From Flavobacterium daejeonense DSM 17708 (lineage in GTDB: Bacteria > Bacteroidota > Bacteroidia > Flavobacteriales > Flavobacteriaceae), in NCBI RefSeq assembly GCF_000425425.1, contig NZ_AUDK01000013.1, positions 1 through 64,000 on the forward strand: 64,000 nt of DNA, read 5' to 3'. A program made the translations under genes and the position numbers. Positions 1 to 64,000 of the stretch are shown in pieces; position 1 is the first letter of the stretch; the number at the start of each line of letters is the position of its first letter. The notes under the pieces are model-generated. The model saw only the letters and a list, made by a program, of their open reading frames with translations, did no database searches and was not told the origin of the DNA.

Positions 1-1296
1 AATGGCTGTACCGCTACCGATGTTGCTTTGGTAACTTTGAATAATACTCCACCAAATGCGAATGCAGGGGCTGATGCTCAAATTTTATGTGGTGCTGGCG
101 CAGTGGTATTGAATGGTTCTTCATCAACAGCAGGAGCTACTTTTGCCTGGGTTGCCAGCAATGGCGGACATATTGTTTCCGGAGCCAACACTGCAACACC
201 AACAGTAGATACAGCAGGTACTTATACTTTGACTGTTACTAATCCTGTTAATGGATGTACTAATACAGATATAGCTGAGGTCACTGTTCAAATATGTTCT
301 GCGGCTTTGTGTTCTTATACTCAAGGCTATTATGGTAATGAAGGAGGTATGTCTTGTGCGCCTGATGGTCAAGGCGGATTTGCTAGTTATACAACAGCAG
401 AACTCATAGCTAAAGCTTTGGCTTCTTATGGAGGAACAATGACAATTGGTTTACCAGGACATTCTGTTTGGATGATGTCACCTGATGATATAGATGATAT
501 TATAAGAGTATTACCAGGAGGAGGTATGAGTAAGGTATTAGCGCCTTTTGATTATCAAATCAGTAATTTGCCACCTAATTATTTGAAAAATGGAGTAATT
601 AATAATACTTTGTTAGCACAAACAATTACTTTAGGCCTTAATTTAGGTGTTAATGGTCAGCTTGGTAATTTTGAATTACAGGCAGGAACTTTAGCAACTG
701 CCACTTCAGAAGGAGGTTGTGGTTCCGATGTGGCTAAAGTACGCTCTTGTAATCCTGATGGAACTGTGAATAATGAATACGAATATTATACTATCCCAAG
801 TGGTGTGGTGAATGCTTTAGGAGGTAATCCAACTGTTCAAGGGTTGTTTGCTTTGGCAAATCAGGCTTTGGGGGGAGGAGATACTTATGGTTTGTCACTT
901 AGTGCAATTGCAGATGTGGTTGATAAAATTAATAATGCGTTTGATGGATGTAGAATACCTGTAGGTTATGGTATTTCGCCTTTAGTTTGCCCGGTAATTG
1001 AAACTACAACTTTTAGTGCTATGATGACTTCAGATGCCGCTAGTTTTGATGCTTATCCGGTGCCTTTTAAAGACCAATTGACTATCAAGTACAATTTTGA
1101 TTATATATCAGATGTGAAAATAGAAGTGTTTGATTCCAAAGGAGTCTTAGTTTATTCTATGATTGATACAGGTAGTTATTTGGGGAAAGAAGTAGCTGTA
1201 AGTTTTAGTTCTTTCTTAGAACAACAACAAGTTTATGTCGTGAAATTAACTACTAGCTTAGGAAGTAGTACAAAAACAGTGATGTCTTCATATTAA
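1..1296 (+). CDS. T9SS-secreted PKD-repeat surface protein, 3' part
   Basis: The reading frame is open at the left window edge, so only the C-terminal 431 or so residues are present. It begins inside one Ig/PKD-like repeat (NGCTATD) and continues through a full repeat with the pattern PxANAGxD, GSSSTAG and AGTYTLTV, ending in NGCTNTD. A glycine- and cysteine-containing module of about 200 residues follows (starting CSYTQGYYGN). The last 80 residues (from AYPVPFKDQLTIKYNF) look like a type A C-terminal sorting domain used by the type IX secretion system. This domain order is usual for large flavobacterial adhesins of the SprB kind, so cell-surface attachment is inferred. The TTG at 28 is not a true start. 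A strong terminator follows. Family is confident, exact role is not. Confidence 0.85.
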   Translation, partial: NGCTATDVALVTLNNTPPNANAGADAQILCGAGAVVLNGSSSTAGATFAWVASNGGHIVSGANTATPTVDTAGTYTLTVTNPVNGCTNTDIAEVTVQICSAALCSYTQGYYGNEGGMSCAPDGQGGFASYTTAELIAKALASYGGTMTIGLPGHSVWMMSPDDIDDIIRVLPGGGMSKVLAPFDYQISNLPPNYLKNGVINNTLLAQTITLGLNLGVNGQLGNFELQAGTLATATSEGGCGSDVAKVRSCNPDGTVNNEYEYYTIPSGVVNALGGNPTVQGLFALANQALGGGDTYGLSLSAIADVVDKINNAFDGCRIPVGYGISPLVCPVIETTTFSAMMTSDAASFDAYPVPFKDQLTIKYNFDYISDVKIEVFDSKGVLVYSMIDTGSYLGKEVAVSFSSFLEQQQVYVVKLTTSLGSSTKTVMSSY

Positions 1297-1320
1297 ATAG
1301 AGTAATTAATTTAATTAAAA

Positions 1321-1345
1321 ACACCCGTTAATGCGGGTGTTTTTT
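1321..1345 (+). terminator. Rho-independent terminator of the adhesin gene
   Basis: A perfect 7-bp stem (ACACCCG / CGGGTGT) with a 6-base loop is followed at once by a T run. It lies 25 bases after the stop codon. Confidence 0.9.
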
Positions 1346-1459
1346 GTTTGTATGAAATAGCTTGATTTTATTTTTTTAAGAAAAAAATATAATCTAAATT
1401 AATTTTGGCACAGTTCATGAATGACAGATTATAACCTTAACCTTTTAAAATTTATTATC

Positions 1460-1972
1460 ATGAAAAAAATAGTTACACTTTTCGCTTTTGTTAGCTTTTT
1501 TGCTTTAACAAGTTGTACTACAACTGAAGAATATTATGATGGAGAAGATTATGATACCATTGGGACTACTTATGAGAATCCGGTTGGATATGATTTTTCT
1601 AATAGTAATAATTATACTTTTGGATTTGATTTTCCTCAACGATTAGTAGAATCTGATGTTGTTTTAGTTTATCGTTACGATGGAGATGATAGTTCAGGGC
1701 GACCTGTATGGCAAGCTTTACCCGAAACCTATTATTTTGATGATGGTACAAGAGATTTTACTTTTAAATATGTTTTTACCCGAGATTATGTAGATATTTA
1801 TTTAGAAGGTAATGATCGTTCTACAATTCCAGCAGATTATAGGTTAGATCAGTTTTTTAGAATTGTTATTGTTCCTGCTGATTTTGCGGCGACAATGGAT
1901 ACCAGCAATTATAATGAAGTAATGAGTGCTTTAAAAATAAGTGAAACTAATGTGAAGAAAGTAAAATTGTAA
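1460..1972 (+). CDS. Small lipoprotein of unknown function
   Basis: A 170-residue protein beginning with a lipoprotein signal peptide whose lipobox ends in ALTSC at residue 19. The ATG at 1460 is preferred over the in-frame ATG at 1421 because it places the positive MKK directly before the hydrophobic stretch. The mature part is acidic and rich in Tyr and Asp near its N-terminus (EEYYDGEDYD), then appears beta-rich. I recognise no domain with a known activity. Similar lipoproteins are common in flavobacteria as hypothetical proteins. It is a single-gene unit between the upstream terminator and a shared terminator with the convergent TerC gene. Envelope location is well supported; function is unknown. 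Confidence 0.85.
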   Translation: MKKIVTLFAFVSFFALTSCTTTEEYYDGEDYDTIGTTYENPVGYDFSNSNNYTFGFDFPQRLVESDVVLVYRYDGDDSSGRPVWQALPETYYFDDGTRDFTFKYVFTRDYVDIYLEGNDRSTIPADYRLDQFFRIVIVPADFAATMDTSNYNEVMSALKISETNVKKVKL

Positions 1973-1993
1973 TACTTAAGTAAGTTGAATAAT

Positions 1994-2024
1994 AAAAAAG
2001 GAAATCGGGAGATTTCCTTTTTTT
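1994..2024. terminator. Bidirectional terminator between lipoprotein and TerC genes
   Basis: A 13-bp perfect stem (A6 GGAAATC / GATTTCC T6) with the loop GGGA has an A run on one side and a T run on the other. It can therefore end transcription from both converging genes. Confidence 0.9.
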
Positions 2025-2027
2025 GTA

Positions 2028-2978
2028 TCATGATTTTTTGTGTTTCTTGTCTTTTTGTATCGAAGTTATAATTCCGGATAACAATGCAGTGACTATAAAA
2101 AGAAGAGAGGCCCATTCGGGAAGTTGGACAAAATGATGGAAAATCATTTTTAAACCTACAAAACATAAAATAGCAATCAGACTGTATTCTAAGTAGCTGA
2201 ATTTTTCGAGCATATTGGCTAAAAAGAAATACATCGAACGTAATCCCAGAATAGCGAAAATATTGGAACTAAATACTAAGAACGGATCTGAAGTAATGGC
2301 TAAAATAGCAGGAACACTGTCTAATGCAAAAACGATGTCCATTAATTCGATAAGAAACAAAGTAACAAATAATGGTGTAGCGGTATTGATATTGTTTATT
2401 TTAACAAAAAAATGTTCGTTCTCGATTTTTGTGGTTATAGGCGTTAATTTTTTTAGGTATTTGTAAAAAACGGAATTATGAGGATCGTATTCGTGATCCT
2501 CTTTTTTGAAAAACATTTTAATTGCCGTGTAAATTAAAAAAGCTCCGAAAAGGTAAGTTGTCCAGGCGAATTTCTTGATGATTAATACCCCAAAATAAAT
2601 CATGATTCCTCTGAAAACAATAGCTCCAATAATTCCCCAAAACAAGACGCGGTGTTGGTATTTTTTAGGAATTCTGAAAGAAGAAAAGATGATGGCTATC
2701 ACAAATATATTGTCGATACTCAGGGAAAGTTCAATTAAATATCCGGTAATGTATTTCATTGAAGCGACTGTTGGTTTTAGTTGGTCCGGATTTTCAATGT
2801 AATTGTTTTGGTAAAGCCAGTACACAACTATAGAAAACAGAAAGGATAAGGTAATCCAGATTGCAGTCCATTTTCCTGCTTCTTTAGAACTTATTTCGTG
2901 TGGGGTTTTGTTAAAAATTCCTAAGTCCAGCGCCAGGAATAAAAAAATCATCGCTAGAAAACAGATCCAAACTATCAT
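2028..2978 (-). CDS. TerC/Alx family integral membrane protein
   Basis: A 316-residue polytopic membrane protein with about eight or nine hydrophobic segments. The family motifs ELSLSIDNIFVIA (about residue 85) and ELMDIVFALDSVPAI (about residue 210) carry the conserved acidic residues within membrane helices, and ILGLRSMYF follows. Length and motifs match the Alx subgroup of TerC proteins, which in other bacteria export manganese and are linked to pH or tellurite responses. Transport of Mn2+ here is inferred from family only. A TATCTTTG promoter box sits just upstream on the same strand. The short cytosolic C-terminus is lysine-rich. No tellurite-resistance operon surrounds it, so it acts as a stand-alone gene. 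Confidence 0.9.
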   Translation of the reverse strand: MIVWICFLAMIFLFLALDLGIFNKTPHEISSKEAGKWTAIWITLSFLFSIVVYWLYQNNYIENPDQLKPTVASMKYITGYLIELSLSIDNIFVIAIIFSSFRIPKKYQHRVLFWGIIGAIVFRGIMIYFGVLIIKKFAWTTYLFGAFLIYTAIKMFFKKEDHEYDPHNSVFYKYLKKLTPITTKIENEHFFVKINNINTATPLFVTLFLIELMDIVFALDSVPAILAITSDPFLVFSSNIFAILGLRSMYFFLANMLEKFSYLEYSLIAILCFVGLKMIFHHFVQLPEWASLLFIVTALLSGIITSIQKDKKHKKS

Positions 2979-2999
2979 AAAAATTGTATTGTGTTTTTA

Positions 3000-3007
3000 C
3001 AAAGATA
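3000..3007 (-). promoter_or_regulatory. -7 promoter box of the TerC gene
   Basis: Read on the minus strand this is TATCTTTG, a perfect match to the Bacteroidota -7 element TAnnTTTG, lying 22 bases upstream of the ATG. No clear -33 TTTG is seen. Confidence 0.55.
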
Positions 3008-3041
3008 GTTTTTTGTGTATGAAGGGCTTAATTTATAGCAT

Positions 3042-3074
3042 AAAAAAATGCCTCCATTTCTGAAGGCATTTTTT
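3042..3074 (-). terminator. Terminator of type II glutamine synthetase gene
   Basis: An 11-bp stem (AAAAAATGCCT / AGGCATTTTTT) lies 19 bases beyond the stop codon of the minus-strand gene and ends in a T run on that strand. It also insulates the TerC promoter. Confidence 0.8.
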
Positions 3075-3092
3075 AGTTTTATCATTGTGAGA

Positions 3093-4112
3093 TTACAAAA
3101 CAGATTTAACTGTTTTGATAATTCTGGCAGCAATTTTGTATGGGTCACCATTAGAAGCAGGTCTTCTGTCTTCTAACCAACCTTTCCAACCTTTTTGAAC
3201 TGTGATTAACGGAATACGGATAGAACATCCTCTGTCAGAGATTCCGTAAGAGAAATCGTGGATAGAAGCAGTTTCGTGTTTACCGGTCAAACGTTGGTCA
3301 TTGTAAGCTCCATAAACAGCGATGTGTTCTTCAACAACCGGACGGAAAGCCTCACAGATTCTTTCGTAAGTAGCTTGGTCTCCACAAGTTCTCAACACAG
3401 AGTTAGAGAAGTTAGCGTGCATACCGGAACCATTCCAGTCCATATCTTTTCCTAGAGGTTTTGGGTGGTACTCAATATAGTAACCATATTTCTCAGTCAA
3501 ACGATCTAATAAGTAACGAGCAACCCAAATTTCGTCTCCGGCTTTTTTAGCACCTTTAGCGAATAATTGGAATTCCCATTGTCCGCAAGCAACCTCTTGG
3601 TTGATTCCTTCAAAGTTGATTCCGGCAGCGATACATAAATCAGCGTGCTCTTCAACTAAGTTTCTACCGTGAGTGTTTTTTCCACCAACTGAACAGTAGT
3701 ACATACCTTGTGGAGCTGGGTAACCTCCTACAGGGAAACCTAATGGCAATTGAGTTTTAGTATCCATGATGAAGTATTCTTGCTCAAATCCGAACCAGAA
3801 ATCATCATCCTCATCATCAATAGTAGCTCTTCCGTTAGATGGGTGTGGCGTTCCATCAGCATTCATAACTTCACACATTACTAAGTATCCATTGTGACGG
3901 TCTGGGTCTGGATAAATAGCTACTGGTACTAAAGAACAGTCAGAAGATCCTCCTTCAGCTTGTCTTGTAGACGAACCGTCAAATGACCATTTTCCTAATT
4001 CTTCTAAAGTTCCTTGGAAGTTTTCATGCTCTTCAACTTTAGTTTTACTTCTAAGATTTTGAGTTGGTTCGTATCCATCTAACCAAATGTACTCTAACTT
4101 TATTTTTGCCAT
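3093..4112 (-). CDS. Glutamine synthetase, type II (GSII)
   Basis: A 339-residue enzyme making glutamine from glutamate, ammonia and ATP in the cytosol. It has the short GSII layout: an N-terminal beta-grasp domain (IWLDGYEPTQNLRSKTK, then WSFDGSSTRQAEG) and a catalytic domain with metal ligands in FGFEQEYFIMD (Glu110, Glu112), NFEGINQEVACGQWEFQ, the NGSGMHANFS ATP/metal motif and RLTGKHETA. Length fits GSII (about 340-370), not bacterial GSI (about 470). The start at 4112 (MAKIKLEYIW) is chosen over the longer in-frame start at 4154, because the TATATTTG promoter box lies within that extension. It is divergent from a type III glutamine synthetase across 270 bases, so ammonia-dependent control of both is plausible. 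Confidence 0.95.
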   Translation of the reverse strand: MAKIKLEYIWLDGYEPTQNLRSKTKVEEHENFQGTLEELGKWSFDGSSTRQAEGGSSDCSLVPVAIYPDPDRHNGYLVMCEVMNADGTPHPSNGRATIDDEDDDFWFGFEQEYFIMDTKTQLPLGFPVGGYPAPQGMYYCSVGGKNTHGRNLVEEHADLCIAAGINFEGINQEVACGQWEFQLFAKGAKKAGDEIWVARYLLDRLTEKYGYYIEYHPKPLGKDMDWNGSGMHANFSNSVLRTCGDQATYERICEAFRPVVEEHIAVYGAYNDQRLTGKHETASIHDFSYGISDRGCSIRIPLITVQKGWKGWLEDRRPASNGDPYKIAARIIKTVKSVL

Positions 4113-4151
4113 AATAATATAAATTAATTTTCTTGATTTAATTTCGAAGTG

Positions 4152-4159
4152 CAAATATA
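4152..4159 (-). promoter_or_regulatory. -7 promoter box of the GSII gene
   Basis: On the minus strand this reads TATATTTG, a perfect TAnnTTTG element about 40 bases upstream of the chosen ATG at 4112. It supports that start over the longer frame. Confidence 0.6.
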
Positions 4160-4328
4160 GAATATTTTTTTTAGTACTGAAACCTTGGGGGTACTTTTGT
4201 TTTGAACAGCTGTTATTTTTCGCATTACTATATTTTGGCAGGGGGTATATTTAAAAAAAAGCAATTTTGAAGCTAAATAAAAAGTAATTTAGCAATAGAG
4301 GGTTCGGTTATTTTAGCATAAGATTCTT

Positions 4329-4336
4329 TATCTTTG
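4329..4336 (+). promoter_or_regulatory. -7 promoter box of glnN
   Basis: TATCTTTG matches the Bacteroidota -7 consensus exactly and lies 47 bases before the glnN ATG in the divergent 270-base region shared with the GSII gene. The -33 element is not obvious. Confidence 0.6.
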
Positions 4337-4383
4337 TGTTTTTAATTTGAAATTGATTACTAATCGTTTAATAACAGTATATA

Positions 4384-6573
4384 ATGTCTACAATACGTTT
4401 TCAGGCGTTAAGAGAAGCCTCCGGCAGAAAAGCCATTCATTTTGAAGAAAGTCATAGAAAATCCAACATTTTTGGTTCGAATGTGTTTAATGAAAAAGCG
4501 ATGAAGCACTATTTGACTTCGGATGCTTTTAAAGCGGTTCAGGGAGCTATTGAAAGTGGTGCCAAGATTGATCGAAAATTAGCCGATTATATTGCCATGG
4601 GTATGAAAGAATGGGCTTTATCTAAAGGAGTGACTCATTATACACACTGGTTTCAGCCTTTAACAGGAACTACGGCTGAGAAGCATGATGCCTTCTTTGA
4701 AACTTCTTTTGACGGAAGTGATCCGGTAGAAAAGTTTGGTGGGGCACAATTAGTGCAACAGGAACCGGATGCTTCCAGTTTTCCCAATGGAGGTATTCGA
4801 AATACTTTTGAAGCCCGCGGATATACTGCCTGGGATCCTACTTCTCCGGCCTTTATTTATGGAACCACATTGTGTATTCCTACTGTTTTTATTTCGTACA
4901 CCGGTGAAGCTCTGGATAACAAAATTCCTTTGTTAAGAGCATTGGCAGCTATGGATGAGGCAGCTACGGAAGTTTGTCGTTATTTTGACAAAAATGTAAA
5001 AAAGGTTACGGCAACTTTAGGTTGGGAACAGGAATATTTTTTGGTTGATAAAGCTTTGGCACATTCCCGTCCTGATTTGATGATGACGGGAAGAACTTTA
5101 TTAGGACATACTTCGGCTAAAGGACAACAATTAGACGATCATTATTTTGGTTCAATTCCTACTCGCGCCTTGACCTATATGCGCGATTTGGAACAGGAAT
5201 GTATGCTGCTTGGAATTCCGGTAAAAACCCGTCATAACGAGGTAGCGCCAAACCAATTTGAGTTGGCTCCTATTTTTGAAGAGACTAATTTAGCGGTGGA
5301 TCACAACTGTTTGTTGATGGATATTATGCAAAAAGTAGCTGAACGTCATGAGTTTAAAGTGCTTTTGCATGAAAAACCATTTAAAGGAGTAAATGGTTCC
5401 GGAAAACATAATAACTGGTCGCTGGCAACGGACACAGGAGTGAATTTATTGAGTCCGAGCAAAACGCCAATGAGTAACTTGCAATTCCTGACTTTTTTTA
5501 TTAATACCATCAAAGCGGTAAATGATTATGAAGAATTGTTGCGTGCTTCGATTGCTACAGCAAGTAACGACCACCGTTTAGGAGCTAATGAGGCTCCTCC
5601 TGCAATTATTTCGGTATTTATTGGGGAACAATTAACCAAAGTTTTAGCTGAATTAGAAAGTGTGACCAGAGGGAAATTATCTCCGGAGGAAAAAACTGAT
5701 TTAAAGCTAAATGTAGTTGGGAAAATTCCGGAAGTAATTTTGGATAATACCGACAGAAACCGAACGTCTCCTTTTGCTTTTACCGGAAATAAATTTGAGT
5801 TCAGAGCAGTGGGTTCTTCTGCAAACTGTTCGAATGCAATGACTACTTTGAATACTATTGTAGCCAAACAATTAAGAGATTTTAAAGCGGAGGTAGATGC
5901 TTTGATTGAATCCAAAGCCATGAAAAAAGACGATGCTATTTTTAATGTTTTGAGAGAATATATTAAAGTATCGAAAAATATTCTTTTTGAAGGTGACGGT
6001 TATAGCGAAGCCTGGGAAAAAGAAGCGAAGAAAAGAGGGTTGAGTAACTTTAAAACAACTCCGGAGGCTTTGAAAGCCAGAGCTTCTAAACGTGCCTTGG
6101 ATTTGTTTTCCGAATTAGGAATTATGAATCACATCGAAATGGAAGCGCGTTACGAGATTGAATTGGAAGAATACACGAAAAAAATCCAAATTGAAAGTAG
6201 AGTTTTAGGTGATATTTCTAAAAACCATGTGATTCCAACGGCTATTCGTTATCAAAATACTTTAATCGAAAATGTAAAAGGTTTGAAGGATATTTTCGGG
6301 AAAGAATTCGAATCTATTGCTAAAGAACAAATCGGTTTGATTAAAGAAATTTCGGTTCATATTGAAGGAATTAATGCCAAGGTGGAAGAGATGACTAATG
6401 AAAGAAAGAAAGCTAATGCGCTGAACAATGCTCAAAAAACTGCTGAAGCTTATTGTAACAAAGTGAAGCCTTATTTTGAAATCATCAGAAATCATTGTGA
6501 CAAATTAGAATTATTAGTAGATAATGAGTTGTGGACTTTGACTAAATACAGGGAGTTATTGTTTACGAAATAA
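4384..6573 (+). CDS. glnN: Glutamine synthetase, type III (GSIII)
   Basis: A 729-residue glutamine synthetase of the long type III class that is typical of Bacteroidota and some cyanobacteria. The N-terminal GSIII region includes HYTHWFQPLTGTTAEKHDAF. The catalytic core carries GWEQEYFLVD (about residue 213), KTRHNEVAPNQFELAP, the NGSGKHNNWSL motif and NDHRLGANEAPPAI. A charged helical C-terminal extension of about 130 residues follows. Length matches the family. It performs the same reaction as the type II enzyme next door. The two genes are divergent with separate TAnnTTTG boxes, which fits differential expression under nitrogen limitation, although that is inferred. No internal damage is seen. 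Confidence 0.95.
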   Translation: MSTIRFQALREASGRKAIHFEESHRKSNIFGSNVFNEKAMKHYLTSDAFKAVQGAIESGAKIDRKLADYIAMGMKEWALSKGVTHYTHWFQPLTGTTAEKHDAFFETSFDGSDPVEKFGGAQLVQQEPDASSFPNGGIRNTFEARGYTAWDPTSPAFIYGTTLCIPTVFISYTGEALDNKIPLLRALAAMDEAATEVCRYFDKNVKKVTATLGWEQEYFLVDKALAHSRPDLMMTGRTLLGHTSAKGQQLDDHYFGSIPTRALTYMRDLEQECMLLGIPVKTRHNEVAPNQFELAPIFEETNLAVDHNCLLMDIMQKVAERHEFKVLLHEKPFKGVNGSGKHNNWSLATDTGVNLLSPSKTPMSNLQFLTFFINTIKAVNDYEELLRASIATASNDHRLGANEAPPAIISVFIGEQLTKVLAELESVTRGKLSPEEKTDLKLNVVGKIPEVILDNTDRNRTSPFAFTGNKFEFRAVGSSANCSNAMTTLNTIVAKQLRDFKAEVDALIESKAMKKDDAIFNVLREYIKVSKNILFEGDGYSEAWEKEAKKRGLSNFKTTPEALKARASKRALDLFSELGIMNHIEMEARYEIELEEYTKKIQIESRVLGDISKNHVIPTAIRYQNTLIENVKGLKDIFGKEFESIAKEQIGLIKEISVHIEGINAKVEEMTNERKKANALNNAQKTAEAYCNKVKPYFEIIRNHCDKLELLVDNELWTLTKYRELLFTK

Positions 6574-6592
6574 TATAGTAGTTACAGGTTTT

Positions 6593-6648
6593 GAGTTAGA
6601 GGTTAGGGGCGAGGGCTTCTAACCTCTAACTTTTAACCTCTAACTTCT
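6593..6648. repeat. Heptamer-periodic palindrome after glnN
   Basis: Eight consecutive 7-base units can be cut here: GAGTTAG, AGGTTAG, GGGCGAG, GGCTTCT, AACCTCT, AACTTTT, AACCTCT, AACTTCT. The first two units pair with the fifth and start of the sixth to form a perfect 12-bp stem (GTTAGAGGTTAG, 6595-6606, with 6619-6630). It is 20 bases downstream of the glnN stop and could serve as its terminator. Confidence 0.6.
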
Positions 6649-6658
6649 AAAAAATAAT

Positions 6659-6666
6659 TATCTTTG
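6659..6666 (+). promoter_or_regulatory. -7 promoter box of purM
   Basis: TATCTTTG followed by CGCC lies 42 bases before the purM ATG and matches TAnnTTTG exactly. The heptamer repeat occupies the place where a -33 box would be, and none is clear. Confidence 0.6.
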
Positions 6667-6707
6667 CGCCAAAATCAAGTTGCCCGGCAACTACACAAAT
6701 AGAATTC

Positions 6708-7886
6708 ATGAGTTCAGATACTTCAAAAAGATACGCACAGCGTGGTGTTTCGGCATCTAAAGAAGATGTACACAATGCAATAAAAAATATTGATAAAGGA
6801 TTGTTTCCTAAAGCATTTTGCAAAATTGTTCCGGATTATTTAACCCAGGACGATGATTATTGTTTGATTATGCACGCGGACGGAGCGGGAACCAAATCCT
6901 CATTGGCTTACATGTATTGGAAAGAAACCGGAGATTTATCCGTTTGGAAAGGTATTGCTCAGGACGCTTTAATCATGAATATTGACGATTTACTATGTGT
7001 AGGAGCAACCGATAATATTTTGCTTTCTTCTACTATTGGAAGAAATAAAAATTTAATTCCTGCTGAAGTAATTTCGGCGATTATCAACGGAACGGAAGAA
7101 TTAATCCAAGAGTTGGCTTCTTTCGGAGTAAGTATTCATTCAACCGGAGGAGAAACGGCTGATGTGGGTGATATCGTTCGTACCATTATTGTGGATTCGA
7201 CAGTGACTGCCCGAATGAAACGTTCTAAAGTAATTGATAATGTTAATATTCAGGCGGGTGATGTAATCGTTGGATTAGAATCTTTCGGTCAGGCTTCTTA
7301 TGAAAAAAGCTATAACGGAGGAATGGGAAGTAACGGATTGACATCGGCTCGTCATGATGTTTTTGGGAAGTATTTGGCAACAAAATATCCAGAGAGTTAT
7401 GATGCAGCTGTTCCGGAAGAATTAATTTATTCCGGTCAGGTACAATTGACGGATGCTGTTGCAAATTCACCAATTGACGCCGGACAATTAGTGCTTTCGC
7501 CAACGCGTACTTATGCGCCAATTATCAAACAAGTTTTAGATAAATATTCGGCAAATGAAATTCACGGTATGGTTCACTGTAGTGGTGGAGCCCAAACTAA
7601 GATTTTACATTTTGTAGATAATTTACATATTATAAAAGATAATTTATTTCCTGTTCCGCCATTGTTTCAATTGATTCAGGAGCAATCAAAAACCGATTGG
7701 AAAGAAATGTATCAGGTTTTCAACTGCGGTCACCGTATGGAATTGTATGTTCCTGCTGCAATTGCAGAAGATATTATTGCGATTTCAAAATCGTTCAATG
7801 TTAATGCGCAAATTGTAGGTAGAGTAGAAGCTTCTGAAAGTAAAAAGTTAACTATCAGTAGCGAATACGGAACTTTTGAATATTAA
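6708..7886 (+). CDS. purM: AIR synthase (phosphoribosylformylglycinamidine cyclo-ligase)
   Basis: A 392-residue cytosolic enzyme that closes the imidazole ring of AIR from FGAM with ATP in purine synthesis. Family marks visible are RYAQRGVSASKEDVHNAI at the N-terminus, MHADGAGTKSSLAYMY (glycine-rich nucleotide region), DALIMNIDDLLCVGA, STGGETADVGDIVRT and the C-terminal HCSGGAQTK. It is longer than the enterobacterial enzyme (about 345), as usual for the Bacteroidota form. It has its own TATCTTTG promoter box. A small conserved gene follows 73 bases later, across an octamer-periodic palindrome. No other purine gene adjoins it. Confidence 0.92.
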   Translation: MSSDTSKRYAQRGVSASKEDVHNAIKNIDKGLFPKAFCKIVPDYLTQDDDYCLIMHADGAGTKSSLAYMYWKETGDLSVWKGIAQDALIMNIDDLLCVGATDNILLSSTIGRNKNLIPAEVISAIINGTEELIQELASFGVSIHSTGGETADVGDIVRTIIVDSTVTARMKRSKVIDNVNIQAGDVIVGLESFGQASYEKSYNGGMGSNGLTSARHDVFGKYLATKYPESYDAAVPEELIYSGQVQLTDAVANSPIDAGQLVLSPTRTYAPIIKQVLDKYSANEIHGMVHCSGGAQTKILHFVDNLHIIKDNLFPVPPLFQLIQEQSKTDWKEMYQVFNCGHRMELYVPAAIAEDIIAISKSFNVNAQIVGRVEASESKKLTISSEYGTFEY

Positions 7887-7894
7887 TTATTAAA

Positions 7895-7951
7895 GAGTTA
7901 CTAAGTTGCTGAGTTTCTAAGTATCTCAGAAACTTAGCTACTCAGCAACTC
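7895..7951. repeat. Octamer-periodic palindrome between purM and the 121-residue gene
   Basis: Seven 8-base units fill the gap: GAGTTACT, AAGTTGCT, GAGTTTCT, AAGTATCT, CAGAAACT, TAGCTACT, CAGCAACT, plus a final C. Each ends in CT and the outer ones form 24-base arms (7895-7918 with 7928-7951) that match at 20 of 24 positions. The element can fold as a long hairpin but has only A residues on its downstream side, so strong termination on the plus strand is uncertain. Confidence 0.6.
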
Positions 7952-7959
7952 AAAAAAAC

Positions 7960-8325
7960 ATGTACGAATTAGTTTTTTGGAAATATTTAGAAGAGGTTTA
8001 TTTAAACCATCAGCTTGTTTACGAAGCTATAGACGAGCAGGAAACTATTGAAGGTTTAGAAGTTTTACCTGTAGAAGTAATTTTGAATCGCATTGCTTCG
8101 GTATTTTCAAAATGGGAACGGGTAGATGAAAACAGTTGGAAAAATAAGGACGGTGTTGGTGCTTTTCAGGTAAAAACTACGCCTCAAATTGTACAGATTG
8201 ATTGTTACGGAACTCAGGGGAAAACTATGGATAAATTAGTAGATATTATGGAAGAATTCAAATGTCCGCTTTTTGATCCTCAGATTCCTGCCCGATATGA
8301 CGAAATGTACGAGGAAGAAGAGTAA
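7960..8325 (+). CDS. Conserved small acidic protein downstream of purM
   Basis: A 121-residue acidic protein without signal peptide or membrane segment, so probably cytosolic. It begins MYELVFWKYLEEVYLN and ends in an acidic EEEE tail after PARYDEMY. The middle holds VFSKWERVDENSWKNKDG and a short beta-rich part around QIVQIDCYG. I do not recognise a functional family; proteins of this kind recur as hypothetical proteins in flavobacteria. It follows purM in the same direction but a palindrome lies between them. A perfect terminator follows 8 bases after the stop. Function unknown. Confidence 0.8.
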   Translation: MYELVFWKYLEEVYLNHQLVYEAIDEQETIEGLEVLPVEVILNRIASVFSKWERVDENSWKNKDGVGAFQVKTTPQIVQIDCYGTQGKTMDKLVDIMEEFKCPLFDPQIPARYDEMYEEEE

Positions 8326-8326
8326 A

Positions 8327-8369
8327 AAAATACAAAAGCGTTAAGATAAAACTTAACGCTTTTTTTATG
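8327..8369. repeat. 43-base direct repeat, left copy, containing a terminator
   Basis: Identical at all 43 positions to 10227-10269, exactly 1900 bases downstream. Inside it, AAAAGCGTTAAG (8334-8345) and CTTAACGCTTTT (8352-8363) form a perfect 12-bp stem with the loop ATAAAA, flanked by A and T runs, so it is a bidirectional terminator. The copies bracket the two-gene accessory segment. Confidence 0.9.
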
Positions 8370-8518
8370 GATTCATGTTTGTTTAAAATTTTTATGTATT
8401 AGTAGGCTAATGGACTTTAGATTTTCTTTAAAGATATTTTTGTAAAAAAAATAATATTTTTTATTTATTAAATAAAAAAAAACTTACCTTTATAAGGTTA
8501 GCTTAAAAATGCATAATT

Positions 8519-8582
8519 ATGAAATCTATTTTTTACTTACGTTTATTTTTGATTAATGTTTTAATTTTAACTGTTTTTTTTG
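8519..8582 (+). other. Signal-peptide coding stretch, out of frame with the 344-residue gene
   Basis: An ATG at 8519 opens a 23-codon frame that reads like a signal peptide (MKSIFYLRLF, then LINVLILTVFF) and ends at a TGA just after the downstream gene's frame begins. The two frames are joined by a run of eight T (8574-8581). With seven T the frame would continue as TVFLNCENNN, giving a full lipoprotein signal with Cys at the cleavage site. The frameshift may be phase variation, a damaged gene or a base-calling error. Confidence 0.65.
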
Positions 8583-9614
8583 AATTGTGAAAATAATAAT
8601 GTCAATTTATCTAACAATGAAAATGGTTTACAAGAAAATTTCTCGTATCAAAAAGAGAAAACAGAGATTAGTAAACACCAATTTACTGATTATCGAGATG
8701 CTTTAAATGGTATTATTGAAGATAAAGATGGCTTTTTTCGAATGAATAATTTAAAATTATTATCCTTCAATTTAGTGAAAGATAAAAAAAGAATAATTCC
8801 TGAATTTGATAAATCAAAAACTGTAAGAGTACAACGTAATTCTGTGGATAATCTAGATTTGATAAATAATTTTGGCATAAAATCTTTTGATAATTCAGAT
8901 GAATCTAATTCGGATTATATTAGAAAGAAGAAAGAATATATTTCTAAATTAATAGAGGAAGAAATTAATTTGCAGGTTGTAGACTTAAAATGGGATTTGG
9001 ATGGTGAAATAATTTTCACACAAGCTTATTTCAAAAAAAATGAATTTTTATATGATGATATTATATCAAATTATGTTATTTTAAATTCTCCAACAATTAC
9101 AACTAAAAATAAAAAAGCAGGTTCTTTATTTAGTAAAATTGAAGCTGAAGCAACAGTAGAAGATGATTACGGATATTATGATTGTCCAACTAGTGGTCGA
9201 AAAGCTATTTCATATTATAAAGTTCTACCTTATATCTTGACATCTTATTTTGGAGGGAATGTAGCGGAGGCAAGAGCAGAAATAACGGTCACTGGTTCGA
9301 GTTTTTTAGAAAATGGTAATTGTAAAAAAGTTATTGAATCACGTAGTTTTAATGGTTATACCTATCAAAGTGCGAGCGGTATAGCTGATGCAGAAGTTCA
9401 AGTAACTAATTTTAGGGCGTATACACCATATCAGCAATATGATGGGTATTGTGAATTTGTTATGGCTATTGTTTTGCAATATAAAAGTATTTGGGATAAT
9501 GTAACAATTTCGTTATCATTTTCGAGTGCTAGTTTTACTGTTTCAGGAGGGACTGGAGGAACAAAGGTTTTTGAACAATATAGCGGTTATGTTATTCCTT
9601 CTATGTTAAATTAA
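8580..9614 (+). CDS. Secreted or lipid-anchored protein of accessory segment (5' frameshift)
   Basis: A 344-residue frame whose only in-frame start is a TTG at 8580 directly at NCENNN, which is unlikely to be the real start; the signal peptide lies one frame away upstream. The N-terminal half is charged and Asn/Lys-rich and carries LKLLSF (58-63), DLKWDLDGE (135-143) and FLYDDIISNYVIL (156-168), all of which recur in the next gene product. The C-terminal half is Ser/Thr/Gly/Tyr-rich, contains two or three Cys (YDCPTSGR, NGNCKK, DGYCEF) and looks like beta-sandwich. No sorting domain is seen. It lies between the two 43-base repeats and is very AT-rich. Function unknown. Confidence 0.7.
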   Translation: MNCENNNVNLSNNENGLQENFSYQKEKTEISKHQFTDYRDALNGIIEDKDGFFRMNNLKLLSFNLVKDKKRIIPEFDKSKTVRVQRNSVDNLDLINNFGIKSFDNSDESNSDYIRKKKEYISKLIEEEINLQVVDLKWDLDGEIIFTQAYFKKNEFLYDDIISNYVILNSPTITTKNKKAGSLFSKIEAEATVEDDYGYYDCPTSGRKAISYYKVLPYILTSYFGGNVAEARAEITVTGSSFLENGNCKKVIESRSFNGYTYQSASGIADAEVQVTNFRAYTPYQQYDGYCEFVMAIVLQYKSIWDNVTISLSFSSASFTVSGGTGGTKVFEQYSGYVIPSMLN

Positions 9615-9625
9615 AAAAGACTATT

Positions 9626-10204
9626 GTGAAAAAATATTTGTGCATTCTGTTTTTTATTATTTTGTTTCCAAACTGTTTTTCTCAAAGTAATTATAATACA
9701 GTTATGGTTACTGATTCAACGGAATATACTTGGAAACCTAAATTAGATAGGTTACTTTTTGATCCTCCGAGTTATTTTATAGCTAGTGATTTAAAATTAT
9801 TGAGTTATAAATTGCTTTCAAATGAAGAGATGAAAGTGGATGAGTTTCTTAGAATGTCTATTGATAGTACTCAGTTGTTTCCTGAATTACGCTATAGCAA
9901 AAAAGCATTAGAGGAAATGAGAAGTGAAAATTTTGATGTTGAAACATATTTGCACATGGTTTCTTTTTCGAGTATTTCACTTAAACGTCAATATGCTATA
10001 ATTGGTCATAAAGTTGATATTGTTTCTGAATTAATGCATAAAAATAAAAAAGCTTCTTTGATCAAATTACAATGGAAATATATGGATCAAGAATTTTTTA
10101 CGTATTGTGTTGTTTCTGGAACTCAATTTGTTTATGATTATATTCTTTCTTATGTATTTGTTGCACAACTTAGTTCTAAGACTGAAATAACTATAGAAGA
10201 ATAA
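9626..10204 (+). CDS. Secreted protein of accessory segment, partial paralogue of its neighbour
   Basis: A 192-residue protein starting at a GTG 11 bases after the preceding stop, so the pair is likely co-transcribed. The signal peptide MKKYLCILFFIILF ends either in a lipobox-like FPNC (Cys17) or at FSQ-SN (about residue 20). The mature part carries LKLLSY (56-61), KLQWKYMDQE (147-156) and FVYDYILSYVFV (168-179), which line up with three stretches of the 344-residue protein, so both share one uncharacterised domain. It lacks the Tyr/Gly-rich C-terminal half. The right copy of the 43-base terminator repeat follows. Function unknown; envelope location inferred. Confidence 0.75.
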   Translation: MKKYLCILFFIILFPNCFSQSNYNTVMVTDSTEYTWKPKLDRLLFDPPSYFIASDLKLLSYKLLSNEEMKVDEFLRMSIDSTQLFPELRYSKKALEEMRSENFDVETYLHMVSFSSISLKRQYAIIGHKVDIVSELMHKNKKASLIKLQWKYMDQEFFTYCVVSGTQFVYDYILSYVFVAQLSSKTEITIEE

Positions 10205-10226
10205 AAATTTTGAAATAAAAAAGTAT

Positions 10227-10269
10227 AAAATACAAAAGCGTTAAGATAAAACTTAACGCTTTTTTTATG
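10227..10269. repeat. 43-base direct repeat, right copy, containing a terminator
   Basis: Perfect copy of 8327-8369. It lies between the 192-residue gene and the converging PAS gene and can end transcription of both, since its 12-bp stem has A and T runs on its two sides. Confidence 0.9.
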
Positions 10270-10271
10270 AT

Positions 10272-11753
10272 TTATTCTAAAGGTTTTTTCTTGTCTTTGT
10301 CTTCTTCTTTTTCGTCTTTTTTATCATTTTTGAAGCCAATGAGTTTGCGGTATTTGTTTTCGGTTTCTTCGAGTTCTTCTTCCATTTTTTTGTATTGGCT
10401 AATGTCTTTGATGGTTACTACGGCAGCTACAATATTGTTGTCCTGATCTACTAAAGGTCGTCCACTGATTAAGACTCTTCTCTTTTCGCGGGAATCCGGA
10501 TCCCAAAGTACGACATCAACATCGTCGGTTATTTCGCCATTAAAAGCGCGTTCCATCGGCAGGTTTTGTGCCGGAAAAACCGTTTTTTCGTCCGGGAAAT
10601 AGAGTTCGAAATGAGCGGTTAAATCCGTTGAAATTTTATCGTCTTCTTCGATTCCAAAAATGTCGTTAGCCATATAATTGGCCAGAATTACTTTTTTATC
10701 AGCATTGGCAACAATAACCCCTTCGCCAATATTCTCGACAATGACACGCAATTTTTCTTCGTTTTCATACAATTCGTCAACGGCTTTTTGTTGTTCAATT
10801 CCCATTTCAACCGTTTCGGTAATATCTCGTGCCGCCGAATAAATAATACCGTCTTTCAGGTCGATATTGCTGTTCCAGTCCAGCCATCGGTAGGAACCGT
10901 CTTTGTGGCGTACTCTGTTTTTAAAGCTAATCACGGTTTTACCTTTTCGAATTTCAGCCAATACTTCATCGGAAGTAGCGCGATCCTCGGGGTGAGTTAA
11001 ATCCATGAATTTTATTTCGTCCAGATCTTGTTGGGTGTAGCCTAAAGTATTGGTAAAAGCCGCGTTGATTTTGATAAAATGGTCGTTTTTGGCAACCGTA
11101 AAAATATCAAAAGACATGTTAAAAAAGGCATCGGTAGCTCTGAGAGAATCTTCTAGTTTTTTTCTTTCGGTAATATCGGTCGAGATACCGCCAATAGCAT
11201 AAATTCTGCCTGTTGCATCATATAAAGGAAATTTAACCGCGATATAAGTATGTATTCCGTCTTTTTGTTCGATGGTTTCTTCCGATTTTAATTCGGTGAG
11301 TTTTTTGGCTACTTCTAAATCTGAATTACGATACATTTCGGCAATTTCTTTGGGTAAAAAATCATAATCGGTTTTTCCGATAATGCGTTCGTTAGTTGTG
11401 CCAAAAAGTTCTCCGAAATTTTTATTTATTAAAAGGTATTCGCCATTTAGTTTTTTGATAAAAACGGGATTAGAAGTATTGTCAAGAATAGATTGCAGTA
11501 GTTTTTTATTTTCTTCCAAAAGATTCTGGGCTTTTTCTTTGGCTTTGAGTTGGCTTCGAATGATGAAATAAACCACAATGAGGAGTAGGATAGAAAGGGT
11601 AAATAAAAAGATTTCTAAGGCATCGAGTTTGACATCCATCATGGTGTCACGAGTTGTATTGATGCGGATTAAAAAAATCCATGCAGCAGCAATTACCACT
11701 ATTATATTGATGATAAAACCCAGAAAAATTTTTTTTTGGAAAGAGATTGTCAT
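10272..11753 (-). CDS. Membrane-anchored triple-PAS sensor without output domain
   Basis: A 493-residue protein with two N-terminal membrane helices (about 10-28 and 48-66), then three PAS modules: about 85-198 (LLQSILDNTSNPVFIKK to STDITERKK), 205-315 (FFNMSFDIFTVAK to AARDITE, with the PAC motif RHKDGSYRWLDW) and 330-455 (LRVIVENIGEGVIVANAD to VVTIKDISQYKK). A coiled, highly charged tail rich in Lys/Asp/Glu ends the protein. PAS proteins of this build normally end in a histidine kinase, but no H-box, N-box or ATP-binding motif follows, and no response regulator adjoins. It may sense through partners, or have lost its kinase. Sensing is inferred; ligand unknown. Confidence 0.85.
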   Translation of the reverse strand: MTISFQKKIFLGFIINIIVVIAAAWIFLIRINTTRDTMMDVKLDALEIFLFTLSILLLIVVYFIIRSQLKAKEKAQNLLEENKKLLQSILDNTSNPVFIKKLNGEYLLINKNFGELFGTTNERIIGKTDYDFLPKEIAEMYRNSDLEVAKKLTELKSEETIEQKDGIHTYIAVKFPLYDATGRIYAIGGISTDITERKKLEDSLRATDAFFNMSFDIFTVAKNDHFIKINAAFTNTLGYTQQDLDEIKFMDLTHPEDRATSDEVLAEIRKGKTVISFKNRVRHKDGSYRWLDWNSNIDLKDGIIYSAARDITETVEMGIEQQKAVDELYENEEKLRVIVENIGEGVIVANADKKVILANYMANDIFGIEEDDKISTDLTAHFELYFPDEKTVFPAQNLPMERAFNGEITDDVDVVLWDPDSREKRRVLISGRPLVDQDNNIVAAVVTIKDISQYKKMEEELEETENKYRKLIGFKNDKKDEKEEDKDKKKPLE

Positions 11754-11876
11754 GGTTTTTTGGTTTTGGTTGAAAATCTTAAAATAGCCTGATAGCCAAT
11801 TTGCTATAAGGAAAGTTACTAAATAATATGCGGATTATTCATTTTATGAGTTGTTTTGTTCGGTTGAAATAACAAT

Positions 11877-13772
11877 TTAAGATTTTGTTTTTTCAAATCG
11901 CATCAGGTTTAAACTGAAAAGAATTACAATTAAAGTAACGCCCACATCGGCGGCGATTGCCAAAACTAAGTTGCTGTAACCAAACACAGCCAATAAAATA
12001 AAAACCAATTTTGTAATGATCGCTCCAAAAGTGTTGGCTTTAATCTGTTTCATGGTTTTTTTACTCAACCGGATAAGGAACGGAATTAAGGAAAGTTGGT
12101 CGTTCATTAAGGCAATATTAGCTGTTTCAATAGCGGTGTCGCTTCCGGCAGCGCCCATGGCAATTCCTACGGTGCTTAATGCTAAAGCCGGAGCATCATT
12201 GATGCCGTCTCCCACCATGGCTACTTTATCGTATTGTTGTAAAAGTGCTTTTATTTCTTCCGATTTTTGTTCTGGAAGTAAGTTGCCAAAAACTTTGGTA
12301 ATTCCCACCTGACGCGCTACAAAATGAGCGGCTTTTTCGGTATCTCCGGTAAGCATAATCACTGAGATATTTTCTTCCTGTATTTCCTGAATGGCCTGGC
12401 GGCTATCGGGTTTTATTTCATCGGTTAAGCCAATGATACCAGCTACTCCCTGCCCAAAACTTACCACTACACTGGTTTTTCCTTCGGTGGATAATTGTGC
12501 AACAATGGCTTCTACTTCTTCTGAAATATCATGATATTCGCGGATAAATTCCAGTTTTCCTACCAGAACGGTGTCTATTTGACAAACCACACATTTGGCA
12601 GTAGCTCCTTTACCCAAAATACTTTTAAAATCCTGAGCAATATGAGGTTCAAAACCTTCTTGCTTACTGGCAGTGATGATGGCTTGTGCTAAAGGATGTT
12701 CGGAGAACATTTCGGCTCCGGCTGTACAGGAAAGCAATTCTTCCCGGCTGGTTCCTATAAGCGGAAAAACATCTGAAACAACCGGAGTTCCATAAGTAAT
12801 CGTTCGGGTTTTATCAACCGCAATGGCCTGAATCTCGGCTAAGGCTTCAATGTATTTTCCGCCTTTTACCAACGCTCCTTTGGAGGAAGCGTTCCCAATA
12901 GCAGCATAAATGGCAACCGGAGTAGAAATCACTAAAGCGCAGGGGCAGGCAATAACCAAAAGGGTGACAGCCTGTTTTAACCAATGATTAAAATCCAATC
13001 CCAAAATAAAAACCGGAATTGTGAAAATTAAAATGGCTATTCCTATAATAATGGGAGTGTAGAGTTTAGAAAATCGCTGAATGAATTTTTGAGTTTCACT
13101 TTTGGCAGCTCCTGCTTCAAAAGTCATTTGGATGATTTTGGCAAAAGTAGTATCGGTAGAAAGTTTAGTGGTTTCAATTTCGATGTAGCCATTGGTGATT
13201 AGCGTTCCCGCAAAAACGCTGTCGCCTGTTTGTTTTTCCTTCGCAACGGGTTCTCCTGTAATAGCCGATTGGTCAATGAGGCATTCGCCAAAAGTTATTT
13301 TGCCATCCAAAGGAATAATCGCTCCGTTTTTTACCTTAATAATGGTGCCAATTTCAATTTGGTCAATTGGAATTTCTTTATTTTGTTCTTTGACAAAAGC
13401 AGTTTTGGGAGTACTCTGAATTAATTCGTCTAAAGCCGATTTAGAGTTTTCGAGTCCAATGTCTTCCAGGCGTTCTCCTAAAACATAGAGTACAATTACC
13501 ACCGCAGCTTCGGGATATTCGCCCAAATACAAAGCGGCAATTACCGCGATAGTCATCAATAAATTAATACTGCTGAAATTGAATTTAATCAGGGATTGAA
13601 AGCCGTTTAAAATAACATTATGACCAATTAAAATAATGAAACTGCAAAAAATAAAAGGCGCATAAGGCATTGGTAAATGGATTCCTAAAAGCGAAAGAAT
13701 TTCTAAAACAATGACAACAATTACGGATAGGAGTAAGAAGACAAACTTTTTATCTTGGAAAGGTAGATTCAT
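11877..13772 (-). CDS. Heavy-metal P1B-type ATPase (ZntA/CadA-like)
   Basis: A 631-residue inner-membrane pump that would export Zn2+, Cd2+ or similar ions using ATP. Visible are the actuator loop AITGEPVAKEK, the ion-binding CPC motif in LLVIACPCALVISTP, the HP motif SEHPLAQAI, VIMLTGDTE, and the hinge MVGDGINDAPALA. The C-terminal membrane Asp (AADVGVTL) fits the Zn/Cd group. No N-terminal metal-binding domain is present; the protein starts straight with membrane helices. The phosphorylation site reads VDKTRTIT with Arg at the place of the near-invariant Gly of DKTGT (Asp320; Arg codon at 12804-12806), which is unusual. The adjoining upstream region has a 10-bp inverted repeat that could be an operator. 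Metal specificity is inferred. Confidence 0.92.
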   Translation of the reverse strand: MNLPFQDKKFVFLLLSVIVVIVLEILSLLGIHLPMPYAPFIFCSFIILIGHNVILNGFQSLIKFNFSSINLLMTIAVIAALYLGEYPEAAVVIVLYVLGERLEDIGLENSKSALDELIQSTPKTAFVKEQNKEIPIDQIEIGTIIKVKNGAIIPLDGKITFGECLIDQSAITGEPVAKEKQTGDSVFAGTLITNGYIEIETTKLSTDTTFAKIIQMTFEAGAAKSETQKFIQRFSKLYTPIIIGIAILIFTIPVFILGLDFNHWLKQAVTLLVIACPCALVISTPVAIYAAIGNASSKGALVKGGKYIEALAEIQAIAVDKTRTITYGTPVVSDVFPLIGTSREELLSCTAGAEMFSEHPLAQAIITASKQEGFEPHIAQDFKSILGKGATAKCVVCQIDTVLVGKLEFIREYHDISEEVEAIVAQLSTEGKTSVVVSFGQGVAGIIGLTDEIKPDSRQAIQEIQEENISVIMLTGDTEKAAHFVARQVGITKVFGNLLPEQKSEEIKALLQQYDKVAMVGDGINDAPALALSTVGIAMGAAGSDTAIETANIALMNDQLSLIPFLIRLSKKTMKQIKANTFGAIITKLVFILLAVFGYSNLVLAIAADVGVTLIVILFSLNLMRFEKTKS

Positions 13773-13988
13773 GAGATTTAGATTTTATTCGAAATAAACA
13801 GTTAAATGGTTTATTAGTTTCGATATTTTGAGCAAAACAGCTTTAAAACTTAAAAATCAGCATTATATATTAAATTTACTCAAAATATGTGGTAACCTCT
13901 TTGGCTTTAATAAAATCTTAAGATAATAAATTATTAAATTTTTCCGGATGTGAAAAAGTTTGCGAACTTTGCGTTAAAATTATTTACT

Positions 13989-14429
13989 ATGAAAATAAAC
14001 CTAAAAAACGGTATCGATAAGCTCATTTTTGGGATGACACAAAAAGATGTGACTGCCGTTTACGGAACGCCGGACAGGAATTATAAAGACGAAGATGAGA
14101 ACGTGATTTTTGTGTATAACAGCCATAAAATGCGTTTGACATTTTATAAAGATGAAGCTTTTAGAATGGGGTATATAGTGGCTTCGAGTCCTGATTTAGA
14201 ATTGTTTGGTAATAAAGTTATCGGCAAAAATATTAAGGACGTTAAGAAAGAGCTGGCTTCTAAAAGTATTACCAAATTTACGCAGGAAGAATTTGATACG
14301 TTTGAAAATTACTTTAATGAAGATAATTGGTTGTTGTTTCAAACCGAATTTGAAGAAGTGGTTAAATTAGAAGTTGGTGCCATCATCAATGATAAAGATG
14401 AATTTGACTGGAAATTTGGAAAAAAATAA
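13989..14429 (+). CDS. Conserved hypothetical protein with GMTQKDV motif
   Basis: A 146-residue soluble protein. The ATG at 13989 (MKINLKNGIDKLIFGMTQKD) is preferred to a GTG at 13950, because the intervening bases hold a promoter-like AACTTTGCG. The N-terminal FGMTQKDVTAVYGTPDR resembles the entry motif of SmpA/OmlA-type repeats in which a short helix precedes a beta sheet, but there is no signal peptide, so a cytosolic role is more likely. A second similar turn, GNKVIGKNIKDVKKEL, follows near residue 75. The acidic C-terminus ends in FGKK. No activity can be assigned. It stands alone, ended by a strong terminator. Confidence 0.75.
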   Translation: MKINLKNGIDKLIFGMTQKDVTAVYGTPDRNYKDEDENVIFVYNSHKMRLTFYKDEAFRMGYIVASSPDLELFGNKVIGKNIKDVKKELASKSITKFTQEEFDTFENYFNEDNWLLFQTEFEEVVKLEVGAIINDKDEFDWKFGKK

Positions 14430-14449
14430 TCTGCTTTCTATAAAATCAG

Positions 14450-14483
14450 AAAGGCTTATCGTTTGTAATGATAAGCCTTTTTT
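14450..14483 (+). terminator. Terminator after the 146-residue gene
   Basis: A perfect 11-bp stem (AAAGGCTTATC / GATAAGCCTTT) with a 9-base loop ends in a T run. It also lies at the end of the converging small membrane protein gene. Confidence 0.9.
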
Positions 14484-14485
14484 AT

Positions 14486-14707
14486 TTATTTCGATTTGTT
14501 GATGGTGTAAATTCCACCGCCAAAAAGTAATACCGCCAGACCCAGGTAAATATAGCCTTGCCGCTTTTCGGATTCATTAGAAGCTTCGATTTTTAGTCCC
14601 AGAAAATTAACTTCAGTAGTATTTTCTTTTACTTTGTTCAGCCCGAAATAGCCTAATCCCAGACTTATAACAATTAAAATTACGGCTATTATTTTGGATA
14701 CATTCAT
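14486..14707 (-). CDS. Small two-helix membrane protein
   Basis: A 73-residue protein with two hydrophobic helices (about 5-23 and 51-68) separated by a polar loop NKVKENTTEVNFLGLKIEAS. The termini are lysine-rich. The layout (helix, short exposed loop, helix ending GGGIYTINK) resembles small DUF3185-like membrane proteins, but I cannot assign it firmly. It is a monocistronic minus-strand gene between two terminators. Function unknown. Confidence 0.7.
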   Translation of the reverse strand: MNVSKIIAVILIVISLGLGYFGLNKVKENTTEVNFLGLKIEASNESEKRQGYIYLGLAVLLFGGGIYTINKSK

Positions 14708-14769
14708 CGTTTAATTTTTCTCTAATATAACAAAAAAAGACGGAGACTTTTCGTTTTTGGTATAAATAA

Positions 14770-14801
14770 AAAATCCGATTTGCGATAACAAACCGGATTT
14801 T
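14770..14801 (-). terminator. Terminator of the PPIase/gldI operon
   Basis: Read on the minus strand, 13-base arms (AAAATCCGGTTTG with CAAATCGGATTTT, one G-T wobble) surround the loop TTATCG and are followed by T-rich sequence. It lies 21 bases after the last gene of the operon. Confidence 0.85.
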
Positions 14802-14822
14802 AAGGATTTTTGTGTTTGGATT

Positions 14823-15983
14823 TTATTTCTGTTTGTCGAAAATTTCCATTTCGAAAATTAATGTCGCATTAGGCGGAATGACACCACCGGCACCGCTTTC
14901 GCCATAAGCTAATTTTGACGGAATGTAAGCAATTATTTTGTCTCCGAAAGAAAGCAAATTGATAGCTTCTATAAAGCCGGGAATCATGCCGTCTTTTTTA
15001 CCAATTTCAAACGGAAACGGATTGTAGCCGCCTTGCATTTTTCGCATTTCGTTGTATTGGTTGTAGTTTTTGGCAATTTCTTCACGGCTGCTGTCAAAAA
15101 GTTTTCCATTTTCAAAAAAACCGGAATAATGGAAATATACAGTTGTTCCGGCAGCAGGTTTAGTACCGTTTCCTTTTTGGATTATTTTGTAAATCAATCC
15201 CGAAGGAGTAGTGGTTGCAGTTGCTTTTTGAGTGTTGAAATAAGCCAGCTTTTCGGCTTCTAAAGCAGCCATTTTTTCTTTTTGAATTCTTTCGGCTTCA
15301 GCTTTAGCCGCTGCTTCTTTTCTTTCTTCTTCTGCTTTATTGTTGTAATAGTTTGTAAATACTTTTTCGGCTTTGAATTTTTTAGCCAAAGAACCTTTTT
15401 GGGTGATGATAATATTTTTTATCACATCATCCTGCGCAATACTGTTTACTACGTCTATTCCCTGAACTACATGTCCAAAAATAGTGTGCTTTCCGTTTAA
15501 CCAGTGTGTTTCTTTATGAGTAATGAAAAATTGACTTCCATTGGTTTTAGGTCCGGAATTAGCCATAGCCAAAATTCCTCCTTTGTCAAATTTCAGGTCA
15601 GACAAAAATTCGTCTTTAAAAGCATAACCCGGATCTCCGGAACCATTCCCCATAGGGTCTCCTCCCTGAATCATGAAATCGCTAATCACACGATGGAATT
15701 TTAAACCGTCGTAAAAAGGTTTTCCTTTTCGTTTTTTATCAGATACAAATTCATTTTTACCTTGTGCTAAACTAACGAAATTAGCCACCGTTACAGGTGT
15801 TTTATCAAAATACAATTGCAGAACAATAGCACCTTTGTTTGTATTAATAGTAGCGTAGATTCCGTCTTCTTTTATTGGAACCGCTTTTTCGGTTTTCTTT
15901 TTGGTAATTTTTTTTGAAGTTTCCTGTGCCTGAAGTGTGAATAAGGCAAAAAAGGCAACTAATGTTAGTAATTTGGTTTTCAT
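14823..15983 (-). CDS. Secreted peptidyl-prolyl isomerase, cyclophilin-FKBP fusion
   Basis: A 386-residue exported protein that catalyses proline isomerisation. Domains in order: signal peptide (MKTKLLTLVAFFALFTLQAQ), cyclophilin domain about 40-195 (FHRVISDFMIQGGDP, GSQFFITHKETHWLNGKHTIFG), a coiled Ala/Glu/Lys-rich linker about 210-250, and an FKBP domain about 260-386 (VYFHYSGFFENGKLFDSS, IPSKLAYGESGAGGVIPPNATLIFEMEI). The two PPIase folds in one chain are characteristic of Bacteroidota. It is the last gene of the operon that begins with the DHH phosphoesterase and includes gldI, and is a paralogue of the gene just upstream. Periplasmic location follows from the signal peptide, since no lipobox Cys is present. 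Confidence 0.93.
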   Translation of the reverse strand: MKTKLLTLVAFFALFTLQAQETSKKITKKKTEKAVPIKEDGIYATINTNKGAIVLQLYFDKTPVTVANFVSLAQGKNEFVSDKKRKGKPFYDGLKFHRVISDFMIQGGDPMGNGSGDPGYAFKDEFLSDLKFDKGGILAMANSGPKTNGSQFFITHKETHWLNGKHTIFGHVVQGIDVVNSIAQDDVIKNIIITQKGSLAKKFKAEKVFTNYYNNKAEEERKEAAAKAEAERIQKEKMAALEAEKLAYFNTQKATATTTPSGLIYKIIQKGNGTKPAAGTTVYFHYSGFFENGKLFDSSREEIAKNYNQYNEMRKMQGGYNPFPFEIGKKDGMIPGFIEAINLLSFGDKIIAYIPSKLAYGESGAGGVIPPNATLIFEMEIFDKQK

Positions 15984-16013
15984 TGGTTCTATTTCTAAGA
16001 TTGTTTTTAAGAA

Positions 16014-17132
16014 TTATTTTTTGTCAATTAATTCAACTTCAAAAATAAGATTGGCATAAGGCGGGATAATATCTCCGGCTCCACCGGCACCGTAAGCCAA
16101 ATGAGAAGGAATAAACAGAATGGCTTTGTCTCCAAAAGACATTTTGTCAAGTCCTTCTATAAATCCCGGAATCATGCCTTCTTTTCTGCCTGCCTGAAAC
16201 GGAATTGGTTCGTAACCGCCTTGTTGATCTCTTGCAGCATCATATTTTCCAAAAGTTTCGGCTACACTTTGAATGTTGGTATCAAAAAGTTTTCCATTTT
16301 CAAGAAAACCGGCATAATTCATCGTAATTTGAGTTCCTTTGGTTGGTTTTGTACCCTTTCCTTTTTGAGTAATGATGTATTTTAACCCCGAAGAGGTTCT
16401 GCTGGCTTTGCCTTTTAAAGCGTCAAAATACAAGAGCTTGTCTTCAATGACTTTTCCGTATTTGGCTTCGTATTCTCTTTTTTGTTTTTCTTCAAGATCT
16501 ATTTGTGCTTTTTGTCTTTTGGATTCAACAGAAAAGTAATCGTAGAAAGTTTTTTCGGCATTGAATTTTTTGGCAGCTTCTCCTTTTCGAACAATCGATA
16601 CCGATTCGATAAGGTCATTTTGTTCAATAGTATTAACAACTTCCATTCCCTGAACCACATGACCAAAGATGGTGTGTTTTTGGTCTAACCAGGGAGTAGG
16701 AACGTGAGTGATAAAAAACTGACTGCTGTTAGTTGCCGGACCATTATTAGCCATAGCCAAAAGTCCGCCTTTGTCAAAAATTACATCGCTGTTAAATTCG
16801 TCTTTAAATTTATAGCCTGCATCTCCGGAACCGGTTCCTAAAGGATCTCCGGCCTGAATCATGAACTCATTGATTACACGGTGGAATTTTAAACCATCGT
16901 AAAAAGGACGTCCTTTTAAATGCTCATTGGTAACAAAATCATTGTTTCCTTCGGCAAGCGTAACAAAGTTGGCTACTGTTATGGGCGCTCTTTTATAATC
17001 TAATTCTAAAAAAATATCCCCTTTATTGGTTTCAATTTTAGCATATAAACCATCCGGTAAATTATTGTATTCTTTTTTACAGGAATAAAAGGTGCTAACA
17101 AGAAGTAATACAATCAGAATGCTTTTTCTCAT
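16014..17132 (-). CDS. Lipoprotein peptidyl-prolyl isomerase, cyclophilin-FKBP fusion
   Basis: A 372-residue paralogue of the next gene, but with a lipoprotein signal (LLLVSTFYSC, Cys18), so it is membrane-anchored. The cyclophilin domain spans about 30-190 (FHRVINEFMIQAGDP, SSQFFITHVPTPWLDQKHTIFG), a charged linker follows, and the FKBP domain spans about 245-372 (ITMNYAGFLENGKLFD, IPSHLAYGAGGAGDIIPPYANLIFEVEL). It lies 30 bases upstream of its paralogue and 15 bases downstream of gldI, in the same operon, pointing to folding of envelope or gliding/secretion proteins. That client assignment is an inference. Confidence 0.93.
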   Translation of the reverse strand: MRKSILIVLLLVSTFYSCKKEYNNLPDGLYAKIETNKGDIFLELDYKRAPITVANFVTLAEGNNDFVTNEHLKGRPFYDGLKFHRVINEFMIQAGDPLGTGSGDAGYKFKDEFNSDVIFDKGGLLAMANNGPATNSSQFFITHVPTPWLDQKHTIFGHVVQGMEVVNTIEQNDLIESVSIVRKGEAAKKFNAEKTFYDYFSVESKRQKAQIDLEEKQKREYEAKYGKVIEDKLLYFDALKGKASRTSSGLKYIITQKGKGTKPTKGTQITMNYAGFLENGKLFDTNIQSVAETFGKYDAARDQQGGYEPIPFQAGRKEGMIPGFIEGLDKMSFGDKAILFIPSHLAYGAGGAGDIIPPYANLIFEVELIDKK

Positions 17133-17147
17133 AAGATTGAAATTTAT

Positions 17148-17816
17148 TTATTGTCCCAAGCTGTCCTGAGTTATTGGTCTGGTTTTGGCGCTTGCTTTTC
17201 TGGTTTTTTTGATGCTGTCCTGCATCAGTAATACGTTTTTATTTTGTTCTAATTCTTTTTTATAAACCGCCTCCGGTTTAAAATCATTGAGTGTTATGGT
17301 GCAAATAAGCGGTTGGTTGGGACCAATTTTTTTATTGTCACCATGATAGCCGTAAGCAATGTGAGAAGGAAACAGGAAATTGATTTTTTCGTGTTTTCGC
17401 ATTAATTTGATTCCTTCTCTCAATCCGGTCATGATTTCCTGCTTGTCCACCCGGTACAGCTGTGGTCTTAATTCGACTTCCGAATAAATAATTGTTCCGT
17501 CAAGGTCTTTTAATTCGTAGTTAAAAAAAGCAATGTCTCCTTTTTTAGGAGTCAGTGAATCTGTTTCGTTTCGGGTTTCATAGGAATACCAATAGCCTTT
17601 TGTGGAAGCAAAATAGTTGATTTTAGGATTTTTTTTCATCAAATTTTTGATCAAATCCTCTTCAGAAGCCACGAGTTTTTTATTTCTTGCCACCGATTTT
17701 TTCATGAAAACGCCGGTAGCTCTGGAAATTGGGCGTCGTGCATCCTGATGTTGTTTACAGCCAGCGAAAGTAAGGCATAAGCAGAAACTTATCGCAATAA
17801 TTTGGGGTGCTTTCAT
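17148..17816 (-). CDS. gldI: Gliding motility lipoprotein GldI, FKBP-type PPIase
   Basis: A 222-residue lipoprotein (signal ending LTFAGC, Cys20) with one FKBP domain at about 85-190: GDIAFFNYELKDLDGTIIYSE, IMTGLREGIKLMRKHEKINFLFPSHIAYGYHG, IGPNQPLICTITL. Size, lipobox and FKBP layout match GldI of Flavobacterium johnsoniae, which is needed for gliding and for the type IX secretion machinery, probably by folding its parts. A basic, Lys/Thr-rich tail follows the domain. It starts 5 bases after the DHH phosphoesterase stop, so translation may be coupled. Two more secreted PPIases follow in the operon. Confidence 0.9.
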   Translation of the reverse strand: MKAPQIIAISFCLCLTFAGCKQHQDARRPISRATGVFMKKSVARNKKLVASEEDLIKNLMKKNPKINYFASTKGYWYSYETRNETDSLTPKKGDIAFFNYELKDLDGTIIYSEVELRPQLYRVDKQEIMTGLREGIKLMRKHEKINFLFPSHIAYGYHGDNKKIGPNQPLICTITLNDFKPEAVYKKELEQNKNVLLMQDSIKKTRKASAKTRPITQDSLGQ

Positions 17817-17821
17817 GAGGT

Positions 17822-18826
17822 TTATAGATTTAGGTTTTGGACTAGATTTTCAAATTTAGCAATAGTTTCTTCCATCGAAATTTCCGATTTCCCTCCGGCC
17901 GCATTACGATGTCCGCCACCATTAAAATGTGCTCTTGCAAATTCATTAACATCAAAATTCCCTTGTGAACGGAATGAAATTTTAATAATGTTTTCGTCTT
18001 TATTTTCGATAAAAATAGCCGTAAACTGAATTCCTTTGATGGTTAAACCATAATTAACGATGCCTTCGGTATCTCCTTTTACATGATTGAATTTATCTAA
18101 TTCTTCCTGAGTTAGCGTGATGTAAGAAGTTTTATGTTCCGGAATTATTTTTAAATTTTGCAAAGCCTTACCTAATAATTGTAATCGGTTATAAGAGCTG
18201 TTGTCAAAAAGTAAATTAGGAATAATGGTATTTTCGACGCCTAAATCAATTAATTCGGCTACAATTCGGTGCGTGTTTCCGGTGGTGTTTGGGAATCTGA
18301 AAGAACCGGAATCAGTTAAGATTCCTGTGTAAATACAAGTTCCGATGGTTTTGTCTATCTGGTCTTTTTGCTCTAAATAGCAAATGAAATTATAGAGCAT
18401 TTCACAGGTAGAACCAAAGGACGTGTTAGAATACATATAAGTTGCATAATCATCCGGTTTTTGATGATGATCAATCATGATATAAGTCGTATCAAGTACT
18501 TCCAGTACTTTTTCCATTTCTCCGGTTCGGTGAAAAGCGTTGAAATCCAGAGTGAAAATAATTTCGGCTTCTTTTAGGATTTTGGTGCAGTTTTCTTTGT
18601 CTTTTTCAAATATCTGAACAGTTTCTGAACCCGGAAGCCAGGCTAGAAAATCAGGGAATTCATTTGGAGAAATTACGGTAGCCTGATGATTGTTTGTTTT
18701 TAAAAAATGATACAGTCCCAATGTAGAGCCCATGGCGTCTCCGTCGGGGTTTCTGTGCGGAATAATAGCAATTTTTTTTGGCGTAGCCAATAGTTGCTGG
18801 ATTGCTTGTATATCTTGTATATTCAT
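17822..18826 (-). CDS. DHH-family phosphoesterase (NrnA-like)
   Basis: A 334-residue cytosolic enzyme of the DHH/DHHA1 family, which hydrolyses short oligoribonucleotides, pAp or cyclic-di-AMP products. Metal-binding motifs are IPHRNPDGDAMGS (about 22-34), FTLDFNAFHR (about 92), IDHHQKPDD (about 137) and the DHHA1 substrate loop FNGGGHRNAAGG (about 296-307). Length suits the stand-alone NrnA type without membrane or GGDEF domains. It is the promoter-proximal gene of the operon that carries gldI; this pairing is seen in flavobacteria. Exact substrate cannot be told from the sequence. Confidence 0.92.
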   Translation of the reverse strand: MNIQDIQAIQQLLATPKKIAIIPHRNPDGDAMGSTLGLYHFLKTNNHQATVISPNEFPDFLAWLPGSETVQIFEKDKENCTKILKEAEIIFTLDFNAFHRTGEMEKVLEVLDTTYIMIDHHQKPDDYATYMYSNTSFGSTCEMLYNFICYLEQKDQIDKTIGTCIYTGILTDSGSFRFPNTTGNTHRIVAELIDLGVENTIIPNLLFDNSSYNRLQLLGKALQNLKIIPEHKTSYITLTQEELDKFNHVKGDTEGIVNYGLTIKGIQFTAIFIENKDENIIKISFRSQGNFDVNEFARAHFNGGGHRNAAGGKSEISMEETIAKFENLVQNLNL

Positions 18827-18895
18827 AGTTCGCGAATTTACATTTTTTTAGTGTAAACTATGAAATCATTTGAAAATTAACTTCTTTTTACCAAC

Positions 18896-20143
18896 TTAGA
18901 AATCATCAAGTTTGTTTCTTCTGAATTTTTCATACAATCGGTGTTTGACCCCTTTTACAGTTTGCGCATGATAAATACCCACGGAACCCGAAGAAATATA
19001 AGCAATGAAGCAGGAAATAGCGATGAAAACAGCGCTTTCGATTCCAAAAAGTTCAATCCCCATAATGGTACAGGCAACCGGTGTATGCGTGGCTCCTGAA
19101 AAAACAGCTACAAAGCCCATTCCGGCTAAAAGCGCCATTGGTAACGGAATATAATTTGATAATGTACTTCCTAAGGTCGCGCCCACGAAAAACAAAGGTG
19201 TCACTTCGCCACCTTTGAAACCAGCACCTAAGGTGAATCCTGTGAATAAAATTTTAAGGAGAAAATCGTAATTTTCGCTTGGAGTGTTAAACGCTTCCAC
19301 AATAGAAGGAACGCCCAGTCCCATGAATTTTGTAGCTCCAAAATAATAAACGACCAAAGCAAAAATAATTCCGCCTACATACGGACGTAAAGGAGGATAC
19401 GAAATAGTTTTGGAAAATAGTGAACCCCAAAAATGAGTGCTTCTCGAAAAAAGCATGGCTGCTAAGCCAAATAAAACTGCTGCCGGAATAATCCAGAGGA
19501 AATTTTCCAGATTGAATTCAGCTACAATAGGAATGTGGTAATGCGTGTGGTGTACCGGCCAAAGTTCAACAGTGAAATAAGCAAAATAAGCCACTACAAA
19601 AGAAAGGATGGCGCTTTTTAAGCTAAATTTATTGCAAAATATGACTTCCAGTGCAAAGATTGCTCCGGCGAGCGGTGTTCCAAAAACTGATGCAAATCCG
19701 GCACTGATTCCTAAAATCAGGAGTGTTTTTCGGTCATTGGCATCCAAATGAAAAATTCGGCTAAATTGATCGGCTATGGCTCCGCCCATTTGTACGGCGG
19801 TGCCTTCGCGACCTGCCGAACCTCCGAAAAGATGTGTGATAATGGTTCCTAAGAGAACAAAAGGAGCCATTTTGAGCGGGATTACTTTTTGTGGTTTTTC
19901 GTATTCCTCCAATAAAAGATTGTTTCCTTTTACGACATCTTTACCATAATAATGATACAGTAATCCAATTAATAATCCTCCAACGGGTAAGAACCACAGC
20001 AACCATAAGTTTTGATCTCTAAGCCGGGCAGCCCATTCTAAAGCAATTAAAAAAAACGCAGAAGCTGATCCGGAAAGGAAACCTATTAAAGCGCAGATTA
20101 AAATCCATTTGCCGGAAAACAGTAAGTTTTTTTTGAAATCCAT
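18896..20143 (-). CDS. ClC-family chloride channel or transporter
   Basis: A 415-residue polytopic membrane protein with about ten or eleven hydrophobic helices. It keeps the ClC motif GGSAGREGTAVQMGG with the gating glutamate at residue 113, followed by FKGGEVTPLFFVGATLG and a GMGFVAVFSGATHTPVACTIMG stretch in the second repeat. The glutamate in the first motif favours a Cl-/H+ antiporter over a channel. The usual GSGIP anion-binding segment near the N-terminus is not evident. No CBS domains follow. It is expressed from the minus strand downstream of ridA but separated by a strong hairpin, so probably separately transcribed. Ion specificity is inferred. Confidence 0.88.
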   Translation of the reverse strand: MDFKKNLLFSGKWILICALIGFLSGSASAFFLIALEWAARLRDQNLWLLWFLPVGGLLIGLLYHYYGKDVVKGNNLLLEEYEKPQKVIPLKMAPFVLLGTIITHLFGGSAGREGTAVQMGGAIADQFSRIFHLDANDRKTLLILGISAGFASVFGTPLAGAIFALEVIFCNKFSLKSAILSFVVAYFAYFTVELWPVHHTHYHIPIVAEFNLENFLWIIPAAVLFGLAAMLFSRSTHFWGSLFSKTISYPPLRPYVGGIIFALVVYYFGATKFMGLGVPSIVEAFNTPSENYDFLLKILFTGFTLGAGFKGGEVTPLFFVGATLGSTLSNYIPLPMALLAGMGFVAVFSGATHTPVACTIMGIELFGIESAVFIAISCFIAYISSGSVGIYHAQTVKGVKHRLYEKFRRNKLDDF

Positions 20144-20175
20144 TATTTCGGAGTTTTAGGATAGTTGTAAAATTA

Positions 20176-20231
20176 TTCGAGCGCAGAAAAAGTGAATTTT
20201 AGAAGGCTAAACTACTTTTGCTGCGCTCGAA
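20176..20231 (-). terminator. Long hairpin after ridA
   Basis: Two 18-base arms (TTCGAGCGCAGAAAAAGT and ACTTTTGCTGCGCTCGAA) match at 17 positions and enclose a 20-base loop. The stem is GC-rich for this genome. On the minus strand it lies 19 bases after the RidA stop and is followed by a T-containing stretch, so termination is likely. Confidence 0.7.
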
Positions 20232-20250
20232 GATTTTTTTAGAAGCTTAA

Positions 20251-20637
20251 TTATTCTGCAATCACGGCAGTTAATTCAATTTCTACCAGGTATTCAGGAG
20301 CAACTAATTGGTTGATTCCGTAAAAACCGGTAGTTGGCTTCACGTCTTTAAAGAATTTAGCGTGAGCAGTAGCAACTGCTTCAAAAGTGCTTACATCTGT
20401 TGTGAAAATACGGGTACGAATCACATCTTTCATGCCGGCATTTAAGTCTTCTAATACTTTTTCAACTCTTTCTAAAATGTTTAAGGTTTGAGCATGTGCG
20501 TCATCCGCTTTTACTTTATCACCGTCAACAATTGCAACAGTTCCTGAAACTTCAATGATGTTTCCAATGCGAACTGCACGACAATATCCCATTTTATCTT
20601 CCCATGGCGATCCTGTCAGGATGTTTTCTCTTTTCAT
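20251..20637 (-). CDS. RidA/YjgF/UK114 family protein
   Basis: A 128-residue cytosolic protein of the RidA family, which deaminates reactive enamines/imines. Family features are the early MGYCRAVRIGNIIEVSGTVAI, the middle LNILERVEKVLEDLNAG and DVIRTRIFTTDVSTFEAVATAHAKFF, and the end YLVEIELTAVIAE. In enzymatic RidA an Arg near the C-terminus (in the ARxxVEV motif) binds the carboxylate; here the corresponding stretch reads TTGFYGINQLVAPEYLVEIE with no Arg, so it belongs to another Rid subgroup and may not act on the same substrates. It is a single gene with a strong hairpin after it. Confidence 0.88.
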   Translation of the reverse strand: MKRENILTGSPWEDKMGYCRAVRIGNIIEVSGTVAIVDGDKVKADDAHAQTLNILERVEKVLEDLNAGMKDVIRTRIFTTDVSTFEAVATAHAKFFKDVKPTTGFYGINQLVAPEYLVEIELTAVIAE

Positions 20638-20883
20638 TTTTTTGATGTAATTAATTGATTTTTAGAGGGGTAAGCCTCTGTTTGAAATTTAGAATCTTTG
20701 GGTGCAATTTATAAAAAATACCAGAATAAAAAACAATGATTTTGATAAATGAAAATTGGTTTTTTCTGCTTTTGTTTTGTTAGTATTTATAATAAAATGA
20801 AAAGTTTGTTGTTATCTATTTGGAATAAGTTCAGAAAAATCGTTTTTTTGAATATAGTTTTTTAATTAAAAAAGATAAAAAAG

Positions 20884-21486
20884 ATGAATCGATATTTTAA
20901 TGTAAAAGGTCGGGTTTTTACTTTGGGCTTACTATTGAGTGTGTTTTCTGCAACTTATGCTCAGGAAGAATTTGGCAGTGAATTTAAGGTAAAGGTGGCT
21001 CCGCAAAAAAAGAAAAAGGAGGCGCCTGTAAAAGATGTGAAGTTTAATACAGGAGATTTTAATAAAATTAAATCTTATGTTATACAGGATGTTGAGGAGA
21101 ACACCTATGAAATTCCTAAAGGAGAGGAAAAAGATCCGGAGAAATTAGCTAAACGCGATCAGGATTTTGGAGTGGTTAAAACCGCTTCCGGAACTGCCAA
21201 AGTACAATATCGTGACGCGGCTTATGTTGACGGAGATAAGGTAAGAGTATATGTGAATTATGAAATTGTTCAGCCGGAAGTACTATTGAATGGGGAAGCT
21301 CAGGGATTTGATATTACTTTGAAAAAAGGGGTAAATCGAATTGATTTTGAAGCAATCAACGAAGGTTATGCGGCTCCAAATACAGCTGATTTTAAGATTT
21401 TTGATGATAATGGAATGGTAATTTCGTCTAATCAATGGAATATTGCGCAAGGGTATAAGGCGACGATTATTCTTGAAAAAGAATAG
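20884..21486 (+). CDS. Secreted protein, paralogue of the next gene
   Basis: A 200-residue exported protein (signal peptide ending SATYAQEEF). The mature protein starts with FGSEFKVKVAP and a very basic KKKKE stretch. The C-terminal half has KVQYRDAAYVDGDKVRVYVN, LKKGVNRIDFEAINEG and FKIFDDNGMVISSNQWN, a pattern repeated in the 231-residue protein encoded 130 bases downstream (FTVFYRDYIYIDSDLIKATIN, LKEGFNTFEMEAYSKG, FKIYDDKGVLVRSELWD). The repeated half looks like one beta-sandwich domain. The family is uncharacterised to my knowledge. Envelope location is supported; function unknown. Confidence 0.82.
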   Translation: MNRYFNVKGRVFTLGLLLSVFSATYAQEEFGSEFKVKVAPQKKKKEAPVKDVKFNTGDFNKIKSYVIQDVEENTYEIPKGEEKDPEKLAKRDQDFGVVKTASGTAKVQYRDAAYVDGDKVRVYVNYEIVQPEVLLNGEAQGFDITLKKGVNRIDFEAINEGYAAPNTADFKIFDDNGMVISSNQWNIAQGYKATIILEKE

Positions 21487-21541
21487 TTGAACGTAGTTGA
21501 GGCAGTTATTAGGTTAAAATTTCTTTAATGTTCAGTGAGGT

Positions 21542-21574
21542 TTTGTTTTATACAATGAAAGCTTGGTATATTTG
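21542..21574 (+). promoter_or_regulatory. Promoter of the 231-residue secreted protein gene
   Basis: A -33 TTTG (21542-21545) and a -7 TATATTTG (21567-21574) are separated by 21 bases, a full match to the Bacteroidota consensus. The ATG follows 42 bases after the -7 box. Confidence 0.75.
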
Positions 21575-21616
21575 TTGATACTATAGGGTTGTTAATAAAG
21601 CAAAACAAGAAGTACG

Positions 21617-22312
21617 ATGAAGCAATTATTGTTAGGGATAATGATGTTTTTGGTAATGAATAGCTATGCGCAAAGTGAGTTTAGCAAGAAATTCAAACCT
21701 ATTGCGCCATTGAATCCGACAGTTGCTCCTAAAAAAGTAACACCTGCTGCAACTACTGATGCTCCGGTTATTAAAGCGCCAGATTTGTTTAAAAAACCGG
21801 AAGAGACTTTACCATCTTTCTCAAAATACCAAATTGGTCAGACAAAATCTTTTTCGATGGAGCAAACCAATGATTATGTGAATCCTGGGGATAGAATTAA
21901 GGAAAAGATGACTAAGGATTTGGATAAAACTTTGGTTAGGGAAGGGTTGAAAGAAGATGATCGTCTTTTGGTTAAAATCGATAAAAATTTTGGAGAGATT
22001 CGAACCAAATCTAAATATTTTACCGTTTTCTATCGTGATTATATTTATATCGATAGCGATTTAATTAAAGCAACGATTAATGGGCAAATGATAGGGGGAA
22101 TCATGGAGTTGTATTCCAGTTACGGTCAGTTTGTTTTTAATTTGAAAGAAGGGTTCAATACTTTTGAAATGGAAGCTTATAGTAAAGGTACATCAGGAGG
22201 GAATACTTGTGAATTTAAAATATATGATGATAAAGGAGTTTTGGTTCGTTCAGAATTGTGGGACAACTGGGATAAGGGGGTTAAAGGAAAATTTGTTATT
22301 GTAAAAGAGTAA
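21617..22312 (+). CDS. Secreted protein, paralogue of the preceding gene
   Basis: A 231-residue exported protein (signal peptide MKQLLLGIMMFLVMNSYAQ). The mature start SEFSKKFKPIAP parallels GSEFKVKVAP of its neighbour. A Pro/Thr/Lys-rich linker of about 45 residues is followed by a region with DYVNPGDRIKEKMTKDLDK and the shared C-terminal domain (FYRDYIYIDSD, NLKEGFNTFEMEA, FKIYDDKGVLVRSELWDNWDKG). It has its own strong promoter, so the two paralogues can be expressed independently. No catalytic residues stand out; a structural or binding role is possible but unproven. Confidence 0.82.
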   Translation: MKQLLLGIMMFLVMNSYAQSEFSKKFKPIAPLNPTVAPKKVTPAATTDAPVIKAPDLFKKPEETLPSFSKYQIGQTKSFSMEQTNDYVNPGDRIKEKMTKDLDKTLVREGLKEDDRLLVKIDKNFGEIRTKSKYFTVFYRDYIYIDSDLIKATINGQMIGGIMELYSSYGQFVFNLKEGFNTFEMEAYSKGTSGGNTCEFKIYDDKGVLVRSELWDNWDKGVKGKFVIVKE

Positions 22313-22424
22313 AAAAATTAATGTGCTGAAAGTGTTGTTTTTTGGAATTAATAAGGGCTGAAATTGGAAAAGAAAAAAAATAAAAAATTTCAAAAATCCA
22401 TTTTTCCATTCCAAATTTTAAAAG

Positions 22425-22432
22425 TAATTTTG
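22425..22432 (+). promoter_or_regulatory. -7 promoter box of guaA, only 5 bases from the ATG
   Basis: TAATTTTG matches TAnnTTTG and is followed by CGCCC and then the guaA ATG at 22438. Initiation normally falls about 4-6 bases after this box, so the transcript could be leaderless or nearly so. Confidence 0.55.
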
Positions 22433-22437
22433 CGCCC

Positions 22438-23967
22438 ATGCAACACAACGTACTTATTTTAGATTTCGGTTCGCAATACACTCAGTTGATTGCGCGTAGA
22501 GTTCGCGAATTAAATATATTCTGCGAAATATTTCCATACAATAATATTCCATCAGATTTGTCAAGCTATAAGGCTGTGATTTTGGGAGGGAGTCCTTTTT
22601 CTGTAAGAGCAGAAGATGCACCACATCCCGATTTGTCACAAATCAGAGGAAAGATGCCTTTGCTTGCCGTGTGTTATGGTGCGCAATATTTGGCTCACTT
22701 TAGCGGAGGTGAAGTTGCTGCATCAAATACCAGAGAATATGGCAGAGCAAACCTTTCTTTTATAAAAGAAGGAGAGCTTTTCTTTGAAGGAATTTCGTTA
22801 AACAGCCAGGTTTGGATGAGTCATAGTGATAGTATTAAGGCTTTGCCAACTAATGGTGTAAAATTGGCAAGTACACATGATGTGGAATTTGCTGCTTACA
22901 AAATTGAAGGTGAAACCACTTATGCAATTCAATACCATCCTGAAGTTTACCATTCGACAGAAGGAAAACAAATGTTGGAGAACTTCCTGGTAAAAATTGC
23001 TCACGTTCCTCAAAATTTCACACCAAATGCTTTCGTTGAAGAGATTGTAGCAGAAATGAAAGAGAAAATAGGAAACGACAAGGTAGTTCTTGGACTTTCC
23101 GGAGGTGTTGATTCTACAGTAGCTGCTGTTTTGTTGAATAAGGCTATTGGTGAAAACTTATATTGTATTTTTGTTAATAACGGTTTACTTCGTAAAAATG
23201 AGTTCGAGAATGTATTGAATCAATACAAAGGAATGGGGCTTAATGTTAAGGGAGTAGATGCCGGAGAGCGATTCTTGTCAGAATTGGCGGGAGTTAGTGA
23301 TCCGGAAACCAAACGTAAAATTATTGGTAGAGTATTTATCGAAGTTTTCGACGATGAATCTCATTTGTTAGAAGATGTGAAATGGTTGGCTCAGGGAACT
23401 ATTTATCCTGATGTAATTGAGTCGGTTTCTGTAAAAGGACCATCTGCAACCATTAAATCGCATCATAATGTAGGTGGATTACCTGATTTTATGAAATTAC
23501 AGGTGGTAGAGCCTTTGCGTATGCTTTTTAAAGATGAGGTACGCAGAGTAGGTGCTAGTTTAGGTATTGATCCGGAATTATTAGGAAGACATCCTTTTCC
23601 AGGACCAGGATTGTCAATCCGTATTTTAGGAGATATTACTCCGGAGAAAGTTAGAATTTTGCAAGAGGTTGATTCTGTATTTATCGAAGGATTAAAATCT
23701 TGGGGATTATATGATAAAGTTTGGCAGGCTGGAGCAATTTTGCTTCCGGTAAATAGTGTTGGAGTTATGGGTGACGAGCGTACTTATGAAAAAGTAGTAG
23801 CGCTTCGTGCTGTAGAATCTACCGATGGTATGACTGCTGACTGGGTTCATTTGCCTTATGATTTCTTAATGAAAGTATCTAATGATATTATCAATAAGGT
23901 AAGAGGAGTGAACAGAGTAGTGTATGATATTAGTTCAAAACCACCGGCAACAATCGAGTGGGAATAA
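22438..23967 (+). CDS. guaA: GMP synthase (glutamine-hydrolysing)
   Basis: A 509-residue enzyme that aminates XMP to GMP with glutamine and ATP. The class I amidotransferase domain (about 1-195) shows [20 protein letters not shown], the nucleophile in [17 protein letters not shown] (about Cys79) and the His/Glu pair in YHPEVYHS. The synthetase domain begins with the PP-loop [17 protein letters not shown] (about 218-234), followed by [13 protein letters not shown] and the GMP synthase C-terminal dimer domain ([14 protein letters not shown] to [11 protein letters not shown]). Length and ends are complete. The start is fixed by the conserved N-terminus and leaves almost no leader after the promoter box. 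Confidence 0.97.
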
Positions 23968-24001
23968 TAGAAACACCTTAAAGGGTATTTCTAATAGTAT
24001 A

Positions 24002-24046
24002 AAAACGGTATCAGATTTAGAATAAAATTTGATACCGTTTTCTTTT
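24002..24046 (+). terminator. Terminator of guaA
   Basis: A perfect 12-bp stem (AAAACGGTATCA / TGATACCGTTTT) with a 16-base loop ends in TCTTTTT. It lies 35 bases after the guaA stop. Confidence 0.85.
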
Positions 24047-24076
24047 TAAGTCTAGTAATTTTAATTAATCGATAGA

Positions 24077-25954
24077 ATGAAGTATTTTTTTGCCATTTGG
24101 TTTTTGCTTTTGTTGTTTACTCAAAATGTGTTTTCGCAGGAAACGATAACACACAAGGTTGAAAGAGGAGAAACTATTACTGAAATAGCTAAGAAATATC
24201 AGGTAACGCCTTATGATATTTACAAACTTAATCCTGATGCTAAGGATAAGTTAAAACCGAGAATGGTGCTTTTGATTCCGTCTAAATCGACAGTTGGGAG
24301 TATTGCTAATTCTGGCGAAATTACGCATAAGGTTTTGCCAAAGGAAACGTTATTTGGCATTGAAAAAAAGTATAATGTTTCGGATGCTGATTTGAAAAAA
24401 GCCAATCCTTTTTTAGAAAAAGACGGTTTGCAAATAGGACAGACTTTAATTATTCCTTCCAAAGGAGTAATAAAAACTGCTGAAAAAGCTGTTTTTCATG
24501 ATGTTCAGCCTAAAGAAACAAAGTATTCCATTGCAAAACAGTACGGAATTACGATTGCGGAATTAGAAAAGAAAAATCCGGAAATTATTTCTAATTTGCC
24601 AATTGGCTATCATTTGTTAATCAAAGGGAATCCGGTTAAGGATAAAGAAATTACTTCTAATAATGCTTTCGAAAATTCACCATATAAAAATTACGAAATA
24701 AAACCAAAGGAAACTTTGTACAGCTTGTCTAAAATGGCAGGAATGACTCAAGAGGAATTGTTGGCTTTAAATCCTGAATTGAAAAACGGAGTTGAAATTG
24801 GAATGCATATAAAAGTGCCTGCAAATACTGCTTTTTCAAGTGTTTCGGATACTAAAGTGTATGATGATTTAACTCCGAAAACTAATTTTTCGGGACGTAG
24901 AAAATTAGTTTTGTTGTTGCCGTTTAATATCTCCAGAGTTCAGGGAGATACGGTAAATTCAGTTGCAGCACGTTTGAAAAAAGATAAATTTTTGAATATG
25001 ACTCTGGATTTTTATGCTGGTGCTTTGATGGCGATTGATTCGGCTAAAACCATGGGATTGCCAATCGATGTAAGTATTTATGATTCGGAGGAAACAAAAT
25101 ACGGTTCCAATGTCGCTTCTATAGTAAGTGCGAATAATTTGCAAACAGCAGATGCGGTTATTGGACCTTTTTATCAAAATAATGCCGAGGCAACTGCTCG
25201 TTTGTTAGCGACAAATAATGTTCCGGTGATTTCGCCTTTGTCTAAAGACGCCGGAAATCCAATAGCAAATTTATATCAGACGGTTCCTTCGAATGATGTG
25301 TTGAGAACTAAAATGTTTGATTTTATGAGGGCTAAAAGAGGAAATGTAGTTGCGGTTGTGGATAAAAAGAAAACTTCAGTTATTCAGTATTTGAATCAAA
25401 ATCAAAAAGACGTGAGATTAGTTCCATTGAATGCTAACGGAACAGTTTCAGCGGAAGCTTTGAAAGTGATGTTGCTTCCTAATGCGATGAATTATGTGGT
25501 GATGGAAACGGCGAATACCTGGATGATAAAAACAACTATTGCAGCGATGCTGAGTGCGATGCCTGCTTATCAGGTGCAATTGGTGATGCTGGAGCCAAAT
25601 GATACTTTGGATTCGGATGAAATTAGTTTTGCTAATTTGGTTAAGTTGAAATTGATGTATCCTTCGGTAACAAGAGATAATACATCGCCTGAAGGATTGG
25701 TTTTTGGAAATAAATTCAGAAAGTTAAATTCGATAGCGCCAAGTGATTATGCAACCAGAGGTTTTGATGTTACTTTTGATACGATGATGCGTTTGATGCA
25801 AAATAAATCTTTCGAAGAAACTGTAAATGCGGTCGCTACACAGCAGTTTGAGAATAAGTTTCAGTATTACAAAAAAGAAGGGGAAGGTTATGCTAATGAA
25901 GGGGTTTATATATTGTATTATGACAGTGATTTGACTGCGAAAGTTGCGAATTAA
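24077..25954 (+). CDS. LysM-repeat protein with PBP1-like C-terminal domain
   Basis: A 625-residue exported protein. A signal peptide (to about residue 20, VFSQ-ET) is followed by four LysM modules at about 24-69 (HKVERGETITEIAKKY), 82-128 (HKVLPKETLFGIEKKY), 139-183 (HDVQPKETKYSIAKQY) and 205-248 (YEIKPKETLYSLSKMA), which bind peptidoglycan. From about residue 275 a type 1 periplasmic-binding fold follows (RRKLVLLLPFN, FYAGALMAIDSAKTMG, ADAVIGPFYQNNAEATARLL, VPVISPLSKD). Such proteins are conserved beside pyrG and yidC in flavobacteria. A cell-wall-bound structural or LpoA-like regulatory role is possible by analogy only. Confidence 0.9.
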   Translation: MKYFFAIWFLLLLFTQNVFSQETITHKVERGETITEIAKKYQVTPYDIYKLNPDAKDKLKPRMVLLIPSKSTVGSIANSGEITHKVLPKETLFGIEKKYNVSDADLKKANPFLEKDGLQIGQTLIIPSKGVIKTAEKAVFHDVQPKETKYSIAKQYGITIAELEKKNPEIISNLPIGYHLLIKGNPVKDKEITSNNAFENSPYKNYEIKPKETLYSLSKMAGMTQEELLALNPELKNGVEIGMHIKVPANTAFSSVSDTKVYDDLTPKTNFSGRRKLVLLLPFNISRVQGDTVNSVAARLKKDKFLNMTLDFYAGALMAIDSAKTMGLPIDVSIYDSEETKYGSNVASIVSANNLQTADAVIGPFYQNNAEATARLLATNNVPVISPLSKDAGNPIANLYQTVPSNDVLRTKMFDFMRAKRGNVVAVVDKKKTSVIQYLNQNQKDVRLVPLNANGTVSAEALKVMLLPNAMNYVVMETANTWMIKTTIAAMLSAMPAYQVQLVMLEPNDTLDSDEISFANLVKLKLMYPSVTRDNTSPEGLVFGNKFRKLNSIAPSDYATRGFDVTFDTMMRLMQNKSFEETVNAVATQQFENKFQYYKKEGEGYANEGVYILYYDSDLTAKVAN

Positions 25955-25958
25955 TTTT

Positions 25959-26192
25959 ATGGATGCTTATCAAAAACAGCTGATAAAACTGGCTTATACG
26001 CAAATGCCTTTTGGAAAATATGAAGGTCGTTTTTTGATAGATTTGCCTGAGCATTATGTGGTTTGGTATCACAATAAAGGCTTTCCAAAAGGAGAATTAG
26101 GACAACAACTTCAGTTGGTTTATGAATTAAAATTAAACGGATTAGAAGAATTGATACGAAATATTAAAAAAAGGTATCCAAAACCTCATTAA
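25959..26192 (+). CDS. DUF3820 family small protein
   Basis: A 77-residue cytosolic protein starting at ATG 25959 (MDAYQKQLIKLAYTQMPFGKYEGRFLIDLPEHYVVWY cannot be confused with other families). The core MPFGKYEG, DLPEHYVVW and NKGFPKGELG matches DUF3820, sometimes called QueD-like or quorum-linked without proof. It starts 4 bases after the LysM gene's stop, so both are co-transcribed and perhaps coupled. The earlier in-frame ATG at 25944 overlaps the LysM gene and is less likely. Its stop codon lies within the stem of the downstream terminator. Function unknown. Confidence 0.88.
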   Translation: MDAYQKQLIKLAYTQMPFGKYEGRFLIDLPEHYVVWYHNKGFPKGELGQQLQLVYELKLNGLEELIRNIKKRYPKPH

Positions 26193-26215
26193 TTACAAAA
26201 TTAATGAGGTTTTTC
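26181..26215 (+). terminator. Terminator overlapping the end of the DUF3820 gene
   Basis: A perfect 14-bp stem (AAACCTCATTAATT / AATTAATGAGGTTT) with a 4-base loop ends in a T run. Its left arm contains the last codons and the TAA of the DUF3820 gene. Confidence 0.9.
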
Positions 26216-26287
26216 TTTTTGAGTTGACAAATGTCAATTTTAGAAATTATCTCATTTCCAAATTAGCATAATCTAAATTTATAATCG

Positions 26288-26295
26288 TATTTTTG
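26288..26295 (+). promoter_or_regulatory. -7 promoter box of pyrG
   Basis: TATTTTTG matches TAnnTTTG and lies 39 bases before the pyrG ATG. The -33 element is weak. Confidence 0.55.
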
Positions 26296-26328
26296 CCACG
26301 TTTTTTACACAACTACAATACAAACTAG

Positions 26329-27948
<1,620 letters not shown>

Positions 27949-28015
27949 GGGTTTTCTGAAAATGAAATCTTAAATAATTTAGACGATAAGTCTGGAAAAA
28001 TAATTTAAATTAAAA

Positions 28016-29908
28016 ATGGAAGAAAAAAAGTTTGACCCCAATTCGCTGATTGGTTTTATATTGATTTTCGGTATATTACTTTGGATAATGTATCAAAACA
28101 AACCTTCTGATGCAGAAATTGCGGCAGAAAAAGCCAAAAAAGAATTGGTTGTTAAAGATTCAAAAGTTAAGGAAAGTGCAGCTAAAATCGGCTCCGTTTC
28201 CGGAACAGCTAATGATAGTTTACAATTAACCCAATTGCAAAAAAGCTTAGGGAGTTTTGCATATTCAGCTACTTTACCATCGGCTAAAGACGAATTTACT
28301 ACTATTGAAAATAAATTAGTAAAACTTACTATTGCTAACAAAGGTGGTTATATCGTTGAGGCTACATTAAAAGATTTTGAACGTTCCAAAAAAGGTTCCG
28401 GTCAATTGGTACAATTGATTAAAGACAACAATGCGCAATTTAATTTGCAATTAGCCACTGCTGATAATCATACTTTAAATACTAAAGACCTTTATTTTGA
28501 GCCAACATTGACAAAAAATGGGGTAGACCAAATTTTGACAATGAAATTGAAAGCTTCTGAAAATGCCTATTTAGCATATAAATATGTTTTGAAAGCTGAA
28601 GATTATATGTTGGATTTTGATATTCAGACACAAGGGTTGAATACTATTTTAAAAACCAATAAACCATTGCAGTTAGAATGGGATTTTAAAACCTATGCTA
28701 ATGAAAAAAGTGTTTCTTATGAAAATCGTTATTCTGAATTGTATTTCGAATATGAAGATGGTAAGAAAGATTATTTAGGTCAGGGACACGATAAAACGGA
28801 AACTGTTGAAGAGGTTTCTTACGTAGCTTACAAGCAACACTTTTTCTCGTCAATTTTATTGACAGAACAGCCGTTTAAAACCGTTGAGTTGTATTCTAAT
28901 AATTTGGTAAATGATACCGACAAGGATACTATTTTTACGAAACAGTTTAAAACTGTCGTGCCATTGGCTTTCAAAAACGGAGAGATTGACCAAAAAATGA
29001 ATTGGTACTATGGTCCTACAGATTATAAATTATTAAAATCTTACGATAGAAATTTAGAAGACATCGTAGCTTTGGGTTGGGGGATATTCGGTTGGATTAA
29101 CCGTTATCTTTTCATTCCTGCTTATGGTTTTTTAAGTATGTTTATTTCTCAGGGATGGGCGATTGTGTTGTTTACTATTTTGGTGAAATTAGTAATGTCG
29201 CCGGTAACTTATAAGTCGTTTTTGTCTCAGGCTAAGATGAAAGTATTGCGTCCTGAGATTACTGAAATTGGTGAAAAATACAAAGATGAGCCAATGAAAA
29301 AACAACAGGAAACGATGAAACTTTACAATAAAGCCGGAGTAAATCCTATGGCGGGTTGTGTGCCCGGTTTGTTGCAAATGCCTGTTTTCTACGCCTTATT
29401 CCAGTTATTTCCAGCCTTAATTCAATTAAGACATAAAGGATTCTTATGGGCAGATGATTTATCATCATTTGATTCGGTGTATAAATTGCCGTTCCATATT
29501 CCTGCTTACGGAGATCACGTGAGTTTGTTCCCAATTTTAGCTTCGATTGCCATTTTCTTTTATATGAAAATGACAACAGGAGACCAACAAATGGCAACAC
29601 CACAACAGGAAGGAATGCCGGATATGGCTAAAATGATGAAAATTATGGTGTACATTTCGCCATTAATGATGTTGTTTTTCTTCAACAGTTACGCGTCAGG
29701 ATTAAGTTTGTATTATTTTATTTCAAATACGATTACAATCGGAATCATGTTAGTAATTAAAAATTACATCATTGACAGTGATAAAATTCACGCCGAAATT
29801 CAGGAAAACAAGAAAAAAGAGCCAAAGAAACAAAGTAAGTTTCAACAAAGACTTCAGGAAGCTATGGAGCAACAGGAAGCCATGAAAGCTCAAAGAAAGA
29901 AGAAATAA
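28016..29908 (+). CDS. yidC: Membrane protein insertase YidC
   Basis: A 630-residue Oxa1-family insertase of the inner membrane. The first helix is LIGFILIFGILLWIMYQ (12-28). A large periplasmic domain (about 60-345) follows, then the conserved insertase core from GWGIFGWINRYLFIPAYGFL through WAIVLFTILVKLVMSPVTYKSFLSQAKM, the cytosolic hairpin, and NPMAGCVPGLLQMPVFYALFQLF, with later helices near ISPLMMLFFFNSYASGLSLYYF. The C-terminus is Lys/Gln-rich, usual for interaction with ribosomes. Length fits the Bacteroidota form. It lies directly after pyrG and is closed by a perfect palindromic terminator. Confidence 0.97.
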   Translation: MEEKKFDPNSLIGFILIFGILLWIMYQNKPSDAEIAAEKAKKELVVKDSKVKESAAKIGSVSGTANDSLQLTQLQKSLGSFAYSATLPSAKDEFTTIENKLVKLTIANKGGYIVEATLKDFERSKKGSGQLVQLIKDNNAQFNLQLATADNHTLNTKDLYFEPTLTKNGVDQILTMKLKASENAYLAYKYVLKAEDYMLDFDIQTQGLNTILKTNKPLQLEWDFKTYANEKSVSYENRYSELYFEYEDGKKDYLGQGHDKTETVEEVSYVAYKQHFFSSILLTEQPFKTVELYSNNLVNDTDKDTIFTKQFKTVVPLAFKNGEIDQKMNWYYGPTDYKLLKSYDRNLEDIVALGWGIFGWINRYLFIPAYGFLSMFISQGWAIVLFTILVKLVMSPVTYKSFLSQAKMKVLRPEITEIGEKYKDEPMKKQQETMKLYNKAGVNPMAGCVPGLLQMPVFYALFQLFPALIQLRHKGFLWADDLSSFDSVYKLPFHIPAYGDHVSLFPILASIAIFFYMKMTTGDQQMATPQQEGMPDMAKMMKIMVYISPLMMLFFFNSYASGLSLYYFISNTITIGIMLVIKNYIIDSDKIHAEIQENKKKEPKKQSKFQQRLQEAMEQQEAMKAQRKKK

Positions 29909-29919
29909 ATTTCAGATTC

Positions 29920-29959
29920 AAAAAATCCCGTCCCGATAGCTATCGGGACGGGATTTTTT
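29920..29959 (+). terminator. Perfect 40-base palindrome terminating yidC
   Basis: Two 20-base arms are exact reverse complements with no spacer (centre between 29939 and 29940); the core is TCCCGATAGCTATCGGGA within A6 and T6 flanks. It is therefore bidirectional in form. The TCCCGA/TCGGGA arms recur at 37999 and 53630. Confidence 0.9.
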
Positions 29960-30015
29960 GATTTAAATATAATTTTGTATTCAAAAGAATCGTTTTAGTT
30001 ACAAAAAATAATTTT

Positions 30016-30729
30016 ATGAGACTGATAAAAAAGATAAGCTGGTTGGCCTTTATCTGCTTCGGAATTTTTAATCTTCAGGCGCAGAATGCTTTTAATAATC
30101 TGGATGCCAATGGTAAAAAAGACGGCTTGTGGAAAGGCTTTTATCCGGAGTCTAAAAGATTGCGTTATGAAGGAACTTTTTCACAAGGAAAAGAAATTGG
30201 CGAGTTTAAGTTTTATGATGATACGAAAGCCGGAACCGTAATTGCAACCCGAACCTTCAATCCTAATGATAATGTGGCTTACACGGTTTTTTATGATCAG
30301 CAAAAAAATAAAGTTAGCGAAGGAAAGGTCGTTAATAAATTGTTTGAAGGCGAATGGAAATATTACCATCAGGCGGCTACAACCGTTATGACGATTGAAA
30401 ATTACAAAAACGGAAAATTGGAAGGCTTACGTTCGGTTTATTTTCCGAGCGGAAAAATTGCCGAAGAAACTTATTATAAAAACAATTTAAAAAGCGGAAG
30501 CTCAAAAAAATATTCTGAAAAAGGAATTGTTTTGGAAGAAGCTACTTTTAAAAACAACCAATACGACGGAGAAGCCATCTTTCGTGATGTAGATAATAAT
30601 GTTGTTTCCAAAGGAAAATTTCTAAACGGAAAGAAAGTGGGGATTTGGCAATTTTTTGAAAGCGGAAAGTTGACTAAGGAAGAGAATATGAGTTATCCGA
30701 AAACAAAAAATGCTGTAAAAACGAACTAA
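30016..30729 (+). CDS. Secreted YwqK/MORN-repeat protein
   Basis: A 237-residue exported protein (signal peptide ending NLQAQ-NAF). It consists of degenerate MORN-like repeats of about 22 residues: GKKDGLWKGFYPESKRLRYEG, SQGKEIGEFKFYDD, VVNKLFEGEWKYYHQ, NGKLEGLRSVYFPSGKIAEE, NNQYDGEAIFRDVDN and NGKKVGIWQFFESGKLTKEE. The family is often annotated as a YwqK antitoxin, but here the signal peptide and lack of a toxin partner argue against that role. It may bind membranes or other proteins. It lies between the yidC terminator and mnmA. Function is uncertain. Confidence 0.88.
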   Translation: MRLIKKISWLAFICFGIFNLQAQNAFNNLDANGKKDGLWKGFYPESKRLRYEGTFSQGKEIGEFKFYDDTKAGTVIATRTFNPNDNVAYTVFYDQQKNKVSEGKVVNKLFEGEWKYYHQAATTVMTIENYKNGKLEGLRSVYFPSGKIAEETYYKNNLKSGSSKKYSEKGIVLEEATFKNNQYDGEAIFRDVDNNVVSKGKFLNGKKVGIWQFFESGKLTKEENMSYPKTKNAVKTN

Positions 30730-30785
30730 TTTTTTGAATCGCAAACACGAAATTCAGTAATGAATAAAATCGTTTAAAAACTTCG

Positions 30786-30793
30786 TACCTTTG
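30786..30793 (+). promoter_or_regulatory. -7 promoter box of mnmA
   Basis: TACCTTTG fits TAnnTTTG and lies 27 bases before the mnmA ATG. Confidence 0.6.
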
Positions 30794-30820
30794 CAGCCAT
30801 AAAAAAAACAAATTTTTAGA

Positions 30821-32008
30821 ATGAAACGTGTTGTAGTTGGACTTTCCGGAGGAGTAGATTCGAGTGTTGCGGCTTATTTATTGCAGCAACAGGGCTATGA
30901 AGTGATAGGTCTTTTTATGAAAAACTGGCATGATGATTCGGTAACGATTTCAAACGAATGTCCGTGGTTAGAAGACAGTAATGACGCTTTGTTGGTAGCC
31001 GAAAAGTTAGGGATTCCGTTTCAAACCGTTGATTTAAGTGAGCAATACAAAGAAAAAATCGTTGATTATATGTTCAACGAATACGAAAAGGGAAGAACTC
31101 CAAATCCTGACGTACTTTGTAATCGCGAAATAAAATTTGATGTTTTCATGAAAATAGCTTTAAGTTTGGGAGCTGATTATGTGGCTACCGGACATTATTG
31201 CCGAAAAAGTGAAACTGAGGTAAATGGGGAAACGGTTTACCAATTGCTTTCGGGAGTGGATAACAACAAAGATCAGTCTTATTTCTTATGTCAACTGTCA
31301 CAGGAACAACTGGCTAAGTCACTTTTCCCAATTGGAGAATTAACAAAACCTCAGGTACGCGAAATCGCCGCCGAAATGGAATTGGTTACCGCCGAAAAGA
31401 AGGATTCGCAAGGATTGTGTTTTATTGGGAAAGTACGTCTGCCGGAATTTTTACAACAAAAATTACAACCTAAAGCGGGTGTAATTGTTCAGATTGATAA
31501 AGACAATTCGGTTTATAATATTGGAATTCCAAAAGGATTGACAGATGAAGAAATTTTATCTTTAGAAGCAAGTCCAATTGAATATACTCCGGAGATGGGG
31601 AAAATGGTGGGAAGACATCAGGGAGCACATTATTTTACTATCGGACAACGAAAAGGATTGAATGTAGGAGGAACGGTGGAACCTTTGTTTGTCATTGCAA
31701 CTGATGTGGAATCGAATGTGATTTATACCGGAATGGGTAGCCATCATCCGGGATTGTTCAGAAAAGCTTTGTTTGTAGAACAATCAGAAGTACACTGGAT
31801 TCGCGAAGATATGACTTTGAATGACGGAGAAACGATGAAAGTAAAAGCCAGAATCCGTTACCGTCAGGCTTTGCAGGACGCTACTTTGCATCAATTTGAG
31901 TCGGGATTGTATGTTTCTTTTGATGAACCACAATCGGCCATAACCGAAGGACAATTTGTAGCCTGGTATCTTGACGACGAATTAATAGGTTCGGGAGTGA
32001 TTTCGTAG
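30821..32008 (+). CDS. mnmA: tRNA-specific 2-thiouridylase
   Basis: A 395-residue enzyme that puts the 2-thio group on U34 of Lys, Glu and Gln tRNAs. It opens with the ATP PP-loop [18 protein letters not shown], then [10 protein letters not shown]. The two catalytic Cys lie in [12 protein letters not shown] and QGLCFIGKV. The tRNA-binding part has [13 protein letters not shown] and the C-terminal beta-barrel has [17 protein letters not shown] and a final [15 protein letters not shown]. It is complete and ends with its own terminator. Sulfur would come from a cysteine desulfurase encoded elsewhere. Confidence 0.97.
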
Positions 32009-32038
32009 TTGTAGTTTCAAAAAATAAACAATATATTT

Positions 32039-32073
32039 AAGTGATTAATTCAAAATGAGTTAATCACTTTTTT
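32039..32073 (+). terminator. Terminator of mnmA
   Basis: A perfect 10-bp stem (AAGTGATTAA / TTAATCACTT) with an 11-base loop and a T run, 30 bases after the stop. Confidence 0.85.
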
Positions 32074-32086
32074 ATTTGCCGAAACT

Positions 32087-33706
32087 ATGAAGAAAATTGC
32101 TTTGTCGTTTTTTGTACTAATCCCGCTTCTTGTTTTTTCGCAACAGGATGCCTGGGTGTATTTTAAAAGCAAAGCTAATGAATCCTATTTTTACAATAAT
32201 CCGTTAGAAATGCTCTCGCAACGGGCTTTGGATAGAAGAGCCAGACAAAACATAGTTTTGGATTTCAAAGATATTCCCATAAATCAGGATTTTGTTGCGA
32301 TTGTGAATAAGGTTACAGGCATAAAAGTCATGGCAAAGTCCAAATGGATGAATGCGATACATGTAAGAGGCTCACAAACGGCAATTAATAGTTTGCAACA
32401 ATATGATTTTGTAGCTCAAATAGATTTTGCGGATAAATCTTTAAATAATTCGGCTAAAATAGTTTCGGAAGGGAATGTTGTTTTGAATAAAACCAATAAA
32501 CAAAAGAAAGAGAAATCAATTTTAGCAACAACCGCTTTTGCTACGCAAATAGAAATGCTAAACGGACAGTATTTGCACCAGCAAAATTATAAAGGTTCGG
32601 GTAAAATTATAGCAGTTTTGGATGCCGGTTTTTTAGGGGTTGATAGTGCTCCTGCTTTTAAAAGAATAAGAGAAAATAACCAAATTCTCGGAGGTTATAA
32701 TTTTGTTGCCCGTGACAATAGTTTGTATGCGCATGATACGCATGGAACGAATGTGTTGTCCACTATGGCGGCTTATACGGAGAATGCTTTGATTGGGACC
32801 GCTATTGATGCTTCTTATTATTTGTTTGTCACCGAAGATTCTGCTTCAGAGAATCCGGTTGAGGAGTCCTTATGGGTTGAGGCAGCCGAAAAAGCGGATA
32901 GTTTAGGTGTGGATATTATCAATACTTCTTTGGGGTATTCAGACTTCGATAATCCGGCCTATAATTTAACTTATAGTGAAAGAGATGGTATAACCGCTTT
33001 TATTTCCAAAGGAACAGAAATTGCCTTTAGTCGCGGAATGTTAGTTGTTGTTTCAGCGGGCAATGAAGGAAATACGTCAGAACCCCATATCAGTGTTCCC
33101 GCAGATGCTTTTTCGGTAATTACAGTAGGAGCTGTTAATGCAAATCAGCAAAAAGCAGCTTTTAGTTCGATTGGGCCAACAAGCGATGGTAGGATGAAAC
33201 CGGATGTGATGGCTTTAGGTCAAAATATAATTGTATCGGATGAAAATGGAAATCCAGTGTATTCCAATGGAACTTCTTTTTCAGCACCCATTATCTCCGG
33301 AATGTTAGCCTGTTTGTGGCAGGCTTATCCAGATGTGAGCAATCAGGAAATTAGAGATTTAGTCTTGCAGTCATCAAATTTATATGCCAGTCCGAATAAT
33401 AATTACGGTTATGGAATCCCCGATTTTAATTGGGCACTGAATAATGGAAATAATGTAAGAAAGCAGCAATTTGAATATTTTGTTGCTTATCCTAATCCTA
33501 CCGCTGATCTGTTTTCGATTCATTTTCCACCTAATTTTAATTCAGTTACGATTTGGCTTTTTAATGCATTAGGACAACAAATTTTTGAAAAAAAGATAAA
33601 GGAAACAGAGTCTGCTTTTTCGGTAGAAACTTTGAGTAATGGTATTTATTTTTATAAAATTCAATCGGAACTTTTTTCGAAAGAAGGAAAAGTGATTAAA
33701 AATTAA
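32087..33706 (+). CDS. Secreted subtilisin-like S8 protease with type IX sorting domain
   Basis: A 539-residue exported serine protease. After the signal peptide (ending LVFSQ) an N-terminal pro-region reaches to about residue 160. The catalytic triad is visible: Asp179 in IIAVLDAGF, His219 in HDTHGTNVLS and Ser in NGTSFSAPIISG (about 405), with the oxyanion region VVVSAGNEGN. The last 75 residues (VAYPNPTADLFSIHF to NGIYFYKIQ) form a type A C-terminal sorting domain, so the enzyme is exported by the type IX system and probably attached to the surface. The following gene starts 6 bases after its stop. Confidence 0.95.
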   Translation: MKKIALSFFVLIPLLVFSQQDAWVYFKSKANESYFYNNPLEMLSQRALDRRARQNIVLDFKDIPINQDFVAIVNKVTGIKVMAKSKWMNAIHVRGSQTAINSLQQYDFVAQIDFADKSLNNSAKIVSEGNVVLNKTNKQKKEKSILATTAFATQIEMLNGQYLHQQNYKGSGKIIAVLDAGFLGVDSAPAFKRIRENNQILGGYNFVARDNSLYAHDTHGTNVLSTMAAYTENALIGTAIDASYYLFVTEDSASENPVEESLWVEAAEKADSLGVDIINTSLGYSDFDNPAYNLTYSERDGITAFISKGTEIAFSRGMLVVVSAGNEGNTSEPHISVPADAFSVITVGAVNANQQKAAFSSIGPTSDGRMKPDVMALGQNIIVSDENGNPVYSNGTSFSAPIISGMLACLWQAYPDVSNQEIRDLVLQSSNLYASPNNNYGYGIPDFNWALNNGNNVRKQQFEYFVAYPNPTADLFSIHFPPNFNSVTIWLFNALGQQIFEKKIKETESAFSVETLSNGIYFYKIQSELFSKEGKVIKN

Positions 33707-33712
33707 AAGTTT

Positions 33713-34654
33713 ATGAATCGCATCACAGCACTTTTTGATATTCAATATCCCATTATTCAGGCGGGAATGGTTTGGGTTAGTGGTAACAAATTAGCCAGCG
33801 CAGTAAGCAATGCCGGGGGGTTGGGTTTAATTGGCGCCGGTTCCATGTATCCGGAAGTGTTGCGGGAACATATTCAAAAATGTCAAAAAGCGACTTCGAA
33901 ACCTTTTGGTGTTAATATTCCAATGTTGTATCCCAATATTCAGGAAATCATGCAGCTCATAGTGGAGGAAGGGGTGAAGATTGTATTTACTTCTGCCGGA
34001 AATCCGATGACTTGGACACCCTATTTAAAAGAGCACGGCATTACCGTTGTGCATGTGGTGAGCAGTACCAAATTTGCGCTAAAAGCTCAGGAAGCCGGAG
34101 TGGATGCCATTGTAGCAGAAGGTTTTGAGGCCGGAGGACATAACGGGCGGGATGAAACAACTACTTTTACTTTGATTCCGATGGTAAAAGAACAAATAAA
34201 AATTCCTATTATTGCAGCTGGTGGAATTGCTAATGGAAACGGAATGCTGGCCGCTATGATTTTAGGTGCCGATGGGGTTCAGGTGGGAAGTCGTTTTGCG
34301 GCTTCGATAGAATCTTCGGCACATGAAAATTTCAAGCAGGTCATTTTGAATACTAAAGAAGGAGGAACGCAATTAACCCTGAAAGAATTGACGCCGGTGC
34401 GCCTGATAAAAAACAAATTTTTTGATGATATTCAGGAATTATATGCCAAATGTCCAACAAAAGAGGACTTAGCTGCGTTATTAGGAAGAGCGCGTGCCAA
34501 AAGAGGAATTTTTGAAGGAGATTTAACCGAAGGCGAATTAGAAATAGGTCAGATTGCCGGATTAATTCACGAAATAAAATCGGCGGAAGCGATTGTTTTC
34601 GATATGATGCAGGAGTATCAGTTAGCCAAAAAGAAAGTGTCCCAAATTTTTTAA
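33713..34654 (+). CDS. FMN-dependent nitronate monooxygenase/FabK-like protein
   Basis: A 313-residue cytosolic TIM-barrel flavoprotein. The N-terminal ITALFDIQYPIIQAGMVWVSG, SNAGGLGLIGAGSM, GVNIPMLYP and the FMN-binding EGFEAGGHNGRDETTTFTLIPMV and IPIIAAGGIANGNGMLAAMILGADGVQVGSRF follow the nitronate monooxygenase/enoyl-ACP reductase II pattern. Similarity to FabK of streptococci is high by eye, so an enoyl-ACP reductase role is possible as well; the sequence alone does not separate the two activities. It is translationally close to the protease gene upstream (6 bases) and to a secreted protein gene downstream (2 bases), indicating an operon. Confidence 0.9.
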   Translation: MNRITALFDIQYPIIQAGMVWVSGNKLASAVSNAGGLGLIGAGSMYPEVLREHIQKCQKATSKPFGVNIPMLYPNIQEIMQLIVEEGVKIVFTSAGNPMTWTPYLKEHGITVVHVVSSTKFALKAQEAGVDAIVAEGFEAGGHNGRDETTTFTLIPMVKEQIKIPIIAAGGIANGNGMLAAMILGADGVQVGSRFAASIESSAHENFKQVILNTKEGGTQLTLKELTPVRLIKNKFFDDIQELYAKCPTKEDLAALLGRARAKRGIFEGDLTEGELEIGQIAGLIHEIKSAEAIVFDMMQEYQLAKKKVSQIF

Positions 34655-34656
34655 TA

Positions 34657-35082
34657 ATGAGATTTCAAATGACAAAAATAAAATGCCTGTATCTATGCTT
34701 ACTTTTTTTAGGAATAGGAATGCAGCAATCCTACAGCCAAACGTATAAATTCCGAACTTCCGGTTTTAGTGTTTTGGAAAGAAATGAAAAAGGCAAATGG
34801 GGCAAATGGTCTGATTTGAATTTGGTAAACATTTTGGTTACTTTGGATACCGATAAAAACCGATTTTTGATTTATTCCCGCAACATTCAATTGTATGAAA
34901 TCCTTACCTACCAACCGGAATCAGAATCGGAAACTGATTTGGTGTATTCCTTCATTTGCCGGGATAATGACGGAGTCGATTGTACCGTGTCCATTATCAC
35001 CCGTAAAAAACAAGACAACCGAAAGCAATTGTATATCACTTATCCCGATCATGTGATTGTTTATAATATCTTTACGATGTAA
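34657..35082 (+). CDS. Small secreted protein of unknown function
   Basis: A 141-residue protein with a signal peptide (CLYLCLLFLGIGMQQSYSQ). The ATG at 34657 is used, though the ATG at 34669 (MTKIKCL) also gives a good signal peptide. The mature part of about 110 residues is beta-rich, with KWGKWSDLNLVNILVTLD and QLYITYPDHVIVYNIF, and holds two Cys (FICRDNDGVDC) that could form a disulfide. It directly follows the FabK-like gene. No known domain recognised. Confidence 0.78.
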   Translation: MRFQMTKIKCLYLCLLFLGIGMQQSYSQTYKFRTSGFSVLERNEKGKWGKWSDLNLVNILVTLDTDKNRFLIYSRNIQLYEILTYQPESESETDLVYSFICRDNDGVDCTVSIITRKKQDNRKQLYITYPDHVIVYNIFTM

Positions 35083-35090
35083 AGTTGTAC

Positions 35091-35531
35091 CTACTCAACC
35101 TCAATATCCTTGATAAATTCATCATACTCCAGATAAAAACGCTCTAAAGCATCCATTTTTTCATTGTAAAAGTCAAAAATAAGATCCCAGTTGTTGCGGT
35201 TACTGAAGCCAACGCCTGATTTTTCTACCCAAATGCGGCTGATGGTTTTACCGCTGTCTAAAACATAGTCTTTTTCAAAAACCAAATCGCTGATGAATTC
35301 TTCTTCGAGAATGTTTTTTAAAGCTTGCAATTTTTCAAAATAAGCCGTTCTTTTTTCGTTATTACGAGGTTCGATGTCAATAAGAACCTGAGCTTTTTTA
35401 TTATCTACAAAAAATTTAAAAGAGAAATCTTTGATTTTTGTGTCATACAATAACCATTTTCTTGGATATTTTTCGGCAAAAGCGACCCAGAATTCCCTTT
35501 TTAATCGTTGTGTTTCTTCTTTACTGTACAT
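35091..35531 (-). CDS. DUF4268 family protein
   Basis: A 146-residue cytosolic protein starting MYSKEETQRLKREFWVAFAEKYPRKW, with VLIDIEPRN, EKDYVLDSGKTISRIWVEKSGVGFSNRNNWDLIFDFY and an acidic C-terminus. This is the DUF4268 pattern. Members sometimes sit beside restriction or repair genes, but nothing here suggests that. It runs against the preceding gene with only 8 bases between their ends. Function unknown. Confidence 0.85.
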   Translation of the reverse strand: MYSKEETQRLKREFWVAFAEKYPRKWLLYDTKIKDFSFKFFVDNKKAQVLIDIEPRNNEKRTAYFEKLQALKNILEEEFISDLVFEKDYVLDSGKTISRIWVEKSGVGFSNRNNWDLIFDFYNEKMDALERFYLEYDEFIKDIEVE

Positions 35532-35617
35532 TTTAGATGCTTTGGTGTTAGAAAACTTGTGCGAAGTGGTTTTCTAAAGTATATTTATATAATGTTTTGC
35601 AAAAATAGCTTTTGATT

Positions 35618-36265
35618 ATGGATTTTCAATATTTTTTACAATTTATCCCTGCATTAGTTGGCGCACCGCTTTCGGCTTCGGTTTCGCATGAAAAGATGAT
35701 GCCTTTTGAGCGTAAAGAACTTTTGTCGAAAATAAATTTGAAAGATAAAAATCCAAAGGAAGCCGCAGTAACCATGCTTTTTTATCCTAAAAATGGTGAA
35801 ACGCATTTGGTTCTAATTGTTCGTAATTCCTATAAAGGCGTGCATTCGGATCAGGTGGCTTTTCCCGGAGGAAAGTTTGAACCTGAAGATGCCGATTTGA
35901 AAACTACAGCCTTGCGGGAAACCGAGGAAGAAATTGGCGTCAGCCGTGATAAAATTGAAATTATAAAAGCATTTAGTTCTTTATACATTCCGCCCAGTAA
36001 TTTTATGGTGCATCCTTTTTTAGGAATTTGTAAAGAAGAAATTCAGTTTGTTCCCGATCCGGTAGAAGTGACGGCTATTATCGAATTGCCTTTGGCTGAT
36101 TTCCGAAATGATGCAATTGTAGGTTATGAAACGCTTACGACTTCCTACGCCCGAAGTATCGAAGTTCCGGCTTTTAAGATTGATAATCATGTGGTTTGGG
36201 GTGCCACAGCCATGATGCTTAGTGAATTAAAAGATGTGGTGAATTCTATTTTTACAAATGATTAA
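35618..36265 (+). CDS. CoA-pyrophosphatase-type Nudix hydrolase
   Basis: A 215-residue Nudix enzyme. The UPF0035-like segment VAFPGGKFEPEDADLKTTALRETEEEIGV carries the Nudix box G-x5-E-x7-REUxEExGU with two residues of extra spacing typical of CoA pyrophosphatases (NudL), which split CoA into 3',5'-ADP and phosphopantetheine. LVLIVRNSYKGVHSDQVAFPGG in front of it is also a NudL mark. The ATG at 35618 is preferred to an in-frame TTG at 35612. The following acyltransferase gene has its own promoter inside the end region. Confidence 0.88.
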   Translation: MDFQYFLQFIPALVGAPLSASVSHEKMMPFERKELLSKINLKDKNPKEAAVTMLFYPKNGETHLVLIVRNSYKGVHSDQVAFPGGKFEPEDADLKTTALRETEEEIGVSRDKIEIIKAFSSLYIPPSNFMVHPFLGICKEEIQFVPDPVEVTAIIELPLADFRNDAIVGYETLTTSYARSIEVPAFKIDNHVVWGATAMMLSELKDVVNSIFTND

Positions 36266-36281
36266 GGATTAATGGCTAAGC

Positions 36282-36312
36282 TTTGGATTTAAACACACAA
36301 ATGTTATTTTTG
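36282..36312 (+). promoter_or_regulatory. Promoter of the acyltransferase gene
   Basis: A -33 TTTG (36282-36285) and -7 TATTTTTG (36305-36312) are 19 bases apart, an ideal Bacteroidota promoter. It places the start of transcription near 36318 and so favours the ATG at 36352 over the TTG at 36283. Confidence 0.75.
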
Positions 36313-36351
36313 TGGCTTCGCTTTCAAATTTTGAACAAGAAAACAGCGTTT

Positions 36352-37167
36352 ATGAAACTCTTTAAAAGAAATCCGTTCGGACATATTTTATTCCTGAAAA
36401 AATGGTTAATCCGTATTTTTGGGAGTTTTACGCATAGGCGTTACCGCGGTTTTAATGATTTACAAATTGAAGGTTCGGAGATTATTCGGAATTTACCCGA
36501 TACCAATGTTTTGTTTATTTCCAATCATCAAACCTATTTTGCCGATGTAGTGGCGATGTTTCACGTGTTTAATGCGAGTTTAAGTGGTCGAATCGATTCA
36601 ATAAAAAATATTGGTTATTTGTGGCAGCCTAAAATGAATATTTATTATGTGGCGGCCAAAGAAACCATGCGTTCCGGTTTATTGCCAAAAATTTTGTCTT
36701 ATGCCGGAGCCATTCCGGTGGAAAGAACCTGGCGTTCTGAAGGCGTTGATGTGACTGAAAAAAGAGCGGTAAACCCCAATGATACCGAAAATATTAAAAA
36801 AGCACTCGACGATGGCTGGGTAATTACTTTCCCTCAGGGAACTACCCGTTCTTTTAAGCCGGTTCGTAAAGGAACAGCTCATATTATTAAACAACATAAA
36901 CCCATTGTTGTTCCTATAGTTATTGATGGTTTCAGACGTTCTTTTGACCGAAAAGGAATCCGGATGAAAAAGAAAGACATTTTGCAATCTTTCATTATCA
37001 AAGAACCTTTGGAGTTTGATTATGACAATGAAACTATTGAAGATATTGTTGAGAAAATAGAATATGCCATTGAGCAACATCCTTCTTTTTTAAAAGTAAT
37101 CCCAATTGAAGAATTAGAAGAGCAGGAAGAGTTGAACAAATTGCGTCAATGGGAAATTGATTCTTAG
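36352..37167 (+). CDS. PlsC-type 1-acyl-glycerol-3-phosphate acyltransferase family protein
   Basis: A 271-residue protein starting MKLFKRNPFGHILFLKKW. It carries the acyltransferase blocks NVLFISNHQTYFADV (block I), AGAIPVERTW (block II), VITFPQGTTRS (block III, in place of FPEGT) and PIVVPIVIDGF (block IV). These fit lysophosphatidate or other lysolipid acyltransferases acting at the inner membrane in phospholipid synthesis. Block I reads H-QTYFA-D, so five residues part the catalytic His and Asp where four are usual. The promoter in front supports this start. The C-terminus is helical and acidic. Substrate not assignable. Confidence 0.85.
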   Translation: MKLFKRNPFGHILFLKKWLIRIFGSFTHRRYRGFNDLQIEGSEIIRNLPDTNVLFISNHQTYFADVVAMFHVFNASLSGRIDSIKNIGYLWQPKMNIYYVAAKETMRSGLLPKILSYAGAIPVERTWRSEGVDVTEKRAVNPNDTENIKKALDDGWVITFPQGTTRSFKPVRKGTAHIIKQHKPIVVPIVIDGFRRSFDRKGIRMKKKDILQSFIIKEPLEFDYDNETIEDIVEKIEYAIEQHPSFLKVIPIEELEEQEELNKLRQWEIDS

Positions 37168-37168
37168 T

Positions 37169-38239
37169 TTACAAAGATTTCTTTTTAGAATAATTGATTA
37201 ACAAATCGATAAATTTACTGTAGCTGTCCATGCCGTCTTTTTGTTGATTGATTCTAAGATAACGGTCGTAAAAAGCATGGAAACCTTTTTCAATCGGGGT
37301 TTCATATTCCATCCAGAATTGTTCGCTTTCGATATAGTTTTTGATAATTCCCCGATGAACCGTTTTTAATAATTTTAGATAAATTTTTTCATCTCTCATT
37401 TGCCAATTAGCTAAACAATAACGCAACGCAAAACTGTAGCCGGAATATTTAAAATACAAATTCTCATTATTTACCGAAGCTAAAAAACCGATGAAATTGC
37501 ATTCGCTTTCGCTGGCATAACCCATTTGATGCGCCATTTCGTGGCAACTGGTGGTGGGTAAATTGTATTTAGGCATTAAATCATTTACCTGCGCTTCATT
37601 GGTAAACGGATTCAAATAACCGCCAAATCCCATGTAAGTGAGCGGCAAACTAAAAAGCGATTTTTTGATACTTAAATTTTGGTAAGTAAAAAAAGGATAA
37701 GTTTCGGCCAGTTTTTGATAACCATTTACGTTTTTGGAAAAAGTAACTTCGTCAGAATAAGGATAGCGGACTTTCAGCGTATCGTTTTTGGTAATTTGGG
37801 AGTGAATTTCATTGGTTTTGGCAATGATTTTTTTGGTAAAAAAATACAAATCCGCATCTGAATAATCCCTTTCAATTTTCATTTTTTCAAATAGAGGCAT
37901 GCGGTAATAATTTAGTGCCCACAAAAAATGAAAGAAAAAGTAAAACACCGAAAGCACACTTAAAACGGATAAAAAGGAGTCTTTCCAATTGGTTTTTCTC
38001 CCGATATTTCGGGATCTATGGTTCCAAAGCCATTTTCCGGCTAAGAAAATCAAAATAAAATAGAAAATATCGCCAACCGAAAACGGAATCCATCCTAAAA
38101 TAATTCTGGAGAATTTTGATAGAACAGGGTACAATCCATTACTATAATAGTGTTCTACTGCTTCCGGGAAAAATGGAAGTATTTTAAGAATTAGAATTTG
38201 AATAATTAATAAAAATGGCAGGATGTATTTTCGTTTCAA
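37169..38239 (-). CDS. DUF3810 membrane-anchored metallopeptidase-like protein
   Basis: A 356-residue protein with three N-terminal membrane helices (about 5-22, 54-71, 88-108) and a large outside domain. The zinc-peptidase motif SCHEMAHQMGYASESECNF (HExxH at about residue 233) and the NEAQVNDLMP segment before it match DUF3810. The start is a TTG at 38239; no in-frame ATG precedes it before a stop-free but promoter-like stretch. A palindrome TCCCGATATTTCGGGA falls in the linker after the second helix and encodes SRNIG. The stop is 2 bases from the end of the converging acyltransferase gene. Proteolysis is inferred from the motif. Confidence 0.88.
   Translation of the reverse strand: MKRKYILPFLLIIQILILKILPFFPEAVEHYYSNGLYPVLSKFSRIILGWIPFSVGDIFYFILIFLAGKWLWNHRSRNIGRKTNWKDSFLSVLSVLSVFYFFFHFLWALNYYRMPLFEKMKIERDYSDADLYFFTKKIIAKTNEIHSQITKNDTLKVRYPYSDEVTFSKNVNGYQKLAETYPFFTYQNLSIKKSLFSLPLTYMGFGGYLNPFTNEAQVNDLMPKYNLPTTSCHEMAHQMGYASESECNFIGFLASVNNENLYFKYSGYSFALRYCLANWQMRDEKIYLKLLKTVHRGIIKNYIESEQFWMEYETPIEKGFHAFYDRYLRINQQKDGMDSYSKFIDLLINYSKKKSL
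37999..38014. repeat. TCCCGA-TCGGGA palindrome inside the DUF3810 gene
   Basis: TCCCGATATTTCGGGA has the same 6-base arms as the yidC terminator and the palindrome at 53630. It lies in frame in the coding region, in a loop between membrane helices, where an insertion would be tolerated. Confidence 0.7.
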
Positions 38240-38311
38240 AATTGAAATTTTATAGTCTTGTAAATATATTATAATATTCGGTTTAATGAGAAAAAAGGCT
38301 TTTAATCTTTG

Positions 38312-38319
38312 TAACTTTG
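38312..38319 (+). promoter_or_regulatory. -7 promoter box of pepD
   Basis: TAACTTTG fits TAnnTTTG and lies 32 bases before the pepD ATG. Confidence 0.55.
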
Positions 38320-38351
38320 AGTCTTTAATTATTACAAATTCAAATTAAAAT

Positions 38352-39815
38352 ATGAGTCAGGAAATACGAAATTTAGAACCAAAGGCATTATGGAATAATT
38401 TTGCTAATTTGAATGCCGTACCAAGACCTTCCAAAAAAGAAGAAAGAGTAGTGGCATTTATTAAAGATTTTGGTGAAAAACTAGGGTTGGAAGTTATTGA
38501 AGATGCGGTTCACAATGTAATTATTTGCAAACCGGCAACTGCAGGAATGGAAAATCGCAAAAAGGTGGTTTTGCAGGGACATTTGGATATGGTACATCAA
38601 AAAAATGCTGATACCGTTTTTGATTTTGAAAAGCAGGGCATCGAAATGTATATTGATGGTGACTGGGTTCGTGCTAAAGGAACTACTCTGGGAGCTGATA
38701 ACGGTTTAGGAGTTGCTGCAATTATGGCTGTTTTAGAAAGTACAACTATTGCGCATCCGGCTATTGAAGCTTTGTTTACTATTGATGAAGAAACCGGAAT
38801 GACCGGAGCGATGAATTTACAAGCAGGAGTGCTGCAAGGGCAAATTTTGTTGAATCTGGATACCGAAGAAGATGACGAAATAGATATAGGTTGTGCCGGA
38901 GGAGTAGATGTTACTGCTGAAGCCGAGTATGATGAAGAAGAAACTCCGGAGCATTCGATAGGCTATCAAATTACCGTAAAAGGTTTAAAAGGCGGGCATT
39001 CCGGGATGGATATTCATAAAGGATTAGGAAATGCCAATAAAATAATGAACCGTTTGTTATTTGACGGATTTGATAATTTTGGTTTGCAGATTTCGGAAAT
39101 TCAGGGCGGAAGTTTGCGTAATGCTATTCCGCGTGAAAGTGTGGCTAAAGTGATTATTGCTTCGGTTTATGATGAAGCCTTTGAGTTTGATATGCAACAA
39201 ATTGTAAACGAAATTAAAGCAGAGTTAAAAACTACCGAGCCGAATTTAGAAATTAGTTTCGAAAAATTAAAAAAAGCGCCTGCTAAGGTGATGCCATCGA
39301 TGGCGCAATATTATTTTGTGCGTTCTATGGCTGCGGCTGCCAATGGAGTTCATCGAATGAGTGCCGATTTTGAAAACTTGGTTGAAACTTCTAATAATAT
39401 TGCCAAAGTAAGTCTTGGAAAAGGAAAATTAACGATTCAATGTTTGACACGTTCTTCGGTTGAATCGGCGAAGTTTGATTTGGCAAACGAATTGCGTTCG
39501 GCTTTTGAGCTGATGGGCTGTGAAGTTGAAATTTCAGGTTCTTACCTGGGATGGGCACCTAATCCGGATTCGGCAATTTTGAAAACTTTGGTTCCTATTT
39601 ATGAAAAATTAAATGGCAAAAAACCTAAAGTGGTTGCCTGTCATGCCGGTTTAGAATGTGGAATTCTTGGCGGAATTTATCCGGAAATGGATATGATTTC
39701 CTTTGGACCAACCATTCACGGAGCTCATTCTCCGGATGAAAGAGCGAGTATTTCTTCTGCCCAAAAGTTCTGGAAGTTTTTAGTGGAAGTTTTGGCTAAT
39801 ATTCCGGTTAAATAG
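38352..39815 (+). CDS. pepD: Aminoacyl-histidine dipeptidase (PepD)
   Basis: A 487-residue M20-family metallopeptidase that cleaves Xaa-His dipeptides such as carnosine. Zinc and catalytic motifs are KVVLQGHLDMVHQKN (His, Asp), GADNGLGVAAIMA (bridging Asp), FTIDEETGMTGA (general base and ligand Glu), LLNLDTEEDDEIDIGCAGG and the C-terminal HAGLECGILGG and SFGPTIHGAHSPDERASI. The lid domain starts with GGHSGMDIHKGLGNANKIMN. It is complete, cytosolic and monocistronic, with its own promoter box and a hairpin after it. Confidence 0.96.
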   Translation: MSQEIRNLEPKALWNNFANLNAVPRPSKKEERVVAFIKDFGEKLGLEVIEDAVHNVIICKPATAGMENRKKVVLQGHLDMVHQKNADTVFDFEKQGIEMYIDGDWVRAKGTTLGADNGLGVAAIMAVLESTTIAHPAIEALFTIDEETGMTGAMNLQAGVLQGQILLNLDTEEDDEIDIGCAGGVDVTAEAEYDEEETPEHSIGYQITVKGLKGGHSGMDIHKGLGNANKIMNRLLFDGFDNFGLQISEIQGGSLRNAIPRESVAKVIIASVYDEAFEFDMQQIVNEIKAELKTTEPNLEISFEKLKKAPAKVMPSMAQYYFVRSMAAAANGVHRMSADFENLVETSNNIAKVSLGKGKLTIQCLTRSSVESAKFDLANELRSAFELMGCEVEISGSYLGWAPNPDSAILKTLVPIYEKLNGKKPKVVACHAGLECGILGGIYPEMDMISFGPTIHGAHSPDERASISSAQKFWKFLVEVLANIPVK

Positions 39816-39820
39816 TATTT

Positions 39821-39873
39821 AGTGTTCAGTTGCAGTATTCAGTTAAAAACGGATAACTGCAACTGGAATACGG
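39821..39873. repeat. Heptamer-type palindrome between pepD and the converging gene
   Basis: Units of mostly seven bases (GTGTTCA, GTTGCA, GTATTCA, then their complements) form arms with AGTTGCAGT (39828-39836) paired with ACTGCAACT (39856-39864). It belongs to the same family as 50857-50891 and may act as terminator for both genes. Confidence 0.55.
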
Positions 39874-39874
39874 T

Positions 39875-40642
39875 TTATTTTTTCTTTAAAACTTTATATT
39901 GCTCATAGCAACCGCTTATGGCATCCATAATTTGAAGGTCGTTTGCGGTTTGAATAAAAGATTCCGAATAGTTGCATCGTTGCAGAATTTCGGGGATTTC
40001 TTTTTTGTCAATTCCTAATAAAACAGCCAGCGTTTCGCGGTCAAATTTAGATTCCAAAAGATTTCTAACCGTGTCGTCTTTCTTCATTTCTTTGAGTTTT
40101 TTCAACTCAGTACCTTTTTTTCCGAAGAAGTTGTACAACATATCGGCAGGGTTGAAAATAGAACCCAATACTTTCCCGAAAGCTCCGGGAGAATATTCTC
40201 CGGCTTCGTAACCACTGTTTAATCCCGAAATATTGTATTGGTAGTTTTTGTTAATAGGAATGGTTTTGGAATCTACTTCCAAATAGCCCGTTAGGTTAAA
40301 AGGTCGAATGACAACTTCTTCCAGTGCAATAGCTTTTTCGGTCAGGAAAATTTTGGCAACTTTATTTTTTATCCAGTCATTAGTCACTTTTACTCTTAAG
40401 GATTGAAATCCTAAAAGGGTAAAATGCAGGGTGTCGGTCGGATGAACGTCAATTTCGAAATATCCTTTGGAGTCGGTGATAGCACCTCTTACTTTGTTGA
40501 TGTTGATAACGTTAACGCCGCTCAAAGGCGCTTTGCTGTTGTCGTTATAAACATAACCTGTTACTTTTTGAGAAGAAATTGCTTCCTGAGCTAATGTAGG
40601 TATAGCCAGGACTAAAAATAAAAAAACTACAAAATATTTCAT
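39875..40642 (-). CDS. Secreted protein with CarboxypepD_reg-like domain
   Basis: A 255-residue exported protein (signal peptide ending LAIPTLAQ). Residues about 25-105 form a carboxypeptidase regulatory-like beta-sandwich (VTGYVYNDNSKAPLSGVNVININ, GAITDSKGYFEIDVHPTDTLHFTLLGFQSL), as found in front of TonB receptors. The remainder, with VVIRPFNLTGYLEVD and FGKVLGSIFNPADMLYNFFGKKG, is conserved in flavobacteria without known role. No barrel follows, so it is not a receptor itself. Surface or periplasmic binding is possible. Confidence 0.85.
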   Translation of the reverse strand: MKYFVVFLFLVLAIPTLAQEAISSQKVTGYVYNDNSKAPLSGVNVININKVRGAITDSKGYFEIDVHPTDTLHFTLLGFQSLRVKVTNDWIKNKVAKIFLTEKAIALEEVVIRPFNLTGYLEVDSKTIPINKNYQYNISGLNSGYEAGEYSPGAFGKVLGSIFNPADMLYNFFGKKGTELKKLKEMKKDDTVRNLLESKFDRETLAVLLGIDKKEIPEILQRCNYSESFIQTANDLQIMDAISGCYEQYKVLKKK

Positions 40643-40731
40643 AAACGGCTTTAAAACTCTAAAAGTAATAAAACGGCTTTAAATATTTTGTAGTTTATTA
40701 TTTTAATTATAAGAAAATTAACAAGGGCTTG

Positions 40732-42558
40732 TTAGTCTCTTCGTGGTCTTCTAGGTCTTGGTGAGTCACCAAAGCTTTCTGAACGTCTTGGAGCTCTGTC
40801 GGAAGCACCTTCTCTTCGGGAATTGCTTCTTTCGCCTCTGAATCCGCCTTCTCTTCTCTCACTTCTAAAACCACCTTCGCGTCTTCCGCCATCACGTCTT
40901 CCACCAGAGTTTCTTCCGTTATGATCGCGTCTTCCGCCACCGTCATTTTTAGAAATTTCAACATTAATACGACGTCCTTCTAATTGTACGTTGTTTAAAA
41001 TGTCCATTACTTTGTCAGTGTGTTCCGCATCAGTGTTAAAGAAAGAGAATCCTTCTTTTACATCTACTTTAAATACGTCATCACGGCCTAAGTCTAAGGT
41101 TTCTTTCAAATAATCTTTCAAAGACATCCAGTCAAAGTTGTCTCTGGAACCAATGTTTACGAAATATCTCGTTGCACCACCGTTGTTGTTTTCTCTTGGC
41201 GCACGTTCGCTGTTACGCTCACGTCTGTCCGATCCGGAAACTGAAATGTCTCGGTTCTTTTTGTAATAATTAATAAAACGGTTGAATTCTACCGAAACCA
41301 TTTTCTTAATCAATTCTTCTTTCGATAGACCTTCCAAAACATCGTTGATAGCCGGTAAGTAGTTGTCAATTTCGTGATCTACTTCAGTATCTTTGATTTT
41401 GTTAGCTAAGTGTAATAATTGAATTTCGCAGATTTCGATTCCGGATGGAATAGATTTTTCTTCAAATTTTTGTTTGATGATTCTTTCGATAGAAGAAATT
41501 TTGCGCAATTCACTTTTCGTTACAATTACGATAGACGTTCCTAATTTACCTGCACGTCCTGTACGACCTGAACGGTGGTTGTAGGTTTCAATTTCGTCCG
41601 GTAATTGGTAGTTTACTACGTGAGTTACATTGTCAACGTCAATTCCACGAGCAGCCACATCGGTAGCAACAAGCATTTGGATTTGTCTTCCGCGGAAAGA
41701 TTTCATTACCGCATCACGTTGTGCCTGAGATAAATCTCCGTGCAAAGCAGCAGCGCTGTATCCGTCTTCGATTAATTTTTCAGCGATAGCTTGTGTGTCA
41801 CGTTTTGTTCTGCAAAAAACTACAGAAAAGATATCCGGATTAGCATCCGCTAAACGTTTCAAGGCTTCGTAACGGTCACGAGCATTTACTAAGTAAAATT
41901 CGTGAGAAACTGTAGCTGAACCTGAGTTTTTGGTTCCAACCGTAATTTCTTCGGGATTGCTCATGAATTGTTTTCCAATTCGGGCAACCTCTGCCGGCAT
42001 GGTAGCAGAAAACAACCATGTGTTTTTCTCGTCTGGGGTTGTTGAAAGGATGTTTACGATATCATCATAGAATCCCATGTTCAACATTTCGTCTGCTTCG
42101 TCCAAAATGCAGTAGTCAATTTGTGTGATATTAACCAAACCTCTGTTGATCATATCCTGCATTCTGCCTGGTGTAGCTACAATAATTTGTGCTCCTCTTT
42201 TGACTTCTCTGGCTTGTTCGGTAATGCTGGCACCACCGTAAACGGCAACTACATTGATACCCTTTTCGTATTTAGAGTAGTTTTTAAGTTCGTTAGCAAT
42301 TTGTAAACAAAGCTCTCTTGTTGGAGATAAAATTAACGCTTGTGTATTTCTGTTGTCAGCATCAATTTTCTGAATAACTGGAAAACCAAAAGCTGCTGTT
42401 TTCCCGGTCCCCGTTTGAGCCAACGCAACTAAATCTGTATCTTTTTCCAATAATAGGGGAATCGCTTTCTCCTGTACTTCCGACGGATTTTCAAATCCTA
42501 GATCTTTAATCGCCTTCAGTAACGATTCACTCAATCCTAATTGTTCAAATTTATTCAT
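40732..42558 (-). CDS. DEAD-box RNA helicase (DeaD/CsdA-like)
   Basis: A 608-residue ATP-dependent RNA helicase. Motifs in order: Q motif FEQLGLSESLL, I AQTGTGKTAA, Ia PTRELCLQ, Ib TPGR, II DEAD, III SATMP, IV VVFCRTK, V ATDVAARGIDV and VI HRSGRTGRAGK. A DbpA-type RNA-binding domain at about 450-530 (YFVNIGSRDNFDWMSLKDYL, VKEGFSFFNTD) is followed by a Gly/Arg/Ser-rich RGG tail (GGRRDGGRREGGF and similar). This build is that of cold-shock DeaD proteins active in ribosome assembly and mRNA turnover. A TAATTTTG promoter box lies 22 bases upstream. Confidence 0.95.
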   Translation of the reverse strand: MNKFEQLGLSESLLKAIKDLGFENPSEVQEKAIPLLLEKDTDLVALAQTGTGKTAAFGFPVIQKIDADNRNTQALILSPTRELCLQIANELKNYSKYEKGINVVAVYGGASITEQAREVKRGAQIIVATPGRMQDMINRGLVNITQIDYCILDEADEMLNMGFYDDIVNILSTTPDEKNTWLFSATMPAEVARIGKQFMSNPEEITVGTKNSGSATVSHEFYLVNARDRYEALKRLADANPDIFSVVFCRTKRDTQAIAEKLIEDGYSAAALHGDLSQAQRDAVMKSFRGRQIQMLVATDVAARGIDVDNVTHVVNYQLPDEIETYNHRSGRTGRAGKLGTSIVIVTKSELRKISSIERIIKQKFEEKSIPSGIEICEIQLLHLANKIKDTEVDHEIDNYLPAINDVLEGLSKEELIKKMVSVEFNRFINYYKKNRDISVSGSDRRERNSERAPRENNNGGATRYFVNIGSRDNFDWMSLKDYLKETLDLGRDDVFKVDVKEGFSFFNTDAEHTDKVMDILNNVQLEGRRINVEISKNDGGGRRDHNGRNSGGRRDGGRREGGFRSERREGGFRGERSNSRREGASDRAPRRSESFGDSPRPRRPRRD

Positions 42559-42580
42559 TATGTCTTTTTAAAATAGGGCG

Positions 42581-42588
42581 CAAAATTA
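42581..42588 (-). promoter_or_regulatory. -7 promoter box of the DEAD-box helicase gene
   Basis: On the minus strand this reads TAATTTTG followed by CGCCC, the same box and flank as in front of guaA. It lies 22 bases from the ATG, so the leader is short. Confidence 0.6.
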
Positions 42589-42762
42589 CTGCGAAAAATC
42601 GACATAAACTAATGCATTTCTAAGTTTTACTGATTTAATATCTTTTGATTATCAGAAAGTTATGTTTTTAGCCGGAAATTAGACAGGCTGTTTTTTGATT
42701 TTTGACTGTAAATAAGCCGGTTGCTTTTTGAAAAAATGAATAAAAGCTTGGATTTTAGACAG

Positions 42763-43341
42763 TTATTTTAATTCGTTTAAAAAAGAGATTAGTAATTGGG
42801 TTGCTTTTCCGCGATGGCTGATTTTATTTTTTGTTTCTAAAGACAACTCGGCAAAAGTTTCCTGAAAACCTTCCGGTTGAAAAATCGGATCATAACCAAA
42901 ACCCTGATTTCCTGATTTTTCTGTGGTAATTTTTCCTTTGGCAATGCCGGTAAATAATTGTTGGCTTCCGTTAAGATTTAAGGCGATAACCGTTTTAAAT
43001 TGTGCTGTTCTGTTATTGTTGTTGTTTAAGGCGTTCAGTACTTTATTCATATTATCTTCGGCATTTTTTTGCTCACCTGCATAGCGGGCTGAAAAAACTC
43101 CCGGCTCTCCATTCAAAGCATCAATTTCCAGTCCGGTATCGTCGGCAAAACAATTGTAGCCGTATTTTTCAGTCACATAATTTGCTTTTAGAATAGCGTT
43201 GCCTTCAATAGTATTGGCAGTTTCCGGAATTTCTTCATGACAGCCTATGGATTCCAGACTTAAAATTTCTATTGAAGCGGGAAGTAACTCCTGAATTTCT
43301 TTGATTTTATTTTTATTGTTAGAAGCGAAAACAAGTTGCAT
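42763..43341 (-). CDS. rdgB: dITP/XTP pyrophosphatase (RdgB/HAM1 family)
   Basis: A 192-residue enzyme that removes non-canonical purine nucleoside triphosphates. Visible are LVFASNNKNKIKEIQELL, the base and metal site CFADDTGLEIDALNGEPGVFSARYAG, FKTVIALNL, GFGYDPIFQPEGFQETFAEL and the closing KNKISHRGKAT. Length and motifs are complete. It is transcribed alone on the minus strand. A probable small RNA lies behind its start on the other strand. Confidence 0.95.
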   Translation of the reverse strand: MQLVFASNNKNKIKEIQELLPASIEILSLESIGCHEEIPETANTIEGNAILKANYVTEKYGYNCFADDTGLEIDALNGEPGVFSARYAGEQKNAEDNMNKVLNALNNNNNRTAQFKTVIALNLNGSQQLFTGIAKGKITTEKSGNQGFGYDPIFQPEGFQETFAELSLETKNKISHRGKATQLLISFLNELK

Positions 43342-43456
43342 TTTTTATATGTTTTTTGATGTTTTGATGAATAAACTGATAGAGATTATTAGTGGTTTGT
43401 TTTTAATCTTAAATTATTGGTAATTAATTGTTTATGGTTTAAAAATGTTGAAATAA

Positions 43457-43633
43457 TTTGTATTTATTCAAATTAAAATCGTAACTTTATACTGTGGTTT
43501 TGATTCATTACTTGTGTATGTTAATTTGGGTAGAAAAATGAAAACACAATCATCAGCAGCATTTAGTTAATTATAAGTTGAGAATAGTAAATCAAAACCA
43601 ATACTGGAGGGCTTTAATAGCCCTCCTTTTTTT
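43457..43633 (+). ncRNA. Putative small transcript with 10-codon reading frame
   Basis: Between the two minus-strand genes there is a plus-strand unit: -33 TTTG (43457-43460), 21 bases, a -7-like TAACTTTA (43482-43489), and a strong one-way terminator at 43606-43633. The predicted RNA is about 140 nt from near 43495. It contains ATG AAA ACA CAA and so on, a 10-codon frame (MKTQSSAAFS) at 43538-43570. No gene follows on this strand, so it is not an attenuator of a downstream gene. Whether the RNA or the peptide matters is unknown. Confidence 0.5.
43606..43633 (+). terminator. Terminator of the small transcript
   Basis: A perfect 8-bp GC-rich stem (GGAGGGCT / AGCCCTCC) with a 5-base loop is followed by seven T. 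On the minus strand no T run follows, so it serves the plus strand only. Confidence 0.85.
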
Positions 43634-45140
43634 AATGCTTGGTTACATTTGTTAAGTTATTTGGGAAATATAAATCGGAAAGATGGGTAAATTCATCTCC
43701 TCGCATAAATATGGAAGCGTCTACCTCCTGATAGCTTGTTTTTCCTGCAGCGGCCAGTAATTCATTGGTGGCATGAAGCGTATTTTTGTGAAACTGATAC
43801 ACTCTTTCAAATTTATCGGTAACCGATAGGCCTTTAATGAGCATTTTGTCCTGAGTAGCCACACCCACCGGACAATTATTGGTATTGCAACGCAAGGCCT
43901 GAATACAACCTAATGAAAACATAAAACCGCGGGCGCTGTTGCATAAATCGGCACCCAGGGCAATTGCTTTTAAAATAGCATGACCCGAAATGATTTTTCC
44001 GCTGCAAATAATGCGTATTTTATCTCTGAGATTTAATCGAATCAGAGTTTTGTTTACAAAAATTAAAGCGGGTTCTAACGGCATTCCTACACCGTCTGAG
44101 AATTCCAAAGGAGCAGCTCCTGTTCCGCCTTCGGCACCATCGACAGTAATAAAATCAGGATAGCAATTTTGCAAAATCATTTCCTGACAAATGGCTTCAA
44201 ATTCTTCGGTTTGCCCGATGCATAATTTGAATCCAATAGGTTTTCCCTGAGCCAGTTCTCTTAAATGAGCCACAAATTCGATTAAACCTTTTGGCGAATT
44301 GAAAGCCGTATGACATGGTGGCGAAAGAATCGTTGTATGCGGTTTTACACCTCTGATTCGGGCAATTTCTTCGGTGTTTTTGGCAGCCGGTAAAACGCCT
44401 CCGTGACCGGGTTTAGCACCTTGAGACAATTTGATTTCAATCATTTTTACACTTGGAAGATTGGCTTTTTCTTTGAATTTTTCGGCATCAAAATTACCTT
44501 CGTCGTTACGACAACCAAAATAACCAGTTCCAATTTGCCAAGTGATATCACCTCCTTGCAAATGGTATTTGGTCAATCCTCCTTCGCCGGTGTTGTGGTA
44601 GAAGTTTCCTTTTTGCGCCCCTTTGTTGAGCGCCATAATGGCATTTTCACTCAAAGAACCAAAACTCATGGCTGAAATATTCAATAAAGAAGCCGAATAA
44701 GGTTGTTGGCAATCGGCTCCGCCAATAGTTACACGAGGTAATTCTTCATTCACGTGAGCCGGAAAAATAGAATGTTTTAGGCCTTCGTAAGTGGAGGTGT
44801 TAATGTCTAATTGTGTTCCGAAGGGAGTGGTTCCACCCACATTTTTGGCACGTTGGTAGGCCAGTGAACGTTCGTTTCGGGAGAAAGGTTTTCCGTCGGT
44901 GGTTCTTTCGATAAAATATTGTTGGATTTCCGGAGCAATTTCTTCAAAAGCATATCGGAAATAGCCTAGAACCGGAAAATTTCTAAGGATAGCATGTTTG
45001 TGCTGGAAGCTGTTAAAAACACCGATGATTAATAAGATGAAAATAAAAATCGCAATTAACAGGCTGGTTTTGAATAAAAAATGAGCGGCAAGACTAAGAA
45101 TAAATAATCCTGTTCCGATGATAAAAAATTCTTTTCTCAT
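43632..45140 (-). CDS. FMN-binding glutamate synthase family protein
   Basis: A 502-residue protein with two N-terminal membrane helices (about 5-22 and 26-44) and a glutamate synthase central/FMN barrel: SLLNISAMSFGSLSENAIMALNKGA, NTGEGGLTKYHLQGGDITWQIGTGYFG, IEIKLSQGAKPGHGGVLP, FITVDGAEGGTGAAPLEFSDGVGMP and the 3Fe-4S-type Cys stretch GCIQALRCNTNNCPVGVATQ. It lacks the glutaminase domain of GltB, so it could take ammonia or another donor, or transfer electrons differently. Members are widespread in Bacteroidota. Reaction in vivo is unknown. Confidence 0.9.
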   Translation of the reverse strand: MRKEFFIIGTGLFILSLAAHFLFKTSLLIAIFIFILLIIGVFNSFQHKHAILRNFPVLGYFRYAFEEIAPEIQQYFIERTTDGKPFSRNERSLAYQRAKNVGGTTPFGTQLDINTSTYEGLKHSIFPAHVNEELPRVTIGGADCQQPYSASLLNISAMSFGSLSENAIMALNKGAQKGNFYHNTGEGGLTKYHLQGGDITWQIGTGYFGCRNDEGNFDAEKFKEKANLPSVKMIEIKLSQGAKPGHGGVLPAAKNTEEIARIRGVKPHTTILSPPCHTAFNSPKGLIEFVAHLRELAQGKPIGFKLCIGQTEEFEAICQEMILQNCYPDFITVDGAEGGTGAAPLEFSDGVGMPLEPALIFVNKTLIRLNLRDKIRIICSGKIISGHAILKAIALGADLCNSARGFMFSLGCIQALRCNTNNCPVGVATQDKMLIKGLSVTDKFERVYQFHKNTLHATNELLAAAGKTSYQEVDASIFMRGDEFTHLSDLYFPNNLTNVTKH

Positions 45141-45187
45141 GATAAAAATGTTGTAAGTGTCTGTAAAAACAATTTTGTATGTTATTT

Positions 45188-45991
45188 TTAGCTGAAAAGC
45201 AGACGTACATAAACGTGTTTGATGCCTTTTTTGTCTGAATCTCTTTCGTCGATTTCTAAAATATCTGTTAGGGATTTCAGCATCGGGGTGAGTTTGGAAA
45301 AGCCATAATTTCGGGGGTCAAACTCGGGTTTTTTCTTGACAATTAAGTTTCCTACATCGCCCAGGAATGCCCAGCCGTCATCGTCGGCAAGATCCTCAAT
45401 GGTCGATTCGATGAGTTCGATAGTAGGTTCGTCAATTTTATTTAAAGGTTTTTGAGTTGGTTTTTCAGCAGTTTTAGTTGTCGTGGTTTTTTCAACCGGT
45501 TTTTTAGAATCCATAACCGATTTAGTTGCTTTTTTCTTTTTAATAGCACCGTCTAAAACTTCGATGAAGATAAAACGATCACAGGCACTAATAAAGGGTT
45601 TTGGTGTTTTTTGTTCGCCAATTCCAATGACTTTCATGCCGGATTCGCGCAATCGGGTGGCCAGACGGGTAAAATCAGAATCGCTGGAAACAATGCAAAA
45701 TCCGTCCAACTTACCGGAATATAACAAATCCATCGCATCGATAATTAGTGCCGAATCGGAAGAGTTCTTTCCGGTGGTATAGCCGTATTGTTGAATAGGA
45801 GTAATGGCGTGTTCCAATAAAACGCCTTTCCAGCCGTTGGCATTGGGTTTGGTCCAGTCGGCATAAATACGTTTGGTTGTGGGTGTACCGTATTTGGCAA
45901 TTTCTTCCATCATTCCTTTGACATTGCTGTAGGGTACATTATCGGCATCTATAAGAACAGCAAGTTTGAGTTCTTTATTGTTTTGTGACAT
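45188..45991 (-). CDS. NYN-domain ribonuclease-like protein with LOTUS/OST-HTH domain
   Basis: A 267-residue cytosolic protein. The NYN (LabA/PIN-like) nuclease domain at about 8-150 has the acidic residues in AVLIDADNVPYSN, KNSSDSALIIDAMDLLYSG and FCIVSSDSDFTRLATRLRE. A Lys/Thr-rich linker of about 35 residues (EKTTTTKTAEKP) is followed by an OST-HTH/LOTUS domain at about 195-267 (WAFLGDVGNLIVKKKPEFDPRNYGFSKLTPMLKSL). The combination suggests RNA cleavage or binding. It is a stand-alone gene with no toxin-antitoxin partner or defence neighbours. Confidence 0.92.
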   Translation of the reverse strand: MSQNNKELKLAVLIDADNVPYSNVKGMMEEIAKYGTPTTKRIYADWTKPNANGWKGVLLEHAITPIQQYGYTTGKNSSDSALIIDAMDLLYSGKLDGFCIVSSDSDFTRLATRLRESGMKVIGIGEQKTPKPFISACDRFIFIEVLDGAIKKKKATKSVMDSKKPVEKTTTTKTAEKPTQKPLNKIDEPTIELIESTIEDLADDDGWAFLGDVGNLIVKKKPEFDPRNYGFSKLTPMLKSLTDILEIDERDSDKKGIKHVYVRLLFS

Positions 45992-46098
45992 AAATATGGT
46001 GTTTGTGCCCTAAAGATAGTAATTCTTAAGCGTGAAAATGTCCTGCACTGTCTTTAAAGTTTTGTTAATACCTTTTTTTTTGCCTCCTAAAAAGGGAG

Positions 46099-46449
46099 TT
46101 ATTTTCTTAAAATTTTTTCCATTGATTTTCCTTTCGCTAATTCGTCAATGAGTTTGTCCAGATAGCGAATTTGCTGCATGAGTTTGTCTTCGATTTCTTC
46201 CACACGGTAACCGCAAATGACTCCTGTAATTTTGGAAACATTAGGGTTGATTTGAGGTGCTTTTGCAAAGAAAGTTTCAAAATCAGTTTTGTGGTCAAGA
46301 ATTTGTAGTAAATTCTGTTCGTTATATCCGGTGAGCCAAAAAATAATTTCATCTACTTCCTCTTTGCTGCGTCCTTTTTTTTCGGCTTTAGCAATATAAT
46401 GCGGATAAACGGAGGCAAAAGCCATTTTGTAAACTTTGGTATTATTCAT
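46099..46449 (-). CDS. DUF2200 family protein
   Basis: A 116-residue cytosolic protein with the DUF2200 marks [35 protein letters not shown] and [38 protein letters not shown]. It is helical and basic. It follows the OsmC gene in the same direction with a 22-base gap, so they are likely co-transcribed. Function unknown. Confidence 0.88.
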
Positions 46450-46471
46450 TTTTAGAATTTGATTTTAACGG

Positions 46472-46972
46472 CTATTGAAAAGTGGTGGCAACCGGAACGC
46501 CTTTTACGAGTGTTTGGTAAACCACACAGTATCTTTCGGCTAATTTTTGGAGTGTTTGAAGCTCTTCGGGAGTGGCATTGCTGTCAATTTTGAAGTTAAG
46601 ACGGATACTTTGAAAACCGACATTTACTTCTTTGGAAACGCCCAAAGTACCACGAAAATCCAAATCGCCTTCGGCTTTGATAACGGCATCGTTGATTTCG
46701 AGACCAATTGCAGTAGTAACGGCATTTAGTGTCACGCCGGCACAGGCGACTAAGGCTTCCAGAAGCATATCGCCTGAGCAGGCCAGTGCGCCGTTTCCTC
46801 CGGTAGCGGGATGAAGTCCGGCTTCGACCAGTGCTTTTCCGGTGGCAACTTTACAGGAAATACCATCGCCAATTTTTCCCTCGGCTTTGAGGGTGATGAT
46901 GGCAGTTTCGGGTTGGTTGCGGTATTTTTCTTTTAGGGGTTCCTGTATTTTTTTTAATTCTTCGGTATTCAT
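46472..46972 (-). CDS. OsmC-family protein
   Basis: A 166-residue cytosolic protein of the OsmC/Ohr fold, which reduces organic peroxides through two Cys. Visible are GLHPATGGNGALACSGDMLLEALVACAGVTLNAV (with Cys in ACSGD and VACAG) and LAERYCVVYQTLVKGVPV. The second Cys of Ohr sits in the same helix as here, but family-wide function varies. The chain opens with a helical MNTEELKKIQEPLKEKY extension. DUF2200 follows 22 bases downstream. Peroxide defence is inferred. Confidence 0.88.
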   Translation of the reverse strand: MNTEELKKIQEPLKEKYRNQPETAIITLKAEGKIGDGISCKVATGKALVEAGLHPATGGNGALACSGDMLLEALVACAGVTLNAVTTAIGLEINDAVIKAEGDLDFRGTLGVSKEVNVGFQSIRLNFKIDSNATPEELQTLQKLAERYCVVYQTLVKGVPVATTFQ

Positions 46973-47754
46973 GGGGTTGTTTTTTAGGTTCTGTTACTAT
47001 CAAAAAAAAAGCCTTTTAAAAGTACAACTTTTTAAGGCTTTATATTGTTTTTAGTACCGCTTTTTGTGGCTAAGTAAATTTGACAGCTTTTTAAAAGTGC
47101 TCAAATTTTATAGTATAGCACGCAGATTTAGCCGATTTTGGCAGATTTTTGAATTTGATTATATGATATTGCTTTGTATTAGTAGTATTATATTTTATTG
47201 AATGGAGTCATTGCGAGAGACGAAGCAATCACATTGCTAAATTATTTAGCTGTACATGAGTCGCGTTGCAAACGCTTTATTTTGTTTTAATAAGTAAGTA
47301 GGTTCTCGTTACAAACGAGAATCAGATTGGGGAGGAAACTTTATTTTTATTTAAAAATCTACCACACGAAAGGATTCGTGCGGTCAATGTCTGTCTCGTC
47401 CTAAAAAAAGTTTACATATTTATACTTAATCCTAAAATAGATTTACAGCTCATTTTTAGTCCTGTTATTGGTTTACAATTTGCGATAGAAAATCGTAAGC
47501 AGTATCGAGAACTCTAGTTTAAACAAGACTTCTCGATACAATTTTAAATAATAAAGCTACCGCATTATTATTTAAAATCACTCGAAGTGACGACAAAAAG
47601 CTTAACTTAATAACATTGTTCGTGCGGTAGCGGGGGATTTTAAAATTTTCATTCTTGAAGTTGTTTGGATATCAATTTGTTTGGATGTTTGTACGAGCGT
47701 GAGTGGAAAAAAATACCACAAATTTTCACAACTTTGCGGTATTTAGATTTTAGT
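46973..47754. other. Gene-free 780-base stretch with several inverted repeats
   Basis: No reading frame of note. It holds five palindromes: a GTCATTGCGAG...GAAGCAATC motif (47207-47230) of a type dispersed in many genomes; TTCTCGTT/AACGAGAA (47303-47321); CCACACGAA/TTCGTGCGG (47362-47383); TATCGAGAACTCT/AGACTTCTCGATA (47503-47538, one mismatch); and a perfect 14-bp stem ATTTTAAATAATAA/TTATTATTTAAAAT around AGCTACCGCA (47541-47578), followed by ACTCGAAGTGACG. The words CGTGCGGTAGC and GCTACCGC recur. It looks like accumulated repeat or a decayed mobile element. Confidence 0.65.
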
Positions 47755-48777
47755 TTATTCAAAATTTATGGGAAGCGTATACATAACATTTACAGGTTTG
47801 CCATCTTGAGTGCCGGGTATCCAGTCAGGCATTGATTTAACCAATCTTATGGCTTCGTTATCTAAAAGGAAATGAAGGCTTTTTATTATCTTAATATCTG
47901 TTATTTTTCCTGTTTTATCGACAACAAAGCTAATATAAACTTTTCCCTTAAGATCTAATTTTTTAGCTTCTAAAGGATATTTAAATGAATTTGCAAGGTA
48001 ATGGTTTAGCCTATCAGTACCTCCAGGAAATTGAGGCATATTGTCAATACAGGCATTAAAACCATTGTTAAAGGTGTAAGATTCTGTATGTTTATAAAAT
48101 AAATTGGTTTCAAAGGCTTTCTTTATTTCAAAATCACATTTATACATTGATAAAACCCTGTAGACTTCTATCTGTAAGTCTTCATTATTCGTACTAAGTA
48201 TTTCGATATTTTTTAGTTTACCGTCTAAGTCGATAATTGTTTTAAAAGTAAAAGTTATATCCTGATTTAAATTTTTTAATCTTGCAGCTAGATGAAAATG
48301 ATTTCTTAAAAAGCAAAAAATCGATCTTCTTACTCTTTTTTCAATTTCTGCTGAAGGTTTTTTTAATTTTGTTATATCAGAACTGTATTCTGAATTTTTT
48401 TTGTAATAATCCAGAGGTTGATATGTAACTGTATCAATAACTCCATTGATATCATAATACAGCCATTTTCCCATTAATTTTCCATTAAAATAGTTGCCTG
48501 TGGAATAAATGGCTCCTGGATCATAGTAATGTTTTGCCAAACCGTGTGGGATTAAAGTTTCTAAGGATTTAAATTCGCTATAGTTTAATTCGCTGCCCTG
48601 CATATCAAAGTGAGTCATCGCATAATAATTCTTGTGGGTAATAATTTCCCGAATCATCACCGCCGAATCTTTAACGGTTATAGTAAAATCATTTTTTAAA
48701 TATTGTCTTATTGTATCCTGTGAATAGCCGTTTAAAAAACAGCCTGTAAATAAAATCGAAAGTAATAATTGTCTCAT
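47755..48777 (-). CDS. Secreted TonB C-terminal-domain protein
   Basis: A 340-residue exported protein (signal peptide ending FLNGYSQ). The N-terminal part contains a YwqK-like segment (PGAIYSTGNYFNGKLMGKWLYYDINGVID). The C-terminal 90 residues form a TonB domain: MPQFPGGTDRLNHYLANSFKYPLEAKKLDLKGKVYISFVVDKTGKITDI, NEAIRLVKSMPDWIPGTQDGKPVNVMYTLPINF. There is no N-terminal membrane anchor and no Pro-rich linker, so it cannot be a classical energy transducer; such stand-alone domains are common in Bacteroidota. Function uncertain. Confidence 0.87.
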   Translation of the reverse strand: MRQLLLSILFTGCFLNGYSQDTIRQYLKNDFTITVKDSAVMIREIITHKNYYAMTHFDMQGSELNYSEFKSLETLIPHGLAKHYYDPGAIYSTGNYFNGKLMGKWLYYDINGVIDTVTYQPLDYYKKNSEYSSDITKLKKPSAEIEKRVRRSIFCFLRNHFHLAARLKNLNQDITFTFKTIIDLDGKLKNIEILSTNNEDLQIEVYRVLSMYKCDFEIKKAFETNLFYKHTESYTFNNGFNACIDNMPQFPGGTDRLNHYLANSFKYPLEAKKLDLKGKVYISFVVDKTGKITDIKIIKSLHFLLDNEAIRLVKSMPDWIPGTQDGKPVNVMYTLPINFE

Positions 48778-48860
48778 ATTGTTTGTGTGAGCACATCGCT
48801 CATTTCTAATTTAAGGCACGGAATGTAATTCTGCACTATCTGGTTTTTTTAATTTCAATA

Positions 48861-49298
48861 TTAGGTTAAATACAGTTTTAGATCTATTAATAGTCCAAAA
48901 CCAATGAGTGTTAAACTTGCAATAGGTCCAGACATAATACAAGCTAATGCAGTCTGTCCGTCTCCATTGCAAGCTAAATTAATGCCTATAATTAGGATTA
49001 AACCTAATGTGTTTATTAAAGTGTAAAGTATTAAATTCCAAAATCTAAAATTATATTTAATGTGTTTTTCTGATTTAAAAGAAATTTTGTCAATTTTATA
49101 GGTATAAATAGTAATTAATAAAATACTTAATAGTATTGAAGTCCAAAGAACTATTTTATAGCCTGTTTCGCAGTTATTAGTAAAACTTTGTATTCCCATA
49201 GCAGTAAGTATGCCTGGAAATAATGTGAAAATTGGAAAGATAGGAATTAATGAATAAAGTGCATTTATAAAACCAAATTCGGTAAATCTAAAATTCAT
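48861..49298 (-). CDS. Four-helix membrane protein of unknown function
   Basis: A 145-residue protein with four hydrophobic segments (about 14-35, 46-66, 84-105, 118-140). It keeps Cys in NNCETGYK and in LACNGDGQTALACIM. The basic loop KIDKISFKSEKHIKYNF between helices 2 and 3 points to the cytosol. It lies 83 bases upstream of the TonB-like gene on the same strand and may share its transcript. No family recognised. Confidence 0.72.
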   Translation of the reverse strand: MNFRFTEFGFINALYSLIPIFPIFTLFPGILTAMGIQSFTNNCETGYKIVLWTSILLSILLITIYTYKIDKISFKSEKHIKYNFRFWNLILYTLINTLGLILIIGINLACNGDGQTALACIMSGPIASLTLIGFGLLIDLKLYLT

Positions 49299-49544
49299 AA
49301 GTTTCTATTACAGTTGTTGCTAACTTATTTATACACGAAACAAACCTTCGTAATATACACCTACAATTGGGTAGATTGACGAAAGTATTTTTCGCATTAT
49401 TCTTTTTCAAATATATTTATTTTTTCTTACAAATAATACAATGTTTTTTCATTATAATTTTTCATTGGAGGGAATAAAGCCTATAAGAGAGTATAGCTCC
49501 TGAAAATAATTTGGCTTTGGAGACCTTTATAAAATATAAATAAT

Positions 49545-49552
49545 TATTTTTG
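49545..49552 (+). promoter_or_regulatory. -7 promoter box of the alpha-oxoamine synthase gene
   Basis: TATTTTTG followed by CAACC lies 36 bases before the ATG at 49589 and excludes the in-frame TTG at 49550 as start. Confidence 0.6.
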
Positions 49553-49588
49553 CAACCTCTTAAAATTAAAATTATTACTGGATATATT

Positions 49589-50854
49589 ATGGTAAAAGAT
49601 TTATTCGAAAGGATTCAAAGCAACAAAGGACCGTTAGGAAAATGGGCTTCACAGGCAGAAGGATATTTTGTGTTTCCAAAATTGGAAGGAGAATTAGGTC
49701 CAAGAATGAAGTTTGGCGGAAAAGATATTTTGAACTGGAGTTTGAATGATTATTTAGGTTTAGCTAATCACCCTGAGGTTCGTAAAGCAGATACAGATGC
49801 TGCAATTCAGTTTGGAGCTGCTTACCCAATGGGAGCGCGTATGATGAGTGGGCACACTACTTATCATGAGCAATTAGAAAGAGAATTGGCTGAATTTGTG
49901 ATGAAAGAATCGGCTTATTTGTTGAATTTCGGTTATCAGGGAATGGTATCTATCATTGATGCTTTGGTGTCTAAGAATGATATTATTGTGTATGATGTGG
50001 ATTCTCACGCCTGTATTATTGACGGTGTTCGTTTGCACATGGGTAAACGTTTTACCTACAAGCACAATGATTTAGAGAGTATGGAGAAAAACCTGCAACG
50101 TGCTACTAAAATGGCTAAAGAAACCGGAGGAGGAATTTTATTCATCACAGAAGGTGTTTTTGGAATGCGCGGGCAACAAGGGAAATTAAAAGAAATTGTA
50201 GCTATGAAAGAGAAATACAATTTCCGTCTTTTGGTTGACGATGCACATGGTTTTGGTACACTTGGAAAGACAGGTGCCGGAGCAGGTGAGGAGCAAGGTT
50301 GTCAGGACGGAATTGATGTTTATTTCTCGACTTTTGCTAAATCAATGGCTAATATTGGTGCTTTCGTAGCAGCTGATAAAGATGTGATTGATTATTTGAA
50401 ATACAACTTGCGTTCGCAAATGTTTGCTAAGGCATTACCAATGATTCAAACATTAGGTTCTTTGAAACGTTTGGAATTATTGCGTCAGTCTTCTGAAATT
50501 AAAGATAAACTTTGGGAAAATGTAAATGCGTTGCAAAACGGATTGAAAGTAAAAGGTTTTGATATTGGTGATACGAATACTTGTATTACACCGGTTTACC
50601 TTAAAGGAAGTATTCCTGAAGCGATGGTAATGGTAAATGACCTGAGAGAGAATTACGGTATTTTCTTGTCAATCGTGGTTTATCCGGTAATTCCAAAAGG
50701 AATTATCTTGTTGAGAATGATTCCTACGGCTTCTCATACTTTAGCTGATATAGAGGAAACATTAACTGCTTTTGAAGCTATCCGTGAGAAATTAACTAAC
50801 GGAACTTACAAAGCAATCGCTGAGAAGACCACTGTTGATATGGAAGCGCAGTAA
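49589..50854 (+). CDS. Alpha-oxoamine synthase (serine palmitoyltransferase/cysteate acyltransferase family)
   Basis: A 421-residue PLP enzyme starting MVKDLFERIQSNKGPLGKW. Features are SLNDYLGLANHPEV, GARMMSGHTTYHEQLERELAEF, VYDVDSHACIIDGVRLH, LLVDDAHGFGTLGKTGAGAGE (PLP Asp and His) and the Schiff-base Lys in YFSTFAKSMANIGAF. The family condenses an acyl-CoA with an amino acid (Ser, Gly, Ala or cysteate) releasing CO2. In flavobacteria it could make long-chain bases for sphingolipids or sulfonolipids (capnine), the latter linked to gliding; 2-amino-3-ketobutyrate ligase is another choice. A GNAT-type acyltransferase lies convergently beside it. Substrate cannot be told by eye. Confidence 0.88.
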   Translation: MVKDLFERIQSNKGPLGKWASQAEGYFVFPKLEGELGPRMKFGGKDILNWSLNDYLGLANHPEVRKADTDAAIQFGAAYPMGARMMSGHTTYHEQLERELAEFVMKESAYLLNFGYQGMVSIIDALVSKNDIIVYDVDSHACIIDGVRLHMGKRFTYKHNDLESMEKNLQRATKMAKETGGGILFITEGVFGMRGQQGKLKEIVAMKEKYNFRLLVDDAHGFGTLGKTGAGAGEEQGCQDGIDVYFSTFAKSMANIGAFVAADKDVIDYLKYNLRSQMFAKALPMIQTLGSLKRLELLRQSSEIKDKLWENVNALQNGLKVKGFDIGDTNTCITPVYLKGSIPEAMVMVNDLRENYGIFLSIVVYPVIPKGIILLRMIPTASHTLADIEETLTAFEAIREKLTNGTYKAIAEKTTVDMEAQ

Positions 50855-50856
50855 TT

Positions 50857-50891
50857 AGTTGTCAGTTATCGGTTGATAGTTGACAGTTGAT
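50857..50891. repeat. Heptamer array, left side of convergent intergenic region
   Basis: Five consecutive 7-base units AGTTGTC, AGTTATC, GGTTGAT, AGTTGAC, AGTTGAT directly after the upstream stop codon. The same family occurs in inverted orientation at 50965-50992. Confidence 0.6.
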
Positions 50892-50904
50892 TCTCTATAA
50901 TAAC

Positions 50905-50938
50905 AAAAAAACCATTCGCTTTGCGAATGGTTTTTTTT
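50905..50938. terminator. Bidirectional terminator between converging genes
   Basis: A perfect 8-bp stem CCATTCGC/GCGAATGG with a TTT loop is flanked by seven A on the left and eight T on the right. It ends both the oxoamine synthase and the acyltransferase transcripts. Confidence 0.9.
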
Positions 50939-50964
50939 ATGGGTAATTTCGTTTTCTGTTTTTC

Positions 50965-50992
50965 TGACAACTGAATACTGACCACTGATCAC
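50965..50992. repeat. Heptamer array, right side, inverted
   Basis: Four units TGACAAC, TGAATAC, TGACCAC, TGATCAC. Their reverse complements (GTTGTCA, GTATTCA, GTGGTCA, GTGATCA) are rotations of the family at 50857-50891. The array stops 5 bases before the converging gene's end. Confidence 0.6.
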
Positions 50993-50997
50993 TTAGA

Positions 50998-52116
50998 TTA
51001 AAGCTCTTTCTTAAAAGTTTTTCTGCGGCAATGAACTACAGGTTCAAAATGTTTCCAAATGTTGTGAATGGCGTGATTGTCTGATAATTCAGGAGTTCTA
51101 AAGCAGTATTCTACGCCTTTTTCTTTAAAAGTATCATAGTATTCGTTGAACATCACAGCGGTAACCGCTTTGTTTTGGTATTCGGGATGTATTCCAATTA
51201 AATAGAAAATCATGTCCTTGCTGTTTTTTCTGGCGTTTAGCAAATGAAAAATTCCGAAAGGGAAGAGCTTTCCTTTAGCTTTTTGCAAAGCACGGGAAAA
51301 CGAAGGCATCACGATTCCAAAAGCAATGATATTTTTGTTTTTATCTTCGATAAACTTGATATATTCCGGATTGATAAAACTGATGTATTTTTTCTTGAAA
51401 TACGCTTTTTGTGATTCTGAAATCGCTACAAAAGAAGAAAGTTTCGAGTAGGTTTCGTTGAATAAATCAAACATTTTATCGGCATAAGGCATGACGTCTT
51501 TGGTAGATGTGAAATTAACAGGTGTTAATTCATATCTTTTTCTCACTACTGCACTGGCTTTTTGAAAAAATTCCGGTTTTACATTCGAGAAAGGGAATTT
51601 GCTTTCGATGTATTCTTTTTCAACCACATACCCCAGTTGTTCTAAGTGTGCGGCATAATACGGATGATTGTACCAGGTTATCATGGTTCCTAGTTGATCA
51701 AAACCTTCAGTAAGTACACCTACTTTGTCCAGATTTGAAAAACCCATTGGACCTTCCATGTATTCCAAATTATTTTTTTTACCTAATTCTTCTACTTTTT
51801 CAAGCAAAGCTTTAGTGACTTCGATATCATTAATGACATCAAACCAACCGAATCGTACTTTTCTTTTTTGTTGGTCGTTTACTTCTGCCCAATTGATTAT
51901 GGCTGTAATTCTTCCTGCAATTTTTCCGTCTTTGTAAGCGATGTAGAAATAAGCTTCCGCATTTTCGAAAGCGGGATTTTTAGTTTTATCAAAAGATTCC
52001 AGTTCGTCAGCAATGATGGGTGGTACCCAAAATTCATTGTCTTTGTAGAGTGAAAAAGGAAATTTGATGTATTCGGTGAGTTCTTTTTTGGTTTTGGCTT
52101 CTTTAATTGTTATCAT
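50998..52116 (-). CDS. GNAT-type N-acyltransferase family protein
   Basis: A 372-residue cytosolic protein. The N-terminal domain EYIKFPFSLYKDNEFWVPPIIADELESFD and AYFYIAYKDGKIAGRITAIINWAE resembles one half of a GNAT fold; a second GNAT-like unit lies in the C-terminus (MIFYLIGIHPEYQNKAVTAVMFNEYYDTFKEKGVEY). A conserved pocket motif MEGPMGFSNLDKVGVLTEGFDQ lies between. This layout is shared with acyltransferases thought to N-acylate long-chain bases in bacterial sphingolipid synthesis; my assignment to that group is from memory. It converges with the oxoamine synthase gene and precedes nothing else. The outer-membrane protein gene 20 bases upstream is probably in its operon. Confidence 0.8.
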   Translation of the reverse strand: MITIKEAKTKKELTEYIKFPFSLYKDNEFWVPPIIADELESFDKTKNPAFENAEAYFYIAYKDGKIAGRITAIINWAEVNDQQKRKVRFGWFDVINDIEVTKALLEKVEELGKKNNLEYMEGPMGFSNLDKVGVLTEGFDQLGTMITWYNHPYYAAHLEQLGYVVEKEYIESKFPFSNVKPEFFQKASAVVRKRYELTPVNFTSTKDVMPYADKMFDLFNETYSKLSSFVAISESQKAYFKKKYISFINPEYIKFIEDKNKNIIAFGIVMPSFSRALQKAKGKLFPFGIFHLLNARKNSKDMIFYLIGIHPEYQNKAVTAVMFNEYYDTFKEKGVEYCFRTPELSDNHAIHNIWKHFEPVVHCRRKTFKKEL

Positions 52117-52136
52117 CTTTTCGTTTTATCTTTTCT

Positions 52137-53090
52137 TTATTCAAATGCGTCTTTTCGTTTTTGGTCTCTTTTGGCTGCTTTTCTAACAGAGCGGGGTTGC
52201 GATGGAGCGTCGTCCAGATTAATTCGGACTTCTTTGTAGCCGGCATCGTAACGCCAGGAGAATCCAACTCCGCCATAGAAAACGCTGGGTGTGTCTTTAA
52301 TATTATGACTGATGGAAGCATCCACCTGCATGTTTTTGCCAATCAGGAAAGCAGCTCCGCCACGCAAAATGGAATCGCTGTAAAAATCGCTTTTGAATCC
52401 CTGGTTTTCAATAAATCCCGACCATTTTCGACCAAAACCTTTGGTTAAGGTTAAAATGTAGCCATAACTGGGATAATCGCTCATGATGTAATCGGCAATA
52501 ATATTGGTTACAAAAACCCAGGAACCGTCACCTAAATGGTTTTGGGTAATCAACATGGCTTTTGGTGAAATCATTGCATCGGGCGAAAAAGCATAAGGAT
52601 TGTTTTTCATTGTAAAATTAGCCCCTGCATAAACCGATACGGCAGGAATTAACTGGTGCCAGTTAAAGGAATGATTGGCTTTCCAGCTGTAAATGTTTAT
52701 TTTCTTTTCGTAATTTTTATAGGGATCATAAATCAGATATTTGGCACCTAAAACGGTTTGTTTTAAATCGGATTTACTGTATTGGTTGTAAGCGTACACA
52801 AAATCTTCTTTTTGGTATTGAATATTAGCCATTACTTCCAGTCGTTCCATTAGAAAACCATAACGCAAATCAAGGTCAAAACCGTAACCGTTAGCATCAT
52901 ACCCTAAGAGACTGTGGTTTTCATTGATGGCATAAACTCCGGCCTCAGCCTGAATAACTGATTTTCCCACGGCATAAGCCGACATACTTTTTCCGGGTCT
53001 GTTAGAATTAATTTCGTCAGTATGTTGTCCGTAGTTGTGATTGGTCAAAAGACAAATAGCTAAGACTATTAAAATTTTAAATTGCGACAT
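52137..53090 (-). CDS. Outer-membrane beta-barrel protein (transporter-like)
   Basis: A 317-residue exported protein (signal ending HNYGQ-HTDE). NSNRPGKSMSAYAVGKSVIQAEAGV and alternating aromatic strands (FDLDLRYGFLMERLEVMANIQYQ, YGYILTLTKGFGRKWSGFIENQGF, PSVFYGGVGFSWRY) follow the pattern of MetA-pathway/phenol-degradation barrel proteins, which act as outer-membrane channels of unknown substrate. A basic tail (RKAAKRDQKRKDAFE) extends beyond the barrel. It is transcribed with the acyltransferase gene 20 bases downstream. A role in lipid export is possible but speculative. Confidence 0.82.
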   Translation of the reverse strand: MSQFKILIVLAICLLTNHNYGQHTDEINSNRPGKSMSAYAVGKSVIQAEAGVYAINENHSLLGYDANGYGFDLDLRYGFLMERLEVMANIQYQKEDFVYAYNQYSKSDLKQTVLGAKYLIYDPYKNYEKKINIYSWKANHSFNWHQLIPAVSVYAGANFTMKNNPYAFSPDAMISPKAMLITQNHLGDGSWVFVTNIIADYIMSDYPSYGYILTLTKGFGRKWSGFIENQGFKSDFYSDSILRGGAAFLIGKNMQVDASISHNIKDTPSVFYGGVGFSWRYDAGYKEVRINLDDAPSQPRSVRKAAKRDQKRKDAFE

Positions 53091-53210
53091 GATGTTTATG
53101 ATTTTAAAAGTAATAAGCTTTCCAAAAGTACTATATTTTATTATTTATTTAAGAATGATATTCTAATTTAGAACCTAGTATTTGTTAATTTTGCTAAAAA
53201 ATAGTTGATT

Positions 53211-53492
53211 ATGCAAGAAGCTTCGTTTTCAGGATTTATCAGAACCTTATTTTATATCATCACTTTCTATTATATTTTTAGATTTTTGGCAAAATTGTTT
53301 TTGCCTGTTGTAGTTAAAAAAGTAGTGGAAAAGGCGAGTGAGAATATGCAGCAACAGCAGCAACGTCAGTATCAGGATTCCTGGCAGAGAACTGCTGAAG
53401 GCGAGACGGTTATTTATAATACCGACAATGTGAAGAAATCCCGCGAAACCAAAAAAGTGGGCGATTATGTGGATTACGAAGAAATAGACTAA
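53211..53492 (+). CDS. DUF4834 family membrane-anchored protein
   Basis: A 93-residue protein beginning MQEASFSGFIRTLFYIITFYYIFRFLAKLFLP, with one N-terminal membrane helix, then a Gln-rich stretch (MQQQQQRQYQ) and a charged, Tyr-containing end (KVGDYVDYEEID). This is the DUF4834 pattern. The ATG at 53211 is chosen; a TTG 6 bases earlier is in frame. Function unknown. The next gene has its own promoter. Confidence 0.85.
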   Translation: MQEASFSGFIRTLFYIITFYYIFRFLAKLFLPVVVKKVVEKASENMQQQQQRQYQDSWQRTAEGETVIYNTDNVKKSRETKKVGDYVDYEEID

Positions 53493-53504
53493 TTATTTCA
53501 TTTT

Positions 53505-53538
53505 TTTGATTAAGAATTTCTGATTTTAAATATCTTTG
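53505..53538 (+). promoter_or_regulatory. Promoter of the YfhO gene
   Basis: -33 TTTG (53505-53508) and -7 TATCTTTG (53531-53538) with 22 bases between. Transcription would start near 53544, leaving a leader of about 120 bases that contains the palindrome at 53630. Confidence 0.75.
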
Positions 53539-53629
53539 ATTTTTTTTAAGAGGGAAATTCAACTTTTTTTCTAAAAAAATAATCATGATTTTCGGCGTTA
53601 GAATCGGAAATCATCAAGCTTTAATTCTC

Positions 53630-53645
53630 TCCCGAAACTTCGGGA
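53630..53645. repeat. TCCCGA-TCGGGA palindrome in the yfhO leader
   Basis: TCCCGAAACTTCGGGA lies 20 bases before the ATG at 53666, within the expected leader RNA. A hairpin here could affect translation start. Confidence 0.65.
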
Positions 53646-53665
53646 TTAAAATCTAAATTTATATA

Positions 53666-56092
53666 ATGAAGCAACTTCAAAAGTTCTATCCGCATGCTTT
53701 AGCCGTTCTTGGTTTTGTTTTAGTTTCACTCTTTTATTTTTATCCTGTACTTCAGGGGAAACAAATTTTTCAATCGGATATTGCCCAATATACCGGTATG
53801 GCTAAGGAACAAAATGATTTCCGTGCCACCGAACATATCGAACCTTATTGGACTAATTCGGCTTTTGGAGGTATGCCTACGTATCAGTTAGGAGCCAAAT
53901 ATCCCTATGATTTTATTGGTGCTGTAGATGACTTTTTACGTTTCTTACCGCGTCCTGCCGATTATTTATTTCTTTATTTCTTAGGTTTTTACGGTTTGCT
54001 TTTGGTTTTAAAAACGGATCCTTTAAAAGCATTCTTTGGAGCCATAGCCTTTGGTTTTTCTACTTATCTGATAATTATTCTGGGCGTTGGTCATAATGCC
54101 AAGGCGCATGCTATAGCTTATATGCCTTTGGTAATTGCCGGATTTTTATTGGTTTACCAAAAAAAGTATGTACTGGGAGGCTTGCTCACCATGATAGCAA
54201 CTGCCTTGGAAATTAATGCGAATCACTTTCAAATGACGTATTATTTGCTGATTTTCTTATTGATTTTATCCGTTTATTATGCGTTTCATTTTATAAAAAA
54301 CAAGGAATACAAATCCTTTTTAACGGCTATGGGAGTTTTGGTGGTGGCCGGTATTTTTGCCATTGGTGCCAATGCGACAAACTTATTAGCTACAGCAGAA
54401 TATGCTGATTTTAGTACCCGTGGAAAAAGCGAACTAACCGTTAATCCGGATGGAACCCGAAGCCCTGATACCAGTGCGATGACACGCGATTATATTACCG
54501 AATACAGCTATGGAATTGCCGAAAGTTTCAATTTGATTGCCCCAAGACTTTTTGGAGGTTCTAATCATGAAACTTTAGGAAAGGACAGCAGCATGTATGA
54601 TTTTATGATTGGGCAGGGAGTGCCGGAATCTCAGGCGGCTGATATTATTACAGCTATGCCAACTTATTGGGGTGATCAGCCTATTGTGGCTGCTCCGGCT
54701 TACATTGGGGTTGTGGTTTTCTTTTTGGGAATTTTGGCTTTAATAATCGATGAAAGAAAAATAAAATATGTGTTCCTTTCGGGAGCAGTTGTCGCTTTGT
54801 TACTTTCCTGGGGGAAAAATTTACCCGCATTAACCGATTTTTTTATCGATCATGTACCGATGTACAATAAGTTTAGAGCGGTTTCTTCGATTCAGGTGGT
54901 TTTAGAATTGTGCTTTCCGGTGTTAGCCATTATGGGATTACAATCTTTTTTCAAAGTCGATAAAACCGAACAATGGAGAGGCTTGTGGCAGTCGACAGCT
55001 ATTGGTTTAGGAACGATAATTATTTTGTTTCTGAGCAAAAGTATGTTTAGTTTCACCAGTGCTAACGATGATTATTTTATTCAAAGTTACGGACCGGGTT
55101 TTGTGGATGCACTTAAAAATGACCGAAAAACCTTGTACAGTGCCGATTTATTACGTTCCGGTTTCTTCATTCTTTTAACAGCGGGGATGTTATGGATGGT
55201 AATTAAAAATCGTCTGGCTCAAAACACAGCCATTATTTTGATTGGTTTGTTTATGATTTCCGATTTGTTTTTTGTGGATAAAAAGTACGTTTCGGCTAAG
55301 GATTTTGTGAGCGGAAGAGAAGTTGAAGTTCCGTTTCAGGAAACGCCTTCGGATGCCCAGATTTTAAGAGATACCACGCATTATCGTGTGTTTGAAGTGA
55401 GTGGGAATTTCTCCAGTGCCCGAACTTCTTATTTTCATAAATCAATTGGTGGTTACCATGCGGCAAAACCACGCAGGATGCAGCAATTGTTTGATTATCA
55501 GATTGCCAAAAATAATTTGGAAATACTGAATATGCTAAATGTAAAATATGTGATTCAAACGGATAAAGACGGAAAAGAATTTCCAACTATTAATCCGGAT
55601 GCTAACGGAAATGCCTGGTTTGTTCACAACATAAAATTTGTAAATAAAGCCAATGATGAAATGAAAGCATTGGATCATATCAATACCAAAAAAGTAGCGG
55701 TATTTAATATGCAGTTGTACCGAAATAAATTTAAAAACGCACGTTTGAAACGCAACTTAGATACCACAGGAACAATACAATTGCGTGTGTATCAACCCAA
55801 TTACATCAAATATCTTTCAGATAGTAAAAAAGAAGGTTTAGCGGTTTTTTCTGAAATTTATTATCCAAATGGCTGGAATGCTTATGTGGACGGTGTGAAA
55901 ACCGACCATTTTCCGGTGGATTATGTTTTAAGAGCGATGATGATTCCGGCAGGAGTTCATACCATTGAATTTAAGTTTGAGCCGGAAGTTATTCAAACCG
56001 GAAGCACTATAACATTAATCAGCGGTGTGGGAATGCTCTTGTTGTTTATTGGCGGCATTTATTACGAACGAAAAAAAGGATTAAAGATTTAA
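53666..56092 (+). CDS. YfhO-family membrane protein
   Basis: An 808-residue protein with about 12-13 hydrophobic helices, mostly in the first 520 residues, and a soluble outer domain at about 520-770. The start MKQLQKFYPHALAVLGFVLVSLFYFYPVL, the loop QGKQIFQSDIAQYTGMAKEQNDF, WTNSAFGGMPTYQLG and the C-terminal IYYPNGWNAYVDGVKTDHFPVDYVLRAMMIPAGVHTIEFKFEP match YfhO, a family related to GT-C glycosyltransferases. It may flip or attach sugars in the envelope. The glycosyltransferase and flippase genes follow on the same strand, supporting a polysaccharide role. Confidence 0.93.
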   Translation: MKQLQKFYPHALAVLGFVLVSLFYFYPVLQGKQIFQSDIAQYTGMAKEQNDFRATEHIEPYWTNSAFGGMPTYQLGAKYPYDFIGAVDDFLRFLPRPADYLFLYFLGFYGLLLVLKTDPLKAFFGAIAFGFSTYLIIILGVGHNAKAHAIAYMPLVIAGFLLVYQKKYVLGGLLTMIATALEINANHFQMTYYLLIFLLILSVYYAFHFIKNKEYKSFLTAMGVLVVAGIFAIGANATNLLATAEYADFSTRGKSELTVNPDGTRSPDTSAMTRDYITEYSYGIAESFNLIAPRLFGGSNHETLGKDSSMYDFMIGQGVPESQAADIITAMPTYWGDQPIVAAPAYIGVVVFFLGILALIIDERKIKYVFLSGAVVALLLSWGKNLPALTDFFIDHVPMYNKFRAVSSIQVVLELCFPVLAIMGLQSFFKVDKTEQWRGLWQSTAIGLGTIIILFLSKSMFSFTSANDDYFIQSYGPGFVDALKNDRKTLYSADLLRSGFFILLTAGMLWMVIKNRLAQNTAIILIGLFMISDLFFVDKKYVSAKDFVSGREVEVPFQETPSDAQILRDTTHYRVFEVSGNFSSARTSYFHKSIGGYHAAKPRRMQQLFDYQIAKNNLEILNMLNVKYVIQTDKDGKEFPTINPDANGNAWFVHNIKFVNKANDEMKALDHINTKKVAVFNMQLYRNKFKNARLKRNLDTTGTIQLRVYQPNYIKYLSDSKKEGLAVFSEIYYPNGWNAYVDGVKTDHFPVDYVLRAMMIPAGVHTIEFKFEPEVIQTGSTITLISGVGMLLLFIGGIYYERKKGLKI

Positions 56093-56187
56093 GAATAACG
56101 ATTACTGATCTAAAAATCTGCAATCAAAAAATGTTAATCTTAATTCAACAATCATTTGCTTCATTATTATAAAAAGTAAAAGGGAAA

Positions 56188-57480
56188 TTGGAACCAAAAA
56201 AAATCCTTATCATCACTTATTATTGGCCACCAGCCGGAGGACCGGGCGTACAACGCTGGCTGAAATTTGTAAAATATTTGCCTGATTTTGGAATTCAGCC
56301 TGTTGTTTATATTCCTGAAAATCCAACGTATCCTATTGTTGATGAAAATTTAGGAAGTGAAGTTTCGGATAAGGCGATTATTTTGAAGCAAAAAATCTTT
56401 GAGCCGTACCAATTAGCTTCTTTTTTATCGAAAAATAAAACGAAGAAAATGAATTCGGGGATTATTCCCAATCAAAAAAAACAATCTTTTTTAGACAAAG
56501 TTTTTCTTTGGATTCGTGGTAATTTGTTTATTCCTGATGCCCGTTTTTTTTGGGTAAAACCATCTGTGGCTTATTTGGAAAAATATATTTTGGAAAATAA
56601 CATTGATACCATCGTTACTTCGGGGCCTCCGCACAGTTTGCATTTGATTGGTTTGGATTTAAAAAAGAAACTAAATCTGAAATGGTTTGCCGATTTTAGA
56701 GATCCGTGGACAACGATAGGTTATCATAAATCTTTGCGATTGTCTGGTTTTGCGGCTAAAAAACACAAACAATTGGAGTTGGAAGTATTGAATACAGCCG
56801 ATACGATTATTGTAACTAGCAAGACCACTAAAAAAGAGTTTGAAGTCCTAACCACTAAACCAATTGAGGTAATTACCAATGGATATGATGTAGAAAAAGT
56901 GGAGAAACAACCATTGGATTCTAAATTTTCTCTGGCTCATATCGGTTCGTTTCTTTCGGCCAGAAATCCTAAATTATTATGGGAAACTTTGGTGGAATTG
57001 CTTAATGAGATCCCGGAGTTTAAAAAACATTTAGAGCTGAAATTAATTGGCGCGGTAAGTCAGGAAGTTTTAGATACAATTGCGGCTTTTGGACTGAATG
57101 ATTATGTGAACAATTTAGGTTATGTTTCGCACGAAGAAGCCATAGCACACCAACGAAAATCTCAGGTTTTATTACTTATCGAAATTGATTCGGAAGAAAC
57201 GAAGAGTATTATTCCGGGAAAACTGTTCGAATATATGGTTTCTAATCGCCCGATTATTGCTATTGGCCCAAAAGATTCTGATTTTGCCGAAATCATTACC
57301 AGTACAAATACCGGAGTGTTTTTTGAATATATTGAAAAAGAGAGGTTGAAAAGCACAATTGTAGTGTACTATCACCAGTTTCTTGAAGGAAAATTACAAT
57401 CTCATGGTGTTGGTTTGCAAAAGTATTCGAGGAAAAATTTGACTGAGCAATTGGAACAACTTTTAACTTCATACTTATAA
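56188..57480 (+). CDS. Glycosyltransferase, family 4-like (TTG start)
   Basis: A 430-residue GT-B enzyme. The N-terminus ILIITYYWPPAGGPGVQRWLKFVKYLPDFG is the standard opening of this family, and GLSPPH-like TSGPPHSLHLIG, WFADFRDPWTTIGYH, LAHIGSFLSARNPKLLWETL and IPGKLFEYMVSNRPIIAIGP give the donor-binding C-terminal lobe. The only possible start is TTG at 56188: an in-frame TAA lies 18 bases upstream and the next ATG is 90 codons in. It probably adds a sugar to a lipid- or surface-linked polysaccharide. The flippase gene starts at the base after its stop. Confidence 0.92.
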   Translation: MEPKKILIITYYWPPAGGPGVQRWLKFVKYLPDFGIQPVVYIPENPTYPIVDENLGSEVSDKAIILKQKIFEPYQLASFLSKNKTKKMNSGIIPNQKKQSFLDKVFLWIRGNLFIPDARFFWVKPSVAYLEKYILENNIDTIVTSGPPHSLHLIGLDLKKKLNLKWFADFRDPWTTIGYHKSLRLSGFAAKKHKQLELEVLNTADTIIVTSKTTKKEFEVLTTKPIEVITNGYDVEKVEKQPLDSKFSLAHIGSFLSARNPKLLWETLVELLNEIPEFKKHLELKLIGAVSQEVLDTIAAFGLNDYVNNLGYVSHEEAIAHQRKSQVLLLIEIDSEETKSIIPGKLFEYMVSNRPIIAIGPKDSDFAEIITSTNTGVFFEYIEKERLKSTIVVYYHQFLEGKLQSHGVGLQKYSRKNLTEQLEQLLTSYL

Positions 57481-58950
57481 ATGGGACTTGTTTTAAATCA
57501 GTCGTTAAAGAATACGATATTAACCTATATTGGTTTTGGAATTGGTGCTGTTAATACCATTTATTTGTATCCTTTCTTTTTAGGAGCAACTTATTATGCG
57601 TTGAATAATTACATTCTGTCGGCAGCGGCTATTATCATGCCTTTGCTGGCTTTTGGAATGCAAAATACACTGGTAAAATTCTTTTCTCAGTGTAAAAATG
57701 ATGCCGAAGAAAATCAGTTTTTGTCCTTTGCGGTTTGGTTTCCCTTAGTTTTGTCAGTTCCGTTATTGTTAATTTGTTTGGTTTTTTACGGAGATATTAC
57801 GACTTATTTGTCCAAAGTAAATCCGATAGTCAAGGACTTTTTATGGCTGATTCCGTTTATTGGCTTGTGTATGGCTTATTTTGAAATTTTTTATGCCTGG
57901 GCCAGAGTGCAAATGCATTCGGTTTTTGGAAATTTTATTAAAGAAGTAGGTTTACGCTTGTTTTCATTAATTGCTTTGATTGGCGTTTATTATAAATGGA
58001 TTACACCTATTCAGTTTATTTATGTTACTGCGGTTATTTATTTTATAGCATTTCTGGTGACGATGTTTTATGCATTTTATTTAAAAAAACCGCATTTTCA
58101 GCTGACGGTTCCACACAATGTAAAGGATATTAGCGTTTATACTTTTTTTATCATTTTGTCTGGCGGTGTAGCTTCTTTGTTGTTGGATATTGACAAGTTA
58201 ATGCTGAATCAGTATATCAAAATTGAAAATATTGCCTATTATTCGGTGGCAACTTATATTGCTTTAGTCATTTCGGTGCCAAGCCGTGCCATGCATCAAA
58301 TTGTGTATCCAATTACTGCCAAATTAATGCACGAAGAAAAACATGACGAACTGAATGATTTGTACAAGAAGACTTCTATTAATTTGCAAATCGTAGGCGG
58401 TTATGTGATGTTGTGTATTTTTGTCAATATCGGTCAGCTGTACGAAATGATTCCGGAGGAATACAAAGGCGGAATTTCGGTGGTGTTTATGATTGGGCTT
58501 TCCAAATATTTTGATTTGATTTTAGGGAATAACAATGCGATTATTTTTAATACAAAATATTATCGGGCGGTGTTGTTTTTGGGAGTGATATTGGTTTTTC
58601 TTACTGTTGGACTAAATATGATTTTTATTCCGTTGTACGGAATTATCGGTTCGGCTTTTGCGACATTGTTGTCGATTACTTTGTATAGTCTGGCCAAATT
58701 AATGTTTGTTGTAAAACGATTGCATTTGTATCCTTTTACAAATCAAACTTTGTATTCTATGGGACTTACATTTGTATTGTTTTTAGCTTTTTATTTTTGG
58801 GAATTTCCTTTAAATCCTATTATTGCCATTGGAATAAAATCGGTTTTGGTGACGATTGCTTATGTGTATTTGAATTATAAGTTTGTTATTTCCTCTCAAA
58901 TTAACGAGGTGATTGACGGATTAATCCAAAAGTATCTTAAAAAAGTTTAG
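57481..58950 (+). CDS. Polysaccharide flippase (MATE/Wzx-like)
   Basis: A 489-residue protein with about 13-14 membrane helices, beginning LVLNQSLKNTILTYIGFGIGAVNTIYLYPFFLG. It belongs to the oligosaccharide flippase/polysaccharide biosynthesis family, which moves lipid-linked sugars to the outer leaflet. The stretch RAMHQIVYPITAKLMHEEKHDELNDLYKKTSINLQIVG is typical. Its ATG abuts the TAA of the glycosyltransferase gene, so the two are co-translated. No other biosynthesis genes follow, so the rest of the pathway is elsewhere. Confidence 0.92.
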   Translation: MGLVLNQSLKNTILTYIGFGIGAVNTIYLYPFFLGATYYALNNYILSAAAIIMPLLAFGMQNTLVKFFSQCKNDAEENQFLSFAVWFPLVLSVPLLLICLVFYGDITTYLSKVNPIVKDFLWLIPFIGLCMAYFEIFYAWARVQMHSVFGNFIKEVGLRLFSLIALIGVYYKWITPIQFIYVTAVIYFIAFLVTMFYAFYLKKPHFQLTVPHNVKDISVYTFFIILSGGVASLLLDIDKLMLNQYIKIENIAYYSVATYIALVISVPSRAMHQIVYPITAKLMHEEKHDELNDLYKKTSINLQIVGGYVMLCIFVNIGQLYEMIPEEYKGGISVVFMIGLSKYFDLILGNNNAIIFNTKYYRAVLFLGVILVFLTVGLNMIFIPLYGIIGSAFATLLSITLYSLAKLMFVVKRLHLYPFTNQTLYSMGLTFVLFLAFYFWEFPLNPIIAIGIKSVLVTIAYVYLNYKFVISSQINEVIDGLIQKYLKKV

Positions 58951-58980
58951 TTTTTAAGTGTTAATCACCAAAAGTGGGTA

Positions 58981-59011
58981 TTGTACATCATAATTTGTGG
59001 TATTAATTTTG
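58981..59011 (+). promoter_or_regulatory. Promoter of the 97-residue gene
   Basis: TTG at 58981-58983 and TAATTTTG at 59004-59011, 20 bases apart; the ATG follows 52 bases later. Confidence 0.55.
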
Positions 59012-59063
59012 TGGTAAATAAAGTCTTTTTAGTGAAGTACTAATTTCTAAAATTCCTCAAATC

Positions 59064-59357
59064 ATGAAAAATACAATGGTCATGGCAGTCGAAAATGTAG
59101 CGTTAACTGAAGTTGTAGCTCAAAAAATAAGAAAAGGATTTGTTGTTGAAGAGGTTAATAATAAATTGCCTTTTGCGGTTTTGTCTAAGAAACCGGAGAA
59201 AGTAAATCATCAGCTTAATTTTTGGATTTCCTGTGCTACTTTTGGATTGTGGTCTATTCCCTGGATTTATAAATCGTATAAAGCTAAAAAAGAAAAGAAA
59301 ATTATTGTTGCTATTGATGAAGACGGAAAGTTGTTTGAAGAAGAATGTTACAATTAG
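59064..59357 (+). CDS. Small protein with one membrane helix
   Basis: A 97-residue protein. Residues about 50-69 (HQLNFWISCATFGLWSIPWIYKSY) form a Trp-rich membrane segment preceded by a conserved-looking soluble part (VVAQKIRKGFVVEEVNNKLPFAVLSKKPEKVN) and followed by a basic patch and an acidic end. Three Met codons stand near the start; the first is used. No domain recognised. It has a likely promoter and terminator of its own. Confidence 0.75.
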   Translation: MKNTMVMAVENVALTEVVAQKIRKGFVVEEVNNKLPFAVLSKKPEKVNHQLNFWISCATFGLWSIPWIYKSYKAKKEKKIIVAIDEDGKLFEEECYN

Positions 59358-59401
59358 ATTTTTTCTCTAATAGTTTTTGAATTAGTACTTGGTTTGTTTG
59401 T

Positions 59402-59453
59402 ACCACAAATTCGCAGCTTAGAACATTAATCTGTGAATTTGTGGTTCTTTTTT
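59402..59453 (+). terminator. Terminator between the 97-residue gene and uvrA
   Basis: 15-base arms (ACCACAAATTCGCAG with CTGTGAATTTGTGGT, one G-T wobble) enclose a 14-base loop and are followed by a long T run. It may serve both converging genes. Confidence 0.8.
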
Positions 59454-62261
59454 TTACAGCTTTTCTTTAAGGTATTTAGCCGTTATTGATTTTTTACTTT
59501 TAACAATTTCTTCCGGAGTGCCTTCGGCTAATAATTGTCCGCCGTTTTCACCACCTTCAGGACCTAAATCGATAATCCAGTCGGCACATTTAATCAGGTC
59601 GAGATTGTGTTCGATAACCAATAACGAATGTCCTTTTTCTATCAAAGCATCAAAAGAGGCTAATAGTTTTTTAATATCGTGAAAATGCAAACCGGTTGTT
59701 GGTTCGTCAAAAACAAATAAAGCTTTTTCTTTGGCGGCGCCTTTTACCAGAAAAGAAGCCAGTTTAATGCGTTGCGCTTCCCCGCCTGAAAGCGTAGATG
59801 ACGATTGTCCTAACTGCACATAACCTAAACCTACATCCTGTAAAGGTTTTAGTTTTTGCGTGATTTTGGTTTGTTTATTGGTTTCAAAAAAATCAACGGC
59901 ATCATCAATAGTCATCGTCAGGATATCGTTGATGTTTTTGCCCTCAAAAGCTACTTCTAAGATTTCTTTCTTGAATCGTTTACCGTTGCAGGTTTCGCAA
60001 GGCAATTGCACATCGGCCATAAAGACCATTTCTACATTGATGGTTCCTTCTCCACTACAAGTTTCACAACGACCTCCGTCAACGTTGAAAGAAAAATGTT
60101 TGGGTTGATAACCTCTGAGTTTAGAGAGTTTTTCTTTTGCAAATAAATCTCGGATGTCGTCGTAAGCTTTAATGTATGTCACCGGATTAGAACGCGAACT
60201 TCTCCCAATGGGGTTTTGATCCACATATTCGATGTGCTTGATATGAGAAAATGAACCTGTGATTTCGGTAAATTGTCCTGCTTTGTCACCTGTATAATCT
60301 AATTTTTTTTGCATCGCCGGAAACAGGATTTTTTTGACTAAGGTACTTTTTCCGCTTCCCGAAACACCCGTGATGACCGTAAGTACATCCAGCGGGAATT
60401 TGACATCAATATTTTGCAGGTTGTTTTCCCTCGCACCTTTAATTTCTACAAAATTTTTAAAAGCACGACGTTTTTTAGGAACGGTAATTTCTAAATTTCC
60501 GTTTAGATATTTAGCCGTTAAAGAACTGGAGTTTAGAATTTCGTCAAAATTCCCCTGAGCGACCAGTTTTCCTCCAAAACTTCCGGCTTCGGGACCAATG
60601 TCGATAATCATATCGGCGGCTTTCATAATGTCTTCATCATGCTCCACCACAATTACGGTATTGCCTAAATCTCGTAGGGATAACAATACTTTTATCAGTC
60701 GTTCGCTGTCTTTTGGGTGCAAACCAATACTCGGTTCGTCTAAAATATACATGGAACCAACTAAGCTGCTTCCCAGAGAAGTTGCTAAATTAATTCGCTG
60801 TGATTCTCCTCCGGAAAGTGTGGCGGAATTTCGATTCAGCGTTAAATAATCCAAGCCTACTTCGCTCAGAAAGGATAAACGATTGTTGATTTCAACCAAT
60901 AATCTTTTAGCAATTTGGCTTTCGTATGAATTTAACTCTAAGTTTTTGAAAAAATCTACCAAATGTCTGATTGGTAAATCTACTAAATCCGAAACTGTTT
61001 TTTCATTGATTTTGATATAAGAAGCTTCCGGACGCAGGCGTTTGCCTTTACAAGTCTGACATTTTGTTTTACCGCGATAACGGGAAAGCATCACACGATT
61101 TTGAATTTTATAATTTTTATCTTCCAATTCCTGAAAAAAGTCATTCAATCCCTGGAAATAAGAGTTTCCGGTCCAGATTAATTCTTTTTGTGCTTCGGTT
61201 AACTGGAAGTAAGGTTTGTGAATTGGAAAGTCAAATTTATAAGCCGAATTGACCAATTGGTCGCGGTACCAACTCATGCTTTCCCCACGCCAGGGGAAAA
61301 TAGCATTTTCGTAAATAGACAAACTGGTATTTGGAATAACCAGTTCGGCATCAATGCCAATGATGTTTCCGTAGCCTTCACAACTAGGGCAGGCACCATA
61401 AGGATTGTTGAAACTGAATAAATGTACGTTTGGTTCTAAAAAACTAATACCGTCCAGTTCGAAATTATTGGAGTAATCCAAACGTTTTTCTGAATTGTGT
61501 TCCTGCAGATAACAGATTCCTTTTCCTTCGTAAAAAGCCGTTTGAACAGCATCGGCCAGACGATTGAAAAATTCTTCATCGTCTTTTACTACAATTCGAT
61601 CTACAATTAAAAGAATGTCTTTGTGATCATAATTGTGTTTTTCGGTTACTTCCAACGAAGTCGAAAATTCGTCTAAGCGAACGGTTTCGTTATTGACTAA
61701 TATTCTGGAAAATCCTTGTTGAAGCAGCGCTTTTAATTTATTTTCTAACTGACGCCCTTCTTCCAGATGAATAGGAGCAAGGAGCAACCATCGGCTGTTA
61801 AGTTCCAGATTTTTTACATCGTTGATAACATCAGTAACCGTATTTTTTTTGACTTCACGACCGGAAATTGGCGAAAAAGTTCGGCCAATTCGGGCATACA
61901 ACAATTTCATGTAGTCGTAAATTTCAGTCGAAGTTCCCACGGTAGAACGCGCATTGGTGGTGTTTACTTTTTGCTCAATGGCAATTGCCGGAGCAATTCC
62001 TTTGATGTATTCTACTTTTGGTTTGTCTAAACGGCCTAAGAATTGTCGGGCATAGGAAGACAAGCTTTCCACATAACGGCGTTGTCCTTCGGCATACAAA
62101 GTGTCGAATGCTAAACTGGATTTTCCGGAACCCGAAAGTCCTGTAATTACAACTAATTTGTTGCGGGGAATAACAACGTCAAGGTTTTTTAAATTGTGAA
62201 CCTGAGCTCCTTTGATTATTATGTTTTTCTTAGGATCTATTTTAGAAAAGTCAACTTTCAT
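59454..62261 (-). CDS. uvrA: Excinuclease ABC subunit A
   Basis: A 935-residue DNA-damage recognition ATPase of nucleotide excision repair. It has two ABC units: Walker [43 protein letters not shown] (about 33) and [18 protein letters not shown] (about 640), signatures [12 protein letters not shown] and [12 protein letters not shown], and DEPS/DEPT Walker B boxes. Zinc-binding CxxC pairs appear as [16 protein letters not shown] and CETCSGEG ... CETCNGKRF. The length and all motifs are intact. Its partner genes uvrB and uvrC are not in the window. Confidence 0.98.
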
Positions 62262-62572
62262 AGAAAAAATAAAATTTGTACAAAAGTAAACATTTTATAA
62301 CTGAGAATTGAATAGAATGCAATCCTATAACTAAAAGTGGTAAGGCTTTGGTTTTTAAAAAATTAAGTTGAAATGTTGTAAAAGAATAATAATATTTTAT
62401 AAAATATTTTAAAACTTTATTTTTGGTTTGATTTTTGTCAAATTTATTTACCAAGCAAGACAATTATTTGTTAAATTTGGAAAACTATTCATAAAAAAAT
62501 AAAAGCGCCTATAGTAAAAAACTACTTTTTAGAAAAATAATACCCTATTAACTCTTACTAAAAAGTATTACT
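62262..62572. other. Divergent intergenic region between uvrA and the sigma-factor gene
   Basis: 311 bases without a gene. On the minus strand TACTTTTG (62281-62288 as CAAAAGTA) fits a uvrA -7 box; on the plus strand TATTTTTG at 62418-62425 could serve the sigma-factor gene with a long leader of about 145 bases. No SOS-type palindrome was seen. Confidence 0.5.
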
Positions 62573-63160
62573 ATGATAGCTAATATTCAAATTCCGGACG
62601 CCTTGTTGGTACAGGATTATGTGGCAGGTAACGAAGACGCCTTAGCTACCTTAATCAAACGACACGAATCCAAAATTTACGGTTTTATATATTCGAAAGT
62701 ATCCGACAGGGATGTTTCTAATGATATTTTTCAGGACACCTTTATAAAAGTAATCAATACCTTAAAATCTAATTCGTATAACGAAGAAGGAAAATTTCTT
62801 CCCTGGGTAATGCGCATTGCACATAATCTGGTGATTGATTATTTTAGAAAAAACAAGAAAATGCCTTTGTATCGGGAAACAGAAGAATTTTCGGTTTTTT
62901 CGATTATAACAGATGATTCTTTAACTATTGAAAATAAACTGATTGCCGATCAGGTAGAATTGGATATCCGAAAACTCATTGAAGAACTTCCCGAAGACCA
63001 GAAAGAAGTGCTGATCATGCGGATGTATAAAGACATGAGTTTTAAAGAAATTTCAGAAATTACAGGTGTAAGTATCAATACTTCTTTAGGAAGAATGCGT
63101 TATGCTTTGATGAATTTGAGAAAAGTAATTGATAAGCATCAAATTATTTTGACAAATTAA
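62573..63160 (+). CDS. ECF-type RNA polymerase sigma factor
   Basis: A 195-residue sigma-70 family protein with region 2 (ALATLIKRHESKIYGFIYSKVSDRDVSNDIFQDTFIKV, then PWVMRIAHNLVIDYFRKNKKM) and region 4 (LIEELPEDQKEVLIMRMYKDMSFKEISEITGVSINTSLGRMRYALMNLRKVI). It directs RNA polymerase to a limited promoter set. No anti-sigma gene follows; instead a 47-residue protein gene lies 54 bases downstream. Such lone ECF factors with short companions recur in flavobacteria. Signal unknown. Confidence 0.93.
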   Translation: MIANIQIPDALLVQDYVAGNEDALATLIKRHESKIYGFIYSKVSDRDVSNDIFQDTFIKVINTLKSNSYNEEGKFLPWVMRIAHNLVIDYFRKNKKMPLYRETEEFSVFSIITDDSLTIENKLIADQVELDIRKLIEELPEDQKEVLIMRMYKDMSFKEISEITGVSINTSLGRMRYALMNLRKVIDKHQIILTN

Positions 63161-63214
63161 GCAATATTCTAATAATTGTCACGTTGTATTCTAACAGTAT
63201 ATTAAAAGAATAAC

Positions 63215-63358
63215 ATGGCAAAACTCTACTCTAAAAAAAATCTAGTTCCTACACAGATGAAACCTAAAAAAGAAGTGATTTCTTTTCTGTTAAATTATTC
63301 CAAAGCACTTTATATCATTAAGGTAGCGGATAATAGTTTTGAAATTATTACAAACTAG
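63215..63358 (+). CDS. 47-residue basic protein next to the sigma factor
   Basis: A short frame from ATG 63215 to TAG: MAKLYSKKNLVPTQMKPKKE, then VISFLLNYSKALYIIKV and ADNSFEIITN. It is basic at the N-terminus and amphipathic later, and its reading fits coding sequence (Lys/Asn-rich, clean stop just before a terminator). Similar small proteins follow this sigma-factor gene in relatives, as far as I recall. Whether it regulates the sigma factor is unknown. Confidence 0.65.
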   Translation: MAKLYSKKNLVPTQMKPKKEVISFLLNYSKALYIIKVADNSFEIITN

Positions 63359-63380
63359 TTAAGCCAATTTGGCTGTTTGG

Positions 63381-63417
63381 TAAATCTCACTGCTTGTTAA
63401 AAAATCAGTGAGATTTA
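63381..63417. terminator. Terminator between the 47-residue gene and nth
   Basis: A perfect 12-bp stem (TAAATCTCACTG / CAGTGAGATTTA) with a 13-base loop, overlapping the nth stop codon, followed by CTTTTTATAG. Confidence 0.75.
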
Positions 63418-64000
63418 CTTTTTATAGCCGTCTAAATTCGTTTTTCTTCCAATAGTTTTGGTGATGATGTCTTTCTCTAAATCTAATCCACGAGCAGGCG
63501 AGTATTCTCTGCCGTACCAAATAATCTGCAAATGTAAATCGTTCCACAGTTCTTCCGGAAATAAACGTTTAGCATCTTTTTCAGTCTGAACCACACTTTT
63601 TCCATTGGATAAATTCCAGCGGTACATCAGGCGATGAATATGTGTGTCCACCGGAAAAGCAGGAACGCCAAAAGCCTGCGACATCACCACACTGGCGGTT
63701 TTGTGTCCCACAGCAGGCAAAGCTTCTAAATCTTCAAAATTTTGCGGAACTTCTCCGTTATGTTTTTCGATTAATATTTGTGACAAACCATAAATTCCTT
63801 TCGATTTCATAGGTGATAAACCACAGGGACGAATGATTTCCTTGATTTCCTCCACCGACATTTTAACCATGTCATACGGATTATCGGCTTTCGCAAAAAG
63901 CAAAGGGGTTATTTGATTGACACGTACATCGGTACATTGTGCTGAAAGCAAAACCGCAATCAGTAAAGTATAAGGATCTTTATGGTCTAAAGGAATTGGA
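63415..64000 (-). CDS. nth: Endonuclease III, 3' part, without Fe-S ligands
   Basis: The gene runs off the right edge, so about 195 C-terminal residues are present, starting PIPLDHKDPYTLLIAVLLSAQCTDVRVNQITP. It is a bifunctional glycosylase/AP lyase for oxidised pyrimidines. The helix-hairpin-helix LPAVGHKTASVV holds the catalytic Lys and PVDTHIHRLMYRW the catalytic Asp. The final stretch IIWYGREYSPARGLDLEKDIITKTIGRKTNLDGYKK has none of the four Cys that bind the [4Fe-4S] cluster in Escherichia coli Nth, so this enzyme would be cluster-free. Confidence 0.92.
   Translation of the reverse strand, partial: PIPLDHKDPYTLLIAVLLSAQCTDVRVNQITPLLFAKADNPYDMVKMSVEEIKEIIRPCGLSPMKSKGIYGLSQILIEKHNGEVPQNFEDLEALPAVGHKTASVVMSQAFGVPAFPVDTHIHRLMYRWNLSNGKSVVQTEKDAKRLFPEELWNDLHLQIIWYGREYSPARGLDLEKDIITKTIGRKTNLDGYKK

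What the first reader, a model, noticed from the sequence alone, without database searches (positions are those of the whole stretch)
8327..10269. Two-gene AT-rich segment bracketed by a perfect 43-base direct repeat carrying a terminator
8327-8369 and 10227-10269 are identical, exactly 1900 bases apart, and each contains the same 12-bp terminator stem. The left copy ends the small purM-linked gene, the right copy ends the converging PAS gene. Without the segment the two genes would converge on one shared bidirectional terminator. The simplest reading is that the two exported-protein genes were inserted at, or duplicated together with, that terminator, giving a way for later exact loss by recombination between the copies. 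Terminators as integration or recombination sites for small cargo are seldom described in flavobacteria. The sequence match is direct; the insertion history is inference.
Basis: partly seen in the sequence, partly recalled or inferred. Interest (0 to 1): 0.6.

Follow-up and report, generated by a model that had tools for sequence, protein, structure and literature searches.

The report
Gene pair inserted at duplicated terminator
A Flavobacterium genome carries two foreign-looking genes at a transcription stop signal; the stop signal was copied in the process, so the genes now sit between two identical copies, which is a known but uncommon kind of insertion.

Summary
Identical 43-base copies lie 1900 bases apart, each with a 12-bp terminator hairpin; a 24-base core is found nowhere else in the genome at up to 3 mismatches. 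In the 7 of 65 genome-contig loci where the 121-residue gene converges directly on the PAS gene, F. pokkalii included, one terminator copy and no cargo are present. Cargo gene 1 has no credible relative in 397 other genus genomes sampled, nor in 10 near relatives searched whole. Each of the 7 has a different loop, while the two copies here are identical, so the duplication looks recent. [quoted passage not shown] The cargo has no recombinase; the entry mechanism is unproven. At a second locus F. pokkalii appears to have lost a gene exactly between two terminators, leaving one hybrid terminator. Terminators are not a general integration site here: 1 of 23 indels between the two genomes has a long end duplication. 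Cargo gene 1 is out of frame with its lipoprotein-like signal at a run of eight T. Interest is modest.

The parts
7960..8325 (+). 121-residue gene (no family found), left neighbour; its stop is followed by terminator copy 1
   Evidence: no Pfam or NCBIfam match up to E 0.1
8327..8369 (+). terminator copy 1 of the 43-base direct repeat (12-bp stem, 6-nt loop)
   Evidence: flagged by the simple scan on the - strand only
8370..10226 (+). inserted segment, 26.0% G+C, two-gene cargo; no recombinase or transposase family found in it
8519..9614 (+). cargo gene 1: lipoprotein-like; signal peptide from ATG 8519 is out of frame with the 344-codon open frame from TTG 8580, at a run of eight T (8574-8581)
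   Evidence: a relative in another genus begins with an in-frame lipoprotein-like signal
9626..10204 (+). cargo gene 2: 192 residues, signal-like N terminus (by eye); weakly similar to part of gene 1
10227..10269 (+). terminator copy 2; its right flank is the native PAS-side sequence, and alignment to F. pokkalii starts at 10218
   Evidence: flagged on both strands
10272..11753 (-). converging PAS-domain protein gene, right neighbour

Best explanation
A foreign-looking, AT-rich, two-gene segment (8370-10226) entered the window's lineage after it split from F. pokkalii. It went into the single intrinsic terminator shared by the 121-residue gene and the converging PAS gene, and 43 bases of that target (up to about 55 against F. 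pokkalii) were duplicated on entry. The result is a gene pair between two identical terminators, so upstream gene, cargo and PAS gene each still end at a terminator hairpin. Shown: single-copy empty sites in relatives, presence only here among the genomes searched, perfect identity of the copies, and no recombinase family found in the cargo. Inferred: how it entered. I think a replication-associated or illegitimate event most likely (a stalled end at the hairpin copies a foreign fragment and returns to re-copy the terminator), because no recombinase, no other copy of the site and no matching insertion was found in the stretches compared. Also inferred: the repeat now lets the pair be deleted exactly by slippage or recombination, as appears to have happened at another terminator-bracketed gene in the same species pair.
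For: Of 65 genome-contig loci with the 121-residue gene, 0 contain either cargo gene. In the 7 where a close PAS gene converges next door (PAS match 50-103 bases from the stop) there is one hairpin with the same 11-bp stem and a loop of 7-9 nt, against 6 nt in the window. F. pokkalii is empty, and the window's two flanks map to an overlap of 55 pokkalii bases. Cargo gene 1: 2 of 398 genus genomes hit, itself and one match at E 9.9e-4 inside a frame that looks like a methyltransferase (by recall) and is judged chance. It also has 0 hits in 10 near relatives searched whole, with the query known to ring in G000 and, in the family search, in G749. Gene 2: 1 of 199, itself. Cargo G+C is 26.0% against 35.6%. 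No Pfam, NCBIfam or PADLOC family reached its cut-off. Exact-loss precedent: G000 and F. pokkalii at the xerD-OMP locus. Engineered circuits in E. coli lose segments between homologous terminators (PMC2991278, passages).
Against: One genome per species is held, so the event cannot be dated inside the species, and a donor with both copies cannot be excluded. The genus searches sampled part of the genus and use a first-look filter. The entry mechanism has no direct trace. Repeated exact losses seem to occur at the second locus, which weakens 'absent elsewhere means gained'. Gene conversion could keep the two copies identical, so identity alone does not prove youth. Not every neighbour pair uses this hairpin: in G092 a PAS gene (58% identical) lies next to the 121-residue gene without it.
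Confidence: 0.68

Rival explanations
1. The cargo is ancestral to the group and was lost exactly, by recombination between the two terminators, in every relative.
For: Exact loss between terminators seems to have happened at the xerD-OMP locus: of 8 scorable genomes, 3 keep the gene and 5 have one terminator.
Against: There the gene persists in several species at the same divergence as its flanks. Here no other genus genome examined has a credible cargo relative. Two copies as old as the group should differ in the loop, since the 7 adjacent relatives all differ there from the window, yet they are identical.
Confidence: 0.1
2. The terminator hairpin is a true recombination site (two 12-bp arms, 6-bp spacer) used in trans by one of the genome's tyrosine recombinases, with the cargo as a cassette.
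For: The arm and spacer geometry resembles a tyrosine recombinase core site (recalled). The genome has 12 Phage_integrase matches. The duplicated block looks like attL/attR.
Against: The spacer length varies between relatives: 6 nt here, 7 to 9 in the 7 empty sites. No other copy of the site exists in the genome. Only 1 of 23 indels is of this type. No recombinase family was found in the cargo.
Confidence: 0.08
3. The whole block, 121-residue gene plus terminator plus cargo, came from an unsampled related strain by homologous recombination in the flanks, as in minimal mobile elements; the duplication arose in the donor.
For: The 121-residue gene differs from F. pokkalii by 36 of 360 aligned bases (10.0%), against 2.9% in the PAS gene and 4.7% in purM.
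Against: 17% of 923 comparable bins are about as divergent (9.5% or more), so the peak is not special. Both copies share a loop not seen in the relatives read.
Confidence: 0.12
4. Assembly artefact: a foreign fragment was wrongly joined at a 43-base repeat.
For: The genome is a 49-contig draft.
Against: 43 bases is shorter than a usual read (recalled), the copies sit inside a 127-kb contig, and two independent wrong joins would be needed.
Confidence: 0.03

Closest known systems
Insertion with long target duplication (described for restriction-modification genes in Helicobacter pylori; Nobusato et al. 2000, seen only as a cited reference)
   Same: Gene insertion found by comparing related genomes, with a long duplication of the target (PMC1643837, PMC3031569, PMC4978471: passages).
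   Different: The cargo is two exported-type proteins, not restriction-modification genes, and the duplicated target is an intrinsic terminator.
Minimal mobile elements of Neisseria
   Same: Small non-core genes between fixed core genes (PMC2784325, passages).
   Different: Those passages describe insertion by homologous recombination, with different cargo in different strains. Here only one cargo is seen, and a long repeat flanks it.
Deletion between homologous terminators in engineered E. coli circuits
   Same: Segments between homologous terminators are repeatedly deleted (PMC2991278, passages).
   Different: Those are engineered circuits; here the pair arose naturally, and loss is inferred only at a second locus.

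Membership tests
Insertion with long target duplication | Extra genes relative to a closely related genome at the same place | tested here: met
   F. pokkalii and 6 more relatives lack them at the site
Insertion with long target duplication | Long direct repeat at the ends, single in the empty genome | tested here: met
   43 exact bases here; one hairpin in each of 7 empty sites; 55-base overlap in alignment to F. pokkalii
Insertion with long target duplication | No transposase or integrase in the inserted segment (feature by recall) | tested here: met
   Two cargo genes; no Pfam or NCBIfam family above its cut-off
Insertion with long target duplication | Cargo is often a restriction-modification system | tested here: not met
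   No PADLOC match and no Pfam or NCBIfam family above cut-off. Described as frequent, not defining (passage in PMC1643837)
Integrase-driven island or cassette | Recombinase in the element, or recurrent use of the same site | tested here: not met
   No recombinase family in the cargo; site unique in the genome; 1 of 23 indels
Minimal mobile element | Different cargo at the same place in different strains | tested here: inconclusive
   7 of 7 adjacent sites empty; no other strains of the species seen

The most novel reading that the evidence does not exclude
Terminator hairpins between converging flavobacterial genes can act as recombination sites that both take up and exactly release small gene modules, so that terminators set the borders of gene gain and loss.
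Probability: 0.08. Interest if true: 0.7.

Novelty: new member of a known kind. Interest (0 to 1): 0.36.

Why it matters
It is a clean natural example, with the empty site in hand, of a small gene module added next to a terminator while the terminator is copied. Together with the apparent exact loss of another terminator-bracketed gene in the sister species, it suggests that repeated terminators help decide which small genes come and go, a process I found described for engineered circuits. The pair of sister species makes excision rates testable.

Tried and rejected
Terminators as a general insertion site: rejected on the data seen. In 2.15 Mb of five genomes (864 kb of G000, 89 kb of F. pokkalii, 400 kb each of G051, G180 and G036), identical repeats of 20 bases or more with a stem of 8 or more gave four pairs. 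They are the window pair; G051:C1 397363/397974 (followed up); G051 243600/245589 (looks like a dispersed repeat, not tested); and G000:C2 2660/8323, next to other long repeats at the same spacing. One search used spacings to 8 kb, to 10 kb, and one search left out repeats of 150 bases or more. Many pairs with stems of 6 or 7 in G051 look like coding tandem repeats and were set aside. In 723 kb around the 121-residue gene in 65 relatives (24-base words) three pairs with 6-bp stems appeared and were not followed up.

Recombinational import of the left flank: the 10% divergence peak looked telling but 17% of bins are about as divergent, so it is not used as evidence.

Other PAS neighbours: in 8 further loci a PAS protein 45-56% identical lies 622-3926 bases from the 121-residue gene. 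Their terminators were not examined.

Origin of the cargo: nothing in plasmids (gene 1, gene 2), in phages (gene 1 only), in viral contigs (close relatives only), in genome contigs (gene 2 only, close relatives only) or in solved structures (weak ribosomal matches only). Family level: 3 of 397 genomes hit for gene 1, that is itself, G749 (E 6.6e-17) and G564 (E 2.8e-4). Sub-cut-off Pfam matches (Peptidase_M99 for gene 1, DUF3447 for gene 2; E 0.03-0.05) were not believed. Structure models of both proteins, made without an alignment, were too poor to use (mean pLDDT 34.8 and 31.1), so no fold search was run. No Rfam match at gathering score in 6000-13000; no tandem repeats in 7000-12000.

Literature: searches listed no paper that I recognised as describing terminators as insertion targets in flavobacteria. 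The one listed (PMC12595487, passages) concerns islands at tmRNA. The library is open-access only, so this is weak.

Full report
What is there. The window lies in a 127-kb contig of a 4.24-Mb, 49-contig genome (G000); its relatives are Flavobacterium. The best genome contigs match to its 121-residue protein is F. pokkalii, 97% identical, and 95.2% and 97.2% identical in DNA on the left and right. The 43-base word occurs at 8327-8369 and 10227-10269, and its 24-base core nowhere else in the genome at up to 3 mismatches. It folds into a 12-bp stem with a 6-nt loop on either strand. The simple scan calls the right copy terminator-like on both strands and the left copy on the - strand only.

Empty sites. 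In 65 genome-contig loci holding the 121-residue gene, neither cargo gene was found in any (0 of 65). In 7 of the 65 a close PAS gene converges directly next door: F. pokkalii, F. glycines, the MAG 32-34-25, F. flevense, the MAG UBA6721, F. undicola and F. sufflavum. Each of the 7 has one hairpin with the stem AAAGCGTTAAG/CTTAACGCTTT and a loop of 7 to 9 nt that differs from the window's ATAAAA. F. seoulense has a related hairpin but no PAS gene within 6 kb; F. palustre shows neither. From the genus search, G051 and G180 are also empty (G180 with the same loop as UBA6721), and G031 and G005 match two of the seven letter for letter where compared. Against a general rule: in G092 a more distant PAS gene (58%) lies beside the 121-residue gene without this hairpin. 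Aligned to F. pokkalii, the window's left flank runs to 8369 and its right flank starts at 10218. The two map to an overlap of 55 pokkalii bases.

Direction and age. Cargo gene 1 hits 2 of 398 genus genomes: itself, and one match at E 9.9e-4 judged chance. It hits 0 of 10 near relatives searched whole, F. pokkalii included. Gene 2 hits 1 of 199, itself. The segment has 26.0% G+C, lower than any of 311 windows of its size. The loop differs even between the window and F. pokkalii, yet both copies here are identical. This argues that the duplication followed that split, unless gene conversion keeps the copies alike.

What the cargo is. Gene 1 and gene 2 are weakly similar (24% over 115 residues), and both match the same gene in two other genera of the family. 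In G749 that gene begins with a lipoprotein-like signal, is itself interrupted by a stop, and lies beside a transposase-like gene (both names by recall). In the window, gene 1's signal peptide (from 8519) and its long open frame (from 8580) are in different frames at a run of eight T. Gene 1 is therefore off as sequenced: by phase variation, by decay or by a sequencing error. No family reached its cut-off for either protein, and the structure models are too poor to use.

Exact loss at another locus. A survey for genes bracketed by identical terminators found one in G051: an outer-membrane-protein-like gene of 172 residues between an xerD-like gene and a second such gene (names by recall). I scored it in G051 and in the 9 genomes. 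In 8 of these 10 both neighbours are in place. Of the 8, 3 hold the gene (G051, F. glycines and the window's own genome). The other 5 have the same neighbours with one terminator (F. pokkalii, F. seoulense, F. flevense, F. undicola, F. sufflavum). G180 and UBA6721 were not scorable, F. palustre was not held, and of the relatives only G005, which agrees with F. flevense, was read. In the two other holders the gene's DNA identity to G051 (80%) is like its neighbours' (78-81%), so it looks old and lost rather than gained. The single terminator of F. pokkalii has the left flank and loop of the window genome's left copy and the right flank of its right copy, with the switch inside AGAGGTTTCA. The second neighbour is about 97% identical there and the xerD side mostly 93-97%, with one divergent 250-base bin, so the flanks look like orthologues. 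This is best read as exact loss through terminator copies in the same species pair, and it shows what the duplicated terminator in the window allows.

How special it is. In about 344 kb aligned between the window genome and F. pokkalii (blocks of at least 300 bases and over 80% identity) there are 23 indels with a net size of at least 150 bp. Only the window's has a long end duplication; the next longest shared end word is 13 bases, and random position pairs reach 12. So terminators are not a routine integration site here. The left neighbour's higher divergence (10.0% against 2.9% in the PAS gene) is not unusual for this genome pair (17% of 923 bins at 9.5% or more), so I do not use it.

Mechanism. 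No recombinase family was found in the cargo. The genome has 12 Phage_integrase matches elsewhere. The hairpin's 12-6-12 layout resembles a recombinase core site (recalled), but the spacer length is not conserved and the site is unique. I therefore favour a one-off insertion with target duplication, perhaps by copying during repair at the hairpin (inference). Homologous import from an unsampled strain is the main alternative.

Known context. The pattern matches insertion with long target duplication, described from Helicobacter comparisons (PMC1643837, PMC3031569, PMC4978471: passages read). Deletion between homologous terminators, independent of recA for repeats under 200 bp, is stated for engineered circuits (PMC2991278, passages). 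I file the window as a new member of the first kind with an unusual target.

Noticed in passing
window 8519-8585: Signal peptide and long open frame of cargo gene 1 are separated by a run of eight T (8574-8581); possible phase variation, decay or sequencing error.
   Followed up: partly
G000:C24:56258-58300 (L231), G199:C14 (L236), G051:C1:396432-398500: Outer-membrane-like gene between two similar terminators, kept in 3 and exactly absent in 5 of 8 scorable Flavobacterium genomes.
   Followed up: yes
window 7887-7959: Hairpin-rich intergenic sequence between purM and the 121-residue gene that matches F. glycines but not the closer F. pokkalii.
   Followed up: no
G000:C1:117336-132705: 15.3-kb segment absent from F. 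pokkalii; one end carries a hairpin like a tRNA T arm, perhaps an island at a tRNA gene.
   Followed up: no
window 46070-46099: F. pokkalii has 4.1 kb extra here; no long end repeat.
   Followed up: no
L272 (G749): Relative of cargo gene 1, interrupted by a stop codon, beside a transposase-like gene.
   Followed up: partly
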